Source of the DNA: Chryseobacterium gleum
Lineage (GTDB): Bacteria > Bacteroidota > Bacteroidia > Flavobacteriales_D > Sanyastnellaceae
Assembly: GCA_945881835.1 (NCBI GenBank)
Contig: CAMCVP010000004.1
Span: 1-64,000 of the forward strand
Direction: 5' to 3'
DNA length: 64,000 nt
The notes beneath the pieces were generated by a model. That model was given only the letters and a program-made list of their open reading frames with translations, was not told the origin of the DNA and made no database searches. Below, in pieces: positions 1 through 64,000 of the stretch; position 1 is the stretch's first letter, and each line of letters starts with the position of its first letter. The position numbers were made by a program, and so were the translations under genes.

Positions 1-115
1 TTGACGGCAGATCTCATTGACAGACATTCCGCTGTCCTGAAGTTTTAAAATCGATACGATTTGAGACTCCGTAAATTTTGAGTTTTTCATGATGGTTGAG
101 TTTTACGGACTCTAA
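1..115 (-). mobile_element. End of an IS3-family insertion sequence with the start of its OrfA transposase
   Basis: On the minus strand, bases 90 to 1 read as an ATG-started frame of 30 codons. It begins MKNSKFTESQIVSILK and continues with GMSVNEICRQ, the N-terminal helix-turn-helix of IS3-family OrfA transposases. The frame runs off the window, so only this end of the element is visible. The outer tip should lie just upstream of the ATG, around 100-118, where the sequence changes into the neighbouring recombinase gene. I could not fix the exact inverted repeat because the other end is outside the window. OrfA binds the element ends and, by frameshifting into OrfB, makes the transposase in this family. 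Confidence 0.8.
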
Positions 116-1355
116 TTTAAGATGTTTCAGTTTTTCGGGAAGCTTACCACAGGACTTAAAAAAACTAATTGAAACTCAGTTTACCGAAGTTTATAGAAGA
201 ACCGCTCTAACTAAAGAAGGAAAATCTTTATTTGGAAAATCTATGAATGAGGATGTAGAAGAAAGGAATAAGAGAAATAGAAGATATAAACAGAAACATA
301 CACTTAATGATATACGAAATTATTTTCTTTTTCAACTATTAGGACAAGGGATTAGAGTTTCTGATTTAATTACACTTCGCTGGTCTAATTTTGAGTTTGA
401 TGGTGAAAAGATGAGAATCAATAAAAGAATGGTTAAGACAAAGAAACACATTTCCATATTAGTAAATGAAAAAATGTGTGGATTGTTAAGTCATTACATA
501 TCAAGATATGAAAGTAAATTTCCAAACCAAGTAAAGAGTGTAATTAGATTAAATGATGAGGTGAGAAAATTATATCACTTTGTTCATAATGATTTTACTG
601 CTCCTCTATCTGGTTATGATATTGAATTAAAGAGACACATTGAGGTATTGAATGATATGAATGTTTACGATAGTCATTTCTTTCAAGATAGAACATATGC
701 TGGATATATCGTTGGTAAGGACTTAATAGATATGATGGAGAGTTATTTAATGAGTTATGAAGGAAACCTAAATCTATACTTGTTAATACGACCGACTTTT
801 TATAAGAGAAGTAAAAGTGATGTAGTCAATGAGTTTTTAACTACACTTCGTGTCTGGTTGAATAAAAGAAGAGAAGAGAGCTTGTCGAATGAAACGAAAA
901 GGTATGAGAATCTCAAAGTTGAAAGACAAAAGAAGGTAATAAACCTCATCAATAAACTAAATTCTAATAATGAAACAAAGAATGATTTCGTTTTCAGTTT
1001 GTTGAATAATAAAGATTTTGAGGATATTGTAAATGAAGATTTCAGTAGATTATCGGAATATCAATATCGTAAATTTCAATCTGTGAGGTGTTATTACAAT
1101 AAGTTGCTTAAGTTGATTGCTGCTCAATCAAAAATCAATAAGAAACTCTCAACGCATATAGCCAGACACAGTTATACCTCCTTGATGTTAGAATTAGGAG
1201 AGAACATTAATCTTTTTGATTTGATGACTTCTTTAGGTCATCAACATCTAACAACTACTCAAACTTATATTCAGAGATTAAGCAATAAGAAAGTAGATAA
1301 TCTCAATGAAGTAATATCTAATAGCTTAAATACCGGAATCAATCTAAACTTATAA
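96..1355 (+). CDS. Tyrosine recombinase (integrase), 5' end cut off by the IS
   Basis: The C-terminal catalytic domain of a phage-integrase-type tyrosine recombinase is recognisable. Arg87 sits in GIRVSDLITLRW, His354 and Arg357 in HIARHSY, His382 in SLGHQ, and the Tyr391 nucleophile in TQTYIQR. About 270 residues separate the first Arg from the HxxR motif, far more than the usual spacing, and this insert is Lys/Glu/Asn rich. The TTG start at 96 lies in the IS end, and no N-terminal core-binding domain is present. The real gene therefore probably began on the far side of the IS and is now truncated. It was probably the integrase that moved this island. Family call is confident; function of the remnant is doubtful. 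Confidence 0.75.
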   Translation: MSFTDSNLRCFSFSGSLPQDLKKLIETQFTEVYRRTALTKEGKSLFGKSMNEDVEERNKRNRRYKQKHTLNDIRNYFLFQLLGQGIRVSDLITLRWSNFEFDGEKMRINKRMVKTKKHISILVNEKMCGLLSHYISRYESKFPNQVKSVIRLNDEVRKLYHFVHNDFTAPLSGYDIELKRHIEVLNDMNVYDSHFFQDRTYAGYIVGKDLIDMMESYLMSYEGNLNLYLLIRPTFYKRSKSDVVNEFLTTLRVWLNKRREESLSNETKRYENLKVERQKKVINLINKLNSNNETKNDFVFSLLNNKDFEDIVNEDFSRLSEYQYRKFQSVRCYYNKLLKLIAAQSKINKKLSTHIARHSYTSLMLELGENINLFDLMTSLGHQHLTTTQTYIQRLSNKKVDNLNEVISNSLNTGINLNL

Positions 1356-1369
1356 GGTTTACAGATGGA

Positions 1370-1987
1370 TTAAACCATCTGATAAACCTTCTTTATTTTG
1401 GAGACAGTATTGATATGTAAATCTGTAAGTTTAGAAACTTCTCCTACCTTAAAACCCTTCTTAAGATATTCAACTGCTTTCTTATTCTTTTCTTTTGATA
1501 AGAACGAAAGAGTTGTTTCATTACTTCCTTTCTTCCTTCCTGTGTAAGAACCTTTCATTTTCGCAATTCTGATTCCTTCTCTTTGTCTTTCTTTAATTTG
1601 ATTTCTTTCCATTTCTCCAACAATTCCGAGTATAGAGATAATCATTTTAGAAATAGGATTTTCTTTCCCGTGCGGGTCTAATGTTGTTAATCCTTGAGAA
1701 ACAAAATTGATTGATAATGATTTTTCATTAAAGTAGTGAATGGTATTAATTATATCTCGTAAATCTCTTCCTAATCTATCGATTTGCCATACAGACAATT
1801 TTACCTCTACACCTTCATCAATTAGTTTCTTTATTTCTTTTCCTCCTTCTCTCTCAAAAAAAGAAATTGACCCAGAGCATTTATCCTCAATAACTAAATC
1901 ATATTCCAATTCATTTACTCTCTGGCGGTCTGTTCGTTGATCTAACGACGAAACGCGGACATACAATATTTTCATTTTTTTACACAT
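1370..1987 (-). CDS. Serine recombinase (resolvase/invertase family)
   Basis: This 205-residue protein has the size and layout of small serine recombinases. The N-terminal motif YVRVSS carries the catalytic Ser13 with Arg11. WQIDRLGRDLRD matches the conserved DR-x2-R active-site segment, and GEMERNQIKERQREGI is the long E helix. A C-terminal helix-turn-helix (GEVSKLTDLHINTVSKI) binds DNA. Such enzymes resolve cointegrates or invert or insert DNA by double-strand cleavage through a Ser-DNA link. Met1 or Met5 could be the start; Met5 fits the family better. It converges on the truncated tyrosine recombinase, and its upstream region holds an 11-base inverted repeat that may be its binding site. 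Confidence 0.88.
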   Translation of the reverse strand: MCKKMKILYVRVSSLDQRTDRQRVNELEYDLVIEDKCSGSISFFEREGGKEIKKLIDEGVEVKLSVWQIDRLGRDLRDIINTIHYFNEKSLSINFVSQGLTTLDPHGKENPISKMIISILGIVGEMERNQIKERQREGIRIAKMKGSYTGRKKGSNETTLSFLSKEKNKKAVEYLKKGFKVGEVSKLTDLHINTVSKIKKVYQMV

Positions 1988-2003
1988 TTTTAGAATCCCT
2001 TAT

Positions 2004-2132
2004 CTTTCTGTCAAAATTAAGGAGGATATTCCGTAAAACGGAGGAAAATAGGGGCTTTTATCACATTTTTATTTCCACAATAAAACCTCTACTCTAAAAT
2101 TGTTTGCTAACTTTCCACCAATTGACAGAAAG
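2004..2132. repeat. 11-base inverted repeat between the resolvase and the controller gene
   Basis: CTTTCTGTCAA at 2004-2014 and its exact reverse complement TTGACAGAAAG at 2122-2132 flank about 107 bases of non-coding DNA. This is the shared upstream region of the serine recombinase (starting at 1987) and the XRE controller (starting at 2173). The right arm also forms a small dyad, ACAGA-AAG-TCTGT, at 2125-2137. It may be a recombinase site or an operator; the sequence alone does not decide. Confidence 0.5.
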
Positions 2133-2149
2133 TCTGTTCCGTCAAAATG

Positions 2150-2166
2150 CTAACTATAGTCTGTGG
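2150..2166 (+). promoter_or_regulatory. C-box-like operator in front of the controller gene
   Basis: CTAACTATAGTCTGTGG lies 6 bases upstream of the controller ATG and contains the dyad ACTATAGT (2153-2160). It resembles the known C-box core of restriction-modification controller proteins (ACT..TATAGTC..GTG type). A near-identical 16-mer is found in front of the convergent methyltransferase at 4255-4270. C proteins bind such boxes to activate, then repress, their own operon. The very short distance to the ATG fits the leaderless transcripts known for several C genes. Confidence 0.6.
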
Positions 2167-2172
2167 TAAAAA

Positions 2173-2406
2173 ATGAATACTAAGATTAGCTTTGTCATTG
2201 TGGAATCTATCGTATTAAAAAAGTTTGGAGAAACAATAAGGCAATTAAGGAAAGAGAGAAATCTCTCTCAAGAGGATTTAGCCGATAGAGCCGAATTACA
2301 CAGGACTTATATTGGTATGATTGAACGAGCAGAGAAAAACATAACTCTAATAAATATCGAAAAATTAGCCAAAGCTCTTGATGTAGAAATAAGTGAATTA
2401 TTCTAA
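2173..2406 (+). CDS. XRE-family controller (C) protein of a restriction-modification system
   Basis: This 77-residue protein is essentially one helix-turn-helix domain: FGETIRQLRKERNLSQEDLA, then RTYIGMIERAEKNITL and NIEKLAKALDVEISELF. The RTYI-x2-IER signature and the length match C proteins, which time restriction gene expression when the system enters a new host. The gene sits directly before the putative restriction gene (10 bases from stop to ATG) and behind a C-box-like operator. A general phage-type XRE repressor is the alternative, but the order C, effector, convergent methyltransferase favours the C-protein reading. Confidence 0.8.
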   Translation: MNTKISFVIVESIVLKKFGETIRQLRKERNLSQEDLADRAELHRTYIGMIERAEKNITLINIEKLAKALDVEISELF

Positions 2407-2416
2407 AAATCAAACT

Positions 2417-3439
2417 ATGGCAAAAATTCAGGAATTACTTCAAGGAAAGAACGAGCAAATTGACTACAACAAAATATTAGAGGACCATCCTTGGATAGCT
2501 AAAAGGAATCAAAAATGTATACTCAGTCCAGATAGTGATGGGCTATTGTGTGGTCTATTTATGTCTCATTATCTAGATTGGGAGATTGTTGGATTCTATG
2601 ATGGGAAAGTATGTGTTCTAAAAGATGGATACTCAGTATATAATGATGATGTTTGTTTTCTGGATATTGAAATATTTAGAGAAGGAGTAAAAAGTATGGG
2701 GCATCATATGCTTTCCGTATACAATAGTGAAATTAATGAGGAATGGAACAAAAGATTTCGTGATTGTATACAACCGAATTTATTGAGAGGATATGATAGA
2801 AATAATTTTCGATTAAAATATCCATTAGCAACTATTCATCTCCTAATTGGAATACTTGAGAGTAAAATTAACATTGAAGTAAACGAGACTGCTATTTTCC
2901 CATTACTATTTACAGATGGAACTTTTAATGTTATGTTTTCATATCCCGAAAATGTAATGAATTGGTGGGAATATATGAAGGTAAAAGATAATTCTAATTT
3001 ACTGAAAAAAGTATTTCTAGGTGAAGATTACACAACATATAAACTAATGCTTGAAATGGATTCTTTCTTTAGAGAAAGAGATAAAATATCTGTTCCGAGA
3101 GAACGAGGAGATAGATTGAAAATATCAAATAAAGATAGTAGTCCTTATAACATTGAGGAAGAAGGACGACTATTTAAGATTAATCAAGAAGCAAAGGAGA
3201 GATGTGAATCCTTTTTAGGTATATTATCTCGTCATACCAATTGGAAATACAAACCATCAAATTGGAATTTCAATAATTTTAATAAAATGGAATTCACAAA
3301 ATCTGATTTCGTTTCAAGAAAGTGGAGTATTACCAAAAAGAACTACAAAGAGTTTATGAATCTTAATCCACTTTCTTGGGCTATGACATCAGGAATAAAT
3401 GTAGAGTTCACGATTGAACACCCAGATAAACTAATCTAG
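2417..3439 (+). CDS. Putative restriction effector with DHH-phosphoesterase-like signature
   Basis: The protein has 340 residues from the ATG at 2417. A GTG at 2393, inside the controller gene, is a weaker choice. I do not recognise a named family. Residues 34-50 read CILSPDSDGLLCGLFMS, like DHH motif I (DxDG after a beta strand). They are followed by a second strand WEIVGFYDGK (55-63), a third strand ending in an acid (VCFLDIEI, 79-86), and GHH at 95-97 where DHH proteins have their namesake motif. The same segment can be read as PD...DGK, as in PD-(D/E)xK nucleases. Its place between a C gene and a convergent methyltransferase is the slot of a type II endonuclease. The gene overlaps the methyltransferase tail by 9 bases. 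The nuclease role is inference. Confidence 0.5.
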   Translation: MAKIQELLQGKNEQIDYNKILEDHPWIAKRNQKCILSPDSDGLLCGLFMSHYLDWEIVGFYDGKVCVLKDGYSVYNDDVCFLDIEIFREGVKSMGHHMLSVYNSEINEEWNKRFRDCIQPNLLRGYDRNNFRLKYPLATIHLLIGILESKINIEVNETAIFPLLFTDGTFNVMFSYPENVMNWWEYMKVKDNSNLLKKVFLGEDYTTYKLMLEMDSFFRERDKISVPRERGDRLKISNKDSSPYNIEEEGRLFKINQEAKERCESFLGILSRHTNWKYKPSNWNFNNFNKMEFTKSDFVSRKWSITKKNYKEFMNLNPLSWAMTSGINVEFTIEHPDKLI

Positions 3440-4243
3440 ATCTAACTTAGGTTGTGATAATTCTATCTGTATTCTTTCGTTAGCAATTTCGATGTATTCA
3501 GCAGAAACATCATAACCTATGTAGTTTCGTCCTGTCATTAACGCTGCTATAGCGGTTGAACCCGAGCCCATAAATGGGTCAAGAACAACTCCATTTGGAG
3601 GACAAAATACTCGAATAAAGTCTAATGGTATTTTATCAGGAAATACAGCAGGATGCTTTCTTTTGAGTGGATTCTTATCTCCAGCCATAAGATATTCCCA
3701 AACAGTTCCTGGACACTTTGTATCGTTGATAGGTCGTGTTACTGTATCTGTCGTTTCTCCATTTGATTTTCTATTTCCACTTCCTGTCATCACTTTTCCC
3801 CCGTGTTTAGATTTTATCTTCACAGGTTCTTTATCAAAGAATAATGGTTTTTTTCCTTTAAGAAATACGGGCATATATTCGTGGTCTACCCTAAATCTTT
3901 TAGTCCACCAAGCCCCTTCTGTTCCGTGTTTTCTATAGATTAATGTCTCAAACAACTTAAATCCAATATTATCACACCAATCTATGATTAACTTAAATGA
4001 AGTGAGCGACTTTGCGAAATCTTTTGTTTGGTCTTGAATTACAACAACGGCTATTCCTCCTTCTTTTAATACTCTGAATATCTCTTCACCTGTTTTATGT
4101 AAATCAAATGAATATCCATTATATTCCCGTAAATTATCATATGGAGGAGATGTAACTACTAAGTCGACTGAATTATCAGGAAGTTTTTTCATACCCTCCA
4201 CACAGTCTGAATGATAAATAATATTTAAGTCTAATTTTTCCAA
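3431..4243 (-). CDS. Beta-class DNA methyltransferase (N4-cytosine or N6-adenine), probable partner of the restriction gene
   Basis: The 270-residue protein has the permuted motif order of beta-class amino-methyltransferases. The catalytic motif IV TSPPY is at 31-35. The AdoMet-binding motif DPFMGSGSTA lies near the C terminus (222-231), followed by GYDVSAEYIEIA. TSPPY is common in N4-cytosine enzymes, but N6-adenine cannot be excluded. The start is a TTG at 4243, with no better start in frame. It converges on the putative effector with overlapping stop codons, an arrangement seen in compact restriction-modification units. A C-box-like motif lies 12 bases upstream of its start, so controller regulation is plausible. 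Confidence 0.88.
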   Translation of the reverse strand: MEKLDLNIIYHSDCVEGMKKLPDNSVDLVVTSPPYDNLREYNGYSFDLHKTGEEIFRVLKEGGIAVVVIQDQTKDFAKSLTSFKLIIDWCDNIGFKLFETLIYRKHGTEGAWWTKRFRVDHEYMPVFLKGKKPLFFDKEPVKIKSKHGGKVMTGSGNRKSNGETTDTVTRPINDTKCPGTVWEYLMAGDKNPLKRKHPAVFPDKIPLDFIRVFCPPNGVVLDPFMGSGSTAIAALMTGRNYIGYDVSAEYIEIANERIQIELSQPKLDLD

Positions 4244-4254
4244 TTTTTTTCTTG

Positions 4255-4270
4255 CTAATTATAGTATGCG
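4255..4270 (+). promoter_or_regulatory. Second copy of the C-box-like motif, upstream of the methyltransferase
   Basis: CTAATTATAGTATGCG matches the motif before the controller gene (CTAACTATAGTCTGTG) at 13 of 16 positions, giving the shared pattern CTAAYTATAGTMTGYG. It lies in the 67-base gap between the ParB-methyltransferase fusion and the methyltransferase, 11 bases from the latter's TTG. Binding by the controller protein could tune methyltransferase expression. This is inference from motif sharing. Confidence 0.5.
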
Positions 4271-4310
4271 AAAATAGTCATTATATTCCGACCTGCCAAA
4301 CATTTTTCTT

Positions 4311-5891
4311 TTATTCCTTTTCCTTTTTCTTTTCTGATTCTGTCTTTTGTAATTGTTCTACTATAGTGTTCAGCGACTTAATACTTAATTCGTAGTTTTC
4401 ATTATTAAGTTCATACCCAATATACTTTCTTGAAACTAGTAAAGATGTTTTTCCTGTTGTTGCTGAACCCGAAAATGGGTCTAATATAACATCTCCAATT
4501 CTAGATGTTGTGAGTATCGGAATCAACGGAAGATAGTCAGGCATTAATGCTGGATGGTCTACTGAATTATCTAATCTTTGTAATTCAGTTTGTCTAGTTC
4601 CAGCATTTGGACCCGAAATAATATCTAACACATTTTGTTCATCAATGAAATCCTTAAACCTTTGGTAATCTCTACTAATTGTATATCCACCCGGAATTCT
4701 ATCTCTTGTTGAAGAACTTCTATTACTAGGTGCTCTAACTACTCTAATTTCATTGTTTGTTCTTATTCTAAAATCTTGATAAAAGTAATTTTCAGGGTCT
4801 TTAACTAAATGAAATATCTTTTCGTAAGTAGGTTGTAATCTCTTTGAGTTTGCTTGTGGTAATGAATTTGTTTTCTTCCATATTATTTCATTCACAATAA
4901 ACCAACCTTCATTATCACATAACTCTATTAATAATCTTGTTGGAATGATGAGGTTAGCACCTTTATTAAATGTTTCTCCTATGTTGAGGAAAAACGATCC
5001 TTCACTCTTTAATACTCTTTTTACATCTCTAAAATGTTTGGCTAGATTCTTAACGAATTGTTGAGGTGTTGATTCGTGTCCTAATTCAGGTTCTCCATCA
5101 ACACTATTACCATAGTTACGAAGGTTGAAATATGGTGGGCTAGTAAATACCACTTGAACAGAATTTGACTTTACCTCATCCATTTTATGAGATGACTTAT
5201 TGTAAATAGTGAAATCATCGGAATGAACAGGTTTAAGAGTTCTTTTCTTTTCTAATTTCTTTTCAACTCGTTCTCTTAAAATAGTTCTCATCATATTATG
5301 AGCATTACTCGCAGACAGTTCATTTTTAATGATTCGTTCAACAAGTCCTATTTCTTTATTCTTTTCAGATTCTTTCTCAAATTCAACAACATCCATAATT
5401 CTTCTTAAACTTGATGCTGATATATCTCCAATTACTTTTGCCGCAATCTCAAATCTATCTCTTCCAATTCTACCAAAAGGATTTCCTCTTTCTTCTTTCA
5501 TCAAGTCATTTCTAACTCCTTGATTCTTTCCTAGTATTCCTAAAATTGCTTCTGCTTCATTAATAATCTCTCTGGGTGTTTTTCTTCTTTGTTGATTATG
5601 AAAAACTATACTTTGTTCTTCATTTTCATTTGTGATAGTTCTAATTGCTTTTATTGTAGTTCGACCAAGGAACATAAAAGCTCTCCATCTTCTATTACCA
5701 GAGAGAATCTGATTCTTATCGTTGATTACAATCGGTTCAAGCAAACCAACAAGTTCAATTGTTTTAGCAAGAACTTTAATTTCTTTGCTATTTCTTCTGT
5801 AATCATAAATCTGTGCCGATAAAGGGTGTGTAGTCAAATCATTAACATTAACCTCTATAATTTGTTCTACTTCTAATTCTTCTTCTTCCAT
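4311..5891 (-). CDS. ParB-like nuclease domain fused to a DNA methyltransferase
   Basis: There are two domains in 526 residues. Residues 10-100 form a ParB/Srx-like domain: NDLTTHPLSAQIYD, then a helix ending LLEPIVIN, then the ParB box ILSGNRRWRAF at 62-72. A charged helical linker follows. From about 225 there is a beta-class methyltransferase with motif IV TSPPYFNLRNYG starting at 250 and motif I DPFSGSATTGKTS at 471-483. Fusions of this kind occur in phages and mobile elements, usually as stand-alone methyltransferases that protect DNA or regulate genes. It lies upstream of the other methyltransferase on the same strand. An AT-rich C-terminal Lys/Glu tail ends the protein. Target base and sequence are unknown. 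Confidence 0.85.
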   Translation of the reverse strand: MEEEELEVEQIIEVNVNDLTTHPLSAQIYDYRRNSKEIKVLAKTIELVGLLEPIVINDKNQILSGNRRWRAFMFLGRTTIKAIRTITNENEEQSIVFHNQQRRKTPREIINEAEAILGILGKNQGVRNDLMKEERGNPFGRIGRDRFEIAAKVIGDISASSLRRIMDVVEFEKESEKNKEIGLVERIIKNELSASNAHNMMRTILRERVEKKLEKKRTLKPVHSDDFTIYNKSSHKMDEVKSNSVQVVFTSPPYFNLRNYGNSVDGEPELGHESTPQQFVKNLAKHFRDVKRVLKSEGSFFLNIGETFNKGANLIIPTRLLIELCDNEGWFIVNEIIWKKTNSLPQANSKRLQPTYEKIFHLVKDPENYFYQDFRIRTNNEIRVVRAPSNRSSSTRDRIPGGYTISRDYQRFKDFIDEQNVLDIISGPNAGTRQTELQRLDNSVDHPALMPDYLPLIPILTTSRIGDVILDPFSGSATTGKTSLLVSRKYIGYELNNENYELSIKSLNTIVEQLQKTESEKKKEKE

Positions 5892-5916
5892 ATTTATAAG
5901 TTTTAACTAATCATTA

Positions 5917-5948
5917 ATATCCTACATTATTCTCCAAATATAGGATAT
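5917..5948 (-). promoter_or_regulatory. Promoter with operator-like dyad for the ParB-methyltransferase fusion
   Basis: On the minus strand TATATTTG (5942-5935) matches the Bacteroidota -7 box TAnnTTTG about 43 bases before the ATG at 5891. It lies between the arms of an inverted repeat, ATATCCTA at 5917-5924 and TAGGATAT at 5941-5948, the right arm overlapping it by two bases. The placement suggests a repressor or autoregulator covering the promoter. A perfect 14-base palindrome, AAAATAATTATTTT (5956-5969), sits between this promoter and the divergent one. Confidence 0.5.
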
Positions 5949-5970
5949 AATTATCAAAATAATTATTTTA

Positions 5971-6001
5971 TTGATTTCCAAATAATCTTTCCTTATATTT
6001 G
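5971..6001 (+). promoter_or_regulatory. Bacteroidota-type promoter of the 87-residue gene
   Basis: TTG at 5971-5973 and TATATTTG at 5994-6001 are separated by 20 bases, which fits the Bacteroidota sigma-factor pattern of a TTTG/TTG box near -33 and TAnnTTTG near -7. The ATG follows 23 bases later at 6025. Confidence 0.6.
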
Positions 6002-6024
6002 CTTAAACATATAAACTTAAAGGT

Positions 6025-6288
6025 ATGCCAAGAAAATTATCAAAGGATGAATCCAAAAAATTAAGAGAGACCAAGAAGAGTGGTGGCTTAAGAAAAGAAA
6101 CTCGTTTCGGAAAAGAGATTGAATCTCTAAAGAAGGGAGAAGAGTTACTTATTGAAAACCACGAGTGGGATATGAAAACCACTATGTTGGCTTATTACTA
6201 TGGTAAATTCGCTAAAGGAATTCCAGAAAATCAAAGAACTATTCGTTATGAATCTGTTCAAGGTGGTCTTTTGATTACTAAACTGTAA
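6025..6288 (+). CDS. Small basic protein of unknown function
   Basis: I do not recognise a family for this 87-residue protein. The first third is very rich in Lys, Arg, Ser and Glu (KLSKDESKKLRETKKSGGLRK without its first residues). The second half looks like a small folded domain, KKGEELLIENHEWDMKT then TIRYESVQGGLLITKL. It has its own well-formed promoter and is followed by a strong terminator, so it is a single-gene unit and probably expressed. It lies on the island, divergent from the ParB-methyltransferase gene, and may share the operator region between them. Nucleic-acid binding is a guess from the charge only. Confidence 0.65.
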   Translation: MPRKLSKDESKKLRETKKSGGLRKETRFGKEIESLKKGEELLIENHEWDMKTTMLAYYYGKFAKGIPENQRTIRYESVQGGLLITKL

Positions 6289-6303
6289 TCATTCATTCTG
6301 AAT

Positions 6304-6343
6304 TAAAAAAACTTCCTGTCAATTGATAGGAAGTTTTTTTTTG
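6304..6343. terminator. Bidirectional intrinsic terminator
   Basis: AACTTCCT (6310-6317) pairs with AGGAAGTT (6328-6335) around the inner palindrome TCAATTGA. A T-run follows on the plus strand, and the A-run before it serves as a U-run on the minus strand. On the plus strand it ends the 87-residue gene; on the minus strand it could end the structured RNA candidate or the small-gene operon. Confidence 0.85.
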
Positions 6344-6350
6344 CCTAAAT

Positions 6351-6710
6351 GAGAACGACGACACTTGTGTGTCGTCTCTTTTTTCACGAGCTAAACTTGT
6401 GGTGGGGAGGTTTTTTCTTGCCGGTAATTGGAGTTGTTCGGATGAGTTTATCCCATTACAGATGCTACTCTGCTGGGTCATCTCAAACAATTCTCAATTA
6501 CCTTTAAGATTTTATCTTGCCGTATAATCATCGTCGTTCACATAGAAACACCATTGTCTATGATTGGGTCAGCCACTTTCGACGGTATATGGTCCGCCTC
6601 TATACTTACTCTTCCTAACCTTTATGCCCGAGTCGCACTTTGTATAGTTCCCGTGGTAATGCTTTACAATATAGAAGCCACCGTTATATCAATATCCGTC
6701 CTTCTATAAG
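6351..6710. ncRNA. Candidate structured non-coding RNA (strand uncertain)
   Basis: There is no credible gene here, but base-pairing potential is dense. GACGACAC-TTGT-GTGTCGTC (6357-6376) is a perfect hairpin followed by T-rich sequence. An 80-base imperfect hairpin spans 6423-6502: GGTAATTG/CAATTACC, then GAGTTGTT with 6486-6493, GATGA/TCATC (6441-6445, 6478-6482), CCCA/TGGG (6452-6455, 6474-6477) and CAGA/TCTG (6459-6462, 6469-6472). Further stems are CATAGA/TCTATG (6541, 6557), CGTCG/CGACG (6532, 6580), CTATAC/GTATAG (6600, 6642) and TATAGAAG/CTTCTATA (6670, 6701). The stretch is visibly richer in G+C than the rest of the island. It could be a regulatory RNA, a ribozyme, a plasmid or transfer origin, or a retron-type RNA; no reverse transcriptase is in view. 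Confidence 0.5.
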
Positions 6711-6720
6711 GTTGTTTTTA

Positions 6721-6873
6721 TTATTTTAATCTTTCCATTCTAATCTTCAATTCGTCTATTTGTATCTTCAATCTCAATATCTCTCTTTTCTTGTAATCAT
6801 CTTCTAATTTTATCTTATCCTTATTTAACTTTATAGTTCCCTGTAATTTGTTAATCTTTTCAATATCAGCCAT
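6721..6873 (-). CDS. 50-residue coiled-coil microprotein
   Basis: An ATG at 6873 opens a 50-codon frame ending with TAA at 6721. The product is almost entirely charged helix: ADIEKINKLQGTIKLNKDK, then YKKREILRLKIQIDELKIRM. The regular spacing of Ile and Leu suggests a coiled coil. Its start overlaps the end of the next upstream gene by 8 bases, so translation is probably coupled and the three small genes 7364 to 6721 form one operon. No family recognised; it may be an oligomerising partner of the upstream HTH protein. Confidence 0.55.
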   Translation of the reverse strand: MADIEKINKLQGTIKLNKDKIKLEDDYKKREILRLKIQIDELKIRMERLK

Positions 6874-7096
6874 TATCTTTTTCTAATTTCTCAATTAATA
6901 TTTTTTCCATAATTGTAAATAGAACATTTTCAGAATATAGATTCTTGTTATTGTATATCATATTTTGAGAAAGTTTATTTTTTTTTAATTCTCTTTGTAT
7001 TTTTGACCTTGATGTTCCAATAATTTCTCTCATTGAAGATATATCAAACAGTCTATCGTTTTCTTCTGATATGTATCCTATTACTTTTACTTTCAT
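6866..7096 (-). CDS. Small helix-turn-helix-like protein
   Basis: The 76-residue product contains FDISSMREIIGTSRSKIQREL, which has the look of a MerR/excisionase-type winged helix-turn-helix entry (a short strand, then a helix-turn-helix). It is followed by NMIYNNKNLYSENVLFTIMEKIL. It overlaps the upstream acidic-protein gene by 44 bases and the downstream microprotein gene by 8 bases. A role as a small DNA-binding accessory or regulatory protein of the mobile element is inferred from this and from its position near the island end. Confidence 0.5.
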   Translation of the reverse strand: MKVKVIGYISEENDRLFDISSMREIIGTSRSKIQRELKKNKLSQNMIYNNKNLYSENVLFTIMEKILIEKLEKDNG

Positions 7097-7364
7097 ATTT
7101 TCTTTTCAATCTTTTATATTCATTTAGAAGTTCATCAATAATTTCATCGTCAGATTCTTCATCATCAATCGGCTCTTCTTCGTCCTCAAATTCATTCAAT
7201 TTTTTTACCTTTTTTCTTCTTAATTCATCTGGGTTTTCCTCATCAGGAAATTCAACCTCATCATCATCAGGTAAGCTTTGACCTTGTGATTGAGCAGAAT
7301 ATTTTTCCAATATAAACTTGATGAAATCGGTCTGTAGAAACTTTCTCTTTTTCATTATTTTCAT
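7053..7364 (-). CDS. Acidic low-complexity protein
   Basis: The 103-residue protein has a short basic N terminus (KKRKFLQTDFIKFILEKYS), a long Asp/Glu-rich middle (about residues 33-80), and a strongly basic C terminus ending RIHIRRKR. No family is recognised. It is the first gene of the three-gene minus-strand operon and overlaps the next gene by 44 bases. An upstream inverted repeat GAATTGA/TCAATTC (7376-7382, 7389-7395), 12 bases before the ATG, may be its operator. The plus-strand Ser-rich frame over the same DNA is only its mirror image. Confidence 0.55.
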   Translation of the reverse strand: MKIMKKRKFLQTDFIKFILEKYSAQSQGQSLPDDDEVEFPDEENPDELRRKKVKKLNEFEDEEEPIDDEESDDEIIDELLNEYKRLKRKYESKSNRIHIRRKR

Positions 7365-7375
7365 TTGTTTTTTGT

Positions 7376-7395
7376 GAATTGATTTAATTCAATTC
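7376..7395. repeat. Inverted repeat upstream of the small-gene operon
   Basis: GAATTGA (7376-7382) and TCAATTC (7389-7395) form a 7-base dyad with a 6-base spacer, 12 bases upstream of the ATG at 7364. It is a candidate operator for the minus-strand operon. Confidence 0.4.
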
Positions 7396-7518
7396 ATATC
7401 TTATATATCTAGTATGTAATCTGTTTTTTGTAAATGTGGATTCTTTATAGAACTCTCTGCTCTCTAATTGACCCCGCGTATATACATACAAGCACATAAT
7501 TTAGTTTTGGAATCTGAT

Positions 7519-7548
7519 TATCTGACTATTAATTAGAATAGTCAGATA
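7519..7548. repeat. 12-base inverted repeat near the island end
   Basis: TATCTGACTATT (7519-7530) and AATAGTCAGATA (7537-7548) are exact reverse complements around a 6-base loop, about 40 bases inside the island/comM junction. It could be a recombinase arm-type site, an operator or a hairpin terminator. The rest of 7396-7518 shows no gene and no other clear signal. Confidence 0.55.
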
Positions 7549-7587
7549 TTTATTTTATAAAGTATTGTTTATCAAATTGTTATAATT

Positions 7588-8079
7588 ATGAATATATGTC
7601 CGTGTGGCTATTTCAATCATCCGGAAAAAGAATGCACGTGTGGTTCAGGAGTAGTGCAGCGTTATTTGAGCAAGGTTAGTGGCCCATTGTTAGATCGCAT
7701 TGATTTACATGTGGAAGTGACTCCGGTTCCGTTTTCACGCTTGCATGAGCAGCGCGCGGGCGAGCGCAGTGTGGGTATTCGCGAGCGTGTTACGCGCGCA
7801 AGGGAGCTGCAGTCGCAGCGATTCAGTGAGAGTAAAACGAATTACAATGCGCAGATGAATACGCAGGAGTTGAAGGCGCATTGTGCTTTAGATGAAGCCA
7901 GTTCAGAGTTGTTGAAGTTGGCCATGAATAAGCTTCAGCTTTCAGCGAGAGCCTATGAACGCATCTTAAAAGTCGCTCGTACGATAGCCGACTTGGCAGC
8001 TTCAGAAAGAATACAAAGCGAACACATTTCAGAAGCCATTCAATACCGAAGTTTAGATCGAGAGAATTGGGGTGGGTGA
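7588..8079 (+). pseudogene. comM: 3' remnant of comM (yifB-type Mg-chelatase-like ATPase)
   Basis: The 163-residue frame reads CPCGYF, then GPLLDRIDLHVEV at about 31-43, and a C-terminal helical domain with LSARAYERILKVARTIADLA. This is the C-terminal third of ComM/YifB, a hexameric AAA+ helicase that promotes branch migration during natural transformation. In intact proteins the Cys-rich motif is preceded by Asn-Pro and by the Walker A/B ATPase core. Here the Pro is replaced by Ile, and everything upstream is AT-rich island DNA. The gene is thus interrupted at this motif and the fragment cannot be an active ATPase. The missing 5' part should lie beyond the island's other end, if the island is a single insertion. 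Confidence 0.9.
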
Positions 8080-8099
8080 AAATTCCCTATTTTTATTCC

Positions 8100-11000
8100 A
8101 TGAAAAGACTCGTACTCCTTTTTGTTTTTGCTTCACAATTGTTCATGGCGAATGCGCAAGTTCACTTCGCAAAGAATTTTCAAAACGATCCGAAGTTACC
8201 TGAATGGGCGAAGCTCATGTATGACGATAGCACCGACCCAATGGTTGTGAAAGCCGCGTATGAAGCGTATTTCAGCGAGCACACTTTCGAGAAGACCGTT
8301 CATACGCAATACTACAAACGCTGGGTAAGCACCAACCAAGCACGGTTTTTTTCAGATCGAAATGAAACGGTGAATTCAGAAGATCGCGGAAGCGGCATCT
8401 GGAATTACTGCGGACCGAAAGTACATTTCACATCCGATGGAAACTTGACTCCGATTAGCGAACATGCCAACGTTTATTGTCACGATAGAAGCGCCGTGGA
8501 TAATAACACACTCTACTGCGGGACGGAGTCAGGCGGCGTATACAAAAGCACTGATGCTGGAACTACTTGGGAATTCGTGACAAAGAATTTAATTATCGGA
8601 GGAGTGAGCGCTGTACGATGTCACCCTACTGATTTAAACACTGTTCTTTTCAGCGGAAACAATGAAATTTACAGATCCATTGACGGTGGCGTTACTTGGA
8701 ATATCATTGGTGGTTCTTCCTTTGAGGCCCTAAACATAAACGTTTGGGAATTTCAATTTCACCCCCTTCAACCCAACATTGTATTTGCTGCAACGAATCT
8801 AGGTTTGTACAGATCTACCGATACTGGTGATACCTGGACCGAAATACTTCCGAATGAATGCATGACCGTTTCATTCAAACCGAATGATTATTCGGTTGTG
8901 TACACTGTTCATTTTGAACCTACAATCGGAATTGCTAAATTCTACAAAAGCACCGACACTGGACTGACGTTCGCGATGAGCGATAACGGTTGGTTTACAG
9001 AGAACTCGGGTTTTACAAATGTTGAATTGTTGGGCGGACATATGGCAGTAACCGAAGCTGATCCGAATAGAATTTATGTCGCATTAGCGGGTTACGGAAC
9101 CTACAACACCAATGTTGAATTGAACGGTTGGATTGGCTTGTACGTGAGTTACGACGGAGGCGATTCTTGGGTGAATAATCACGGAACCATTGGTACACCT
9201 TACAATGTGGATACTCATCCAAACCTCATGAACTTCTCTGCCGACGACGGAACATACACCCAAATTCACTACAACACCACCTTGGTGGCTTCCCAGATAA
9301 ATCCAGACAAAGTTTTAATCGGAGGACTGAATGTTTGGCTCACTGAAGATGCGGGAGCAACGTTCAGTGGTGTGGCCGGATACATTGGCGGACTTCCGAA
9401 TTACCACGTGGATCAACAGGAATTCAGAATTTACAAAGACAGTCCAACTACCGAAACCATCTGGTGCAGCAACGACGGAGGGATAAATATTTCAACGGAT
9501 TTTATGCAAACCTTCGACGCGAAGAACTACGGCATTATGGCTGTTAATCTTTGGGGATATGATCAAGGATGGAATGAAGACATTCTGGTAGGCGGACGTT
9601 ACCACAACGGTAATATGGGCTATTACGAAGCTTACGGGTCGGGCAATTTCTTGGCGCTAGGTGGTGGTGAAGCAGCGACGGGATATGTGAATTATTCAGA
9701 CGAGAATAAAGTAAGTTTTTCTGATATTGGAGGAAGGGTCTTGCCTGATGCGTTGACGGGAAATCCGACTGGATTCAATGTGAGTTTGTTTCCGAATGAG
9801 AGCTATTGGTTTAACGAGAGTTCGCGCATTCTTTTCGATTCGCATTACTTCAATGTGGCTTGGTTGGGTAAAGAGAATAAAATTTACAAGAGTATCAACG
9901 GTGGTCAGTCGTGGTCACTTCAATATACATTCGGAACGACAACAACGAATAACGTTATTTGGATTGAACAGTCATACACCAATGCCGACGTGCTTTATGC
10001 GCAGCAGCGAATAAGCGGTACTATGAAGCTTTGGCGTACGTTGGATGGAGGCGTTACTTGGAATCAGGTTGCTTTGCCGTTGAATCAAAACAACATGGTG
10101 TTCACGTTAGGCAATACACCGGAAGAGTTTTGGTTGGGATATACCAATGCCAACAATTCGCAAAAGGTTTATTACACGAACGATGGTGGAGCGAATTATC
10201 AGAACTGGTCTGGAACTGCCATTGGCTCTGATCGAATCTGGTCTGTTTGCGCGCAATTGGGTACGAACGCTGGGGTGTATATTGCTTTGTTGCATGGAAG
10301 AGTTCTTTACCGAAATGCAAGTATGACCGAATGGATGGAATACAGCAGCGGACTTCCAGCGGGCACGGAGCCGATTCGAATAGTTCCGTTTTATAGAGAC
10401 AATGAATTACGTTTAGCAACATGGAATTTGGGAGTTTACGAAGCGCCACTTTTTGAGGCGTCTTCGTTGTTGGTCGATTTCGCCGGTGAACGTGGTACGT
10501 ATGTTTGTCCGGGTGAAACCATTCACTTCGTAGACCACAGCGTGGCTTCAGCCAATGCAACTTACCTCTGGAGTTTCCCAGGTGCAACGCCCTCAACGAG
10601 CACAGAAAAATATCCGACCGTTGTGTATGCTTCAACCGGGGTCTTTGACGTGACGTTAGAATTAACTGATAACGGCAATACGGCTTCAAAAACAAAGCAG
10701 GCATATGTGCAATCGACCTTGCCTAACAATGAGTGTGTTTATGAGCCATTCGACAGCGGTGCAATACCAACCGAATGGACGTTCGGTCATAGCACAGGAG
10801 GTGGCGATGTCTTTTCAATAAGTGATGCATGCAGTGCGAATGGTTTCGGAACTCACTCAATTACCTTCCCGAATTACTGGGTAGATGTCGTTGGTAATAG
10901 AGATGAGCTCATTCTAGAAAAGCAAATTACTTTTTGGAGCGGAGGTACGTGGGTAATTGATTTCGATGTGGCTTATGCAGAATACGGCGGTCAATACACA

Positions 11001-11513
11001 GATACATTGGCTGTATTATTAAGCTTGGATTGTGGTGATACATGGATAGAGATGTTTGTGAAGGGTGGACAGGAGTTAGCGACTGCACCGAACACTTCAG
11101 ACTTTTTTATTCCAACTTCCGATCAATGGCGCCCTGAGGAAATTTTCCTTCAGCAATATGTACAGGTAGATGACGAGGTTCTTATAGCGTTTCAAAACAG
11201 AGGACATTGGGGGAATAATTTTTACATCGACAATGTCTCAGTGTGCACGATTAATTCGGTTGAAGAAAACGTATTAGAGGATACAAAGTTTTTCCCGAAT
11301 CCGACATCGAACACTAGCACACTCTCATTCAATCGAGCTGTGGAAATTGAAAAGATTATCGTAACCGATTTAGCAGGAAGAATTCAAAATGTTCCTTCAA
11401 CCAAGACTTCGAATCAAATCGATTTTAATTTCAGTTCGTTAGCGAATGGCGTTTATGTGATTCAGGTTGAAACGAATTTCGGAACGGTCGTGAAGCGCTT
11501 GGAGAAACTTTAA
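8100..11513 (+). CDS. Large T9SS-secreted protein with BNR-type propeller and PKD domain
   Basis: The protein has 1137 residues from the ATG at 8100; the frame could extend 11 codons upstream but the signal peptide MKRLVLLFVFASQL starts here. The first 700 residues contain repeated S-x-D-x-G-x-T-W motifs (STDAGTTW, SIDGGVTW, STDTGDTW), typical of sialidase/BNR or sortilin-like beta-propellers. A PKD domain follows (YVCPGETIHFVDHS to the segment with LELTDNG). A jelly-roll-like region comes next, and the end is a type A T9SS sorting domain (FFPNPTSN, IVTDLAGR, ANGVYVIQV). It is exported by the Sec and type IX systems to the surface or medium. Substrate unknown. It starts 20 bases after the comM remnant. 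Confidence 0.85.
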   Translation: MKRLVLLFVFASQLFMANAQVHFAKNFQNDPKLPEWAKLMYDDSTDPMVVKAAYEAYFSEHTFEKTVHTQYYKRWVSTNQARFFSDRNETVNSEDRGSGIWNYCGPKVHFTSDGNLTPISEHANVYCHDRSAVDNNTLYCGTESGGVYKSTDAGTTWEFVTKNLIIGGVSAVRCHPTDLNTVLFSGNNEIYRSIDGGVTWNIIGGSSFEALNINVWEFQFHPLQPNIVFAATNLGLYRSTDTGDTWTEILPNECMTVSFKPNDYSVVYTVHFEPTIGIAKFYKSTDTGLTFAMSDNGWFTENSGFTNVELLGGHMAVTEADPNRIYVALAGYGTYNTNVELNGWIGLYVSYDGGDSWVNNHGTIGTPYNVDTHPNLMNFSADDGTYTQIHYNTTLVASQINPDKVLIGGLNVWLTEDAGATFSGVAGYIGGLPNYHVDQQEFRIYKDSPTTETIWCSNDGGINISTDFMQTFDAKNYGIMAVNLWGYDQGWNEDILVGGRYHNGNMGYYEAYGSGNFLALGGGEAATGYVNYSDENKVSFSDIGGRVLPDALTGNPTGFNVSLFPNESYWFNESSRILFDSHYFNVAWLGKENKIYKSINGGQSWSLQYTFGTTTTNNVIWIEQSYTNADVLYAQQRISGTMKLWRTLDGGVTWNQVALPLNQNNMVFTLGNTPEEFWLGYTNANNSQKVYYTNDGGANYQNWSGTAIGSDRIWSVCAQLGTNAGVYIALLHGRVLYRNASMTEWMEYSSGLPAGTEPIRIVPFYRDNELRLATWNLGVYEAPLFEASSLLVDFAGERGTYVCPGETIHFVDHSVASANATYLWSFPGATPSTSTEKYPTVVYASTGVFDVTLELTDNGNTASKTKQAYVQSTLPNNECVYEPFDSGAIPTEWTFGHSTGGGDVFSISDACSANGFGTHSITFPNYWVDVVGNRDELILEKQITFWSGGTWVIDFDVAYAEYGGQYTDTLAVLLSLDCGDTWIEMFVKGGQELATAPNTSDFFIPTSDQWRPEEIFLQQYVQVDDEVLIAFQNRGHWGNNFYIDNVSVCTINSVEENVLEDTKFFPNPTSNTSTLSFNRAVEIEKIIVTDLAGRIQNVPSTKTSNQIDFNFSSLANGVYVIQVETNFGTVVKRLEKL

Positions 11514-12541
11514 TGAAAGGCAGGATTATTCACAAACTCCATATCCGTTAACGTTTTCATGAAGGCAACAAGATCTTCCATTTCTTGCTGAGTCATTCTT
11601 CCCTTTACAGCGAAGGATAGGTTAGGGTCAAGGTTAGCGCTGTAGCGGAAGCCCGTGTTGTAATGCTGAACACATTCCAACAAGGTTTGAAATCTTCCGT
11701 CGTGCATAAACGGAGCCGTCAATTCAACATTCCGAAGTGACGGTGTTTTAAATTTCCCCCGATCTCCTTGATTCAACGTAATCAGATAACGACCTTCATC
11801 TAAAGGTATGCTGTCTAGCCCCGTATTTCGAAATTCGAAATCGCTGAAGGTAGATCCCAGAGAATGACAGTGCGAACAATCGCCTTTTTCCATATCAGTA
11901 AAAAGAGACAGTCCGTTAAGCTCTTGCGAGGTAAGAAACGTTTCTCCGCGCATGTACTGATCGTATTTCGAATTGCCAGAAATAAGCGTTCGCTCGAATT
12001 GCGCAATTGCGCGCATAATGTTTTGAGAAGAAGCTTCCGCACTGCCGAAAGCGGCTTTGAATAACTCTGGATATTCCGCATGTGCATTTAACTTGGCAAC
12101 AACGTTCTCCATGGTTTCGTGCATTTCAATGGGATTGGTAATCGGCCCTATGACTTGACTTTCCAATCCGTTCGCTCCACCGTCCCAAAAGAACTTCGTT
12201 TGCCATCCGAGGTTAATGAGCGGCATTGCATTTCTCTCTCCTTGTATGCCGTCTATGCCTGTGCTGAACTGAGAGGACTCAGAAAAGCCGGTTTCTTGAA
12301 GGTGACAACTTGCGCAGCTTTGCGTGTTATTCGCAGAGAGAATAGGATCGTAAAACAAACGCTTTCCAAGAGCGACACCTTCAACCGTTAGCGGATTGTT
12401 AGATGGAATATTCATAGGAGGTAACCCTTGCGGAATGACAAGTGTATACGGCGTTGCAGCAGGTATCTCATCTTCACCTTTGTCGCAAGCAACAAATAGA
12501 AGAGGAATTACAAAAAGGATTGCTACAATTATTTTTTTCAT
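11510..12541 (-). CDS. Di-haem MauG/cytochrome c peroxidase-family lipoprotein (MbnH-like)
   Basis: The 343-residue protein has two haem c sites: CASCH at 76-80 and CSHCH at 222-226. PFMHDGRFQTL lies further on, as in bacterial cytochrome c peroxidases and MauG. The N terminus (MKKIIVAILFVIPLLFVAC) is a lipoprotein signal with Cys19. It overlaps by 4 bases the upstream MbnP-like gene, so the two are co-translated. In methanotrophs MbnH oxidises a Trp of MbnP to kynurenine to build a copper site. The pairing suggests the same maturation role here, although a peroxide-detoxifying peroxidase is possible. It converges on the T9SS gene with a 4-base overlap. Confidence 0.85.
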   Translation of the reverse strand: MKKIIVAILFVIPLLFVACDKGEDEIPAATPYTLVIPQGLPPMNIPSNNPLTVEGVALGKRLFYDPILSANNTQSCASCHLQETGFSESSQFSTGIDGIQGERNAMPLINLGWQTKFFWDGGANGLESQVIGPITNPIEMHETMENVVAKLNAHAEYPELFKAAFGSAEASSQNIMRAIAQFERTLISGNSKYDQYMRGETFLTSQELNGLSLFTDMEKGDCSHCHSLGSTFSDFEFRNTGLDSIPLDEGRYLITLNQGDRGKFKTPSLRNVELTAPFMHDGRFQTLLECVQHYNTGFRYSANLDPNLSFAVKGRMTQQEMEDLVAFMKTLTDMEFVNNPAFH

Positions 12542-13287
12542 TCTTGTAAGAAGACAAATGCACTAGCAGAAAATGCGTTTGGAAAATTCGCACGAAGCGC
12601 ATTGATCCATGGAATATCTGAAGTGGATATACTTTGGTGATTATTATTTCCTGTAAAGGCTATTGTATTCGGATTGCTATACAATTTATTCAAATCGAAT
12701 TGAAGTTGAATCACAGATGCATTGCGGTCGACATGAAGATTAAGCGGCAATGAAATCGGAGCTAAAGCGCGATCAGTCCCGTAGTGATAAATAAGCGGTT
12801 GTTCGGTTCCAGAGGTGCTAGAAGTAAAATTCCCTTCATGCTTGAAGAAGATGTAACCAGTGTTCCAAGTCCAAATCATGCCGTACATCGGATCTAAATC
12901 TCCCGCTTGATCTCCTGAATGGTTGTGAAGAGAATCAACGCCTAAATTGAATTCTAACGCAGTGTAATGTCCATCAGGAATTTCAACATCTCCCAATTCC
13001 AAAGAAGAAGGAATTGACTGATCAATGAGTTCATGCGCATACAATTCAACGCGTTCTCCGTTTTCATTCACAAGCGCCATGTGTGAGAAATAGTACTTCA
13101 GCAGATATGCGCGATAGTCCTCTCCGGCGGCGTTGGTATATGTGCTGTCTAAATGGAATTCTTCAGTACCGACGAGGTTGCTTACTGCAACACGCGTGTA
13201 TGATTTGCATTTTGTTCCGGAGTCTTTACGACAAGAAGAAATTACAATAAAACAAACAGCCACAACAAAAAGTGCGAAATTTTTCAT
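12538..13287 (-). CDS. MbnP-like copper-binding lipoprotein
   Basis: The 249-residue protein has a lipoprotein signal (VCFIVISSC, Cys19). The conserved block GMIWTWNTGYIFFKHEG (136-152) contains Trp139 and Trp141 and is characteristic of the MbnP family. KYYFSHMALVNENGE and GHYTALEFNLGVD are also family-like. His-rich stretches (HNHSGD, NNNHQS) may bind metal. The gene overlaps the di-haem enzyme gene, matching the MbnP-MbnH pairing in which a Trp of MbnP is converted to kynurenine. Which Trp would be modified cannot be told from sequence. Periplasmic, inner- or outer-membrane anchored. Confidence 0.75.
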   Translation of the reverse strand: MKNFALFVVAVCFIVISSCRKDSGTKCKSYTRVAVSNLVGTEEFHLDSTYTNAAGEDYRAYLLKYYFSHMALVNENGERVELYAHELIDQSIPSSLELGDVEIPDGHYTALEFNLGVDSLHNHSGDQAGDLDPMYGMIWTWNTGYIFFKHEGNFTSSTSGTEQPLIYHYGTDRALAPISLPLNLHVDRNASVIQLQFDLNKLYSNPNTIAFTGNNNHQSISTSDIPWINALRANFPNAFSASAFVFLQE

Positions 13288-13364
13288 ACATCAAAAATAA
13301 CTTAAAAAGTGTTCTACAACTTAATTATGTCGAAATTTGTATGGGATTAATTAAAGATGTAATC

Positions 13365-14009
13365 ATGAGAAAATTTATTGTTTTGTTATTCTCTTTGGTT
13401 TTGGTTCATAGGATGAATGGACAAACTCCGTTCAGAGCTGAATCAATTCCGATGTTTCTTGAAAAATCTACAAGTGATTCAATTGCTTGTATAGAAAGGG
13501 TAGCGGCCTATTATTTTCATCGAATATTGAATAATTACCGCAAGGAAAAAGGGTTGGTTGAATTGCACTGGAACGATACCTTATGGATTGCGGGGATGAA
13601 TCATTCAATGTGGATGAGCCGTCAGCATGAGCTTACACATACTGAACGTGCCAAGACTTGGTATTTCACAGGTCGTCGTGTGGAAGACAGGGTGTTGTAT
13701 GCTAGCGATGGAAACGATCATTTGCGTTGGAGTGCTGAAAACGCTTTGTACAATTCATCAACAAAGGGAAAAGATATTTCTACCATTGCCAGGAATATGG
13801 CGAAGCATGCTTTCGAGCAATGGAAAGGCTCTCCGGGCCATAATAAAAATATGTTGAAGGAAAGCAGTCGTGCTCACGGTATAGCATTTGTAATTACTTC
13901 CGATCACATTTGGGTAACCGATGTTTTTGCATTTAATGGAGTAGGAAAAGCAAAAATTGAATTTCCAACCTCGGCGATTTTTAAGTTGAAGAAGTTGAAG
14001 GTGGAATAA
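13365..14009 (+). CDS. Secreted CAP/SCP-domain protein
   Basis: The protein has 214 residues from the ATG at 13365, where a signal peptide starts (MRKFIVLLFSLVLVHRMNG). The CAP (cysteine-rich secretory protein, antigen 5, PR-1) fold is shown by LNNYRKEKGLVELHWNDTL, then NHSMWMSRQHELTH, the WSAENA motif, and AFEQWKGSPGHNKNML. These contain the two His and two Glu-type positions of the family cavity. Longer starts further upstream would overlap the MbnP-like gene on the other strand. CAP proteins in bacteria are exported; their function is mostly unknown. It precedes a tRNA gene and probably stands alone. Confidence 0.8.
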   Translation: MRKFIVLLFSLVLVHRMNGQTPFRAESIPMFLEKSTSDSIACIERVAAYYFHRILNNYRKEKGLVELHWNDTLWIAGMNHSMWMSRQHELTHTERAKTWYFTGRRVEDRVLYASDGNDHLRWSAENALYNSSTKGKDISTIARNMAKHAFEQWKGSPGHNKNMLKESSRAHGIAFVITSDHIWVTDVFAFNGVGKAKIEFPTSAIFKLKKLKVE

Positions 14010-14017
14010 AAACATAT

Positions 14018-14090
14018 GCCCCCGTAGTTTAACAGGATAAAACGGCCGTTTCCTAAACAGCTAATCCGTGTTCGAGTCACGGCGGGGGTA
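14018..14090 (+). tRNA. tRNA-Arg (anticodon CCT)
   Basis: A full cloverleaf can be drawn. The acceptor stem GCCCCCG pairs with CGGGGGT (first pair G-T) followed by discriminator A. The anticodon stem GCCGT/ACAGC has one C-A mismatch, with loop TTCCTAA giving anticodon CCT for AGG. The T arm is CCGTG-TTCGAGT-CACGG. CCA is not encoded. An eight-T run right behind it acts as terminator. Confidence 0.92.
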
Positions 14091-14164
14091 TTTTTTTTAC
14101 CTTTTGTCAATTATTTTATTATTTTCTTAACGCGAGGAGAAATCTTTTTGCGGACTTTTGCGCC

Positions 14165-16222
14165 ATGGAAAAACGTCGATTGGGAATTGAGCGCGAACTA
14201 TCATGGTTACAATTCAATGAACGCGTGTTGCAGGAAGCGCAAGACAGCCATGTGCCCTTGCTCGAACGCTTAAGATTTTTAGGGATTTTTTCGAGCAATT
14301 TAGATGAGTTTTTTAAGGTTAGATTCGCAACCCTACGTCGTGAATTAAAATCGCTTCGTAAGAGTAATTTCTCTGCGGCAAATGCACAGAAGAAACAACT
14401 CGAAATTATTCACGACCGTGTAATTGAGCTGCAACTGAAGTTCGATGCAACATTCGAAAGCACCAAAGGCGCCTTAGCTTTGAACGGCATTCATTTTAAA
14501 AATGAAATTCAAGTTAATCCCGAGCAAAAGGAATTTTTAGAAACGTATTTTGAGGAAAACGTTCGTCACCATATTATTCCGATCATGCTCAAAACGCGAG
14601 GAAATATTCCTCCGTTGAACGACAACGAATTGTATTTAATTGTAGACATCAATACGAGAAGTAAGGAAAAGGTTCATGCCTTAATCGAGGTGCCTACGGC
14701 AATTCCGAGATTCGTTACTTTGCCAACGACAGATGGTTCTGTAAATGTGATTATGCTGGAAGACATTATCCGTCTGCATCTTAGAAAGATTTTTAGTGTT
14801 TTTAAAGTTGCTTCTGCTAAGGCCTACGACATTAAAGTGGTAAGAGATGCTGAGTATGAAGTGGAGCAGGATTATTCGAAAAGTGTTTTCGATAAAATCT
14901 CGAAGAGCATTCAGCAACGCGACAAAGGGGAATACGTTCGATTGAATTTCGATCGTAAATTACCAGAGGAACTTCTAACGTTCTTATTGACGAAAACTAG
15001 GATTAAGGACGCTGAGAATATTATTCCTGGTGGGAAATACCACAACAAGCGCGATTTCTTAAAGTTTCCGGCTTTCAATAGACCGGATCTGAATTTTGCA
15101 CCATCGCCTCCGTTAACTCATGTCCTTCTTGCAAAATCGCAGAATATTTTAGATACGGTTGCTAAGCAAGATTTTCTTTTACATTATCCATATCAAAAGT
15201 TTGCGCATGTTCTTGATATGCTTCGCGCAGCGGCTATTGATCCGCTGGTTCGCACAATTCGGATTACTATGTATCGGATTGCCAGTGATTCGCATATTCT
15301 GCACGCCTTAATTAACGCTGCGAAGAATGGAAAGCGTGTGGTAGCCGTTGTTGAAGTTCAAGCGCGCTTCGATGAAGAACACAACATTGAAATTACACGT
15401 CTATTGCAAGATGCAGGTGTAGAAGTAATTCCAGGTGTACCAGGGTTGAAGGTGCATTGTAAAATTTTCCAAATTAGTCGTAAGATCAACGGAAGAACCG
15501 AGCGAATTACACACATTGGAACAGGTAACTTTCACGAAAAAACAGCGAATATCTATTCCGATATTACCCTGCTTACGGCGCATTTGGAAATAGGTAGAGA
15601 GGTTAGAAAATTGTTCGAGTTTTTTGAAGCCAATTTCCACCGACCTATTTTCAAGCATTTGCTTGTCTCTCCCTTCAACACACGCCGGAAATTGATGGAA
15701 TACATTCAGCGCGAAATGAATTTTGCCAAAAAGGGAAAACACGCTTCTATTGTTATCAAAGTGAATAATTTAATTGACGAAGCAATAATTAAAAAATTGC
15801 TAGATGCAGCAGAGGCGGGGGTTGAGATTTCATGCATTATTCGTGGCGTTTGTCTCCTTCAACCTTCAACAAAAAAGCAGAAAAAGAATATTCACATGCG
15901 CAGTATAATCGGACGTTATTTGGAACACGCCCGCTTATTTGTATTCAATAACGGAGGTGACGAAGTAATTTTGTTCGGAAGTGCAGATTTAATGACCCGT
16001 AATTTAGATTTCCGTGTAGAGGTTACAACGCCTGTATACAACAACACGTTGAAAGCAGAAATAAAGACTTGGCTCGAGATTCAATTGGCTGATACAACAA
16101 AGGCAAGATCTCTTCACAACGGTGAAATCAATAACTATATTTGTCCGCTTGACTCCGAACATTTAAAGGATAGCCAAGTTGAATGGAAAAAATATTTGGA
16201 AGCGAAGTCAGCGAAATTTTAA
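14165..16222 (+). CDS. ppk1: Polyphosphate kinase 1
   Basis: The protein has 685 residues, the normal length for PPK1, which makes inorganic polyphosphate from ATP at the membrane. It opens with the N-domain signature RELSWLQFNERVLQEA. The catalytic C domains carry the phosphorylated His in GLKVHCKI (near residue 430) with IGTGNFHEKTA. The second conserved His is in YLEHARLF (near 588), followed by FGSADLMTRNLDFRVE. A -7-like box GACTTTTG ends 4 bases before the ATG. The exopolyphosphatase gene follows 18 bases later, so synthesis and breakdown of polyphosphate are encoded together. Confidence 0.97.
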   Translation: MEKRRLGIERELSWLQFNERVLQEAQDSHVPLLERLRFLGIFSSNLDEFFKVRFATLRRELKSLRKSNFSAANAQKKQLEIIHDRVIELQLKFDATFESTKGALALNGIHFKNEIQVNPEQKEFLETYFEENVRHHIIPIMLKTRGNIPPLNDNELYLIVDINTRSKEKVHALIEVPTAIPRFVTLPTTDGSVNVIMLEDIIRLHLRKIFSVFKVASAKAYDIKVVRDAEYEVEQDYSKSVFDKISKSIQQRDKGEYVRLNFDRKLPEELLTFLLTKTRIKDAENIIPGGKYHNKRDFLKFPAFNRPDLNFAPSPPLTHVLLAKSQNILDTVAKQDFLLHYPYQKFAHVLDMLRAAAIDPLVRTIRITMYRIASDSHILHALINAAKNGKRVVAVVEVQARFDEEHNIEITRLLQDAGVEVIPGVPGLKVHCKIFQISRKINGRTERITHIGTGNFHEKTANIYSDITLLTAHLEIGREVRKLFEFFEANFHRPIFKHLLVSPFNTRRKLMEYIQREMNFAKKGKHASIVIKVNNLIDEAIIKKLLDAAEAGVEISCIIRGVCLLQPSTKKQKKNIHMRSIIGRYLEHARLFVFNNGGDEVILFGSADLMTRNLDFRVEVTTPVYNNTLKAEIKTWLEIQLADTTKARSLHNGEINNYICPLDSEHLKDSQVEWKKYLEAKSAKF

Positions 16223-16240
16223 TTAGAAAAATAGTAATAA

Positions 16241-17110
16241 GTGAGATTAGCAGCAGTTGATATTGGCTCGAATGCCATTCGTTTGTTCGTTGCAGAAGTG
16301 TTTTACGACGAGGGGAAAATAGAAATAGATAAAATAAGTCATACCCGAATACCTATTCGGTTGGGTGAAGATGTTTTTACATTCGGAAGAATATCTGAAA
16401 AGAAAGAGCAACAATTGACTCAAGTGCTTTCGGGTTTGGGATTAATTATTCAATCCTTAGAAGTGACGAATTACCGCATTTGTGCCACAAGTGCTGTGCG
16501 CAGTGCAGAAAACGGTTTAGAGGTAGTTCAGGCCATTCAGGCCAAAACAGGGCTAGTAGTAGACGTGCTTTCAGGTGCTGAAGAAGCAGATATTATTTTT
16601 GGAAACTTCGAGCAACAAGAATTACCTAAGTCTAAAAATTATTTGTTCATTGATGTTGGTGGTGGAAGCACAGAATTAACCATTATTGAAAATTTCGAAC
16701 GCAAGCACAGTCAATCGTTTGAAATTGGAACGGTTCGCATGCTCATTAACGAGCAGGAAAAAATCCCGAAAGTTATTTCACAGTGGCTGAAAGAAAATTT
16801 GAATTCAAACTTGAATTACGAAGCCATTGCCACCGGTGGAAACATAAGCTCGGCCTTCAAAATGCTCGAGAAGAAACAACGTGAACCCATTGCGGTGAAG
16901 GAACTCGAGACCCTGCTTCGTGCCCTTTCTAAACTTTCTACGCATGAGCGCGTGAAGAAATACGCCATTCGTCCCGACCGCGCAGATGTAATTGTTCCTG
17001 CGCTGAATCTGTACACACAGGTAGCGAACTCGGCAAATATTGAAAAAATATTCGCTCCGAAATTCGGCTTGGCCGACGGTATCGTTCTGAAAATATTCAA
17101 GTCGCTCTAA
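16241..17110 (+). CDS. ppx: Ppx/GppA-family exopolyphosphatase
   Basis: The protein has 289 residues from a GTG start. The actin-like ATPase core is clear: AAVDIGSNAIRL (P-loop 1), then ATSAVRSAENG, FIDVGGGSTELTI and ATGGNISSAF. It lacks the C-terminal HD-like domain of the long Escherichia coli PPX and so belongs to the short form common in Bacteroidota. It hydrolyses terminal phosphates of polyphosphate, and possibly pppGpp. Directly behind ppk1 and probably co-transcribed. Confidence 0.93.
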   Translation: MRLAAVDIGSNAIRLFVAEVFYDEGKIEIDKISHTRIPIRLGEDVFTFGRISEKKEQQLTQVLSGLGLIIQSLEVTNYRICATSAVRSAENGLEVVQAIQAKTGLVVDVLSGAEEADIIFGNFEQQELPKSKNYLFIDVGGGSTELTIIENFERKHSQSFEIGTVRMLINEQEKIPKVISQWLKENLNSNLNYEAIATGGNISSAFKMLEKKQREPIAVKELETLLRALSKLSTHERVKKYAIRPDRADVIVPALNLYTQVANSANIEKIFAPKFGLADGIVLKIFKSL

Positions 17111-17140
17111 GATCCGGCTCAACTTTCTCCAAGACTCTTG

Positions 17141-17148
17141 TATTTTCG
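17141..17148 (+). promoter_or_regulatory. -7 box 4 bases before the thioesterase start
   Basis: TATTTTCG matches the TAnnTTCG variant of the Bacteroidota -7 box and ends 4 bases before the ATG at 17153, so the mRNA would be nearly leaderless. Confidence 0.45.
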
Positions 17149-17152
17149 CTTT

Positions 17153-17704
17153 ATGAACGCGAAAACTGTAGAGAATTCAATTACTACCATTACCGAACTA
17201 ATGGTGCCGGCATACGCTAATTTTAGCGGTAAAGTACACGGAGGTATTCTTCTTTCAATTATGGATAAAGTGGCTTATGTGGCCGCTGCAAAACATTCTG
17301 GAGGCTATTGCGTTACCGTTGCGGTGGAAGGAGTAGAATTTTTAAATCCTGTTGAAGTGGGCGAACTCGTTTCGTTCAAAGCGTCTGTGAACTATGTAGG
17401 AAATACAACCATGATTGTCGGCATTCGCGTTGAATCGCTCAATCCGAAAACAGGTGTTGTGAAGCATACCAATTCGTGCTATTTCACCATGGCTGCGAAA
17501 GATGAAGCAGGTGCCCTTGTGCAAGTGCCCGAACTTATCTTGGAAAGTGAAGATCAGATTCGAAGATTTTGTGAAGGAAGAGTACTGCGCGATTACTCCA
17601 AGAAAAAGCGCGATTTGCTGAAGTCAGATTTGAAAGGCTTGACCTACGCTCAGCTAATTGAACAGTGCGACGAAGAGCGTTGCATAGTTAACTTGAAAGA
17701 TTAA
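17153..17704 (+). CDS. Hotdog-fold acyl-CoA thioesterase
   Basis: 183 residues from the ATG at 17153; a TTG 15 bases upstream lies in the -10 region and is rejected. The hotdog motif is NFSGKVHGGILLSIMDKVAYVAA, in which Asn, His-Gly-Gly and Asp are the usual active-site positions of acyl-CoA hydrolases. VEFLNPVEVGELVSFKASVNYVG follows. It should cleave fatty acyl-CoA to free acid and CoA in the cytoplasm. A helical C-terminal tail ends the protein. The SprA-like outer-membrane protein gene follows 8 bases later, but no functional link is evident. Confidence 0.88.
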   Translation: MNAKTVENSITTITELMVPAYANFSGKVHGGILLSIMDKVAYVAAAKHSGGYCVTVAVEGVEFLNPVEVGELVSFKASVNYVGNTTMIVGIRVESLNPKTGVVKHTNSCYFTMAAKDEAGALVQVPELILESEDQIRRFCEGRVLRDYSKKKRDLLKSDLKGLTYAQLIEQCDEERCIVNLKD

Positions 17705-17712
17705 TTTTCCGA

Positions 17713-20700
17713 ATGCGATCGCTGCTCATTCTATTCTTTTGCGCACTTTCGCTTCATTCCTTGGCTCAATCGAAAAGGACCACTGTTCTTCTTCCAAATG
17801 TTAATTGTATTTCGCTCGACACCTCCATCGTTCGTCCAAGTTCCATTCAAGTCATTCATAAAAATGAAATCTTAAAATCAGGTTATCGATACACTGTCCA
17901 TGCTCAAATGATTTTACGCGATACGCTGCTGAACGATACGCTGGTGGTACAGTTTGAAACGCTTGACATTCCTTATAAATCGTTTTCTCAAAATCATACC
18001 CCCCAGGACAGTGAACGCGATGATCTTCAGTTCGGTTCCATTCAGGCACCCAGGGCAGAGCGTTCGTATGACGCTATTCAAAAGAGCGGTTCCATAACGC
18101 GCGGTGTGTCCATTGGTAATCAGCAAGACCTCGGCGTTCAATCTTCCCTCAACCTTCAGCTTACAGGAAAAATAGCCAACCGCTTTCAATTGCTCGCTTC
18201 CATTTCCGACAACAATATTCCCGTTTCTGCTTCTGGAAGCACGCAGCAATTTCAAGAGTTCGATCAGGTATTCATTCAACTTACAGATAAACGAAACAAG
18301 ATCATTGCAGGAGATTTTACGCTGCCTCTTCGAACGCATTACTTCATGAAATACACCAAGCGCGGTTTGGGTGTATTCGTTCAAAATACCAGTGAAAGAA
18401 GAGCAGAAGGAATTTTGAAAAGTGAAGCTTCCGTTTCTATTTCGAAGGGTAAATTCAATCGACAAAGTATTCAAGGGATAGAAGGAAGTCAGGGTCCTTA
18501 TCGCTTGCAGGGTGCGCAAGGGGAGACCTACATCACTGTTCTCGGTGGTACAGAAGACGTTTACATCGATGGAAAGAAACTCATTCGTGGACAAGACCAA
18601 GATTACCTCATCGACTACAACACAGCCGAAATTATTTTCACTCCTCGAAATCGAATCACAAAAGACAAACGTATTGTCGTTGAATTTCAATACAGCGACC
18701 GTCAGTATGCACGTCCTTTAATCACCACCGATTTCGAATACACCACGAAGAAAGGAACAACGTACGTTCAGTTTTTTCAGGAGCTCGACGCGAAGAATCA
18801 ACCGTTACTTCAAACGCTAACTGCCGAAGACCGCTTGACACTCGCGCAAGCGGGCGATGCATTTTCTGCTGCAACGGTAAGCGGAATAGATAGTACAGGA
18901 TTCCAATCAGATCGCGTTATGTACGCGCAAGTAGATACGCTTTCATTCACAAATGTTTTAGTTTATTCAACAGATGCAACTGTCGCCGTCTTTACCGCGA
19001 ATTTTACGTTTGTTGGAAATGGGAACGGCAATTACATTGAAAACGGATTCTCTTCTTACGGAAAAGTTTTCAAGTGGGTAGCCCCTATAGACGGTATAAA
19101 ACAAGGAAACTACGAACCCGTTCAACGACTTACCGCACCGCGAAAGCAGCGCATGGTAGTAGCAGGACATACCGCGAAATGGGGAACTGAAAAGAATGCT
19201 TGGACCATGAATGTGGAAGGCGCTTATTCCGATGTCGATGCCAATACATTTTCCAATTTGAACGATCGGAACAATCAAGGCTTTGCAATGAAGGCCAATG
19301 TAAAAGAAAAAATATCAAGAGGGAAGGAAGGCCGTACTTGGCTCTGGGAGCTGAATACAGAGAATCTGTCTTCAACTTTTTCACGCATTGAGCGTTTTCG
19401 AGAAGTTGAGTTTGAACGAAATTGGAACGTGCAAACCATTTTAAGAAACGGCGAGAGTGAATGGATTTCCGAAGCCAAAGTGAGTCGTCAAATTGAAGCA
19501 GGAAAGCACATCACCGTGAGTGGAGCGCATTATGAAATTGGAAATATTTTCGAAGCGAACAAAGCAAAAGTTTTAGTTAACGCGAACGTATTTGAACGCA
19601 CAAAAATTCAAATCGACGCTTCTGCTTTGGAAACCACCGGTGCAGTTGCTTCTTCCTTCATTCGCCAGAAGGCCCATCTGTACAGGGAAGGCAAGCGTTT
19701 TACTTTTGGAATTCGCGATGAGCAAGAGCTTAACACGTTTGCTGTTGCTCAACAGTCGTATAAGTTTTTTGACGGTGAAGCGTACTTCCGTTCAACGGAT
19801 ACTACGCATCGTGCATTCAAATTATTTGTTCGAAATAGAAAAGATCATGCGTTCATCGTTAACGGTGTGACGCCCATTTCAACCGCGAATAATTACGGAA
19901 TTGAATTTCGAAACACAACCAAGGGAGGAAGTTATTTCGCAGTCACTGCGAGTAACCGACAATTGATTTCGCTGAACAGTTTAGCGCTCATTAAACCTCT
20001 GAGTAGTTTATTAGGTCGGATTGAATTTCGCACACCTCAGAGTAAATGGATTCAGATGAATTTGTTCTACGAAACATCGAGTGGTTTGGAAGCGAAGCAA
20101 GCATTCATTTACGCTGAAGTGCCCGCAGGACAAGGCGTGTACGTATGGAACGACTACAACGATAACGGAGTTAAAGAACTTTCAGAATTTGAAGTGGCGG
20201 CCTTTGCTTACGAAGCAAACTATGTTCGCTTGCCTGTTCAAACAACAGAATACCAAAGCATCTACACGACATCTTTCACTTCTTCTTTGAATGTGAATCC
20301 ACGTCAATTGAAAAACAAAAACACATTTTTGTACAACACCCTGAAGTCATGGAGTACGCAGTTAATGAGTCGTGCAGAACGTAAATCAACCTTCGGAGGA
20401 TTGGAACATATTTCACCTTTGTACGACAATGAAACTTATTTGGTTTCTGCTGGAAATGTGTTGCGCGGTACGTTGTTTTATCGCAAGTCAGATCCGAACT
20501 TCAGTGCCGATTTCACCACGCAACAAGTCATGAACAAGGCGTTTCTTCTTTCTGGTTTTGAAACACGTGTTGAGCAATCGCAAGTGCTGAATTTCAGAAA
20601 GTCCGTTGAATCGAGTACGCAAGTTTTACTTCAAGTAACTTCAGGAAAAAAGGAAACATCATCTGATTTTTTAGCTACGCGAAACTTCACTTCCTCATAC

Positions 20701-21099
20701 ATAACTGCTACTCCTTCGTTCGCGTTTCAACCTACAACCTACAAACGATTTGCGGTTTTAGGAGAACTTGCAATTAGAAGCGGAAACGCAAGCGAAACAA
20801 CTTTCAACGCACGAAGTCTTTCCCTTGGCGCAGACGGGCAAGTGGAAGCCAAGAACGGACAACTCTTCAAAAGTGAAGTGAAGTATATACGCATTCAGTT
20901 TGAAGGCGATGCAACGGGACCCGTCGTGTATGACGCGTTAGGCGGATTGCAAGCGGGAAACAATCTAACAATTGCTTGCGCATGGCGAAAAACAATCAAT
21001 CAGAATTTACAACTTTCGTTGAATTACAACGGAAGAAAAAGTGACGGACGAGATATCGTTCACGCCGGAAATATGAGTGTGCGTTTGTTGTTTAACTAA
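17713..21099 (+). CDS. Large outer-membrane beta-rich protein, SprA-like
   Basis: The 1128-residue protein has a signal peptide (MRSLLILFFCALSLHSLA). A conserved segment, GSITRGVSIGNQQDLGVQSS then LNLQLTGKIANRFQLLASIS, resembles parts of the giant T9SS translocon SprA. GDFTLPL and GAQGETYITVLGGTEDVYIDGKK follow. Then come hundreds of residues of alternating aromatic/polar strands to a terminal RLLFN, as in outer-membrane barrels. It is much shorter than SprA itself, so it is a relative or a different barrel; a translocation role is not shown. It ends overlapping lysS on the other strand by 8 bases. Confidence 0.6.
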   Translation: MRSLLILFFCALSLHSLAQSKRTTVLLPNVNCISLDTSIVRPSSIQVIHKNEILKSGYRYTVHAQMILRDTLLNDTLVVQFETLDIPYKSFSQNHTPQDSERDDLQFGSIQAPRAERSYDAIQKSGSITRGVSIGNQQDLGVQSSLNLQLTGKIANRFQLLASISDNNIPVSASGSTQQFQEFDQVFIQLTDKRNKIIAGDFTLPLRTHYFMKYTKRGLGVFVQNTSERRAEGILKSEASVSISKGKFNRQSIQGIEGSQGPYRLQGAQGETYITVLGGTEDVYIDGKKLIRGQDQDYLIDYNTAEIIFTPRNRITKDKRIVVEFQYSDRQYARPLITTDFEYTTKKGTTYVQFFQELDAKNQPLLQTLTAEDRLTLAQAGDAFSAATVSGIDSTGFQSDRVMYAQVDTLSFTNVLVYSTDATVAVFTANFTFVGNGNGNYIENGFSSYGKVFKWVAPIDGIKQGNYEPVQRLTAPRKQRMVVAGHTAKWGTEKNAWTMNVEGAYSDVDANTFSNLNDRNNQGFAMKANVKEKISRGKEGRTWLWELNTENLSSTFSRIERFREVEFERNWNVQTILRNGESEWISEAKVSRQIEAGKHITVSGAHYEIGNIFEANKAKVLVNANVFERTKIQIDASALETTGAVASSFIRQKAHLYREGKRFTFGIRDEQELNTFAVAQQSYKFFDGEAYFRSTDTTHRAFKLFVRNRKDHAFIVNGVTPISTANNYGIEFRNTTKGGSYFAVTASNRQLISLNSLALIKPLSSLLGRIEFRTPQSKWIQMNLFYETSSGLEAKQAFIYAEVPAGQGVYVWNDYNDNGVKELSEFEVAAFAYEANYVRLPVQTTEYQSIYTTSFTSSLNVNPRQLKNKNTFLYNTLKSWSTQLMSRAERKSTFGGLEHISPLYDNETYLVSAGNVLRGTLFYRKSDPNFSADFTTQQVMNKAFLLSGFETRVEQSQVLNFRKSVESSTQVLLQVTSGKKETSSDFLATRNFTSSYITATPSFAFQPTTYKRFAVLGELAIRSGNASETTFNARSLSLGADGQVEAKNGQLFKSEVKYIRIQFEGDATGPVVYDALGGLQAGNNLTIACAWRKTINQNLQLSLNYNGRKSDGRDIVHAGNMSVRLLFN

Positions 21100-22801
21100 A
21101 CCACATCATAATCTCTTCCAACTGCGCAGCAGGAACATCGAGCTTATTCTTCTTGCGGTATTGATTCAAGTTTTGGTGCAAAGCTGTTGGTTTGGTTTCT
21201 TTCAATTTATCCAATGAAAGGAATCCCATGCTTACGATAGCATCGATCCAATGCGCTTCAATGCCCTTCGCTTCGAAAGAAGCAAGATCAGGACCTTCTT
21301 GTTTCTTCTCTGGACGCATTTGCGGGAAGAATAAAACTTCTTGAATGCTTTCGTTGTTGGTCATCATCATAACCAAGCGATCTACACCAATACCCATTCC
21401 TGAAGTAGGCGGCATACCGTATTCCAACGAACGCAAGAAATCGTAGTCAATGAACATCGCTTCATCATCGCCGCGCTCCATAAGGCTCGCTTGCTCTTCG
21501 AAGCGTTCGCGTTGATCAATAGGATCGTTCAATTCAGAATAGGCGTTCGCCAATTCTTTTCCGTTCACCATTAATTCGAAACGTTCTGTAAGTTCAGGAT
21601 TTTCGCGGTGACGCTTACACAAAGGCGACATCTCTACAGGATAATCTGTAATGAATGTTGGTTGAATGTAGTGCTTCTCGCACATCTCACCGAAGAGGGT
21701 ATCAATGAGTTTTCCTTTTCCTAAATTTTCTCCAGCTTCTAAACCTAACTCCAAACACTTCGCACGAAGCTCGCCTTCAGACTTTCCAGTAATATCGAAC
21801 CCAGTATACTCTTTAATCGCATCGGTCATGGTAACGCGTGCGAATGGAGCCTTAAAGCTTAATGTTTTTTCTCCGAATTGAACTTCAGTTTTTCCAAGTG
21901 CTTCCACCGCAACATGCTCAAGCATTTGTTCGGTGAAATTCATCATCCAGTTGTAGTCTTTGTAAGCTACATAAATTTCCATCACCGTAAATTCTGGATT
22001 GTGTGTGCGATCCATTCCTTCGTTGCGGAAGTTTCTGCTGAATTCATAAACACCGTCGAAACCGCCAACAATCAAGCGCTTCAAATACAATTCATTCGCA
22101 ATACGCAAGTACATGGGAATGTCGAGCGAGTTGTGGTGTGTAATAAACGGACGAGCTGAAGCTCCTCCGGGAATAGCCTGAAGTACTGGCGTATCAACTT
22201 CCAAATATCCTTTGTCGTTAAAGAAATTACGCATGGCGTTCACAATCTTGGTGCGCTTCACGAAAGTGTCTTTCACTTTCGGATTCACAACAAGATCTAC
22301 GTAGCGCATCCGGTAGCGCAATTCAGGATCGGTAAATGCGTCGTAAATATTTCCATCTGCATCGGTCTTCACCATTGGAAGTGGCTTCAACGATTTAGCA
22401 AGAACTTTTAATCCTGAAACGTGTATTGAAACTTCACCCAATTTCGTGGTGAACAACGTTCCTTCAACACCCACGAAATCGCCGTAGTGGAGGAGGTGAC
22501 GAACAACTTCTTGGTAAAGCGTTTTGTCTTCACCTGGACACAATGCATCTTGATTGATGTACAATTGAACTCTTCCGGTTGAATCGATAAGATCCGCAAA
22601 ACCCGCCTTTCCTTGAATACGCTGATTCATTAATCGTCCGGCAACAATAACCTGTTTACCCTCTTCGTAGTTCGCCTTTATTTCTTCGGCGTTTGAAGTG
22701 GTAATAAATTCTTCAGCAGGAAAAGGCTCAATGCCTAGCGCGCGCAATTTTGCGAGTGCTTCTCTGCGTACAATTTCTTCAGGGGAAAGATTCAAATTCA
22801 T
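21092..22801 (-). CDS. lysS: Lysyl-tRNA synthetase, class II
   Basis: 569 residues. The OB-fold anticodon-binding domain (VAGRLMNQRIQGKAGFADL) is followed by the class II catalytic core. Motif 1 is GYLEVDTPVLQ, motif 2 FRNEGMDRTHNPEFT, and motif 3 GMGIGVDRLVM. Lysine-specific residues are in the ELANAYSELNDP segment. A C-terminal extension of about 60 residues, with a short helical domain, goes beyond the usual end, as seen in Bacteroidota LysRS. It charges tRNA-Lys. Overlaps rsmI by 4 bases and is probably translated with it. Confidence 0.97.
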   Translation of the reverse strand: MNLNLSPEEIVRREALAKLRALGIEPFPAEEFITTSNAEEIKANYEEGKQVIVAGRLMNQRIQGKAGFADLIDSTGRVQLYINQDALCPGEDKTLYQEVVRHLLHYGDFVGVEGTLFTTKLGEVSIHVSGLKVLAKSLKPLPMVKTDADGNIYDAFTDPELRYRMRYVDLVVNPKVKDTFVKRTKIVNAMRNFFNDKGYLEVDTPVLQAIPGGASARPFITHHNSLDIPMYLRIANELYLKRLIVGGFDGVYEFSRNFRNEGMDRTHNPEFTVMEIYVAYKDYNWMMNFTEQMLEHVAVEALGKTEVQFGEKTLSFKAPFARVTMTDAIKEYTGFDITGKSEGELRAKCLELGLEAGENLGKGKLIDTLFGEMCEKHYIQPTFITDYPVEMSPLCKRHRENPELTERFELMVNGKELANAYSELNDPIDQRERFEEQASLMERGDDEAMFIDYDFLRSLEYGMPPTSGMGIGVDRLVMMMTNNESIQEVLFFPQMRPEKKQEGPDLASFEAKGIEAHWIDAIVSMGFLSLDKLKETKPTALHQNLNQYRKKNKLDVPAAQLEEIMMWFS

Positions 22802-23466
22802 GAACGCGAATTTAGCACAATTACGAACTCGCCCTTCGGTTCGTGTGTGCTGAAATGCGCTAAAAGTTCAACAAGGGTTCCGCGACGTGTTTCTTCGAAT
22901 TTCTTCGATATTTCGCGGGAGACAGAGCATTGACGGTCTTCACCACAGAATTTTATTAACTGTTCTAAGCATTTCACCATGCGGTGTGGAGACTCGTATA
23001 GGACTGAAGTGAAGGGGTTTTCAGCTATTCGCTTAAGTTGTGTTTCTCTTCCTTTTTTTTGTGGAAGGAACCCTTCAAAAATAAATTTATCGGTTGGAAG
23101 TCCGCTATTCACAAGTGCCGGAACGAAAGCCGTTGGGCCTGGAAGGCATTCAACAGGTACGTTGTTTTGAATGCATGCACGAACCAACAAAAATCCAGGG
23201 TCTGAAATTCCAGGAGTTCCTGCATCGGAGATAAGCGCTACTGATTGCGATTGCTGAATGCGTTCAATAATGTGATCGAGTTTTTGGTGCTCGTTGTGTT
23301 GGTGGAAGGCCACCAGCTGTTTAGAAAATTCAAGGTGATGCAACAACCGAACGCTCACTCGGGTGTCTTCACACAAAATGAAATCGCACTCCTTCAATAC
23401 GCGAATAGCACGCAGCGTAAGGTCTTCAAGGTTTCCAACAGGAGTGGGGACTACGAATAGCTTCAT
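22798..23466 (-). CDS. rsmI: 16S rRNA 2'-O-methyltransferase RsmI
   Basis: 222 residues of the tetrapyrrole-methylase fold: FVVPTPVGNLEDLTLRA at the N terminus, CEDTRVSVRLL, LISDAGTPGISDPG, CLPGPTAFVPALVNSG and LYESPHRM. These are the signatures of RsmI, which methylates the ribose of C1402 in 16S rRNA. Somewhat shorter than the Escherichia coli enzyme, which has an extra C-terminal domain. Overlaps the upstream hypothetical gene and lysS by 4 bases each. Confidence 0.95.
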   Translation of the reverse strand: MKLFVVPTPVGNLEDLTLRAIRVLKECDFILCEDTRVSVRLLHHLEFSKQLVAFHQHNEHQKLDHIIERIQQSQSVALISDAGTPGISDPGFLLVRACIQNNVPVECLPGPTAFVPALVNSGLPTDKFIFEGFLPQKKGRETQLKRIAENPFTSVLYESPHRMVKCLEQLIKFCGEDRQCSVSREISKKFEETRRGTLVELLAHFSTHEPKGEFVIVLNSRS

Positions 23467-24272
23467 GCCATGTAGCGTCTGTTCACGAGATCTGTGAAGT
23501 CTTTCGAAGCCATAGAATCTGGATTCCAGCTGTACTTATCTTTCAAAGCTTGAAGAATACGCACGGCCTCTTCGCGATTGGTATTGTTCAATTTTTCTAA
23601 CGTCACTTCGTATTCTTGGTTATTTCCTTTGAACAAATCTTTACAGAATTGGAAACGCTGATTCAATGAAATATTCTTCTTCAAATCGCTAATCGGAGAA
23701 CCTTCTAATTTCTTTGCAATGCTTGCTTGTTGGTTCGCATTTTCTTTGAACGTGTCGTTCAACGAAACCATAGGTTTCACATCACCCTTCGGAGCTTCTT
23801 CAACAGGCGCCTCTGTAACTACCGTCATCACCGGCGTTTCAGCAACCGGCTCATCATTCGGTATCAACTGAAAAACAATCTCTTCATCATCACCCTCATC
23901 TTCAATCTCCTCCTCCTCTTGCGAAGCATCTTGTGCAACATCTTCCGCAGGATCTTGCTCCGCAACCTGCTCCACCTCCTTGATGGCATCAATCAAATTG
24001 ACTTGATTTACCAACTCAACAGGAGTTTGAGCAATGGGCGTAGTATCGATTTTAATGGGCTCAACGGTCTCTAGCACAGCCTGCATTTTTTCAGCAGGAG
24101 TTATGGTTTCGGTGAAAGCTTTGAAACGAAGAACGATAAGTTTTTCGTAGAGTTCACTGCATAACTCAACCAGATGCTGCGTTTGTTCTGGCGACATTTT
24201 TCCAGAAAGCAGTTCGTTAATGTTGTTGTGAAGGTCGTCTGAAAGTTCTTTCAAGCCCATAGCGTTTTCCAT
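23463..24272 (-). CDS. Conserved Bacteroidota protein with acidic linker
   Basis: I do not recognise a function for this 269-residue protein. It has a helical N terminus (LSDDLHNNINELLSGKMSPEQ), a Glu/Asp/Val/Pro-rich middle (about 90-175), and a helical C-terminal domain. The latter begins KNISLNQRFQFCKDLFKGN and continues with EEAVRILQALKDKYSWN, which is the kind of block conserved across Bacteroidetes hypothetical proteins. First gene of the tight unit with rsmI and lysS. A 15-base palindrome lies immediately before its ATG. Confidence 0.7.
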   Translation of the reverse strand: MENAMGLKELSDDLHNNINELLSGKMSPEQTQHLVELCSELYEKLIVLRFKAFTETITPAEKMQAVLETVEPIKIDTTPIAQTPVELVNQVNLIDAIKEVEQVAEQDPAEDVAQDASQEEEEIEDEGDDEEIVFQLIPNDEPVAETPVMTVVTEAPVEEAPKGDVKPMVSLNDTFKENANQQASIAKKLEGSPISDLKKNISLNQRFQFCKDLFKGNNQEYEVTLEKLNNTNREEAVRILQALKDKYSWNPDSMASKDFTDLVNRRYMA

Positions 24273-24287
24273 AGTACAAATTGTACT
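24273..24287. promoter_or_regulatory. Palindrome abutting the start codon
   Basis: AGTACAA-A-TTGTACT is a perfect 7-base dyad that touches the ATG at 24272 on the minus strand. It resembles the TGTACA palindromes upstream of pdhA and may be an operator for the gene-rsmI-lysS unit. Confidence 0.4.
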
Positions 24288-24296
24288 TCAAAAATA

Positions 24297-24335
24297 AACT
24301 CCCAATGCTTTCCTTTTCAGGAAGTATTGGGAGTT
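24297..24335 (-). terminator. Terminator of the TPR lipoprotein unit
   Basis: AACTCCCAAT (24297-24306) pairs with ATTGGGAGTT (24326-24335), with an inner CTTTCCT/AGGAAGT-type stem. On the minus strand it follows the TPR gene (stop at 24380) and runs into a T-rich stretch, so it ends the TonB-to-TPR transcription unit. Confidence 0.75.
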
Positions 24336-24379
24336 ATTAAGAGAGGAAAGTGAACACTTGCCTCTTCTGAAAGTTGAAA

Positions 24380-26179
24380 TTAGTTTCCTTCGGTTTCTTC
24401 CTTTGGAATTTCAGGATAGACAACCAAAGCACAATCTCCAGGAGCTGCAAGTAATTCAGCGTCTAATGTTTCTGGAGCAACCAACAATTGGTTTGCAATT
24501 TTATTGGTAGGATCTAGTTGCAACACCTTATTCCAAGCCGACTTCGAACAGTTAATGTCGCCCATGTTACCGTAATACAATCCAAGGTATTGGTATGCTT
24601 CTGCCAAATTCTTTTTGTTCTTTTCAATGATAGCAGGATCTTGTCCAACCAAAACAATTCCTTTCTCGTAGAAAGGCTTCGCCAATCCTTGTGCCGGGTT
24701 CGTTTCAGTTACTGCTGCAAGGTCAATTTTGTTCTGACATTTTCCAACCCAGAACCAAGCCTCAGGATAACGCGCAGAACTTCTACGGAATGTTGTGTCT
24801 GCCAATACGTATTGTTGAGAGAAATAGTACATCTGCCCTTGAATGAATTGGTCCTTTGCATCTGCTCCCAATTTAACCATTTTCTTCTCGTACCAGTCTG
24901 CAGCCTTACTGTATAGTTTAATGCGAAGTGCTTCGTTTTCTTTTCCTTTCGAAGCAATTGCTTTGTTCGTGTAGATTGTGGCAATTTCATTATAGCCATC
25001 GGTGTATTCTGGGAAAAGCTCGATAGCTTTTTCTAAATACACAACACCGAGACTATCTTGTCCTAATCCAACACAAATTTTGCTGTAGTTAACGTAATCC
25101 GAAACGTCTTGGTTTTTCACATCTTGTTTAGCGAAATAAGCATCCATGAAGCTTTTCGCATCGGTGAAATTTTTAAGTTCTAAGTAAGAGTATCCCAACA
25201 CACGATTCAACGTGTGATTGTCTGGGTTACAAGGCATAGCAGCATTTACTTCAGTGATTGCGCGGTCATAATTTTTAGTTAAGTAGAAGAACGACGCATA
25301 ACGTTGTTGAACACGGCAAGAGTTATTCAACTCAAGGTATTTTGCGTAAGCTTCAATAGCTAGATCGAACAATCCGCGATCTTTCAAAAGTTCAGCTTTT
25401 TCGCGGTAAGAAGGTGCAAATGTTGGATCGGTAGCGATAGCCTCATTGAAAAATCTCAATGCTTCTTCATTGTTTTTCGCGCCACGGTACAATTTAGCCT
25501 TACGATATAAAGCTGGAACATATTTCGAATCCAATTCCAAACACTTGTTGTATTGTGTAATCGCTTTCGATTGGTCGTTAACTTCTTTGAAACTGTTGTA
25601 GTCTCCAAGGGTTAGTCCAAGTTGAAGAGCGATGGCTTTATTTTCAATTTGAATTTCAGCTAATGCGTCTAAAACAATTTTTGCTGCAGCAAGATTTTTC
25701 GAATTTTCTGCAATGTTTGCCGCCGCAATTCCGATATAAGTCATGTATTTTAAGTCTTTGCTAGCTTTGTTTTTCTTGTTGTCAACAATGCCGCGTGCTT
25801 TTGCGAAATAGGTTTCGGCCTTTCCTCCTTTTCCTTCACGCAATTCAATTTGACCTAAACCAATGTAGTTTAATGGGAATAGAGAATCGGCCTTAACACC
25901 AGCCAAAAATGCTTCTCTTGCTTCAGATGTTTTGGTAGCATCAATGAATTTACCATCGATTGCCCATTCCAAATAGTTGAATCCATCAACAGCGAATTTT
26001 TCAGCGCTGTTTGGCATTCCAGCCAAATCACGAAGCGCTTTTTCGTAACGCTCGTTCAAGGTAGATGTACGAATTGGATCGAATGCGGGATCCAGCTCAA
26101 GCGGGGCTGATTTCTGCGCTGTGCATGATAGAAGTAGCAGATTTGCTACGATGATTGTGAATAGGTTTTTCATATACAT
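24380..26179 (-). CDS. TPR-repeat lipoprotein
   Basis: The 599-residue protein has a lipoprotein signal (TIIVANLLLLSC). The remainder is a string of tetratricopeptide repeats, for example YNKCLELDSKYVPALYRKA, FNEAIATDPTFAPSYREKAEL and WNKVLQLDPTNKIA. Such proteins scaffold envelope complexes; no catalytic motif is visible. The start could be Met1 or Met3. It is the last gene of a four-gene unit with TonB, a small membrane protein and a PstS-like protein, a grouping common in Bacteroidota, so it may work with the TonB system. It is separated by 17 bases from the PstS-like gene. Confidence 0.85.
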   Translation of the reverse strand: MYMKNLFTIIVANLLLLSCTAQKSAPLELDPAFDPIRTSTLNERYEKALRDLAGMPNSAEKFAVDGFNYLEWAIDGKFIDATKTSEAREAFLAGVKADSLFPLNYIGLGQIELREGKGGKAETYFAKARGIVDNKKNKASKDLKYMTYIGIAAANIAENSKNLAAAKIVLDALAEIQIENKAIALQLGLTLGDYNSFKEVNDQSKAITQYNKCLELDSKYVPALYRKAKLYRGAKNNEEALRFFNEAIATDPTFAPSYREKAELLKDRGLFDLAIEAYAKYLELNNSCRVQQRYASFFYLTKNYDRAITEVNAAMPCNPDNHTLNRVLGYSYLELKNFTDAKSFMDAYFAKQDVKNQDVSDYVNYSKICVGLGQDSLGVVYLEKAIELFPEYTDGYNEIATIYTNKAIASKGKENEALRIKLYSKAADWYEKKMVKLGADAKDQFIQGQMYYFSQQYVLADTTFRRSSARYPEAWFWVGKCQNKIDLAAVTETNPAQGLAKPFYEKGIVLVGQDPAIIEKNKKNLAEAYQYLGLYYGNMGDINCSKSAWNKVLQLDPTNKIANQLLVAPETLDAELLAAPGDCALVVYPEIPKEETEGN

Positions 26180-26196
26180 GTTTACTTATTTCAGGT

Positions 26197-27126
26197 TTAA
26201 TCTTTGATTCTAATTACTCTTGTTGGCGACGTAGCAGCAACCATGCCCATTTTGTGAATGATGAGCTGACCTTTCTCTCCGTTAAGGAAAGAAATGAATC
26301 CTGTTCCTACTGTTCCTTTCAATCCCGTGCGAATGGCATAGACATCGCGCGTGAACGGATAGCTCTTGTCGAATACGTAGGCTTGGAAGGGATATCTCAC
26401 ACGCTCCGGATGGTCGGTTAGGGTGTTATTCAAAATACCTACGACATCAATTTTTTCTCTGAATGCTTTGGTAACCTTGTCTTCGGGATCCGTAATCCAA
26501 CTTACCGAAATAATTCCAATGGCTCCCGGATTGTCATGCACATAATTGATAACCGCTGCGGTGCTATCCATGGCAAAGAAGTTCGCAGGCATTCCACCTC
26601 CATTCAAAAAGTTCTCTTGCACATAACGTGCGTTACACGACCCGTTGTGATCGAAAATAATTCGGATATCTCCGTTTTTGTTGGAAGGGTTGATCTGACT
26701 CCAGTTGGTTATTTGTCCGCCTAGAACTTGTTTCGCTTGATCAAGGGTTAAAACAGAATCTTGATTGTCCTGATGAATAATAAGTGCAATAGCGTCTGTA
26801 GCAATTTTCACCGACTCTGGTAAGCGTTGCTTTGAAGCAAAGAAATCCAATTCAGCTTGTGTAAGCGGACGATTGATAATAGCCGCTTGAATGCTGTCTG
26901 CAAGTAACAAGCGAATGATTTCCTCTTCCGTTGAATAGGTAGGTTTAATTTTCGCTTTGTCATAAATCTGCTCGTAAACTGGAATTTGAGACTGTACCAT
27001 GAGGCTGTAACTTTCGTCAACGCCAATTTTCAACTCACCTGAGGAAATACCTTGAGCCGATTGGTCGTAGTTCCCGCAACTCGCGAGCAACGCACCAAAC
27101 AATGCTATGAAGAATGTTTTTTTCAT
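26197..27126 (-). CDS. PstS-like phosphate/solute-binding lipoprotein
   Basis: 309 residues from the ATG at 27126, where a lipoprotein signal begins (MKKTFFIALFGALLASC); the frame's longer upstream extension lies in the neighbouring gene. The periplasmic-binding fold of the PBP-like/PstS family is seen in LKIGVDESYSLMVQ, AAIINRPLTQAELDFF and HQDN. ILGGQ-type (VLGGQITNW), FDHNGSCNARYVQENFL and NPGAIGIISVSW follow. The usual partner ABC permeases are absent here. In Bacteroidota this protein typically travels with ExbB/ExbD/TonB genes, pointing to a role in energised envelope uptake or sensing rather than classic Pst transport. Confidence 0.8.
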   Translation of the reverse strand: MKKTFFIALFGALLASCGNYDQSAQGISSGELKIGVDESYSLMVQSQIPVYEQIYDKAKIKPTYSTEEEIIRLLLADSIQAAIINRPLTQAELDFFASKQRLPESVKIATDAIALIIHQDNQDSVLTLDQAKQVLGGQITNWSQINPSNKNGDIRIIFDHNGSCNARYVQENFLNGGGMPANFFAMDSTAAVINYVHDNPGAIGIISVSWITDPEDKVTKAFREKIDVVGILNNTLTDHPERVRYPFQAYVFDKSYPFTRDVYAIRTGLKGTVGTGFISFLNGEKGQLIIHKMGMVAATSPTRVIRIKD

Positions 27127-27347
27127 TTTGTGGTTTCCTCTGATTTTAGTTGTTTCCACGCTAGTTGAACTCTTCTTGCACGCATTGCTGCATAAAGGAA
27201 TAGCACAAGTGCAAACCAATATTTTCTTTGGCCAGGTAAGGTATTGTCTAACGCGTTGGAGGCCACACAAAAGATGGCCATTCCAACGAAAACTACTACC
27301 ATAATTATTTGGCTTATCAGCAAGGGCTTTTTCAGCATAGGGTGCAA
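27123..27347 (-). CDS. Small two-helix membrane protein
   Basis: The product has 74 residues (71 if Met4 is the start). Two hydrophobic segments, ISQIIMVVVFVGMAIFCVA and KYWFALVLFLYAAM, are separated by a short polar loop and followed by a basic tail RARRVQLAWKQLK. Its stop overlaps the PstS-like ATG by 4 bases and its start lies 2 bases after the TonB stop, so it is certainly part of the operon. Function unknown; an inner-membrane partner of the TonB complex is a guess. Confidence 0.7.
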   Translation of the reverse strand: MHPMLKKPLLISQIIMVVVFVGMAIFCVASNALDNTLPGQRKYWFALVLFLYAAMRARRVQLAWKQLKSEETTK

Positions 27348-27349
27348 AT

Positions 27350-28150
27350 TTAATCGTTTACAAGTGAAAATTGAATAGGAATAGTTTGTTTTACACTAAC
27401 GGACGTATTTCCGCTACGACCGGGGATCCAATTCGGCATTTTTTGAATGGCTTTTACCGCTATTTTATTCAACTCGTCGCCGTTCTCAATACCACGTTCA
27501 ACAGACACTCGCGAGATGCTTCCGTCTTCTTCAATTACGAATGAAACGTACACGGTTCCTTCGATTCCGAGGTTCTTCATTCGCTCAGGATAGTAAATAT
27601 TTTCTTGAAGGAATGCGTAAAGTTCAGACACACCTCCCGGGAATTCGGGCATGAATTGAGCGAATGTTTTGAAATTGTTATTTTTTTTCTTTTTCACGGT
27701 GGTCGTGTCCACCTCGAAATTAGGATCCTCCGGAAATCCGAAAAAATCGTCATCGTCGCCACCGAGACCAATTCCACCAAAACGACTAAATACGTTCGTT
27801 TTCTTGGTGGTGTTATCCACTATGTTTACAGTTCGGTTTTCGGCGCCACCCCCTTGTGCTTTCTGCACGAGCGAATGTTTCTTCGGTTCCTTTTTAGGTT
27901 GGATTTTTATCTCGTCTAACCGAACCGTAGCCAATTGCGTCATCTGCACTTCAGGAGCTTTCTTCTCAATGGCTTTGTTGGAAAGGGTTAGCGCGAAGAG
28001 GAATCCAGAAACTAAGCAAATGCCCATGGCCGTGGAGAGTAATGTTCGGCGGCCGTAGTTTTTACGAAGCGTATAGGCGCCATACATTTTGTTGCGGGTT
28101 TCAAACACTACTTCATCGAGTGTTTTGAAAAGGTTGCGAGTCGTTTTCAT
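27350..28150 (-). CDS. tonB: TonB-family energy transducer
   Basis: 266 residues from the ATG at 28150. The cytoplasmic segment has LDEVVFETRNKMYGAYTLRKNYG, typical for Bacteroidota TonB. One membrane helix follows (LLSTAMGICLVSGFLFALT), then a periplasmic Lys/Pro linker. The C-terminal TonB domain begins FPGGVSELYAFLQENIYYP and continues EGTVYVSFVIEEDGS and NWIPGRSGNTSVSV. It transmits inner-membrane proton-motive force from ExbBD to outer-membrane receptors. ExbB and ExbD are not in this window. First gene of the unit that ends with the TPR lipoprotein. Confidence 0.9.
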   Translation of the reverse strand: MKTTRNLFKTLDEVVFETRNKMYGAYTLRKNYGRRTLLSTAMGICLVSGFLFALTLSNKAIEKKAPEVQMTQLATVRLDEIKIQPKKEPKKHSLVQKAQGGGAENRTVNIVDNTTKKTNVFSRFGGIGLGGDDDDFFGFPEDPNFEVDTTTVKKKKNNNFKTFAQFMPEFPGGVSELYAFLQENIYYPERMKNLGIEGTVYVSFVIEEDGSISRVSVERGIENGDELNKIAVKAIQKMPNWIPGRSGNTSVSVKQTIPIQFSLVND

Positions 28151-28245
28151 AACTGTTGTTTTCTTTTTCAAACGAGTTATTGCTCTGCTATGGTCTGTTG
28201 AAGGGCTATCTTTGACATTCATTTCCATCTATAAATTTCCTTTCT

Positions 28246-28992
28246 ATGAAAGTCAAATTGTTGCTTATTTGCCTACTTGTTTTTGCTGAAACTCAAGCGC
28301 AGCGGACAAAATTTCTTGTTTCAAATGGAAAAAAATTACCACTGCAAGAATTCGTGGTGAATGGAGAATATGAGGCTAGGCTTCCTTTTATCTTATTTCT
28401 GCACGGTGCTGGAGAGCGTGGAAGTGATAATGTAGCCCAAACAAAGGTGGGTTTACCTGTGCTCATGCAAACGTTGAAGGCCGCAGGTTTGGAACATTAC
28501 GTCTTGTGGGCGCCGCAATGTCCGAGCGATCAACGTTGGACAGATGTCGATTGGAAAGCCATTGAGCATACCATGAAGAAGAATCCCACTTGGCCTATGC
28601 AGGTTTTGATGAATGGAATTGATTCGCTTGTGTTGAACTCTACAATGATTGATACCACGCGCATGTACATTGTTGGATTAAGCATGGGTGGCTACGGAAC
28701 TTGGGAATACATTGCACGTCAGCCTTATCGCTTTGCAGGTGCTATGCCGGTTTGCGGGGGTGGAGATATTGCACAAGCGAAGAATAATACGCAAACCGGC
28801 GTATGGGCCTTTCATGGAAAGGCCGATAATGTTGTCCCCTATGAGAACTCAGTTCGCATGGTGAACGCAACAAAAAAGGTGAACACGAATGTTCACCTCA
28901 TTTCTTATCCAGACGTCAAACACGATAGCTGGAACAAAGCTTTCGGGGAAAAGAAAATCGTTCGCGATTTCATTTCAACACGAAAGAAATAA
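28246..28992 (+). CDS. Secreted alpha/beta-hydrolase esterase
   Basis: 248 residues with signal peptide (MKVKLLLICLLVFAETQA). The alpha/beta-hydrolase core shows LPFILFLHGAGERGSDN (oxyanion region) and the nucleophile elbow GLSMGGYGTWEY with the catalytic Ser. An Asp lies in HGKADNVVPYENS and a His in DVKHDSWNKAF. This is the prolyl-oligopeptidase / PHB-depolymerase-like carboxylesterase group. It acts in the periplasm or outside; the substrate is unknown. It is divergent from tonB and convergent with valS, with 6 bases between stops. Confidence 0.85.
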   Translation: MKVKLLLICLLVFAETQAQRTKFLVSNGKKLPLQEFVVNGEYEARLPFILFLHGAGERGSDNVAQTKVGLPVLMQTLKAAGLEHYVLWAPQCPSDQRWTDVDWKAIEHTMKKNPTWPMQVLMNGIDSLVLNSTMIDTTRMYIVGLSMGGYGTWEYIARQPYRFAGAMPVCGGGDIAQAKNNTQTGVWAFHGKADNVVPYENSVRMVNATKKVNTNVHLISYPDVKHDSWNKAFGEKKIVRDFISTRKK

Positions 28993-28998
28993 ATGCTA

Positions 28999-31611
28999 TT
29001 ATCCGAGCTGTTCTTTAATCGCCGCGATCTTACTTAACGCGTCAGATTGTTTTTTCCTTTCACCTTCTAAAACGGCTGCCGGTGCGTTGTTTACGAAGCG
29101 TTCATTCGAAAGCTTTGCCTCAACTGACTTCAAGAACCCTTCGAGGTAAGCCAACTCTTCTTTCATCTTCGCTTGCTCGGCTTCAACGTCTACAGATGCT
29201 GTGTATGGAATGAAATATTCAACTCCGTTTACCATGAAACTGAATGAAGGGTTCATCTTTTCAGACACTTCGTTCAATTCAGTGATGTTACACAAATGCT
29301 TGAACGCTGCATCAAACGAAGAATTTCTGTTTGCTGTTTTCATGAATGAAACAACCAAGGCTTCTTTGTTCGGAAGGTTTTGCTTTTTGCGAACGTTACG
29401 TACTTCAGTCACCAATTGCTCAAACTCTTCAAATTCTTTTTGAATGTTCGCATCGAAGGTTTTTGCTGCAGGCCAATTCGAAATACAAATCATTTCCGAT
29501 TCGCTCTTCCAAGAGTCCATGTGCTGCCACATTTCTTCCGTTAGGAAAGGCATAAACGGATGTAACACTTTCAATAAATTTTGGAAAATATCAAGCGTGT
29601 CGTTGTATGTTTTCGAATCGATTCCTTTACCGTAAGATGGCTTGGCCATTTCCAAGTACCAAGCACAGAAGTCGTCCCAAATTAATTTGTACGTCTGCAT
29701 CAACACCTCGCTAATACGGAACTTGTCATAACCGTCTTCCATTTCAGCAAGCACTTGCTCGAAGCGATTGTTCATCCACTTCACAGCAATGGCAGAAGAT
29801 TCAGGTTGCTCCAACGAAGCATCGATCTTCTCTTCCCAACTCTTCACCAAACGGAAAGCGTTCCAAATTTTATTGGCGAAATTTCTTCCTTGCTCACACA
29901 ACGACTCGTCGAATGGAAGATCATTTCCTGCAGGAGAAGAAAGCAACATTCCAACACGAACACCGTCTGCTCCGAACTGTTGCATGAGTTCAATCGGATC
30001 AGGTGAGTTTCCCAACGACTTGCTCATCTTTCTTCCTTGCTTGTCGCGAACGATACCGGTGTAGTACACGTTTTTGAACGGGAAGTTTCCAACGTATTCA
30101 TATCCTGCTACAATCATTCTTGCAACCCAGAAAAACATAATCTCTGGAGCCGTCACTAAATCGGCAGTAGGGTAGTAGTAGTCTAATTCTTCTTTCGAAT
30201 AGAAACCGTCGAACACACTAATAGGCCACAACCACGAGCTGAACCAAGTGTCTAACACATCGTCGTCTTGCTTCAAATCTGCAGCACTCCATGAAGCGCC
30301 TTTGGATTGAAACTGTGCAACCGCATCTTCGATATTTTTCGCAACTTCAAAACTTCCGTCAGGTGCGTAGAACGCCGGAATGCGATGTCCCCACCACAAT
30401 TGACGCGAGATACACCAGTCTTTGATGTTCTCCATCCAATTACGATAGGAGTTCTTGAATTTCGGAGGGAAGAAGCGAATGGTGTCGTTCATGACATTTT
30501 CCAAAGCAGGCTTGCTCAGGTCTTTCATGTCAACGAACCATTGCAACGACAACCGTGGTTCAATAACCACATCTGTACGTTCTGAATATCCAACTTTATT
30601 GAGGTGCTCTTCCGTCTTGGCTAACAATCCGGCTGCATCTAAATCTTTTGCAATTTGATCACGAACGGCGAAGCGCTCTTGACCTACATACATGCCTCCT
30701 GCTTCGGAAATGGTTCCGTCTGCGTTCATCATGTTAATGACTTCCAATTGGTATTTTTCACCCAACATAAAGTCGTTTTGATCGTGCGCAGGAGTTACTT
30801 TCAAGCAACCCGTTCCGAATTCTATTTCAACATATTCATCTGCAATTACCGGAACAGCGCGGTTCACCAAAGGAACAATTACTTTCTTTCCGTGAAGGTG
30901 TGTGTAACGCTCGTCTTTCGGATTTACGCACACAGCGGTATCGCCTAGAATGGTTTCAGGACGCGTAGTTGCAACGGTTAAGAATTCGTTGGTTCCTTCG
31001 ATCTGATATTTTAGGAAGTACAATTTCGATTGTATTTCCTTGTGTATTACTTCTTCGTCTGACAGGGCGGTAAGGGCAGCAGGATCCCAGTTGATCATGC
31101 GCTCGCCGCGATAGATTTTTCCTTTTTTATGAAGGTCAATGAAGCAGTCGATTACGCTTTCATAATATTTCGGATCCATGGTGAAGCGCGTGCGATCCCA
31201 ATCGCAGCTGGCTCCCAATTTCTTCAATTGATCTAAAATAATTCCACCGTGCTTGTGCGTCCATTCCCACGCGTGTTCCATGAACGCATCGCGAGAAAGA
31301 TCTGATTTCTTAATTCCTTCTTTGCGCAGTTTCTGAACCACTTTCGCTTCGGTAGCAATAGAGGCATGGTCGGTACCCGGCACCCAACATGCGTTGAAGC
31401 CGCGCATGCGCGCACGACGAATAAGTAAATCTTGAATGGTGTTATTCAACATGTGTCCCATGTGCAATACACCTGTGACGTTTGGCGGAGGAATAACAAT
31501 GGTGTACGCGGGCTTGTCGTTAGGAGTAGATTTAAAAACCTTCTTCTCTAGCCACATTCCGTAAATGCGGTCTTCCGTCTCGTTTGGAGAGTATTTGCTT
31601 GGAATTTCCAT
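28999..31611 (-). CDS. valS: Valyl-tRNA synthetase
   Basis: 870 residues from the ATG at 31611 ([18 protein letters not shown]); a longer frame upstream overlaps the next gene and is rejected. Class I motifs are [16 protein letters not shown] (HIGH-like) and [12 protein letters not shown] (KMSKS). The editing domain has [13 protein letters not shown] and [17 protein letters not shown]-terminal coiled-coil arm ([18 protein letters not shown]) binds tRNA. It charges tRNA-Val and clears mischarged Thr. Confidence 0.97.
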
Positions 31612-31634
31612 GTGTGTTGAATGAAGATGCAAAT

Positions 31635-32690
31635 CTACACAATCAACGACAGGAATTTCTTTTTTACGGGGTCTTTCTCGGCGGTGAATTCTAGTTTTTG
31701 AGCCAAACAAAGGGCTTTGTCTACAATATCGGTGGAGTTGTCGTGGTAATCCATCTTCACTGGCATAACGCGAGCAAGCCAGAAATCGATGTCGGCAGAA
31801 TGCTTCAGATTGAACGCGGGAAGGATATAGACTCCTAAGTTTTTAAGTGCGGCCGCGTTGCATTCTTGTTCGAAATGTTTCTTTATGGGAATGGCGCAGA
31901 TCTTCTTGCCTAGATAGAGCGCTTCGCTCGTTAATCCGAAACCAGCAGCGCTGATGATGGCATAGCAATTGGCTAGACTCTTTTGAAATTCTTCTCGCGA
32001 AAGCGGATGAAAAGCAACGCGTTTAGAAAATTGCATTTTTTCTTTTACGAAGGGAGTGAAAATGCGCCATTCGTATTGTTGATTGCGCAGTGAGTTTGCA
32101 ACTAATGCAATATAGTTGGGGTCGTGTGCTGGTAGGTAAACAAGGATAAATCCTTGCTCATCGGTTTTCATGTTTTTGATTTCCCGTGAAATAATGGGGG
32201 TTTCAATTTGGGAATTGTAAGCTTCGTAATGAATTCCAATGCTGTCGGTTACAGGCACCATATTTTCAGTAATAAACCGAGCGAACTTGCGGTCTTCATG
32301 GGGCATCGGAACATTTGGATGCATCATGGAAAATTGGTTCCCAATTCCAACACACTCTTTGTTTTTCATGAGTGAAGACCAAGCCGTAATGGGTTCGAAA
32401 TCGCTAATGACAACATCATACTTCTCGATATTGAGTTGTCTAATTTCATGAATGAAAGGACGTAAATGATTCTGGGCAAATGTTCGAGAAAAGCTGAGTT
32501 TCCCTTTTTCGTTCATTCCAAGGGTAAGGCCTTTGAATCGGTATTTTACTTCGAAGGGAAGGGGTAAAAGATTTTTTTCACCGCTGATTAATACATCTAC
32601 GGTTCCGTGTTTCTGGAATTCAGGCAATAGCTCTATTGCCCTAGACAAGTGGCCATTTCCAGTTCCTTGTACGCCGTATAGTATTTTCAT
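31635..32690 (-). CDS. Glycosyltransferase-like protein (GT28-type fold)
   Basis: The 351-residue protein begins [20 protein letters not shown], the glycine-rich N-terminal loop of MurG-like/GT28 glycosyltransferases. It ends its second domain with [20 protein letters not shown] and [15 protein letters not shown], which resemble the nucleotide-sugar binding site. Related proteins in Bacteroidota are annotated simply as glycosyltransferase family proteins. The gene overlaps the LpxH-like phosphoesterase gene by 4 bases, so both probably act in envelope glycolipid or polysaccharide metabolism; the substrate is not known. Confidence 0.75.
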
Positions 32691-33538
32691 GACTGTTGAA
32701 GTTCTAAACTGAAGGCAGCAAACAGTTCTTTGTAGGAAGCTTCAACTTCAAAGTCGAGTTGTTCTTCTTCAAGGGACAGTTTAATATTATCGTGTTCAAA
32801 ATGAATGAGCGACCATTCTCTGTTGTGGTATTCGAGTGAAGTTAAATTTTCGATCCAGTCACCACTGTTCAAATAGATAATAGACTTGTCGTTTCTATTG
32901 ACTTGACGAATAGTAGGTTGGTGAATATGTCCGCAAATGACATAATCGAAACCCTTATCTAGCGCAAGGTTTATAGCAATATCTTCAAAATTCGCAATGT
33001 ATTTTACGGCAGCCTTTACACTCTCTTTAATCTTTTTGGAAAGTGATATTTTTCCTCGTCCGAATTGCTCACTGATCTTATTCACCCAACGATTAACAAG
33101 AATGAGAATATCATAACCTTTACCTCCCAACTTAGCAGCCCACTTGGAATATTTCATACTTACATCGAAAACATCGCCATGGAAGATCCAAGTCTTTTTG
33201 CCGTCGAGGTTAAGAACAAGCTTATTGTCAATGGTTAAATTTCCGAAGTTTAATCCAGCGAACTTTCTAAGCATTTCGTCGTGATTTCCTGTGATGTAAT
33301 AAACAATAGCACCGTGCGAGAGCATGCGCAGAATTTCCTTTAGAACAGCCATGTGTGAAGCAGGAAAGTAGTTCTTCGAGAACTGCCACATGTCAATAAT
33401 GTCTCCGTTTAAAACCAATGTTTTTGGTCTGACAGATTTTAAATAGCGAACCAATTCATTGGCATGGCATCCGTATGTGCCAAGGTGAATATCGGACAAT
33501 ACGAGCAGTTCTACCTCGCGGCGGTTTTCATATTTCAT
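32687..33538 (-). CDS. LpxH-like metallophosphoesterase
   Basis: The 283-residue protein has the calcineurin-type metal-binding motifs: LSDIHLGTYG (D, H), LNGDIIDMW (GD), TGNHDEMLRKF (GNHD), FHGDVFD, and CGHIHQPTIR (GHxH). The pattern fits the UDP-2,3-diacylglucosamine pyrophosphatase family of lipid A synthesis. Many Bacteroidota also have a separate true LpxH, so this could be a paralogue acting on another envelope substrate. Co-translated with the downstream glycosyltransferase-like gene. A TetR-type palindrome lies 30 bases upstream of its start. Confidence 0.8.
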   Translation of the reverse strand: MKYENRREVELLVLSDIHLGTYGCHANELVRYLKSVRPKTLVLNGDIIDMWQFSKNYFPASHMAVLKEILRMLSHGAIVYYITGNHDEMLRKFAGLNFGNLTIDNKLVLNLDGKKTWIFHGDVFDVSMKYSKWAAKLGGKGYDILILVNRWVNKISEQFGRGKISLSKKIKESVKAAVKYIANFEDIAINLALDKGFDYVICGHIHQPTIRQVNRNDKSIIYLNSGDWIENLTSLEYHNREWSLIHFEHDNIKLSLEEEQLDFEVEASYKELFAAFSLELQQS

Positions 33539-33567
33539 AAGGCGAGAATTTTGAGGTTGAAAGGGTG

Positions 33568-33585
33568 ACCGAACGATTGTTCGGT
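33568..33585. promoter_or_regulatory. TetR-type palindromic operator candidate
   Basis: ACCGAAC-GATT-GTTCGGT is an exact 7-base dyad with a 4-base centre, 29 bases upstream of the metallophosphoesterase start. Palindromes of this form are typical targets of TetR-family repressors. No TetR gene is present in the window. Confidence 0.45.
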
Positions 33586-33613
33586 AGGAAAGATGAAAAG
33601 TCGATTTTGACGA

Positions 33614-33653
33614 GTATTTACCAAACCCTTTTGTTTGGAATACAAATAAATAC
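33614..33653. repeat. Nested inverted repeats in the gap before the metallophosphoesterase
   Basis: GTATTTA (33614-33620) pairs with TAAATAC (33647-33653), and inside it CCAAAC (33621-33626) pairs with GTTTGG (33633-33638). Together they would form a 13-pair stem with a small internal asymmetry. It could be the end of the aroB-opposed region, an RNA hairpin or a protein site. The rest of 33539-33758 shows nothing else clear. Confidence 0.45.
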
Positions 33654-33758
33654 TACATTTTGGTTGGGAAGAATAACGGATTTTAAACAAATCATTAATA
33701 AGACTTGCCCAAGATTAAATTCAAATTAACCTAATATATCTTGAAAGGTTAACTAATA

Positions 33759-34805
33759 TTAAGGTTGTTCGTTGTAATGAAGTATATCCTTTATAACACT
33801 AAGGTTTGCGCTTATGTTAATCTCACAATTCCCAATACTTGAAATCAAACTGAAAGAGATATTTCCGTTGGAGTTTTTCTTGTCATTCATCATGAAATGA
33901 TAAATACTTTGTTTCTCACTTGTGGAAAATTCTGGAATCTCACCAAAAATGGGGGTTAATCGTTTTTCAATCTCCTGTGCAAGCTCATTACTCAAAATGT
34001 CTAGTTTAACAGCAAGTGTATTTTCGAGCATAATGCCCCAAGCAACGGCATTACCGTGGGGAATAGCATCTTTTTTCTCTAAATACATAGATTCAATGGC
34101 ATGTCCAATCGTATGTCCGTAGTTCAGTTTTTTCCGAACCGAACGTTCATTCGGGTCCTCGTTCGTTATCTCTGATTTTATTTCATTTGAACGTTTAACG
34201 AAGACTGCAATGTGAGAGGCTTCATTTGGATTGACATGTGAAAGAGCTTCCCAATAATCGGCATCGGCAATGAGCGCATGTTTAAGCATTTCAGCAAAAC
34301 CAGATTTCAATTCTTTTTCAGGAAGAGTATCTAGGAATCCAGTAAAAACAAGCACACTGAGTGGCCAGCTGAACAAGCCGACTGCATTCTTCACATCCAT
34401 TAAGTCAATGCCGCACTTTCCGCCCAGAGCAGCATCTACTTGGGCCATAACGGTGGTTGGAATGTTTATGAAGTCGATTCCTCTTTTGTATGTTGAAGCA
34501 ACGAATCCGCCGATGTCTGAAATTACTCCTCCTCCAACATTCAGAAGAAGTGATTGCCTATCGGCATTATGCTGAAGCAATTCTTCATACAACTGCGCCA
34601 CAATCTCGAGCGATTTGCTTTCTTCACCTTCAGGAATTTCAATAATCGGAACTTCGTTCAATACCGGAATGGTTTCCAGCAAGAAACGAACGCACTGCTC
34701 GTTCGTATTGGTATCGCACAGAATGAAAGTAGCCGAATGCTTACTTACTTCTTCTGTGAGAATCTTTTGAATTTCGTCGAATGAATGAATGGTTTTAACG
34801 TTCAT
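33759..34805 (-). CDS. aroB: 3-dehydroquinate synthase
   Basis: 348 residues. Diagnostic segments are IPEGEESKSLE, NVGGGVISDIGGFVASTYKRGI (NAD-binding and substrate loop), PTTVMAQVDAALGGKCGIDL and KNAVGLF. LKSGFAEMLKHALI and LNYGHTIGHAIES (metal-binding His) complete the set. It converts DAHP to 3-dehydroquinate, the second step of the shikimate pathway. It stands alone; other aro genes are not nearby. Confidence 0.97.
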   Translation of the reverse strand: MNVKTIHSFDEIQKILTEEVSKHSATFILCDTNTNEQCVRFLLETIPVLNEVPIIEIPEGEESKSLEIVAQLYEELLQHNADRQSLLLNVGGGVISDIGGFVASTYKRGIDFINIPTTVMAQVDAALGGKCGIDLMDVKNAVGLFSWPLSVLVFTGFLDTLPEKELKSGFAEMLKHALIADADYWEALSHVNPNEASHIAVFVKRSNEIKSEITNEDPNERSVRKKLNYGHTIGHAIESMYLEKKDAIPHGNAVAWGIMLENTLAVKLDILSNELAQEIEKRLTPIFGEIPEFSTSEKQSIYHFMMNDKKNSNGNISFSLISSIGNCEINISANLSVIKDILHYNEQP

Positions 34806-34943
34806 GGGTGGGTGAAATTATGAATTATTCTTCAGAGCTGTTCTTTAACTGCATGAAATATTGTAGGTCTTAACCAATGCAATTTTCGAGCAGAGTTGGT
34901 ATAATTGATTATAATCAGTTTCGATTTGGAGTTCATAAGGCAA

Positions 34944-34971
34944 CTTAAAGAGACTCTTCTCGTCTTTTAAG
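34944..34971. repeat. Hairpin before the membrane-protein gene
   Basis: CTTAAAGAGAC (34944-34954) pairs, with one bulged base, with GTCTTTTAAG (34962-34971). It lies 18 bases upstream of the ATG at 34990 and may form a 5' leader hairpin. Confidence 0.4.
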
Positions 34972-34989
34972 TACCTAACTAAAAAGATC

Positions 34990-35415
34990 ATGAACTTAAC
35001 TAACGCTCTTCAAGAGTTGTGGCTTAAACAGCCGCACCTCATACTCATTGCAGGTTTTATTATTCTCGTTGGATTTGTTTCTAAAATGAAACTGTTCGCG
35101 AAGGCTAATCAACCTCTTGCAGCTGCCTTTGTTCCAGGTTGGGACCTGATGGTTATCATGAGAATGATTGGAAGACCGGACAAGCATGCTTGGTATTTCG
35201 CTATTCCTGTTTTGAATATTTTCTTCGGATTCAAAGTGCTGGTTCAATTGGCACAATCCTTTGGAAAGCGCACCAATACCGATGCCTTTTTGGTTTGTTT
35301 GTTCAACGTTTTTTACATGTTGAATTTAGCGCTATCGTACGACGAAGAATACGTTGGTCCAGTATATCAAGATACCATTGAATCGGTTGCTCCTGTAGTG
35401 AAAGGAGTTGCTTAG
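34990..35415 (+). CDS. DUF5684-like small membrane protein
   Basis: The 141-residue protein has three to four membrane helices: LILIAGFIILVGFVSKM, then AAAFVPGWDLMVIMRMIGRP (a hallmark segment of DUF5684 and of the leader of some Bacteroidota signal peptidases), WYFAIPVLNIFFGFKVLVQL, and DAFLVCLFNVFYMLNLAL. Function unknown. It ends overlapping hutU, on the other strand, by 4 bases. Confidence 0.7.
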   Translation: MNLTNALQELWLKQPHLILIAGFIILVGFVSKMKLFAKANQPLAAAFVPGWDLMVIMRMIGRPDKHAWYFAIPVLNIFFGFKVLVQLAQSFGKRTNTDAFLVCLFNVFYMLNLALSYDEEYVGPVYQDTIESVAPVVKGVA

Positions 35416-37442
35416 TGAATAAAAGAGTCGAGTGAAATTTTCACTTCTTGTGGAAGTGTAACTTTCAACAAAGGCTCTTGTTCCATGGCGCGTTCAATAG
35501 CGAAAACAGCTTCTTTGTTTCGCGCCCAACTTCTACGTGCGATTCCGTTGTTAACGTCCCAGTGCAACATGCTGCGTAATTTCTTATCGCACGCTTCACT
35601 GCCGTCGAGTAACATTCCGAATCCACCGTTAATCACTTCTCCCCAACCAACGCCACCGCCGTTGTGTAGGCTCACCCATGTAGCTCCGCGGAAGGCGTCT
35701 CCTACAAAATTTTGAACAGCCATGTCTGCGGTGAATCGAGAACCATCGTAGATGTTGCTAGTCTCGCGGTAAGGAGAATCAGTTCCACTCACATCGTGAT
35801 GATCTCTTCCTAAAACAACAGGACCAATTTTTCCTTCAGCAATGGCTTTGTTGAATGCCGCAGCAATTTCCATTCTTCCTTGCGCATCGGCGTACAAAAT
35901 TCTGGCTTGCGATCCCACAACCAATTTGTTGCTCTTCGCTTCGCGAATCCATTGAATGTTGTCGGCTAATTGTTGTTGAATTTCAGCAGGTGCTGTTTCT
36001 TTTAACTTCAACATAACTTCCAACGCAATAGCATCAGTAGCATCGAGGTCTTCTGACTTTCCGCTTGCGCAGACCCATCTGAAAGGCCCGAATCCGTAGT
36101 CGAAGCAGAGCGGTCCTAAAATGTCTTGAACGTATGAAGGGTATTTGAATTCACGCGCCAATGTTGGAACATCAGCCATCACATTTGCGCCAGCACGCGA
36201 AGTTTCCAACAAAAATGCATTTCCATAATCGAAGAAATACATGCCTTGTTCACTGTGCTTTTGAACAGCAGCAGCATGACGAATAAGTGATTCTTCAACT
36301 TTTTCTTTGAATGAATTTGGGTTTTCTGCCATGAGCGTGTTGCTCTCTTCGTAAGAAAGTCCAACCGGATAATATCCTCCCGCCCATGGGTTGTGCAACG
36401 AAGTTTGATCGCTACCCAAGTCAATGTGAATACCTCGTTCAGCAAAGACTTCCCACACTTCCACAATATTTCCAATGAAGGCAAAACTGTGTGCTTTTCC
36501 AACTTTCAATGCTTCTTGCGTTCGTGTACACAACTCATCAATGTTATCGATGAGTTCATCTACCCATCCTTGCTCGAAGCGCTTCGTTGCTGCTTTCGGA
36601 TTAACCTCTGCTGTAATTGAAACGCAACCTGCAATATTTCCTGCCTTGGGCTGCGCGCCGCTCATACCGCCTAATCCAGCGGTAACGAACAACAATCCTT
36701 CAGCTGCACGCGCATAAATATTTTTATCGCCACGCTTGTTGCGAAGCATGCGCGCCGCATTCATAACGGTAATGGTTGTTCCGTGCACAATGCCTTGTGG
36801 TCCTATGTACATGTATGATCCTGCGGTCATCTGTCCGTACTGCGTTACACCCAATGCATTGAATTTCTCCCAATCGTCTGGCTTGCTGTAATTCGGAATC
36901 ATCATACCGTTCGTCACCACAACGCGCGGTGCAGAAGGGCTAGAAGGGAAGAGTCCCATCGGATGACCGCTGTACATTACCAATGTTTGTTCTTCAGTCA
37001 TCTCACTCAAATACTTCATCACCAAACGATACTGCGCCCAGTTTTGAAAGACCGCACCGTTTCCTCCGTAGGTGATTAGCTCATACGGATGTTGCGCAAC
37101 GCGTGGATCCAAATTGTTTTGAATCATGAGCATAATCGAAGCCGCTTGCTCGCATTTGGCGGGGTATTCAGAAATCGGACGTGCATACATTTCGTATGTC
37201 GGACGATAACGGTGCATATAAATACGTCCGTATGTTTTCAATTCTTCACCGAACTCCGCGGCTAACGTTTCGTGTAACTCTGCCGGAAAATAACGCAACG
37301 CGTTGCGTAAGGCTAGGCACTTCTCTTCATTCGAAAGAATTTCTTTTCGCTTCGGAGCACGATTGATGTTTGAATCCATAGAAGGAATTTCCGGCAAGTA
37401 ACTTGGGATTCCTTCTTGTATTTGAGTGTGAAATGTTGACAT
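35412..37442 (-). CDS. hutU: Urocanate hydratase
   Basis: 676 residues from the ATG at 37442 (MSTFHTQIQEGIPSYLPEIP); the upstream extension of the frame runs into the porin gene. Family marks are VMYSGHPMGLFPS, TYGGNGAVFQNW and YIGPQGIVHGTTITV. GLGGMSGAQPKAG (NAD-binding), GLSYEESNTLMAE, LGRDHHDVSGTDSPYRETSN and SLHNGGGVGWGE are also present. It hydrates urocanate to imidazolone propionate in histidine breakdown, with NAD+ as electrophile. Longer than the Pseudomonas type, as usual in Bacteroidota. Other hut genes are not in the window. Confidence 0.96.
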   Translation of the reverse strand: MSTFHTQIQEGIPSYLPEIPSMDSNINRAPKRKEILSNEEKCLALRNALRYFPAELHETLAAEFGEELKTYGRIYMHRYRPTYEMYARPISEYPAKCEQAASIMLMIQNNLDPRVAQHPYELITYGGNGAVFQNWAQYRLVMKYLSEMTEEQTLVMYSGHPMGLFPSSPSAPRVVVTNGMMIPNYSKPDDWEKFNALGVTQYGQMTAGSYMYIGPQGIVHGTTITVMNAARMLRNKRGDKNIYARAAEGLLFVTAGLGGMSGAQPKAGNIAGCVSITAEVNPKAATKRFEQGWVDELIDNIDELCTRTQEALKVGKAHSFAFIGNIVEVWEVFAERGIHIDLGSDQTSLHNPWAGGYYPVGLSYEESNTLMAENPNSFKEKVEESLIRHAAAVQKHSEQGMYFFDYGNAFLLETSRAGANVMADVPTLAREFKYPSYVQDILGPLCFDYGFGPFRWVCASGKSEDLDATDAIALEVMLKLKETAPAEIQQQLADNIQWIREAKSNKLVVGSQARILYADAQGRMEIAAAFNKAIAEGKIGPVVLGRDHHDVSGTDSPYRETSNIYDGSRFTADMAVQNFVGDAFRGATWVSLHNGGGVGWGEVINGGFGMLLDGSEACDKKLRSMLHWDVNNGIARRSWARNKEAVFAIERAMEQEPLLKVTLPQEVKISLDSFIH

Positions 37443-37453
37443 AGTTTGAAATG

Positions 37454-38509
37454 CTAGAATTGCGCTGCAAGCGACAAATTTAATCCGTTCATGTGTTTTT
37501 CGCTGAAATTCTGAAATGCAAAGGTGTAGTTGTTGGAGGTGATGTTTCTCCATTCAGCTCTAAACATCAAATGCTCATCGAGTAAATAATTTATATTGAA
37601 ACTGTATCCACATAAATCATTGTTCACCCCAGCAATAACCAAATTGTTTTTATCGCGTAATAGCTCTGCTCTGCCTACTAGGGCTAGCTTCTCATTTAAT
37701 TGATATGCGATGCCAACAAATCCAGTCATCCAACTTTTGTCAAGTCCGTCATTCCCCGTTTCCTGCATTCCATAATCAGCTTGAAGTTGAACGGTCCATT
37801 TGTCTTTTAGCAAAATACTTGCGTACAAGTTTTGAAAGAATCTTAACTGAGAACTGTCCAATACAGCTACCTCTCCTGAGTAAGTGGAATGATTAAACGT
37901 AATCTTTGAGTTCGGTTTGAATTGAACTTGTGTCCCAAGGCCAGGTATAGTTTGTTGTGGGGTTAGTGTCATCGTTTGCCATCCGTTAAGAAGCAAGAGA
38001 GATCCGAACCATTTATTGTTTTTTGAAGTGTATTGAAGATTTAACCCGCTCTCATAGTAAGGCGAGTTCTCTGCTGCAAGACTTCTGGTCAAGGATAAAT
38101 TGGAAAAGCCAATGGCAGATTCAAGCCCAATGTGTGAAGGGAATACCCCAGCCTGGAGCCACAGTTCTTTTGAAGGACTTAATTTGTATGAGACGTTTCC
38201 AACGTAGAGTGCGCCAAATCCTATGGGTTCTGCTGATGTTACCTTATTCGCGTATGTTCCTTCAACCAATGAAAGTTGCGTTTTCAAACGTTCAGAACTG
38301 TATTTGAAATCTATAACCGCAGTATTTAATGCGAAGTGATTGGTTGAAGTGTGACTGTACAAAAATTCAGGACGCTCATGGTCTTTCCAATTGTGTTGAT
38401 CTTGCGAGAAATAAATTTCAGTGTAACCGGAAAAGTGAATACTGTCTTTGCGAATTTGAGAAAGAAGGAAGTTTGGAAAGAGTAGCCCGAGAAGTATTAA
38501 CGAACGCAT
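37454..38509 (-). CDS. Outer-membrane porin-like beta-barrel (BBP2-type)
   Basis: 351 residues with signal peptide (MRSLILLGLLFPNFLLS). It begins SIHFSGYTEIYFSQDQHN, then FALNTAVIDFKYSSERL, QAGVFPSHIGLESAIGFSNL and an alternating strand pattern to the terminal LNLSLAAQF with a C-terminal Phe. These match the putative beta-barrel porin-2 / OmpL-like family found throughout Bacteroidota. Likely a diffusion channel in the outer membrane; substrate unknown. Confidence 0.8.
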   Translation of the reverse strand: MRSLILLGLLFPNFLLSQIRKDSIHFSGYTEIYFSQDQHNWKDHERPEFLYSHTSTNHFALNTAVIDFKYSSERLKTQLSLVEGTYANKVTSAEPIGFGALYVGNVSYKLSPSKELWLQAGVFPSHIGLESAIGFSNLSLTRSLAAENSPYYESGLNLQYTSKNNKWFGSLLLLNGWQTMTLTPQQTIPGLGTQVQFKPNSKITFNHSTYSGEVAVLDSSQLRFFQNLYASILLKDKWTVQLQADYGMQETGNDGLDKSWMTGFVGIAYQLNEKLALVGRAELLRDKNNLVIAGVNNDLCGYSFNINYLLDEHLMFRAEWRNITSNNYTFAFQNFSEKHMNGLNLSLAAQF

Positions 38510-38536
38510 ACAATTGTTTTTTACAAAGATGCGAGG

Positions 38537-38707
38537 TTATTTCTTCGTTTTACCTGTTTTTTTATCGTAGCCATAAGGACAATGCTTGCAGCCACTGAGG
38601 CAGCAATACCCTCTTTTCAAATGATATTCTTCGGTAAAAATAAAATAACCTTCTTCGCTCAAGTAGTAGTCTTCACCATGTACTTTTGAATTCTCTTCCT
38701 CTCTCAT
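38537..38707 (-). CDS. DUF5522 small Cys-rich protein
   Basis: 56 residues from the ATG at 38707. The protein ends with the compact motif HLKRGYCCLSGCKHCPYGYDK, four clustered Cys and a His that probably bind a metal, as in the DUF5522 family. Function unknown. The start codon abuts the start codon of the divergent ACC-deaminase-like gene in the hexamer CATATG, leaving no intergenic space. A longer frame to 38755 would lie inside that gene and is rejected. Confidence 0.8.
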   Translation of the reverse strand: MREEENSKVHGEDYYLSEEGYFIFTEEYHLKRGYCCLSGCKHCPYGYDKKTGKTKK

Positions 38708-39634
38708 ATGGCAAAAATGCAATTTAGTGACTTGAACAAAAAAATTAATTTTCAACTTCCCGTTTACGATAACTTACTTTTCGATGAAACGATGAAGTTG
38801 GCTGTCAAGCGTTTCGACCGCATGCACGCAACTATCAATGGGAACAAGTGGTTTAAGTTAATGTTCAATCTTGAAGAAATGAATCGAAGAGGCGCCAAGC
38901 AATTGGTCACTTTCGGAGGAGCTTATAGCAATCACATTTACGCAACAGCGGCAGCCGCAAAGGAATTGGGCATTCATGCCGTAGGTATTATTCGTGGGGA
39001 AGAACCCAAGTCATACAGTCCAACATTGTTGTTTGCTCAGGAATGCGGCATGGAGCTTTGTTTCATCTCAAGAGCCGATTACGAAGAGCGGAACACTGAA
39101 GAAATGAAGGCGTGGGTGCACGATAAATGGGAGTCTGCTTTTTTAGTTCCCGAAGGTGGAGCGAATTATTTAGGAATGAACGGCGCCATGCAAATGGTGA
39201 GCGAAGAAGATTTTTCCTTTGATCATTGGCTAGTGGCGGCAGGCACAGGCACAACAGCAGCAGGTCTGCTTGTTCAATCGAAACCGCACCAAAAGGTTTG
39301 GATATACAGTGCATTGAAAGGCGAGCATTACATGCGAAATGAAATTCGCAACAAGCTTATTTACTTTTTTCACGATGAAGCAGCAGCAGATGAAGTTTTA
39401 GAACGTGCAGTTGTTTTTAGTGAAGATGAATTCGGTGGGTATGGAAAATTCAATGATCAATTGGTGGAATTCATTCAACAGATGAACCACAAGCATGACC
39501 TTCCACTGGATGTTGTTTACACCGGAAAACTTATCTACGCTTATTTAGTTGGAAACAAAAAACCGAACGAAGGTTCGGTTTTAATGTTTCATACAGGCGG
39601 ACTGCAAGGCAATCCGAAAACTATATTCGGCTAA
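38708..39634 (+). CDS. PLP enzyme of the ACC deaminase / D-cysteine desulfhydrase family
   Basis: 308 residues. NGNKWFKLMFNLEEMNRRGA contains the PLP-binding Lys. VTFGGAYSNHIYATAAAAKE is the family-defining loop (Ser-Asn-His), and VAAGTGTTAAGLL is the phosphate-binding Gly/Thr loop. The family opens 1-aminocyclopropane-1-carboxylate or removes sulfide from D-cysteine; the exact substrate cannot be told. The ATG at 38708 or 38717 (Met4) could be the start. The 3' end holds an inverted repeat that serves as terminator for convergent pyk. Confidence 0.88.
   Translation: MAKMQFSDLNKKINFQLPVYDNLLFDETMKLAVKRFDRMHATINGNKWFKLMFNLEEMNRRGAKQLVTFGGAYSNHIYATAAAAKELGIHAVGIIRGEEPKSYSPTLLFAQECGMELCFISRADYEERNTEEMKAWVHDKWESAFLVPEGGANYLGMNGAMQMVSEEDFSFDHWLVAAGTGTTAAGLLVQSKPHQKVWIYSALKGEHYMRNEIRNKLIYFFHDEAAADEVLERAVVFSEDEFGGYGKFNDQLVEFIQQMNHKHDLPLDVVYTGKLIYAYLVGNKKPNEGSVLMFHTGGLQGNPKTIFG
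39554..39582 (-). terminator. Intrinsic terminator of pyk, inside the convergent gene
   Basis: AAAACCGAAC (39559-39568) and GTTCGGTTTT (39573-39582) form a 10-base stem with a 4-base loop. Read on the minus strand it ends in TTTTTTG and lies 39 bases after the pyk stop at 39621, within the coding sequence of the ACC-deaminase-like gene. Confidence 0.8.
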
Positions 39635-41039
39635 TCTTTAACATGTTTGTTGTTCCTTGCTCTGCAATAGGCATAGAAGCTACGTTTACAAGAAAATCGC
39701 CGTCGTTAACATATCCATTTTTCTTCAAGATGTAACGAATATCTGCAATGGTTTGGTCTGTACTTACCATCTTATCGTAGTAGAAAGCCTTCACTCCCCA
39801 AACTAAATTCAATTGCGTTAGAATGCGCTTGTTTCCTGTAAAAACAAATACATGTGCATTCGGTCTCCAGCTTGAAATTTTATATCCTGTATATCCAGAG
39901 AAAGACATGGTTGCAATGCTGGTCGCGCCTGTGCGCTTAGCAACACGACAAGCACTGAAGCAAATACTGTCGGTGATGAAACGAGTTTCATCCATTTCGT
40001 ATGGTGCTTCTTCCAAATAGTATAATCCTGGGAATTTTTCAGCCTCGTTAATGATGTTATGCATCATGGTGATTGCTGCAATCGGATAAGCCCCTACACT
40101 GGTTTCACCACTTAGCATTACCGCGTCTGCGCCATCCAATACGGCGTTCGCAACGTCTGTTACTTCAGCGCGAGTTGGAGTCATGCTCGTAATCATGCTC
40201 TCCATCATTTGTGTTGCAACAATAACAGGTTTAGCAGCTTCTACGCATTTCTTGACAATCATTTTTTGAGCGAGTGGAACTTGTTCGATTGGAATTTCAA
40301 CTCCAAGATCACCACGCGCAACCATAACAGCACCTGTTTCGCGAATAATATCATCGATAACTTCCAACGCTTCAGGTTTCTCAATTTTCGCTACCACTTT
40401 CGCGTGCTTGCCATTCTCAGCAATTATGCCTTTCAAAACGCGAACGTCTTCCGCAGTGCGAACGAATGAAAGTCCAATCCAGTCGATGTTCATCGAAAGT
40501 GCAAACTCCAAATCATTCAAATCTTTTTTCGATAGGGAAGGAAGAGAAACTTTCGTCTCAGGAAGGTTTAATCCTTTTTTCGATGAAAGAATTCCACCTT
40601 GAATAATCTCGCACAACACTTCTTTTTTACCGTCGGTGGAAAGAATGCGAATCGCAATCTTGCCATCGTCAAGTAGAACACGCTCACCCGGCTTTACATC
40701 AGATGGAAACTCTTTGTAGTTCGTGTAGATGTGCGTTGCAGTTCCGATTTGCTCTTCCGTTGTAATGATGATTTGCTTTCCAGCTTCCAACATTACACCG
40801 TTGTCTTGCATAACTCCCACACGCAATTTAGGACCTTGCAAATCTGCAAGTAAAGCCGTGTTAGTGCCTAACTCTTTGTCAATCTCACGAACAAAGGCTA
40901 CAACACTTGAATGGTCGTCATGAGCACCGTGAGAAAAGTTTAAGCGCACAACGTTAAGGCCGGCTTGAATCATTCCTTTCAGAACTTCTTTGTTTGCAGA
41001 TACTGGACCAATGGTCGCTACTATTTTCGTTTTTTTCAT
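39621..41039 (-). CDS. pyk: Pyruvate kinase
   Basis: 472 residues from the ATG at 41039 (MKKTKIVATIGP); a TTG two codons earlier is less likely. Signatures are NVVRLNFSHGAHDDH, LLADLQGPKLRVG and VVAKIEKPEALE (catalytic Lys). GAVMVARGDLGVEIP, PVIVATQMMESMI, AEVTDVANAVLDGADAVMLSGETSVGAYP follow in order (metal and substrate site). It makes ATP and pyruvate from PEP and ADP. It lies 2 bases downstream of the IPExxxVDY gene, so they are co-transcribed. Confidence 0.97.
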   Translation of the reverse strand: MKKTKIVATIGPVSANKEVLKGMIQAGLNVVRLNFSHGAHDDHSSVVAFVREIDKELGTNTALLADLQGPKLRVGVMQDNGVMLEAGKQIIITTEEQIGTATHIYTNYKEFPSDVKPGERVLLDDGKIAIRILSTDGKKEVLCEIIQGGILSSKKGLNLPETKVSLPSLSKKDLNDLEFALSMNIDWIGLSFVRTAEDVRVLKGIIAENGKHAKVVAKIEKPEALEVIDDIIRETGAVMVARGDLGVEIPIEQVPLAQKMIVKKCVEAAKPVIVATQMMESMITSMTPTRAEVTDVANAVLDGADAVMLSGETSVGAYPIAAITMMHNIINEAEKFPGLYYLEEAPYEMDETRFITDSICFSACRVAKRTGATSIATMSFSGYTGYKISSWRPNAHVFVFTGNKRILTQLNLVWGVKAFYYDKMVSTDQTIADIRYILKKNGYVNDGDFLVNVASMPIAEQGTTNMLKISRI

Positions 41040-41041
41040 AA

Positions 41042-41455
41042 TCAATCGAAGAACAAATGACTCACGTTTTTCAGGCTTACTTGCGTTAGGTGAAATGCGG
41101 CAAGCACATTGGTTATTTTTCTTATTTGTTTTAACAATTCGTCTATGTCTTCTCTGCCCTCAACTTTCAGCAGATATTCAATTTGCGCATATTCAGGAAT
41201 CAATACTCCCTGAAGTGAACGATTAGAGATTAAGTGAATGGTGTAATGATTTTCTTCGGAAACGAACTTGAACAATTCATGCTCTGAGTTTTGCTCTTTT
41301 GTTTCAAGTTTGTGCGGCGTCATGCGCTCCAAACTCCATTTCATTTCACGATTTAAAAACCAGGCCAATCGAAAATCTTTCTCTCTCGAGTTAATTCCGA
41401 TCAATTCGAAATTCAAATACTCGTCGTTTGAAAATGTTATGTTTTTAGCGCCCAT
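41042..41455 (-). CDS. IPExxxVDY-family protein
   Basis: The 137-residue protein is of the family named for a motif near the C-terminal half; here it reads IPEYAQIEY, with Ile-Glu-Tyr in place of Val-Asp-Tyr. DFRLAWFLNREMKWSLERM is another conserved block. Restricted to Bacteroidota and of unknown function. In this phylum it is regularly found directly before pyk, as here, which suggests a link to pyruvate kinase or its regulation. Confidence 0.85.
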   Translation of the reverse strand: MGAKNITFSNDEYLNFELIGINSREKDFRLAWFLNREMKWSLERMTPHKLETKEQNSEHELFKFVSEENHYTIHLISNRSLQGVLIPEYAQIEYLLKVEGREDIDELLKQIRKITNVLAAFHLTQVSLKNVSHLFFD

Positions 41456-41495
41456 CTTAGTTAGTGTATTTTTTACACGAACTACGCAAAGGTAG

Positions 41496-42404
41496 TTATT
41501 TCCATGTCAGTTGTGCAGAAATTTCATTCACAATTAATTCCGCGTTTCGTCCCATATAAAATGCTCGATTGTCGTTTAAATGTCCTGCCGGAAATCCAAT
41601 AGCAATAGGAGTCTCATTACTCAACCCAATTTCAAGAATCATTTGTTCTACGGATTTTCCCCAAGGATTATTGCTCGAAAATCCGAATTCTTCGGTGTTG
41701 TCTCGCATTTGTGTGAATCCTCCGAGAATCAATCCTGAAATATTCTTGAACATTCCTGCGCGTTTCAAGGCGGTGAGCATACGGTCCACGTGATAGAGCA
41801 TTTCATCTACATCTTCCAAAAACAGAATTTTTCCTTCCGTTTTCAATTGGGTTGAAGATCCGAGCTGGCTGTAAATCACAGATAAATTTCCACCTACAAT
41901 TTCACCTTCTGCCTTTCCAACTTGAATTTGATTTTTATTCCAATTGAATGAAAAAGATTCTCCGAAAAGCGCGCACTTCAAATTCTCGAGCGCTTCCTGA
42001 GTAGCATGTTCGAAGGAAATAGGCATGGTGGAATGAATGCACGCAATGTTTTTGTTCGTGCAGGCATTCAACAAAACAGTCACATCTGAATAGCCGCAAA
42101 TCCATTTTGCAGCATTCAAGTAGGGATCAATTTCATCAATGGTGTGAACGGTCCCATATCCACCTCGCGCCACCAGCAAGGCTTTCACATTAGGGTCGTT
42201 CCAAAGTGAAAGGAAAGATTGCGTGCGCTCATCTTCATTTCCAGCAAGTTGAAACTGCGGAGTAAAAACGTTTTCGGCTAGTTTAATTTTCAATCCCCAC
42301 GACGTAATAATGCCTTCAGCAAATTGCCATTGCTCGCTTGTAAGGAATCTTGCAGTGGCAATTATTCCAATCGTATCGCCTTGTTGTAAAAAAGCTGGTT
42401 GCAT
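41496..42404 (-). CDS. ldcA: LD-carboxypeptidase (peptidase S66)
   Basis: 302 residues. The S66 fold shows GDTIGIIATARFLT, LLVARGGYGTVHTIDEID (nucleophile loop region), ICGYSDVTVLLNAC, then LFLEDVDEMLYHVDRML (catalytic Glu) and IGFPAGHLNDNRAFYMG (catalytic His). Such enzymes remove D-Ala from murein tetrapeptides during peptidoglycan recycling, or cleave microcin-like compounds (MccF). LdcA is the more general role. Divergent from metG. Confidence 0.9.
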   Translation of the reverse strand: MQPAFLQQGDTIGIIATARFLTSEQWQFAEGIITSWGLKIKLAENVFTPQFQLAGNEDERTQSFLSLWNDPNVKALLVARGGYGTVHTIDEIDPYLNAAKWICGYSDVTVLLNACTNKNIACIHSTMPISFEHATQEALENLKCALFGESFSFNWNKNQIQVGKAEGEIVGGNLSVIYSQLGSSTQLKTEGKILFLEDVDEMLYHVDRMLTALKRAGMFKNISGLILGGFTQMRDNTEEFGFSSNNPWGKSVEQMILEIGLSNETPIAIGFPAGHLNDNRAFYMGRNAELIVNEISAQLTWK

Positions 42405-42423
42405 CGCTTTATCTTTGATGCGC

Positions 42424-42431
42424 TAAATTCG
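42424..42431 (+). promoter_or_regulatory. -7 box of metG
   Basis: TAAATTCG matches the TAnnTTCG variant, 30 bases before the metG ATG at 42462. Confidence 0.4.
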
Positions 42432-42461
42432 CAGTTTTCTGCGCAAAACACCACAAAAAAG

Positions 42462-44510
42462 ATGAAGTCACCGAAAAGACACCTTGTAACCTCAGCTCTT
42501 CCCTACGCAAATGGTCCTATTCACATTGGACACATAGCAGGAGCATACTTGCCTGCCGACATTTATGTTCGGTATTTAAGAGGAAAGGAAAAGGATGTGG
42601 CTTTTATCTGCGGATCCGATGAACACGGCGCTGCCATTACGTTGCGTGCGAAGAAGGAAGGGAAGACTCCGCGCGAAATTGTAGACTTTTATCACAAACT
42701 CATGGGCGATGCTTTCCGCGATTTCGGAATTTCGTTCGATGAATATTACCGCACTTCATCTCCTGAACACATTGAGATGAGTCAGCAAATTTTTCTTGAG
42801 TTGAAGGAAAAAGGTGTCTTCGAAACACACCGTTCAGAACAATACTTCGATGCAGAGGCGCAACAGTTTTTAGCAGACCGCTACATCACCGGAACCTGCC
42901 CGAAGTGCTCGAGTGAAAAGGCATACGGAGATCAATGCGAAAAATGCGGATCGACTTTAAGTCCAACAGAATTAATAAATCCCGTTTCTACCTTAAGTGG
43001 AAGCACGCCTGTGTTGAAGGAAACTACGCATTGGTATTTGCCTATGCAACACCACAGCGAATGGGTGCGTGATTTCATAGAGAATGGAAAATTAAACGGA
43101 GAGCAACACCACGACGCTTCGAAGTGGAAGTCGCATGTAGTTGGACAGTGCTTGAGTTGGATCGATGGAGGTCTTCAAGCACGCGCCATGACTCGCGATT
43201 TAGATTGGGGTGTTCCTGTTCCAGGTGAAGATGGAAAAGTGCTTTATGTGTGGCTCGATGCGCCTATTGGATACATCACCAACACAAAAGTTTGGGCCGA
43301 GAAGAACGGAAAGAATTGGGAAGACTATTGGAAGAACGATGAAACCGAATTGGTTCATTTCATTGGGAAAGACAATATTGTTTTTCACTGCATCATCTTT
43401 CCAATCATATTGAAATCGCACGGCGGATTTAACCTTCCGGTGAATGTGCCTGCCAACGAGTTCATGAATTTGGAAGGAGATAAAATTTCAACTTCAAGAA
43501 ACTGGGCGGTTTGGTTGCATGAATATTTGGAAGACTTCCCGAATCGTCAAGACGAAATGCGTTACGTTTTGGCGTCTATTATGCCGGAACAAAAAGACAG
43601 TGAGTTCACCTGGAACGATTTCAAAGACCGCGTGAATAACGAGCTTGCAGATATCGTTGGGAACTTCGTGAATCGCGTTTTCGTATTAACACACAAGTAT
43701 TACGGTGGGAAGGTTTCAAACCCTTCGTTCGATGCTTCTTCGCAATTTGAAGAAGCACAGGCTGCCTTCAATTTGATTGGTGAAAAGATTGAAGCGTATC
43801 GCTTCCGCGAGGCGCAAGCCCTGGCTATTCAATTGTCCCGCATAGGTAACAAGCTTCTTACAGAAACAGAGCCTTGGAAACTTCAAAAGACCGAACCGGA
43901 AAAAACAGAAGGTATCCTGAATGCCTGCATTCAGTTGGTTGCTGGGCTATCTGTTGCGTTAGAGCCATTCCTTCCTTACACCGCGAAGAAATTAAAAACA
44001 GGTTTGCAGTGGGAAGGAGTGAAGTGGGATGATGTTCAAGTATCGCAAATGATTCCGGCTGGACATGCGATAGGAGAGATGCCTATTCTTTTCCAAAAGA
44101 TTACCGACGAAGAGGTGGCGAAGCAAGTAGCGAAATTAGAGGCATCTAAGGTTCAACCTGAAGTTGAAATGGAATCGATTAAACCGAATGTTTCATTTGA
44201 AGACTTCCAAAATATGGATCTTCGTATTGCTGAAGTATTAGAAGCGCAGCGCGTTCCAAAGACGAAGAAATTATTGCAATTGAAATTGCGTATCGGCACC
44301 GAAGAACGCACGGTTATTTCCGGAATTGCTGAATCTTACGAACCCGAGCAAGTCATTGGAAAGCAAGTGTTGTACTTAGCGAATTTAGCTCCAAGAGAAA
44401 TCAAAGGAGTGGAATCAGCAGGTATGATTTTAATGGCTGAAAACAACAAGGGAGAGCTTTCGTTGCTCTCCCCTGAACGTCCCGTTGAATCGGGCAATAC
44501 TGTCCGTTAA
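42462..44510 (+). CDS. metG: Methionyl-tRNA synthetase
   Basis: 682 residues from the ATG at 42462 (MKSPKRHLVTSALPYANGP); the frame extends upstream but into the promoter. Class I motifs are PYANGPIHIGHIAG and DKISTSRNWAVW (KMSKS-type). A zinc knuckle lies at CPKCSSEKAYGDQCEKCG. The C terminus carries the EMAP-II/Trbp-like tRNA-binding domain (FEDFQNMDLRIAEVLEAQRV). It charges tRNA-Met. The 3' end contains the terminator hairpin of convergent ftsZ. Confidence 0.97.
   Translation: MKSPKRHLVTSALPYANGPIHIGHIAGAYLPADIYVRYLRGKEKDVAFICGSDEHGAAITLRAKKEGKTPREIVDFYHKLMGDAFRDFGISFDEYYRTSSPEHIEMSQQIFLELKEKGVFETHRSEQYFDAEAQQFLADRYITGTCPKCSSEKAYGDQCEKCGSTLSPTELINPVSTLSGSTPVLKETTHWYLPMQHHSEWVRDFIENGKLNGEQHHDASKWKSHVVGQCLSWIDGGLQARAMTRDLDWGVPVPGEDGKVLYVWLDAPIGYITNTKVWAEKNGKNWEDYWKNDETELVHFIGKDNIVFHCIIFPIILKSHGGFNLPVNVPANEFMNLEGDKISTSRNWAVWLHEYLEDFPNRQDEMRYVLASIMPEQKDSEFTWNDFKDRVNNELADIVGNFVNRVFVLTHKYYGGKVSNPSFDASSQFEEAQAAFNLIGEKIEAYRFREAQALAIQLSRIGNKLLTETEPWKLQKTEPEKTEGILNACIQLVAGLSVALEPFLPYTAKKLKTGLQWEGVKWDDVQVSQMIPAGHAIGEMPILFQKITDEEVAKQVAKLEASKVQPEVEMESIKPNVSFEDFQNMDLRIAEVLEAQRVPKTKKLLQLKLRIGTEERTVISGIAESYEPEQVIGKQVLYLANLAPREIKGVESAGMILMAENNKGELSLLSPERPVESGNTVR
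44440..44472 (-). terminator. Probable ftsZ terminator inside metG
   Basis: GGGAGAGC (44450-44457) pairs with GCTCTCCC (44465-44472). On the minus strand, after the ftsZ stop at 44513, the stem is followed by a T-rich tail (TTGTTGTTTT). It lies within the last codons of metG. Confidence 0.6.
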
Positions 44511-44512
44511 AA

Positions 44513-46336
44513 TCAGTCTACGTTATCGTGTAAATACGGATTGTTTGTGCGCAGTTCAATGCGAGTATTACCGTTTTCGTCTGTTACTTCACGAGAGATG
44601 GTGCGAGATACTGTGTTTTCGCTTGAGTGTGTTCCTTCATCAAGAGTAACTTTTCTTCTCATGAATGCAGGCTCATTTTCCAATTCGTTCAATCCGTTTG
44701 GAGACTTCATGCGCATGGTGTATTCACGAATGCGCGCTTCGCGCTCTTTGTTACGCGCCATTAGCTCTGTGCGAGGAGGACGATTTTCTGTAACGATCTC
44801 CGGTTTGAAAGTCATTTGTGCTTCAGGAATCACACGGTCAGAAGTTGGACGGATGCTCTCAAATGCAGGAATAACAGGTGTTTCAGCCGTAGTGTTCTCT
44901 TGAATTTTGAAAGTGCTTAACTCTGGAATCTCAGGTTCTTCTAATTCCATTTTAGCCTGCTCTTCTTTAGCCAACTCCTCGCGCTGGTAATCTTCGAAAT
45001 TGAACATTGCAACTTGTTTCACAGGCTCTTCTGTTACAGGGGTAACCTCGAAAGTATTTTCAATTTCCAACTCAATTTCATCGGCAATAACTAATTTGAA
45101 AGGCTCTTCAGTCACTTCCGCAACAGGCATTTCATTTAATGGAGCTGTTTCAGCAACTACCGGAGTTTCTTCAACAACAAATGCTACGGGTGCAATCGGA
45201 GTCTCTTCAACAACTGGATTGGTGTCTAAAGTGAAAACTGGATTTTCTTCAACAACAGGTGATGGTTCCACAACGACAGCGGCTGGCGCATCGCCAAGAA
45301 CGAATACAGGTGTTGGAGCCGGAGCTTCTTTCACTGCGTTAAGAGGAAGAAGTGTTGCAATTTCTTTAGCAGCAAATCCGGTTGCAATAACGTTCACACA
45401 AATATCATCTCCCAATTGCTCGTCTTTACCGTAACCCCAAATGATATCGGCTTCTGGACCCGCAAGTTCTTGAATGAAATCGGTGATTTCTCCGATTTCG
45501 TCCATTTTCAATTCGTTGTTTCCGTAGGTGATGTTCAACAAGATATGTGAAGCACCTGTGATATCGTCGTCGTTCAACAATGGAGATTCCATAGCCATTT
45601 GAACTGCGCGAATGGCTTGGTCTTCACCTTGAGCTCTTCCGCTACCCATGATAGCCACTCCGCTTCCACGCATAACGGTGATTACGTCGTTCATATCCAC
45701 GTTCACAATACCTGTAATGGTAATTAATTCAGCAATGCTTTTCGCTGCTGTGCAAAGCACGTCATCTGCATGACTGAATGCATTACTTAGCGAAAGATTT
45801 CCGTAGAGTTCGCGCAATTTATCGTTACGAATAATTAAAAGCGTGTCTACTGCTTTGCGCATTTCCTCAATACCAGCAGTTGCTTGCGCAGTTCTTTTCT
45901 TGTTTTCAAAAGCGAAAGGAACAGTAACAATTCCTACTGTAAGTATTCCCATTTCTTTTGCAACTTGTGCAATAACGGGAGCAGCTCCTGTTCCTGTTCC
46001 ACCGCCCATTCCGGCAGTAATAAACACCATTTGCAAATCGGAATTGAATAATTCACGAATTTCTTCAATTGACTCCATGGCTGCATCACGTCCTATCTCC
46101 GGACGAGCGCCAGCTCCACGACCTTTCGTAAGGGTGTGACCCAATTGCATTTTAGTATGGATTGGACTATTGTCCAAAGCTTGAGCATCGGTGTTACACA
46201 CAACGAAGTCTACACCGTTAATTCCTTTGTTGTACATGTAGTTAACGGCGTTCGAGCCACCACCACCGACACCAACAACTTTGATAATGGCGTTTTCTTC
46301 GTGTTTCGGAAGGTTGAAATTGAGCAAATCTGGCAT
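44513..46336 (-). CDS. ftsZ: Cell division protein FtsZ
   Basis: The 607-residue protein has the tubulin-like GTPase core in the first 330 residues: KVVGVGGGGSNAVNYMY, FVVCNTDAQAL, and the tubulin signature MGGGTGTGAAPVIAQ. NVDMNDVITVM and the polymerisation domain follow. A long Pro/Val/Glu-rich linker (about 340-560) leads to a basic C-terminal stretch and a final peptide LRTNNPYLHD. The linker length is normal for Flavobacteriales and much longer than in Escherichia coli. It forms the Z ring. ftsA and ftsQ would lie upstream in many genomes but are not here; the neighbour is a divergent Fur-family gene. Confidence 0.97.
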   Translation of the reverse strand: MPDLLNFNLPKHEENAIIKVVGVGGGGSNAVNYMYNKGINGVDFVVCNTDAQALDNSPIHTKMQLGHTLTKGRGAGARPEIGRDAAMESIEEIRELFNSDLQMVFITAGMGGGTGTGAAPVIAQVAKEMGILTVGIVTVPFAFENKKRTAQATAGIEEMRKAVDTLLIIRNDKLRELYGNLSLSNAFSHADDVLCTAAKSIAELITITGIVNVDMNDVITVMRGSGVAIMGSGRAQGEDQAIRAVQMAMESPLLNDDDITGASHILLNITYGNNELKMDEIGEITDFIQELAGPEADIIWGYGKDEQLGDDICVNVIATGFAAKEIATLLPLNAVKEAPAPTPVFVLGDAPAAVVVEPSPVVEENPVFTLDTNPVVEETPIAPVAFVVEETPVVAETAPLNEMPVAEVTEEPFKLVIADEIELEIENTFEVTPVTEEPVKQVAMFNFEDYQREELAKEEQAKMELEEPEIPELSTFKIQENTTAETPVIPAFESIRPTSDRVIPEAQMTFKPEIVTENRPPRTELMARNKEREARIREYTMRMKSPNGLNELENEPAFMRRKVTLDEGTHSSENTVSRTISREVTDENGNTRIELRTNNPYLHDNVD

Positions 46337-46508
46337 CTTAAAAAACTTTTTGAGGTAGGTAAATCAGTAAATATTTTGGTCCTTCGAAGTAAGCACACAA
46401 TTCCTCTTGATAACAAACGCACTTTTCAAAATAGTGAACGACCAGATGTTAGTAAAGAGCTATTGTGTAAATGAAGAAATATTATAAGGAAGAGCAAATT
46501 GAGCGTTG

Positions 46509-46516
46509 TACATTTG
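46509..46516 (+). promoter_or_regulatory. -7 box 5 bases before the Fur-family start
   Basis: TACATTTG is an exact TAnnTTTG box ending 5 bases before the ATG at 46522. It supports that ATG over the longer frame starting at 46471 and implies a leaderless or near-leaderless mRNA. Confidence 0.55.
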
Positions 46517-46521
46517 CGCAC

Positions 46522-46962
46522 ATGTCTCAACAAGATATTCAAGATAAGGTTAAGGAAATATTTACGGCGTATTTAGAAAAGCATTTACACCGTAAAACGC
46601 CCGAGCGGTATGCTATTCTGGCAGAGATTTATACCATTGAAGATCATTTCGATATTGAAGCGCTTTATGTGCGAATGAAAAATAAGAAATATCGTGTTTC
46701 AAGGGCAACGTTGTATAACACGATAGAATTATTGTTGAATTGCGCTTTGGTTCGAAAGAATCAATTTGGACAGAACATCGCACATTTCGAAAAGGCCTAT
46801 CAGAATCAACAACACGATCACATTATTCTTACAGATACTGGAGAAGTTTTCGAGTTTTGTGATCCGCGAATTCAAAACATTAAAGCCACATTGGAAGAGA
46901 TTTTCGATATTGAAATTTCCATGCACAGTCTGAATTTTTATGGAAAAAGAAAAAGGAAATAG
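46522..46962 (+). CDS. Fur-family transcriptional regulator
   Basis: 146 residues from the ATG at 46522. The winged helix shows [40 protein letters not shown] (recognition helix) and [16 protein letters not shown]. The dimerisation domain keeps the His-rich [17 protein letters not shown], but it has none of the paired CxxC cysteines that bind structural zinc in classical Fur. Which metal or signal it senses is open (Fur, PerR or Zur type). A stem-loop at its stop codon ends the unit. Confidence 0.88.
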
Positions 46963-46976
46963 TTTCCTATTTCCTT
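46953..46976 (+). terminator. Stem-loop at the end of the Fur-family gene
   Basis: AAGGAAATAG (46953-46962, containing the stop codon) pairs exactly with CTATTTCCTT (46967-46976) around a TTTC loop. The tail is only moderately T-rich, so termination is likely but not certain. Confidence 0.5.
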
Positions 46977-46999
46977 CCCTTCAAAAGTTAACTTCTATT

Positions 47000-47398
47000 T
47001 TATTTTGCCGAAAGCAATGCTGTTGCTTCTTGGTAGTAGCGATCTGGTTTTTGAGCACCGTCGAAATTCCAACGTTGCCATGAACCTACGCGTTGACCTG
47101 CTTCATATAATCCTTGAGATTCTTTAATTCCATTTGCAAAGAAGTATACGAACTCACCTTGAGGAATCGTTAACGCTTCATCTAAATAGGTTCCAGTCAT
47201 CATTAGCTCACCCGTTTGGAAGTTGATTTGCGCTTGGTAAAGCGTCTCACTTACTTTAGTAATCGTGCGAGTATACTTTGCAGCTGACTTATTCTTTGTA
47301 ACATTCAATTGAGCATCTAACATTTGAGAAGTTGATTGAGCGAAAGCGCTTGTTGTTAGAACTAGGAGAGCGATTAGGGTGAATAATTTAGTTTTCAT
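47000..47398 (-). CDS. Exported MORN-like repeat protein
   Basis: 132 residues with signal peptide (MKTKLFTLIALLVLTTSAFA). The body has FQTGELMMTGTYLDEAL and NGIKESQGLYEAGQRVGSWQ, the G-x-Y/W repeats of MORN-variant (YwqK-like) proteins found on Bacteroidota envelopes. No enzymatic residues are visible. Function unknown; probably periplasmic. Confidence 0.65.
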   Translation of the reverse strand: MKTKLFTLIALLVLTTSAFAQSTSQMLDAQLNVTKNKSAAKYTRTITKVSETLYQAQINFQTGELMMTGTYLDEALTIPQGEFVYFFANGIKESQGLYEAGQRVGSWQRWNFDGAQKPDRYYQEATALLSAK

Positions 47399-47479
47399 AG
47401 CGGGTTAGTTATGTTGGTGTATACCTACCTTCGCCGCAAAAGGTTACAATTTTTTTTAATATTTGTAGAAGCACACAAA

Positions 47480-47815
47480 ATGGATTATTTGTTTGAAAAG
47501 AAGTGGCAAGAGACACTCGAAATAGCATCGAAGAACTTTGGGGAAAAGCTTGACTATTCCGCAATTCTTCTTTTAATAGGGCTTCAGGAATTGGGAATTT
47601 TCGATTTGAAATTCAAAAAGGATCAGAAACTAGAACTCATGCACATAGCAGTATGCACCTTACTTGAGCCTTACGGCTATTACGAGTTTGAGGGAAGAGA
47701 CGTGGACGGTTGGCCACATTTTGCTAAAAAAGAAAATCTCCCGGTGTTGAGTCCGGGAGATCAGGAAGTGCTATTAAAAAAGGCGATAATGAAATACTTC
47801 GGAAACGAAGCGTGA
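47480..47815 (+). CDS. Conserved Flavobacteriales-type hypothetical protein
   Basis: 111 residues from the ATG at 47480; the frame's upstream part (from 47411) is the non-coding leader. No function recognised. The protein is mainly helical: ILLLIGLQELGIFDLKFKK, LMHIAVCTLLEPYGYYEFE, then DVDGWPHFAKKENLPVLSP. The last third of the gene contains a hairpin that, on the other strand, serves as terminator of the convergent lipoprotein gene. Confidence 0.65.
   Translation: MDYLFEKKWQETLEIASKNFGEKLDYSAILLLIGLQELGIFDLKFKKDQKLELMHIAVCTLLEPYGYYEFEGRDVDGWPHFAKKENLPVLSPGDQEVLLKKAIMKYFGNEA
47728..47761 (-). terminator. Terminator of the lipoprotein gene, inside the convergent gene
   Basis: ATCTCCCGG (47736-47744) pairs exactly with CCGGGAGAT (47753-47761). 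Read on the minus strand the stem is followed by TTTCTTTTTT, a typical intrinsic terminator, 57 bases after the lipoprotein stop at 47818 but within the coding sequence of the plus-strand gene. Confidence 0.8.
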
Positions 47816-47817
47816 GA

Positions 47818-48204
47818 TTAAATCTCTATCGTTACCTCTGTAGTTTCTTGTTCTTCAATCTTGATAATACCAACACCGTAAAGTGCACCTTTGTATGCCT
47901 CAATGTCTAAAACGGCAAACCCAGCTTGACCTAGTTTGTAGTTTTCAGAATAGTCCATTGTTACCGTTCCGGTAGCATCTGTGGTTAACGTGGTGTCTAA
48001 AGCAATAGCATTTGGAGGAGGAGGAGTTTGTGAAGGAGAGCCATATAAACGCACTGAAGCTCCTTGCACAGGATCCCCATTAGCATCTATTACGTGCACT
48101 ACCGCCACTGTGGGCTCTTCTTTAACACATGATGTTAAAGTCATAGTAGTTCCAACTAAAAATAAAATTCCAAAAACAAATTGAAAAGTTCGTGTAGCCT
48201 TCAT
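47818..48204 (-). CDS. Lipoprotein with Ig-like carboxypeptidase-regulatory-type domain
   Basis: 128 residues from the ATG at 48204. The signal ends in a lipobox (TLTSC). The rest, AVVHVIDANGDPVQGASVRL, then TDATGTVTMDYSENYKLGQ, is the seven-strand beta sandwich of carboxypeptidase-regulatory/DUF4198-like domains often found on the Bacteroidota surface. No catalytic site. Function unknown. Divergent from the cyclophilin gene. Confidence 0.7.
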   Translation of the reverse strand: MKATRTFQFVFGILFLVGTTMTLTSCVKEEPTVAVVHVIDANGDPVQGASVRLYGSPSQTPPPPNAIALDTTLTTDATGTVTMDYSENYKLGQAGFAVLDIEAYKGALYGVGIIKIEEQETTEVTIEI

Positions 48205-48266
48205 AGACGTTTGCTTAATTTTGTGGCCGATTAATCGGTTAAGTATCACAAATTAAAGAAAAAAAA

Positions 48267-49052
48267 ATGAATTCACGTCTATCTTTTTGGGGTTTTGCCA
48301 TTTTTTCTTTCCTTTTATTCTTGAATGCAACAGGATGTAAATCGCAAGAACCCGTAAATAATGGCAACTCTAGTTTAACCATTGGAGAGCCTGTTCCTAT
48401 TGAAAACAAAGACAATCAAACAAATAACAACATGCAAACAGATCACACCAACACACGTATTAAGGTAAGCACTTCACTAGGCGATATGGTTATTCGTCTT
48501 TATGATGAGACCCCACAGCACAGAGATAATTTCATCAAGTTGGTGGAATCTGGTTTCTACAACGATTTATTGTTCCACCGTTGTATACGCGGATTCATGG
48601 CTCAAGGCGGCGACCCAAACAGTCGTGGTGCTTCTGCAGGTGCGCAATTGGGTATGGGCGGTCCTGGATATACCATTCCAGCTGAATTCAATTCAAATTT
48701 TATTCATAAGAAAGGAGCACTTGCTGCTGCACGTCAAGGCGATTTTGCTAATCCAACAAAAGCTTCTAGCGGCAGTCAGTTCTACATAGCTCAAGGCCAA
48801 CCCATGACTGATGCACAAATCAATCAGGTAGAACAATACGTGAAGCAAAAGAATGCAAGTTTTGCCTACACACCAGAGCAACGAGAAGTTTACAAAACCA
48901 TTGGGGGTACGGCTCAATTGGATATGGATTACACGGTATTCGGTGAAGTAGTAGAAGGTTTAGACATCTTAGATAAAATTCTTTCAATGCCAACTGCCGC
49001 AGGTGACAGACCTGTTCAAGACATTAGCATGAAAATGGAGGTGATCAAGTGA
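48267..49052 (+). CDS. Cyclophilin-type peptidyl-prolyl isomerase, lipoprotein
   Basis: 261 residues with a lipoprotein signal ending NATGC. A linker of about 45 residues leads to the cyclophilin core: VSTSLGDMVIRLYDETPQHR, FHRCIRGFMAQGGDPNSRG, AAARQGDFANPTKASSGSQF and VFGEVVEGLDILDKI. The catalytic Arg (HRCIRGF) and Gln of FMAQGG are present. It speeds proline isomerisation in envelope proteins. A 20-residue insertion near TPEQREVYKTIGG is normal for Bacteroidota. Its stop overlaps the pheS GTG. Confidence 0.92.
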   Translation: MNSRLSFWGFAIFSFLLFLNATGCKSQEPVNNGNSSLTIGEPVPIENKDNQTNNNMQTDHTNTRIKVSTSLGDMVIRLYDETPQHRDNFIKLVESGFYNDLLFHRCIRGFMAQGGDPNSRGASAGAQLGMGGPGYTIPAEFNSNFIHKKGALAAARQGDFANPTKASSGSQFYIAQGQPMTDAQINQVEQYVKQKNASFAYTPEQREVYKTIGGTAQLDMDYTVFGEVVEGLDILDKILSMPTAAGDRPVQDISMKMEVIK

Positions 49053-50071
49053 GTTTGGTTGAACAAATAGAGCAACTGAAACTCGATGTTGCTTCCACGC
49101 AACTCAATTCAGCCGATGAGGTTGAAGCCTTTCGTGTGAAATATTTGGGAAGGAAGGGAATCTTGAACGATTTGTTCGAAGCGTTCAAAGCCATTCCAAA
49201 CGAAGAAAAAAAGGCTGTAGGAGCGGTAATGAACGGATTGAAGTCGGCAGTGCAAGAGAAAATAGACGAGGCATCCGCTCAGTTCAAGTCGAAAAAAGGC
49301 AGTGTTGAAGTTCCCGATTTTACTCGCCCCTATGGCGAATGGTCACACGGAAGCAGACATCCATTGCAGTTGGTTCGCGAAGAGATTCTTTCCATTTTTG
49401 AACGCATGGGATTCAGTGTTGAAGACGGACCAGAGATCGAAGACGATTGGCATGTATTCTCAGGATTGAATTTCTCTCCAGAGCATCCTGCACGCGACAT
49501 GCAGGATACCTTCTTTGTCGAGGGACAGCCTGATACTGTTCTTCGCACACACACGAGCAGTGTGCAAGTGCGCGTGATGGAAACCACCAAGCCTCCCATT
49601 CGTATTGTAATGCCAGGAAGGGTATACAGAAATGAAGCAATCTCGAGTCGTGCGCATTGTCAATTCCATCAAATTGAAGGATTGTACATCGACGAAGGAG
49701 TGTCGTTCGCGGATATGAAGCAAGTGCTTCAAATGTTTACTGAAGCATTTTTTGGAAAAGCGAAGATTCGATTGAGACCTTCGTACTTCCCATTCACTGA
49801 GCCAAGTGCTGAAATGGATGTGTATTGGGGATTGGAAACACCAGCCGATCATCGCATTACCAAAGGAACAGGTTGGCTAGAAATTATGGGATGCGGAATG
49901 GTAGACCCGAATGTTTTGGCCGCTTCTGGAATTGATTCGGAGAAGTATTCAGGATTCGCTTTTGGTATGGGAATCGAGCGTATCGCGATGCTCAGATACG
50001 GTGTAGATGATTTGAGACATTTCTTTGAAAACGATATGCGCTTCTTGAGTCAATTCAAGAAAACCATATAG
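49049..50071 (+). CDS. pheS: Phenylalanyl-tRNA synthetase alpha subunit
   Basis: 340 residues from a GTG that overlaps the preceding stop by 4 bases. The N-terminal coiled coil (VEAFRVKYLGRKGILNDLF) is followed by class II motifs: motif 1 GFSVEDGPEIEDDWHVF, motif 2 GRVYRNEAISSRAHCQFHQ, motif 3 GFAFGMGIERIAML. It forms an alpha2-beta2 enzyme with PheT, whose gene is not in this window, a common arrangement in Bacteroidota. Confidence 0.97.
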   Translation: MSLVEQIEQLKLDVASTQLNSADEVEAFRVKYLGRKGILNDLFEAFKAIPNEEKKAVGAVMNGLKSAVQEKIDEASAQFKSKKGSVEVPDFTRPYGEWSHGSRHPLQLVREEILSIFERMGFSVEDGPEIEDDWHVFSGLNFSPEHPARDMQDTFFVEGQPDTVLRTHTSSVQVRVMETTKPPIRIVMPGRVYRNEAISSRAHCQFHQIEGLYIDEGVSFADMKQVLQMFTEAFFGKAKIRLRPSYFPFTEPSAEMDVYWGLETPADHRITKGTGWLEIMGCGMVDPNVLAASGIDSEKYSGFAFGMGIERIAMLRYGVDDLRHFFENDMRFLSQFKKTI

Positions 50072-50089
50072 TATTTTTTACAATAAGAT

Positions 50090-50131
50090 AGTGTACATTG
50101 TACACTTTTTACAGGAAGTCTTTTTGTACAA
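50090..50131. promoter_or_regulatory. Palindromic operator candidates before pdhA
   Basis: AGTGTACA-T-TGTACACT (50090-50106) is an exact 17-base palindrome and TTGTACAA (50124-50131) is another; TGTACA occurs three times in 40 bases. They lie just upstream of the -7 box at 50144, where a regulator could control the pyruvate dehydrogenase operon. Confidence 0.5.
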
Positions 50132-50143
50132 GGCCTTCCTAAC

Positions 50144-50151
50144 TATATTTG
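50144..50151 (+). promoter_or_regulatory. -7 box of the pdhA operon
   Basis: TATATTTG is an exact TAnnTTTG box 16 bases before the ATG at 50168, with a T-rich TTTTTG stretch about 17 bases upstream. Confidence 0.6.
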
Positions 50152-50167
50152 CAAGGAACAAAAAATT

Positions 50168-51202
50168 ATGGCAACAGCGTCTAAGTCAACTAAAAAAGCC
50201 TCTACCGCTACAGGAGAGCGCTTTACCAAAGCAACTTACCTGAAATGGTATCGTGAAATGCTATTGATGCGCAAGTTCGAAGAGAAGTGCGGTCAGTTAT
50301 ATATTCAACAAAAATTCGGTGGATTCTGTCACTTGTACATTGGACAAGAGGCGGTTCTTTCTGGAATGATGGAGGCCATTAAGCCAACAGATAAGGTTAT
50401 TACTGCATACCGCGATCACGCGCATCCGCTAGTGATGGGCTCTGATCCGAACAGAGTTATGGCTGAACTTTACGGTAAGGCAACTGGACTTTCAAAGGGA
50501 AAGGGTGGATCAATGCACATGTTCGACAAAGAGAGAAATTTGTTTGGTGGACATGGTATCGTAGGCGCTCAAATTCCAATGGGAGCAGGTATTGCTTTCG
50601 CTGATAAGTACCGCGGAGAAGACCACGTTACCGTTTGTTTCTTCGGAGACGGAGCTGCACGTCAAGGTGCGTTGTACGAAACTTTCAACATGGCAATGAC
50701 ATGGAAGATTCCATGCATTTTCGTTATTGAAAACAACCAATACGCGATGGGAACTTCGGTTGAGCGTACCTCAAACGTAACCGATTTGAAAACCTTAGGT
50801 GCTAGCTTTGAGATGCCATCTGAATCTGTAGACGGAATGAATCCTGAGGCAGTTGCGGAAGCTTTTGACCGTGCGGTTTCACGAGGAAGAGCAGGTGAAG
50901 GTCCTACATTGTTAGACATTCAAACCTACCGCTACAAGGGACACAGTATGAGCGATCCTCAGAAGTACCGCACCAAAGAAGAGGTTCAAGAGTACATAGA
51001 AAAAGATCCTATCGATTTCGTGTTGCGCAAGATTCGCGACAACAAATGGATGACTGAAAAAGAAATTGAAGCAGTTGAGGAAGAGATTAAAGCTGTAGTT
51101 CTTGCTTCTGTTGAATTCGCAGAGAATTCACCACTTCCGGAAAAAGAAGAAATTTATAAAGACGTATATTCTCACGACGATTACCCATACGTAATCGACT
51201 AA
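50168..51202 (+). CDS. pdhA: Pyruvate dehydrogenase E1 alpha subunit
   Basis: 344 residues. RKFEEKCGQLYIQQKFGGFC and HLYIGQEAV lead into the ThDP-binding core. The motif GDGAARQGALYETFNMAMTW with VIENNQYAMGT binds ThDP and Mg. TYRYKGHSMSDPQKYRTKEE is the phosphorylation-loop region of the family. It decarboxylates pyruvate with the beta subunit, whose gene is not adjacent. Ten bases separate it from pdhC. Confidence 0.96.
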   Translation: MATASKSTKKASTATGERFTKATYLKWYREMLLMRKFEEKCGQLYIQQKFGGFCHLYIGQEAVLSGMMEAIKPTDKVITAYRDHAHPLVMGSDPNRVMAELYGKATGLSKGKGGSMHMFDKERNLFGGHGIVGAQIPMGAGIAFADKYRGEDHVTVCFFGDGAARQGALYETFNMAMTWKIPCIFVIENNQYAMGTSVERTSNVTDLKTLGASFEMPSESVDGMNPEAVAEAFDRAVSRGRAGEGPTLLDIQTYRYKGHSMSDPQKYRTKEEVQEYIEKDPIDFVLRKIRDNKWMTEKEIEAVEEEIKAVVLASVEFAENSPLPEKEEIYKDVYSHDDYPYVID

Positions 51203-51212
51203 TAAAAAAATT

Positions 51213-52466
51213 ATGGCTGAAATAGTTCGTATGCCCAAGTTGAGCGATACCATGACGGAAGGAACCGTTGCGGCATGGCACAAAAAAGTGGGAGATAAAG
51301 TTAAAAGTGGCGAGTTGTTGGCGGAGATTGAAACCGACAAGGCTACCATGGAGTTTGAATCTTATGTAGACGGAATTCTTCTGTACATAGGTGTAGAGAA
51401 AGGAAAGACCGTAGCTGTAGATGCATTGTTAGCGGTATTCGGAAAAGAAGGTGAAGATGTATCGGCTATCGTTGCTGCTGAAGGCGCAGCTCCTGCGGCG
51501 AAAGCAGAAGCTCCGGTTGTAGCTGCTCCGGCACCAAGCGCTCCAGTTATTGAAGCACCAAAACCATCGGCTCCTGTAGCAACTGCTCCTGTTTCAGCTC
51601 CTGCATCTGCACCGAAACCTGTAAACGACGGTCGCATGCGCGTAAGTCCATTGGCTAAGAAGTTAGCTGAAGATAAAGGCTTGCCACTTCAGTACATTCC
51701 AGGTTCAGGTGATGGAGGAAGAATTGTAAGAAGAGACATCGATGCTTTTATGGCTGGTGCTTCAATTCAATCTGCATCAGCAGTTGAATCATATACAGAG
51801 GAGAATGTTTCTCAAATGCGTAAGACCATCGCTCGTCGCTTGGCTGAAAGTAAATTCACAGCTCCGCATTTCTATTTAACGATGGAAATTGATATGGGTA
51901 GAGCAGTTGAAGCGCGTGCAGCAATGAACGCAGCAACTGGATCTAAAGTATCGTTCAATGATATGGTTATCAAAGCTACCTCATTGGCATTGAAACAACA
52001 TCCGAAAGTAAATTCATCTTGGAGAGGAGATACCATTCGCTACAATCATCACGTTCACATGGGCGTTGCAGTTGCAGTTGATGAAGGATTGTTGGTTCCT
52101 GTAGTAAGATTTTCAGATACCAAGACATTGGCTCAAATCAATCAAGAAGTAAAAGTATTCGTAGATAAAGCGAAGAACAAAAAACTTCAACCATCGGATT
52201 GGGAAGGAAACACTTTCACAATTTCGAATTTGGGTATGTTCGGAATTGAAGAATTCACAGCTATTGTGAATCCACCAGACGCATGTATTCTTGCGGTAGG
52301 TGCTATCCGTGAAGTTCCAGTTGTAAAGAACGGTGTGGTGGTACCAGGACACACGATGAAGCTTACCCTTAGCTGCGATCATCGTGTTGTTGATGGAGCT
52401 TCAGGATCTGCATTCCTTCAAACCTTAAAGGCGATGTTGGAAGAACCTGTATTGATGTTCATCTAA
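51213..52466 (+). CDS. pdhC: Dihydrolipoamide acetyltransferase (E2) of pyruvate dehydrogenase
   Basis: 417 residues: one lipoyl domain (VRMPKLSDTMTEGTVAAWHK, with lipoyl-Lys in EIETDKATMEFES), and an Ala/Pro-rich flexible linker at about 90-135. A peripheral subunit-binding domain follows (RMRVSPLAKKLAEDKGLPL). The catalytic core carries the active-site His-Asp motif in LSCDHRVVDGASGSAFL. It forms the core of the complex and transfers acetyl to CoA. Co-transcribed with pdhA and followed by a strong terminator. Confidence 0.96.
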   Translation: MAEIVRMPKLSDTMTEGTVAAWHKKVGDKVKSGELLAEIETDKATMEFESYVDGILLYIGVEKGKTVAVDALLAVFGKEGEDVSAIVAAEGAAPAAKAEAPVVAAPAPSAPVIEAPKPSAPVATAPVSAPASAPKPVNDGRMRVSPLAKKLAEDKGLPLQYIPGSGDGGRIVRRDIDAFMAGASIQSASAVESYTEENVSQMRKTIARRLAESKFTAPHFYLTMEIDMGRAVEARAAMNAATGSKVSFNDMVIKATSLALKQHPKVNSSWRGDTIRYNHHVHMGVAVAVDEGLLVPVVRFSDTKTLAQINQEVKVFVDKAKNKKLQPSDWEGNTFTISNLGMFGIEEFTAIVNPPDACILAVGAIREVPVVKNGVVVPGHTMKLTLSCDHRVVDGASGSAFLQTLKAMLEEPVLMFI

Positions 52467-52484
52467 ATAGATATTACAAAAATG

Positions 52485-52512
52485 AAAAAGAGCACCTCGG
52501 TGCTCTTTTTTT
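52485..52512 (+). terminator. Terminator after pdhC
   Basis: AAAAAGAGCAC pairs with GTGCTCTTTTT around CTCG, followed by a T run, 18 bases after the pdhC stop. Confidence 0.9.
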
Positions 52513-52529
52513 ATGAAGTATGATAGGGT

Positions 52530-53372
52530 TTATTTCTTTACAAATCTCTTCGAGATAACACTTCCATTGACGTTCACACTAATTAAATATGTTCCAGCGT
52601 GAAGGTGATTCACATCAAAGCTTTGCTGCTGCGCGCCTGGGAAACGGTTGGAAGTTTCCGTTTGAACTTGCTTTCCAGTTAAATCATAGATGGTATAAGT
52701 AACCTTTGCAGATTGCTCAAGTGAATAGTTAACTGTGATGTTTTCCGTTGCTGGATTTGGGTAGAAAGAAAATGTGAACGGAGTATTCACTTGCTCTTGA
52801 ACGTTTACACCAGCTGGGGTAACAACTTGAGAAGCATTGTAAATATAATCGCCAGTTTTCAAGCCGTTGTTGTTGGTTGCATTACCTGCGTAATAGATTG
52901 TAACGGGTCCAACATCTGTGGCAGGAGCTGTCCAAGTGAAGGTAAATGAATGCGCGTTCGCAGTAGCACCCGCATTCATATTATGCACGATGTTTTTTCT
53001 TGAATTACCTGCAATGGTTGCATTCTTCGTGGTAGTGCCAGTGCCGGGAACTAGATTTCCAGCATTTGCACCTGATGGAAGTAAGGCCTCAAGACCAATT
53101 CCAAATAAAGATCTTCCTTGTTGAGATACAGTAGCAGTAAGCGTGTAGGATTGTCCCGGAGTGTATTCCCAATTCACTAAGTCAGTTGAGGTTAACGTAA
53201 CCGAACCACCCATGGAATTGTCTGCACTTCCCGTGTGACAATTTGATTGACTGCAGGTTTGTTCTCCTGGAGAACCCGTAGCACCTGCTTTTCCATTGTC
53301 AGATTCAATTCCGGCAAAGAAGAGCATTCCAGCTGTTCCCAAAGCGAAAGTTAAATGGTAGAATTTTTTCAT
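52530..53372 (-). CDS. T9SS-secreted choice-of-anchor-V-type protein
   Basis: 280 residues from the ATG at 53372, which starts the signal peptide (MKKFYHLTFALGTAGMLFF). Residues 32-50 (TGSPGEQTCSQSNCHTGSA) hold a Cys-x4-Cys-His motif, in a position where related Reeler-like/anchor-V proteins have Cys pairs. A beta-sandwich follows (TPGQSYTLTATVSQQGRSLFG, GNSRKNIVHNMNAGATAN). The end is a type A T9SS sorting domain (FSFYPNPATENITVN, IYDLTGKQVQ, LHAGTYLISV). Surface or secreted. A haem function is possible but unproven. Confidence 0.8.
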   Translation of the reverse strand: MKKFYHLTFALGTAGMLFFAGIESDNGKAGATGSPGEQTCSQSNCHTGSADNSMGGSVTLTSTDLVNWEYTPGQSYTLTATVSQQGRSLFGIGLEALLPSGANAGNLVPGTGTTTKNATIAGNSRKNIVHNMNAGATANAHSFTFTWTAPATDVGPVTIYYAGNATNNNGLKTGDYIYNASQVVTPAGVNVQEQVNTPFTFSFYPNPATENITVNYSLEQSAKVTYTIYDLTGKQVQTETSNRFPGAQQQSFDVNHLHAGTYLISVNVNGSVISKRFVKK

Positions 53373-53451
53373 GCTATAAATATAATTAGAGTTATTCAAA
53401 ACAAATTGGCTTCCGAAGAAGCCAATTTTATAAAAGTATTTTATCTTATTA

Positions 53452-54696
53452 TTAACCCCAAGAAGCAATCTTCTCGGCTCTGTATTCTCCAGCTTCTAAT
53501 TTCTCACGAACTTTCGAGAAGCATTCGATGGTATACCGAACGTCTTCTAACGTGTGAACCGTTGTAGGGATAAGGCGCAACATAATAACATCCTTAGGCA
53601 CTACAGGATATACAACGATAGAACAGAAGATTCCATAAGTTTCACGAAGCTCAACAGTTACATTGGTAGCCTCACCCAATGATCCTTTCAAAAATACAGG
53701 AGTAACAACACTGTTGGTATGTCCAATATCGAATCCAGCGTCTTTTAAACCATTTTGCAATGAACGAGCAATGTTCCACAAGTTGTCTTGTAGTTCAGGC
53801 ATGGTGCGTATCATATCTAAACGCTTCAATGCACCAATAACGATTGGCATTGGAAGTGCTTTTGCGAATGTTTGTGAACGCATGTTGTAACGCAAGAATT
53901 CGATCACATGTTCTTCAGATGCTACAAATGCTCCAACAGTAGCCATTGCTTTTGCGAATGTTCCGAAGTAAACATCGATTTGGTCTTGTACACCTTGGAA
54001 ATCACCAGCACCACGGCCATCCTTTCCGATAGAACCGAATCCATGTGCATCATCTACGAACAAACGGAAAGGAATTACTTTTTTGAATTCAGCTATTTCT
54101 TTCAATTTACCTTGGTCACCGGCCATTCCGAAAACACCTTCAGTCATAACCAAGATGCCACCGCCTGTTTGGTCAGTTACACGTTTCGCTTGATTAAGCA
54201 TTTTTTCAAAACTAACCATGTCGTTGTGTTGGAAAACGAAACGCTTTCCTTGGTGCAAACGAACACCGTCAACCATACACGCGTGGCTTTCACTATCGTA
54301 TACAATTACATCGTGTCTTCCTACAAGGGCCTCAATAGCCGACATACATCCTTGGTAACCGAAGTTCAACAAGAAGGCGTCTTCTTTGTGCATGAATTCA
54401 GCAAGCTCTTGCTCTAATTGCTCGTGATATTTGGTCTGTCCAGACATCATTCGAGCTCCCATTGGATAAGCCATTCCCCATTGTTCGGCTGCTTCTGCAT
54501 CTGTCTTACGAACATCTGGATGATTCGCTAAACCAAGGTAGTTGTTCAAACTCCATGTCAATACCGGTTTATCACGAAACGTCATGTGAGCGCCGATTTC
54601 TCCTTCTAACTTAGGGAAGGTAAAGTAGCCATGAGATTCTTTCGAGTGTTGACCAAGGGGTCCTCTGTTGTTCTTGATTTTTTCAAATATATCCAC
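53452..54696 (-). CDS. PLP-dependent alpha-oxoamine synthase family enzyme
   Basis: 414 residues. The fold-type I aminotransferase/acyltransferase core has NNYLGLANHPDV, GARMMSGQTKYHEQLE, and FVDDAHGFGSIGKDGRG (Asp and His that contact PLP). GTFAKAMATVGAF contains the Schiff-base Lys. Members include serine palmitoyltransferase, 2-amino-3-ketobutyrate CoA ligase and the cysteate acyltransferase of sulfonolipid synthesis. In Flavobacteriales such a gene often makes sphingoid or sulfonolipid bases. The exact amino acid and acyl-CoA cannot be told from sequence. A divergent bamD lies upstream. Confidence 0.8.
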   Translation of the reverse strand: MDIFEKIKNNRGPLGQHSKESHGYFTFPKLEGEIGAHMTFRDKPVLTWSLNNYLGLANHPDVRKTDAEAAEQWGMAYPMGARMMSGQTKYHEQLEQELAEFMHKEDAFLLNFGYQGCMSAIEALVGRHDVIVYDSESHACMVDGVRLHQGKRFVFQHNDMVSFEKMLNQAKRVTDQTGGGILVMTEGVFGMAGDQGKLKEIAEFKKVIPFRLFVDDAHGFGSIGKDGRGAGDFQGVQDQIDVYFGTFAKAMATVGAFVASEEHVIEFLRYNMRSQTFAKALPMPIVIGALKRLDMIRTMPELQDNLWNIARSLQNGLKDAGFDIGHTNSVVTPVFLKGSLGEATNVTVELRETYGIFCSIVVYPVVPKDVIMLRLIPTTVHTLEDVRYTIECFSKVREKLEAGEYRAEKIASWG

Positions 54697-54812
54697 TGTC
54701 GTAAAAATTTAGAACTACAAAAATAATGAGGAATTCTCTTATGTGAGCTGTGAATTATCATCTTGTGAACACATGATTGTGATTCTTTTGCCGTTACTTA
54801 ACCGCAAAACCC

Positions 54813-54820
54813 TATTTTTG
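54813..54820 (+). promoter_or_regulatory. -7 box of bamD
   Basis: TATTTTTG is an exact TAnnTTTG box 8 bases before the bamD ATG at 54829, with TTTTG at 54786-54790 about 22 bases upstream. Confidence 0.55.
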
Positions 54821-54828
54821 CAACGGAA

Positions 54829-55626
54829 ATGAAAAGATTTATAGTTGTCTTATTCGCATTAGCAGCACTTTCAGGTTGTACTGAATACAGCAAGGCCTTG
54901 AAGGAAACAGACCCTTTGAAGAAAATGGCAAACGCCAAGAAGTACTACGAAGAAGGTGAGTGTTATAAAGCTTTGCCCATGCTTGAGGAACTTATTGGCC
55001 TCACTCGCGGGACCCAACAATCCGAAGAAGTCTATTATTATTTTGCGAAAACTCATTATTGTTTGAAGGACTATTACATGGGTAATTACTACTTCAAGTC
55101 TTACGCTAAATCTTTTTCTTCAAGCCCGAAGGCTGAGGAGTGTTTGTTTATGGCAGCATTGTGCAGTTACAACCTTTCTCCGTCTTACACCCTGGACCAA
55201 ACCGACTCGAAAACAGCAGTGGATGAACTTCAATATTTTCTAGATCAGTATCCCAATAGCGCCTTGCGCGATTCGGCGAATCACATGATCGGTGATTTGA
55301 ATTTCAAAATAGAAAAGAAAGATTTTGAAATAGCTGAGTTGTATGTTCAAACCATGAAGTACAAAGCTGCAGTAAGCGGACTTCAAGAATTCATTAAGAA
55401 ATATCCACAGTCAAAGTTTCGCGAACAAGCGATGTCACTTATCGTGGAGAGTAAGTTTTTATTGGCTGAAGGGAGCATAGACTCAAAGAAATTGGAGCGA
55501 TATAGAGAAACAATGGAATCTTACATTACATTTGTATCCGCTTTTCCAAAAAGTACTCTTCTAGATAGTGCCGAAGACTATTACTTGAGGAGTGAAAAAA
55601 TGGTGGTGAAACTAACTACAAAATAG
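54829..55626 (+). CDS. bamD: Outer-membrane assembly lipoprotein BamD
   Basis: 265 residues with lipobox (LAALSGC, Cys16). The TPR-like repeats are typical of BamD: MANAKKYYEEGECYKALPML, YFAKTHYCLKDYYMGNYYF, AVDELQYFLDQYPNS and AAVSGLQEFIKKYPQSKF. It anchors to the outer membrane and helps BamA fold beta-barrels. First gene of a co-directional row with rpoZ; 7 bases separate them. Confidence 0.92.
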   Translation: MKRFIVVLFALAALSGCTEYSKALKETDPLKKMANAKKYYEEGECYKALPMLEELIGLTRGTQQSEEVYYYFAKTHYCLKDYYMGNYYFKSYAKSFSSSPKAEECLFMAALCSYNLSPSYTLDQTDSKTAVDELQYFLDQYPNSALRDSANHMIGDLNFKIEKKDFEIAELYVQTMKYKAAVSGLQEFIKKYPQSKFREQAMSLIVESKFLLAEGSIDSKKLERYRETMESYITFVSAFPKSTLLDSAEDYYLRSEKMVVKLTTK

Positions 55627-55633
55627 AATTATT

Positions 55634-55966
55634 ATGAGCAATTATAAAAACTCAACTGCTGCTAAAACTACGATTACTCGTGACACGAATGAGTTGTACG
55701 ACAAAGTTGATGGCAATTTATTTGAAACAATAGTTCTTTTGAACAAGCGTACTTTTCAAATTGCTCGTGAGATGAAAGAGGAGTTGAGTCAAAAGTTAGA
55801 AGAGTTCGGAAGCAACCAAGACAACTTGGAAGAGGTTTTCGAAAACCGTGAGCAAATTGAAATCTCTCGTCACTACGAGAGATTGCCAAAGGCGCACAGC
55901 ATAGCGATTCACGAATTGGAAGAAGGAAAAGTATTTTTCCGTTACCCTGAAGAGGAAGAAAAATAA
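55634..55966 (+). CDS. rpoZ: RNA polymerase omega subunit (Bacteroidota type)
   Basis: 110 residues. The conserved block ELYDKVDGNLFETIVLLNKRTFQIA is the Bacteroidota form of omega (RpoZ), which stabilises the beta-prime subunit. A charged coiled coil and SRHYERLPKAHSIAIHELEE follow. It is often annotated as a DUF protein. Close spacing after bamD and a strong terminator behind it delimit the pair. Confidence 0.9.
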   Translation: MSNYKNSTAAKTTITRDTNELYDKVDGNLFETIVLLNKRTFQIAREMKEELSQKLEEFGSNQDNLEEVFENREQIEISRHYERLPKAHSIAIHELEEGKVFFRYPEEEEK

Positions 55967-55983
55967 GATTGAATTGAATTCAT

Positions 55984-56010
55984 AAAAACCCCGAATTTCG
56001 GGGTTTTTTT
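55984..56010 (+). terminator. Terminator after rpoZ
   Basis: AACCCCGAA pairs with TTCGGGGTT, followed by T5, 21 bases after the rpoZ stop. Confidence 0.92.
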
Positions 56011-56024
56011 ATTAGGTTTACTTC

Positions 56025-57224
56025 GTGTTGAAAGGAAAAAAAATAGTACTCGCCGTTACCGGATCTATAAGCGCTTACAAGTCGCTTTTCTTGCTGCGCT
56101 TGCTTGTGAAGGAAGGTGCCGAGGTAAAGGTAATCATGAGTAAGTCGGCACATGAATTTATTCAGCCGCTTTCATTCAGCACCCTATCGAAGCACCCTGT
56201 TAGTTCCGACTTTACAGAGAGTAAGACCGAAGGTGTTTGGAACAATCATGTTGAAATGGCGATTTGGGCCGATCTGATTTTGGTGGCTCCTTGCACCGCA
56301 AACACTTTGGCGAAATACGCTGTCGGAATGTGTGATTCATATTTGCTCGCTGTTCTGATGAGTGCTCAGTGTCCCTTATTCTTCGCGCCAGCCATGGATC
56401 ACGACATGATGGAACATGCTGGCACGCAAGAGAATTTGAAACGGATTGAAGCCATGGGCTGCACAGTGCTTGCGCCTGGATATGGTGAGTTAGCGAGTGG
56501 ATTAATTGGAAAGGGTAGACTTTCAGAACCAGATGAAATTCTTGCAGAGGTTATTTCTCATTTCAATCCGAATCAACTATTGAAAGGAAGGAAAGCCCTT
56601 GTAAATGCGGGTCCGACCTACGAAGCAATAGACCCTGTTCGTTTTATTGGTAATCGTTCCAGCGGAAAAATGGGCATTGCCATTGCCCAAGCACTTCGAA
56701 CGTTGGGAGCAGAAGTGACTTTGGTATTGGGACCCGTTCACGAAAGTATTCCAGATGGAATAAAAATTATTCGGGTGGAAAGTGCTCGTGACATGTTTGA
56801 GGTTTGCTCGCAAGAGTTTGTAAACGCTGATATTACTGTTTTGGCGGCTGCTGTTGCAGACTACCGTCCGTTAAATGTGAGCAGCGAGAAAATAAAAAAG
56901 AAAGACTCTCCGTTAGAGCTGCGCTTGGAAGAAACCGAAGACATAGCCGCTGCATTAGGCAGTTCGAAAAAAGCGAATCAGAAATTGGTTTGTTTTGCTT
57001 TAGAAACGGAAAACGAAGAAGCTCACGCATTGGCAAAAATGAATCGTAAAAACGCAGATCTTTTGGTTTTGAATTCACTTCGAACAGACGGTGTGTATTT
57101 TGGTTCAGATAACAACGCCATTACCTTGTTCAATTCCAACGGAACAAAAAAAGAAATATCTTTAAAATCGAAATCGGAAATAGCTGAAATTATTTCCTAT
57201 GAAATAGCCGACCTCTTTCAATGA
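56025..57224 (+). CDS. coaBC: Bifunctional phosphopantothenoylcysteine decarboxylase / phosphopantothenate-cysteine ligase
   Basis: 399 residues from a GTG at 56025 (MLKGKKIVLAVTGSISAYK). The CoaC half has LVAPCTANTLAKYAVGM and ACXMDHDMM-like FFAPAMDHDMMEH. The CoaB half shows ALVNAGPTYEAIDPVRFIGN, SSGKMGIAIAQAL, TVLAAAVADYRP and VCFALETENE. It turns 4'-phosphopantothenate into 4'-phosphopantetheine for CoA. It starts 14 bases after the rpoZ terminator and overlaps porD by 4 bases. Confidence 0.96.
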   Translation: MLKGKKIVLAVTGSISAYKSLFLLRLLVKEGAEVKVIMSKSAHEFIQPLSFSTLSKHPVSSDFTESKTEGVWNNHVEMAIWADLILVAPCTANTLAKYAVGMCDSYLLAVLMSAQCPLFFAPAMDHDMMEHAGTQENLKRIEAMGCTVLAPGYGELASGLIGKGRLSEPDEILAEVISHFNPNQLLKGRKALVNAGPTYEAIDPVRFIGNRSSGKMGIAIAQALRTLGAEVTLVLGPVHESIPDGIKIIRVESARDMFEVCSQEFVNADITVLAAAVADYRPLNVSSEKIKKKDSPLELRLEETEDIAAALGSSKKANQKLVCFALETENEEAHALAKMNRKNADLLVLNSLRTDGVYFGSDNNAITLFNSNGTKKEISLKSKSEIAEIISYEIADLFQ

Positions 57225-58123
57225 AAAAAAGTATAATATATCTTGTTTTGTTTTTCATTTCATTTCATGCGAAATCGCAAGAGTTGAATTGTGATGTGAA
57301 AATCATTCCTCCTCGAATTATGATTTCTGGCCCCGAGGTTTTTCAAACGATGGAAAGAGCCATGGAAGAATTTCTGAATGGAAGGAAATGGTCTAAAGAC
57401 CAATGGCAGCAGGAAGAACGCATTCCTTGTACCATTCAAATTACCATTGAAAAACAAAACAGTCAACGCGATTTCGAAGGGACCATTCAAGTGGGATCGA
57501 GCAGACCGGTTTACAATTCAGATTACAAGACCCCTTTGGTTTCGATTAACGACAGAAACTTGAGTTTTCAATTTCAAGAAAACACACAATTGCAATGGTC
57601 TCCCGATCAGCACCGCGATAACCTGAGCAGTGTGCTTGCATTTTATGCCCTTTATGTCATTGGAAGTGATTACGATTCGTTCGCGTTGGAAGGCGGAACA
57701 GATTATTTCTTGATTTGTCAAACGATTGTAACGAATGCACAAAACGCTCCAGAGCCCGGATGGCGAGCTAGTGGAGAAAAGGGACAGCAAAACAGATATT
57801 GGCTTATTGAAAACATTTTAACAGAGACATTCAGTCCACTTCGCGAAGCGAACTACAAGTATCACCGACAAGGATTGGATAAAATGTATACTGAACGCGC
57901 AACTGCCACACAGAATATTGAAGACGCGTTAAATGGCTTGAATGACATTCATAAAATCAAACCTTCATCCTACAATATGCAGGTTTTTTATTACGCAAAA
58001 TCCGATGAAATCGTGAATATATTCAAACCTTTGCCCGAGGAAAGAAAAACGCCAATTGCTGAATTATGTAAGCGTTTAGATCCAGGTAACATTGCGAAAT
58101 ACGATCGTATTTTACAGAAATAG
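57221..58123 (+). CDS. porD: DUF4835 protein, PorD-like type IX secretion component
   Basis: 300 residues with signal peptide (MKKSIIYLVLFFISFHA). ELNCDVKIIPPRIMISGPEV, then FQTMERAMEEFLNGRKWSKD and QWSPDQHRDNLSSVLAFYAL with YKYHRQGLDKMY are the conserved blocks of DUF4835, the family containing PorD. PorD is needed for the type IX system that exports proteins with C-terminal sorting domains like those at 8100 and 52530; its molecular role is unclear. Periplasmic. Translationally coupled to coaBC and followed by recN. Confidence 0.82.
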   Translation: MKKSIIYLVLFFISFHAKSQELNCDVKIIPPRIMISGPEVFQTMERAMEEFLNGRKWSKDQWQQEERIPCTIQITIEKQNSQRDFEGTIQVGSSRPVYNSDYKTPLVSINDRNLSFQFQENTQLQWSPDQHRDNLSSVLAFYALYVIGSDYDSFALEGGTDYFLICQTIVTNAQNAPEPGWRASGEKGQQNRYWLIENILTETFSPLREANYKYHRQGLDKMYTERATATQNIEDALNGLNDIHKIKPSSYNMQVFYYAKSDEIVNIFKPLPEERKTPIAELCKRLDPGNIAKYDRILQK

Positions 58124-58159
58124 GCATAACTTTTTTCTTCAAAAATTGGGGTGTAGCAT

Positions 58160-58167
58160 TAAATTCG
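58160..58167 (+). promoter_or_regulatory. -7 box 4 bases before recN
   Basis: TAAATTCG (TAnnTTCG type) ends 4 bases before the recN ATG at 58172, suggesting a leaderless mRNA. Confidence 0.45.
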
Positions 58168-58171
58168 CTTC

Positions 58172-59830
58172 ATGCTAAAATCGCTTCTCATACGGAATTA
58201 TGTTCTCATCGACTCGCTGCACGTGAGTTTCGATAAGGGCTTCGTGGCAATTACTGGTGAAACGGGGAGTGGAAAGTCTATTTTGTTGGATGCTTTTTCG
58301 CTGCTTTTGGGTGACCGTTCCGATGTGAAAAGTATTCGTCAAGGACAAGACAAGTGCATGGTGGAGGCCGTTTTTGCGTTAGCGAAGAATAGGTTTGATT
58401 CTTTTTTTATTGAAAACGATTTAGATTTTTCAGATGAAACAGTTGTTCGTCGCGAGGTGAACAAGCAAGGAAAGAGTAGAGCGTTTATTAACGATACTCC
58501 CGTGACTCTGGCGGTCTTAAAAATGTTCACGGAGCAGCTAGTGGATTTGCATTCGCAGCATGAAAATGCATTGTTGTTCCGAAAGGCATTTCGATACGAA
58601 ATGGTTGATGCTTTTTCTAAGTCGAAGGAAGTAGCACAGACCTATAAGAATTCATTTTTATTGTGGAAGCAAACCGATCTCCAACTTCAGGGTCTTCGTC
58701 AGCAATTGAACAGTGAGAAGGCGAATGAAGATTACCGATTGTTTCAATTGAATGAATTGGAGCAAGAAGATTTCTCTTTATTTGATATGGCTGAAATGGA
58801 AGGTGAGTTGAACCTACAACAAAACTCGGGTGAATTGCTTGAGTCACTTCATTCCATTTCAAGTTTGTTGAGTGAAGGAGAAAGCAATGCCATTCAACAA
58901 TTAAAAATAGCGAAGCAGCAACTGATGAAGTGGGAAAGTGGTCATCCGAAGTTGCAACAGTTCTCTTCTCAAATGGAATCGGCTATTGCAGAGTTGCGCG
59001 AAGTGGATATTGACTTGCAGCGATTTGCGGAATCGATTTCAACCGATCCGGCCAGAGCTTCTTGGGTAGAAGAAAAATTGAGTTTCATTTATAAAATGTT
59101 TCGTAAGCACAATGTCAATAGCATTGAAGATTTGTCTGCGTTGAAGATGAAATTAGATCAAGACGCTCAGCTAACGGCATCATTGGAATCTTCCATTCAA
59201 CATAAAGAACAGGAAGTTTTGCAGCTGGAAGCGAACTGCCGAGAGCTCGCAACGAAATTATCTCACTTGCGCATGAAAGGAGTGAAAGAAGCCGAAAAAG
59301 CTATTTCATCTTCCTTAGGCAAATTGAATTTAACACATGCACAGTTTCAGATTGAAGTAACGGGTACTGCAGAGTTGCATGTTCACGGTGCAGAGAATTT
59401 ACGATTTGCATTTTCGGCCAATAAAGGTCAGCCATTTGAAGACATTAAGTCTGTTGCTTCAGGTGGAGAGATATCACGCGTGATGCTTGCCATTAAGGCT
59501 GCAACAGCTCATTTGAATGAAATGCCCGTTTTGATATTGGACGAAATTGATCAGGGAGTGGGCGGAGAAACAGGTAATCGTATTGCTAGCTTGCTTCGTG
59601 AAATGTCTGCATCTGCGCAACTTATAGTGATTACACATTTGCCGCAAATTGCATCAAAGGCGCATCAGCATTTTCGAGTTGCCAAACGTGTGGAAGGCGA
59701 CAGTACCATTAGTGATTTGGAAGAGTTGAATCTTGCTGCCCGTGAAAAGGAATTGGCGCATATGCTTGGCGGAGATCAGGCAGGAGCGGCAGCGCTTCAA
59801 ACCGCAAAAGAATTAATGCAGCAAGATTGA
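58172..59830 (+). CDS. recN: DNA repair ATPase RecN
   Basis: 552 residues. SMC-like architecture: Walker A in GETGSGKSILLDAFSLLLGD, a coiled-coil middle (DLHSQHENALLF at its start), and the C-terminal ABC signature SVASGGEISRVMLAIK. Walker B is LILDEIDQGVGGETG, and IVITHLPQIASKAHQHF holds the conserved His. It tethers DNA ends in double-strand-break repair. Its stop overlaps the truB start by one base. Confidence 0.96.
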   Translation: MLKSLLIRNYVLIDSLHVSFDKGFVAITGETGSGKSILLDAFSLLLGDRSDVKSIRQGQDKCMVEAVFALAKNRFDSFFIENDLDFSDETVVRREVNKQGKSRAFINDTPVTLAVLKMFTEQLVDLHSQHENALLFRKAFRYEMVDAFSKSKEVAQTYKNSFLLWKQTDLQLQGLRQQLNSEKANEDYRLFQLNELEQEDFSLFDMAEMEGELNLQQNSGELLESLHSISSLLSEGESNAIQQLKIAKQQLMKWESGHPKLQQFSSQMESAIAELREVDIDLQRFAESISTDPARASWVEEKLSFIYKMFRKHNVNSIEDLSALKMKLDQDAQLTASLESSIQHKEQEVLQLEANCRELATKLSHLRMKGVKEAEKAISSSLGKLNLTHAQFQIEVTGTAELHVHGAENLRFAFSANKGQPFEDIKSVASGGEISRVMLAIKAATAHLNEMPVLILDEIDQGVGGETGNRIASLLREMSASAQLIVITHLPQIASKAHQHFRVAKRVEGDSTISDLEELNLAAREKELAHMLGGDQAGAAALQTAKELMQQD

Positions 59831-60615
59831 TGATGGACTTTCAAAGACTCTGTTCGGTATCAAGTGCTGAGGAATTGTTGGACGGACGAATTCTATTGGT
59901 TGACAAGCCTTTGAATTGGACGAGTTTCGATGTGGTGGGAAAGTTGAAATGGATATTGCGTAGTGAAGGAAAATTTCCGAAGTTTAAAATAGGGCACGCT
60001 GGTACGCTAGACCCATTGGCAACGGGACTTTTGGTAGTTTGCACGGGCAAGATGACCAAAGCCATTACAGAGATTCAAGGCGGGACAAAAGAATATAGTG
60101 GGCGAATTGTTTTGGGTGCAACGACCCCAAGTTTTGACAAAGAAACGTTACCAGAGAATTTTCAATCTACAGAACACTTGACTCTAGAAAAATTGGAGGA
60201 AGTCGCGAAGATGTTCATGGGAGAGCAATTGCAGTTGCCTCCGGTTTATAGCGCAAAACAAATAGACGGCGTTCGCGCGTATGAGATGGCGAGAAAGAAT
60301 GAAGAAGTGAAGATGCGTGAAAACTTGATAGAAATTGAAGCGTTTGAATTAAGTGATTTTGATGGAAAGGAAGTCTCGTTCCGGATTCGCTGTTCAAAGG
60401 GCACATACATTCGATCTATTGCGAATGATTTTGGGCAAAGATTGGGCGTTGGCGGATACTTAAGCGTCTTGCGCAGAACAGAGAGTTTACCTTTTCGTGT
60501 GGAAGAAGCAAAATCCCCTTTGGACTGGGTGAAGATATTTTACCCTAGTTATGAGTCTGCTAATGAGCACTTTAGTGCTGACTCGGTGAAAAAGGTCTTT
60601 ACAAAGGCTTTTTGA
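59830..60615 (+). CDS. truB: tRNA pseudouridine-55 synthase
   Basis: 261 residues from the ATG at 59830 (a second ATG follows at once). GRILLVDKPLNWTSFDVVGK, then GHAGTLDPLATGLLVVCTGKMTK with the catalytic Asp, VYSAKQIDGVRAYEMAR, and CSKGTYIRSIANDFGQRL define TruB. It makes pseudouridine 55 in the T loop of all tRNAs. Co-translated after recN. Confidence 0.96.
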   Translation: MMDFQRLCSVSSAEELLDGRILLVDKPLNWTSFDVVGKLKWILRSEGKFPKFKIGHAGTLDPLATGLLVVCTGKMTKAITEIQGGTKEYSGRIVLGATTPSFDKETLPENFQSTEHLTLEKLEEVAKMFMGEQLQLPPVYSAKQIDGVRAYEMARKNEEVKMRENLIEIEAFELSDFDGKEVSFRIRCSKGTYIRSIANDFGQRLGVGGYLSVLRRTESLPFRVEEAKSPLDWVKIFYPSYESANEHFSADSVKKVFTKAF

Positions 60616-60620
60616 TTTCG

Positions 60621-60628
60621 TACTTTCG
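60621..60628 (+). promoter_or_regulatory. -7 box of queA
   Basis: TACTTTCG is a TAnnTTCG box right after the truB stop and 35 bases before the queA ATG. Confidence 0.4.
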
Positions 60629-60663
60629 CCCCCCACTTAAATAATAACACCTTGATTTCCACA

Positions 60664-61713
60664 ATGAAATTGGGTCAATTCAAATATGAATTGCCTAAAG
60701 AATTAATAGCTCAGCATCCGCTACCTCACCGCGATGATTCCAAATTAATGGTATTGGACCGTAAGACTGGAAAGATTGAGCACAAGAAATTTCGTGATTT
60801 GCTAGATTATTTTAGCGAAGGCGATGTAATGGTGAATAACAACACGAAGGTATTCCCCGCGCGTATGTATGGCAATAAAGAAAAGACAGGATCAATGATC
60901 GAGGTTTTCTTGTTGCGTGAATTGAACGATAAGAGTTTGCTTTGGGACACTGTGGTAGATCCAGCTCGTAAGATTCGTATAGGAAATAAATTGTACTTCG
61001 GGCCTAATGATGAGTTGGTTGCTGAAGTAATTGATAACACCACTTCACGTGGAAGAACACTTCGTTTCTTGTACGACGGTCCTCACGAAGATTTTAAAAA
61101 GTTGGTTTATAGCTTAGGTGAAACGCCACTTCCAAAATATATCGAGCGTCCAGTTGAACCAGAAGATGCTGAGCGTTATCAGACAATTTATGCGAAGTAT
61201 GAAGGGGCAGTTGCGGCTCCAACAGCTGGTTTACACTTTTCCAAACAGCTTTCAAAGCGTTTGGAGATTGCTGGAATTCACATGGCTGAATTAACCCTTC
61301 ACATTGGATTGGGTACCTTTAGAACGGTTGAGGTAGAAGACTTAACGAAGCACAAGACAGATAGTGAGCAATTGATAATACCTGAGGTTACTGCTGATTT
61401 GGTGAATGACGCAAGAGCAAAAGGAAAACGTGTATGTGCTGTTGGAACAACAACACTTCGCGCATTTGAAAGCAGTGTTGGTACAAACAATACACTGAAG
61501 GCCTTTGACGGTTGGGCGAGTAAATTTATTTTCCCTCCACATGATTTTCAGATTGCAGATAGCTTGATCACGAATTTTCATGAGCCACAGAGTGTTTTGT
61601 TAATGATGACAACGGCCTTTGGAGGATATGATTTCGTGATGGAAGCGTATAAAGAAGCCATTAAAAAGAAATATCGATTCTTTTGCTATGGCGACGCCAT
61701 GTTAATCATCTAA
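60664..61713 (+). CDS. queA: S-adenosylmethionine:tRNA ribosyltransferase-isomerase
   Basis: 349 residues from the ATG at 60664; a TTG four codons earlier is weaker. [20 protein letters not shown] and [15 protein letters not shown] are at the N terminus. [20 protein letters not shown] (the QueA signature), [11 protein letters not shown] and [14 protein letters not shown] follow. It transfers ribose from AdoMet to preQ1 in tRNA, making epoxyqueuosine. Independent promoter. Confidence 0.96.
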
Positions 61714-61778
61714 GTATGCTTCGAAACAGGTTCAATCTTGAAAATTTAATGTTTTCATGAAAGAAATGTTGAAAAGTG

Positions 61779-61809
61779 TTTGCAGATAAGAAAAAAGATT
61801 GTATTTTCG
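61779..61809 (+). promoter_or_regulatory. Promoter of the rplM-rpsI operon
   Basis: TTTG (61779-61782) and TATTTTCG (61802-61809) are 19 bases apart, matching the Bacteroidota -33/-7 pattern. A 43-base leader leads to the rplM ATG at 61853. The rest of 61714-61778 holds no clear signal. Confidence 0.6.
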
Positions 61810-61852
61810 CACCCCCAAATTTTAGGGAATTGACTTTAAGAATAGAGATAAA

Positions 61853-62302
61853 ATGGATACGTTGAGTTACAAAACACCATCAGCAAACAAAGAAACTGCA
61901 AACAAGCAGTGGTTGATTGTTGATGCAGAAGGCAAGAATCTTGGTCGTTTGGCTAGTGAAGTAGCAGCTGTGCTTCGCGGTAAGCACAAACCATTGTTTA
62001 CGCCTCACGCAGACTGCGGAGACTACGTAGTAGTTGTGAACGCAGAGAAGATCGCACTTACTGGAAAGAAGTGGGATGAGAAAGTGTACATTCGTTACAC
62101 TGGCTACCCAGGTGGACAACGTTTCGCTAGCCCGAAAGAGATGATGGCTAAGCATCCAACAGCAATGATTGAGATGGCAATTCGCGGAATGCTTCCAAAG
62201 AATCGTTTAGGTCGTGAGGTATTTAGAAACTTGTATGTGTATGCAGGAACTAACCACGAGCAAACAGCTCAACAACCAACAGTTTATACTTTAAAAGGAT
62301 AA
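61853..62302 (+). CDS. rplM: Ribosomal protein L13
   Basis: 149 residues. WLIVDAEGKNLGRLASEVAA, GDYVVVVNAEKIALTGKKWD and IRGMLPKNRLGREVFRNLYV are L13 signatures. Part of the large ribosomal subunit, an early assembly protein. Followed 8 bases later by rpsI, the usual order. Confidence 0.98.
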   Translation: MDTLSYKTPSANKETANKQWLIVDAEGKNLGRLASEVAAVLRGKHKPLFTPHADCGDYVVVVNAEKIALTGKKWDEKVYIRYTGYPGGQRFASPKEMMAKHPTAMIEMAIRGMLPKNRLGREVFRNLYVYAGTNHEQTAQQPTVYTLKG

Positions 62303-62310
62303 TTTAGTCA

Positions 62311-62706
62311 ATGGCAACTACGCAATATACCAATACTTCAGGTCGTCGTAAGACCGCAGTAGCACGTGTTTACCTTTCAGAAGGAACAGGTAAATTTGAA
62401 ATCAACGGAAAAGATTACGCACATTATTTTCCAACATTGGTACTTCAGTACCGTGTTAACCAACCTTTCATCCTTACAGGAAATGAAGGAAAGTATGATT
62501 TCAAAGCGAACATTGATGGCGGTGGAATCACCGGTCAAGCTGAGGCTGTTCGTTTAGCGATCAGCAAAGCTTTAATTGAACTTAATCCCGATTGGAAGCC
62601 AGCTTTGAAAGCAGAAGGTCTTACCACTCGTGACCCACGTATGGTTGAACGTAAGAAGTTCGGTCAGCGTAAGGCTCGTGCTCGCTTCCAATTCTCTAAG
62701 CGTTAA
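62311..62706 (+). CDS. rpsI: Ribosomal protein S9
   Basis: 131 residues. GRRKTAVARVYLSEGTGKFE, the GGGITGQAEAVRLAISKAL block and the basic tail RKKFGQRKARARFQFSKR, which reaches the P-site tRNA, define S9. Second gene of the rplM-rpsI pair. Confidence 0.98.
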   Translation: MATTQYTNTSGRRKTAVARVYLSEGTGKFEINGKDYAHYFPTLVLQYRVNQPFILTGNEGKYDFKANIDGGGITGQAEAVRLAISKALIELNPDWKPALKAEGLTTRDPRMVERKKFGQRKARARFQFSKR

Positions 62707-62829
62707 TCGCTGGGGGATTTTTGGAAAGCTTATCGAGCTTGTTTAGCATCCAAACTTCAAAGACTCGTATTTCGGTATGGCTACTTTGGGGTTGACTATT
62801 AGAGAACGTAAACAAGAATAAAATAAAAA

Positions 62830-63609
62830 ATGGCAAAAGTTACTTTTGATGAATTGCTAGATGCCGGAGTACACTTCGGACACCTTAGCCGCAAGTGGAA
62901 TCCAAACATGGCTCCGTATATCTTCGGAGAGAAAAAAGGAATTCACATCATTGATTTGAATAAGACAATTGTTAAGCTTGAGGAAGCTTGCAATGCAATG
63001 CGTCAAATCGCAAAATCTGGAAAGAAAATCCTTTTCGTTGCTACCAAGAAACAAGCTAAAGATATCGTTGCTGAAAAAGTAAGCGCTATCGGAATGCCTT
63101 TCGTTGTAGAGCGTTGGCCTGGTGGAATGTTAACGAACTTCGTTACCATTCGTAAGGCGGTTCGTAAAATGACCTCTATTGAGAAAATGGAAGCTGACGG
63201 AACTGCTGCTACCATGAGCAAAAGAGAGCGTCTTCAGATGACCCGTACTGTTACAAAAATGCGTAAGAACTTAGGTTCTATTGCAGACATGAATCGTGTT
63301 CCTGCTGCATTATTCGTTATTGACGTAATGAAAGAACATATCGCAGTTGCTGAAGCAATGCGTTTGGGTATTCCAGTTTTCGCAATGGTTGATACCAATA
63401 GTGATCCTCGTAAAATCGATTTCGCTATTCCAGCAAATGACGATGCTACGAAGTCTATAAGCAAAATCTTAGATGTAGCTATTGAGGCTATCGCAGAAGG
63501 ATTAGCCGAGCGTAAGACAGATAAAGACACCGGTGAAGAAATTCCAGCAACTGCTGAAAAGAAAGAGGATAGAAAGCCAGCTACTCGTAAAAGAACTCCA
63601 AAAGCTTAA
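62830..63609 (+). CDS. rpsB: Ribosomal protein S2
   Basis: 259 residues. LLDAGVHFGHLSRKWNPNM, IHIIDLNKTIVKLEEA, FVATKKQAKDIV, RWPGGMLTNFVTIRKA and PVFAMVDTNSDPRKIDFAIP identify S2. A Lys/Glu/Thr-rich C-terminal tail of about 30 residues is typical of the phylum. The 123-base gap before it contains TATTTCGG, a weak -7-like box, and may hold the leader through which S2 controls its own operon. tsf follows. Confidence 0.98.
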   Translation: MAKVTFDELLDAGVHFGHLSRKWNPNMAPYIFGEKKGIHIIDLNKTIVKLEEACNAMRQIAKSGKKILFVATKKQAKDIVAEKVSAIGMPFVVERWPGGMLTNFVTIRKAVRKMTSIEKMEADGTAATMSKRERLQMTRTVTKMRKNLGSIADMNRVPAALFVIDVMKEHIAVAEAMRLGIPVFAMVDTNSDPRKIDFAIPANDDATKSISKILDVAIEAIAEGLAERKTDKDTGEEIPATAEKKEDRKPATRKRTPKA

Positions 63610-63636
63610 TCTATAAACTCATTAAAAAATAATATC

Positions 63637-64000
63637 ATGAACATTACAGCGGCAGATGTAAACAAGCTTCGCACTATGACAGGTGCTGGTATGATGGATT
63701 GTAAGAAAGCACTAACCGAAGCGGAAGGTGATTTCGAAAAAGCAGTTGAATTACTTCGCAAGAAAGGTCAGAAAGTGGCTGCAAGCCGCGGAGATCGCGA
63801 TGCAACAGAAGGAGTTGTTTTAGCTAAGGCTAGTGCAGACAACACCAACGGTTACATGATTGTTTTGAACTGCGAAACAGATTTCGTAGCAAAGAACGAT
63901 GGTTTCGTAAGTTTCGCAAACGCTATCTTGGATGCAGCTATCGCAAACAACTCGAACAGCCCAGAAGCAGTTAAAGCTTTAACTTTCCCAGGTACTTCTT
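63637..64000 (+). CDS. tsf: Elongation factor Ts, 3' end outside the window
   Basis: The frame opens at the ATG at 63637 and is still open at the window end (121 codons). ITAADVNKLRTMTGAGMMDC and KKALTEAEGDFEKAVELLRK are the N-terminal UBA-like domain. ETDFVAKNDGFVSFAN carries the TDFV motif that contacts EF-Tu. EF-Ts is the guanine-nucleotide exchange factor of EF-Tu. It follows rpsB by 27 bases, the near-universal order. Confidence 0.98.
   Translation, partial: MNITAADVNKLRTMTGAGMMDCKKALTEAEGDFEKAVELLRKKGQKVAASRGDRDATEGVVLAKASADNTNGYMIVLNCETDFVAKNDGFVSFANAILDAAIANNSNSPEAVKALTFPGTS

Follow-up and report, generated by a model that had tools for sequence, protein, structure and literature searches.

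GOLLD, ROOL and OLE are large structured non-coding RNAs of mobile elements; GOLLD and ROOL are also found on phages, and no role has been agreed for them. Structured RNA can also replace a Rep protein in the start of replication, as the ColE1-type RNA II primer does. Pseudoknots are found in the omega RNAs of TnpB/IscB and in the RAGATH-18-derived reRNAs, both of which lie beside genes of mobile elements. The STAXI motif of Enterobacteriales, a short pseudoknot in tandem repeats, occurs near DNA-handling, integrase and antirestriction genes (PMC2864571), and mobile elements in general are frequent carriers of non-coding RNAs that are abundant but have no known role (PMC7567579, PMC12286853). 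The gene comM is the kind of target used by inserted islands such as AbaR in Acinetobacter (PMC7508600).

Here we describe an intergenic locus on a small mobile island in the genome of a member of the Bacteroidota. It lies in a stretch of 64,000 nucleotides that we analysed as a whole and refer to as the window. Judged from its sequence, some 330 bases of the minus strand of this island probably encode a structured non-coding RNA that has not been described before (Table 1). It would be much smaller than GOLLD, ROOL and OLE, bears no sequence or Rfam relation to them, and occupies the slot of a Rep gene behind an operon. Unlike STAXI it is a single large fold, again with no Rfam match. In contrast to omega RNAs and reRNAs, it has neither a variable guide nor a match in Rfam, and no nuclease partner was found in cis. 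The likeness to RNA II, which has an RNase H and antisense RNA I layout, is an analogy only, drawn across host groups and between RNAs lacking homology. The island also differs from AbaR, as it belongs to another phylum and to another type of element. To our knowledge, the description of AbaR includes no RNA of this type.

Results

The preliminary description of positions 6351-6710 had portrayed a stretch into which no gene fits, folded over nearly its whole length and richer in G+C than the AT-rich island around it. All three points held. None of 100 dinucleotide shuffles folded as well as the 360-base stretch on either strand (z = -3.04 on the minus strand, -3.61 on the plus strand), and G+C amounts to 43% at 6401-6600 as opposed to 20-34% in the adjoining island windows. 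The 80-base hairpin proposed at that time is present with a minimum free energy of -33.0 kcal/mol, which none of 200 shuffles equalled. Of the other proposed stems, those at 6541, 6600 and 6670 are recovered as the conserved helices P5, X and P1, and the one at 6357 is a terminator-like hairpin on the plus strand. Rfam 15 contained no family above the gathering threshold for the RNA region, relaxed thresholds included, in line with the suggestion of an undescribed RNA; sub-threshold matches fell mostly on the terminator and its surroundings.

On the minus strand, three overlapping small genes (7364..6721) lead into the structured region, just as had been supposed; a terminator and a convergent 87-aa gene follow beyond it. 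The postulated bidirectional terminator is a genuine palindrome with A and T tracts, matching its own reverse complement by 94% over 36 bases. A simple terminator scanner did not list it, probably because the A and T tracts pair and lengthen the stem. A similar palindrome follows the Rep gene of the related locus L010 (E = 2e-6).

Table 1. Features of the RNA locus and its flanks (window coordinates)
Feature	Position	Strand	Basis or remark
Palindromic bidirectional terminator, would end the RNA	6304..6343	.	Palindrome with A and T tracts
Hairpin plus T-run, terminator for plus-strand transcripts (side of the 87-aa gene)	6357..6376	+	Terminator-like
First small operon gene, 103 aa	7053..7364	-	ORF
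Second small operon gene, 76 aa	6866..7096	-	ORF
Third small operon gene, 50 aa, immediately upstream of the RNA	6721..6873	-	ORF
Convergent 87-aa gene	6025..6288	+	Homologues near the operon in L028 and L051
Predicted structured non-coding RNA (core, 5' hairpin, 3' tail)	6385..6710	-	L020 homology, z = 10, covariation
P1 hairpin, stem 6708-6701/6677-6670	6670..6708	-	6/8 pairs doubly changed in L020; loop well conserved
P0, long-range closing helix GGGA/U(n)CCC, 6652-6649 with 6408 and 6406-6404 (tentative)	6404..6652	-	Three identical pairs and one single-sided change
Helix X, 6647-6642/6605-6600	6600..6647	-	2/6 double changes; one pair lost in L020
Helix Y, 6633-6630/6611-6608, around the conserved GGCAUAAAG loop	6608..6633	-	2/4 double changes, counted after a one-base realignment
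Pseudoknot helix PK, 6620-6616/6571-6567	6567..6620	-	4/5 pairs doubly changed
P3 hairpin, 6598-6594/6585-6581	6581..6598	-	3/5 double changes; similar 8-nt loop
P5 hairpin	6541..6562	-	1 double change
P6 hairpin, 80 nt	6423..6502	-	z = -7.42; shorter in L020; terminal helix covaries once realigned by hand
Conserved 3' tail CAAGAAAAA..CCCACCACAA.UUUAG.UCGU, mostly unpaired	6385..6420	-	Sequence comparison

BLAST and Rfam having given nothing, the three-gene operon upstream of the RNA was followed instead and led to one diverged homologue, L020:8641-8971, which sits on a separate comM-inserted island at the same position behind the same operon. Global alignment of the two copies reached z = 10.1 over 100 dinucleotide shuffles, and in a pair-probability alignment the structure component contributed just z = 1.2 beyond sequence alone. 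The tail CAAGAAAAA..CCCACCACAA.TTTAG.TCGT and the GGCATAAAG loop occur in both copies. When the tail was compared with the remaining window sequence and with the L020 contig, the only complementary stretches were of a length expected by chance. The entire fold of the L020 copy is weakly better than its shuffles (z = -1.28), a value that can arise when a pseudoknot is ignored in folding.

Helices lie at matching positions in the two copies, and P1, X, Y, P3 and PK contain pairs in which both bases have changed in a compensatory manner. For the covariation search, alignment columns were screened for helices canonical in both sequences, two sequences being all that entered it, and the outcome was compared with 1000 column shuffles. 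The strand in the sense of the operon gave six helices with at least two double changes (shuffle mean 1.23), a number reached in 0.5% of the shuffles. Three helices had at least three such changes, and in the best one four of five pairs were doubly changed; shuffles attained each of these values in 0.2% of cases. On the complementary strand the same three measures were reached by 6.4%, 19% and 19% of the shuffles. The six helices are not all mutually compatible, PK, P3 and X forming the compatible set. P1 and Y appear after a small realignment by hand, which favours structure and lowers the weight of their counts accordingly. RNAalifold on MAFFT alignments missed PK, since it does not draw pseudoknots, and P1 owing to slips in the alignment; these helices were located afterwards by the column-wise search and by hand. 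PK crosses X and Y, which results in an H-type pseudoknot with P3 inside.

Compensatory changes beyond chance, as the preliminary description had asked of a structured RNA, were thus found in the homologue and on the minus strand only, from a comparison of two sequences. Moreover, the conserved helices contain G-U pairs, which are A-C mismatches on the other strand. Covariation confined to the operon-sense strand, together with these pairs, therefore points to an RNA read in the direction of the operon. Of the two possibilities first raised, an undescribed non-coding RNA or an origin, the former is borne out by the homologue and its one-sided covariation. The latter has become less likely because the G-U pairs and the strand specificity indicate RNA, and is possible as a secondary role.

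None of the ORFs in the region matched Pfam or PHROGs. Neither copy has an uninterrupted frame and no frame is common to the two, which also answers the alternative of a decayed gene put forward at the outset. The best translated matches between the window and L020 contain stops and track the nucleotide alignment in several frames simultaneously. One minus-strand frame of the window (6515-6694) would read about 60 codons if TGA encoded Trp; searched as a protein it had no homologue, and it is not conserved in L020. Stop-codon readthrough or frameshifting by P1 was considered and rejected, as the stop-codon spacing is approx. 12 nt in one copy and 34 nt in the other and the frames downstream are broken.

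The RNA family has two known members, the window and L020 copies. Searches of 199 genomes related to that of L020 and of 200 related to that of the window yielded no third one, nor did BLAST against 396 genomes from the phylum, plasmids and phages. BLAST matches in plasmids, phages and approx. 600 genomes were short and due to chance, those inspected lying in housekeeping genes. Exact patterns of the conserved tail and the core in IMG/VR retrieved unrelated phage, coding or simple chance matches.

Nine loci emerged when 84,980 genomes were searched with a profile built from the three small proteins of the operon, these proteins and not the RNA being the query; single-genome searches added L010 and L051. 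Behind the operon, L010, L021, L023-L028 and L051 carry a gene for a protein of 163-230 aa. An HUH-type Rep fills the slot in all nine related islands in which the next gene is readable. L022, whose operon proteins do not differ from those of L023, ends before the slot. An invariant HxH and Y..KQ, known from HUH endonucleases, is found in the eight slot proteins that were aligned, of which one had a sub-threshold match to REP_ORF2-G2P. The small Rep family, encoded for instance at 8558-9100 in L028 and 4467-5159 in L051, gave no Pfam or NCBIfam model above cut-off for the proteins tested. L028 and L051 have an 86/87-aa gene near the operon as well, and both lie in comM.

In the window and in L020, the RNA stands in the slot instead of Rep. 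The Rep profile, which finds the Rep of genome G495 at 4e-44, had no match in the window or L020 genome, so Rep has not simply moved elsewhere in these assemblies. A sequence model of the window/L020 pair matched none of the Rep-bearing loci. The operons of the window and L020 fall into the same clade as that of the Rep-bearing L021, suggesting that RNA and Rep are exchangeable beside closely related operons.

Discussion

The position of the RNA in the Rep slot and the lack of Rep in either genome lead us to prefer a role in the replication or maintenance module. We give even weight, for and against, to the proposal that a stable RNA derived from the 3' end of the operon serves this module of a comM-targeting element. 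The RNA of approx. 330 nt would be the 3' part of the minus-strand transcript of the three small genes, which the palindromic terminator (6343-6304) would end. It is predicted to fold into a 5' hairpin (P1) and an H-type pseudoknot core, in which X and Y are crossed by PK with P3 between them, continuing with P5 and the 80-nt hairpin and ending in a conserved A/C-rich tail that is left exposed. The RNA might be cut free from the operon transcript as a stable species, and its tail and conserved GGCAUAAAG loop might bind a protein. Placed in the slot of the HUH Rep, it may act in the replication or maintenance module of the element; the one pointer to replication is the position of its gene. A bolder version, in which the role of the HUH initiator has passed to the pseudoknotted RNA and replication of the excised element begins with an RNA instead of a protein, strikes us as decidedly doubtful.

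The main rival is a stable structured RNA carried as cargo at the 3' end of the operon and unrelated to replication, with a role in defence, anti-defence or regulation, for example. All structural evidence fits such an RNA equally well, both RNA-bearing islands carry restriction-modification genes, and abundant non-coding RNAs with no known role are, as noted above, common on mobile elements (PMC7567579, PMC12286853). Cargo would, however, have to account for an RNA that takes the Rep slot after the same three genes and is followed, in the window, by the same convergent 87-aa gene and a similar terminator. We consider this explanation somewhat unlikely, if still appreciable.

Next comes a cis-acting DNA site, i.e. 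a single-strand origin or oriT that folds as single-stranded DNA and is served by a Rep or relaxase in trans. HUH proteins act on folded single-stranded DNA, and an element lacking an HUH Rep of its own could have retained such a site as the remnant of a satellite. Significant covariation on one strand only, including G-U pairs, is hard to reconcile with a DNA fold; in addition, the Rep-bearing islands show no such site and neither host genome contains Rep. We regard a DNA site as improbable.

Chance hairpins or a decayed gene are very improbable and largely refuted already by the L020 copy: the covariation and the conserved sequence speak strongly against chance, and the frame of approx. 60 codons across TGA stops, which might hint at a former gene, has no homologue and is not shared with L020, where, as in the window, frames are broken and the weak matches include stops. 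A guide-RNA-like molecule (an omega RNA or reRNA of a TnpB/IscB-type nuclease), a retron RNA or an intron remnant whose partner has been lost or lies elsewhere is barely conceivable, since the general resemblance in size and pseudoknot is offset by the lack of an adjacent RuvC/HNH nuclease or retron-type reverse transcriptase gene (window island by Pfam, L020 island ORFs by eye), of any Rfam match, intron models of group I or II included, and of a variable guide at the RNA end, the 3' tail being conserved between the two copies.

The RNA would add a pseudoknotted family with no Rfam counterpart to the small mobile elements of Bacteroidota. Its slot yields a testable prediction, namely that the RNA substitutes for the replication module or cooperates with it. 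Should RNA and Rep prove interchangeable there, the family offers a direct handle on integrated elements that manage without a protein initiator.

The three-gene operon and the convergent 86/87-aa gene form a conserved module that gave no Pfam match above threshold and belongs to an undescribed family of Bacteroidota elements. Members interrupt comM, apparently at differing positions (window 7588-8079; L020 6100 and 14729; L028 5200-5907; L051 2364-3260), and differ in their recombinases, a tyrosine integrase in the window and a large serine recombinase in L028. According to Pfam, the window island encodes the tyrosine integrase, a resolvase, a small HTH protein and two N6/N4 DNA methylases, one of which (4311-5891) has an N-terminal ParB-like domain; an unassigned 348-aa gene is also present. 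The L020 island contains no integrase and a truncated hsdR: the HsdR-like gene adjoining the RNA (9185-10258) encodes only 357 aa, and the type I system may be broken. Having lost its integrase and part of hsdR, this island may be inactive, and the conservation seen there may predate its decay. The window begins at the contig start, and the left border of its island is therefore missing. On the right, the island ends in comM, with what we take to be the C-terminal part of ComM beginning at 7588. Close to this end, at 7519-7548, lies a perfect 12-base inverted repeat (TATCTGACTATT/AATAGTCAGATA), which is perhaps part of the attachment site.
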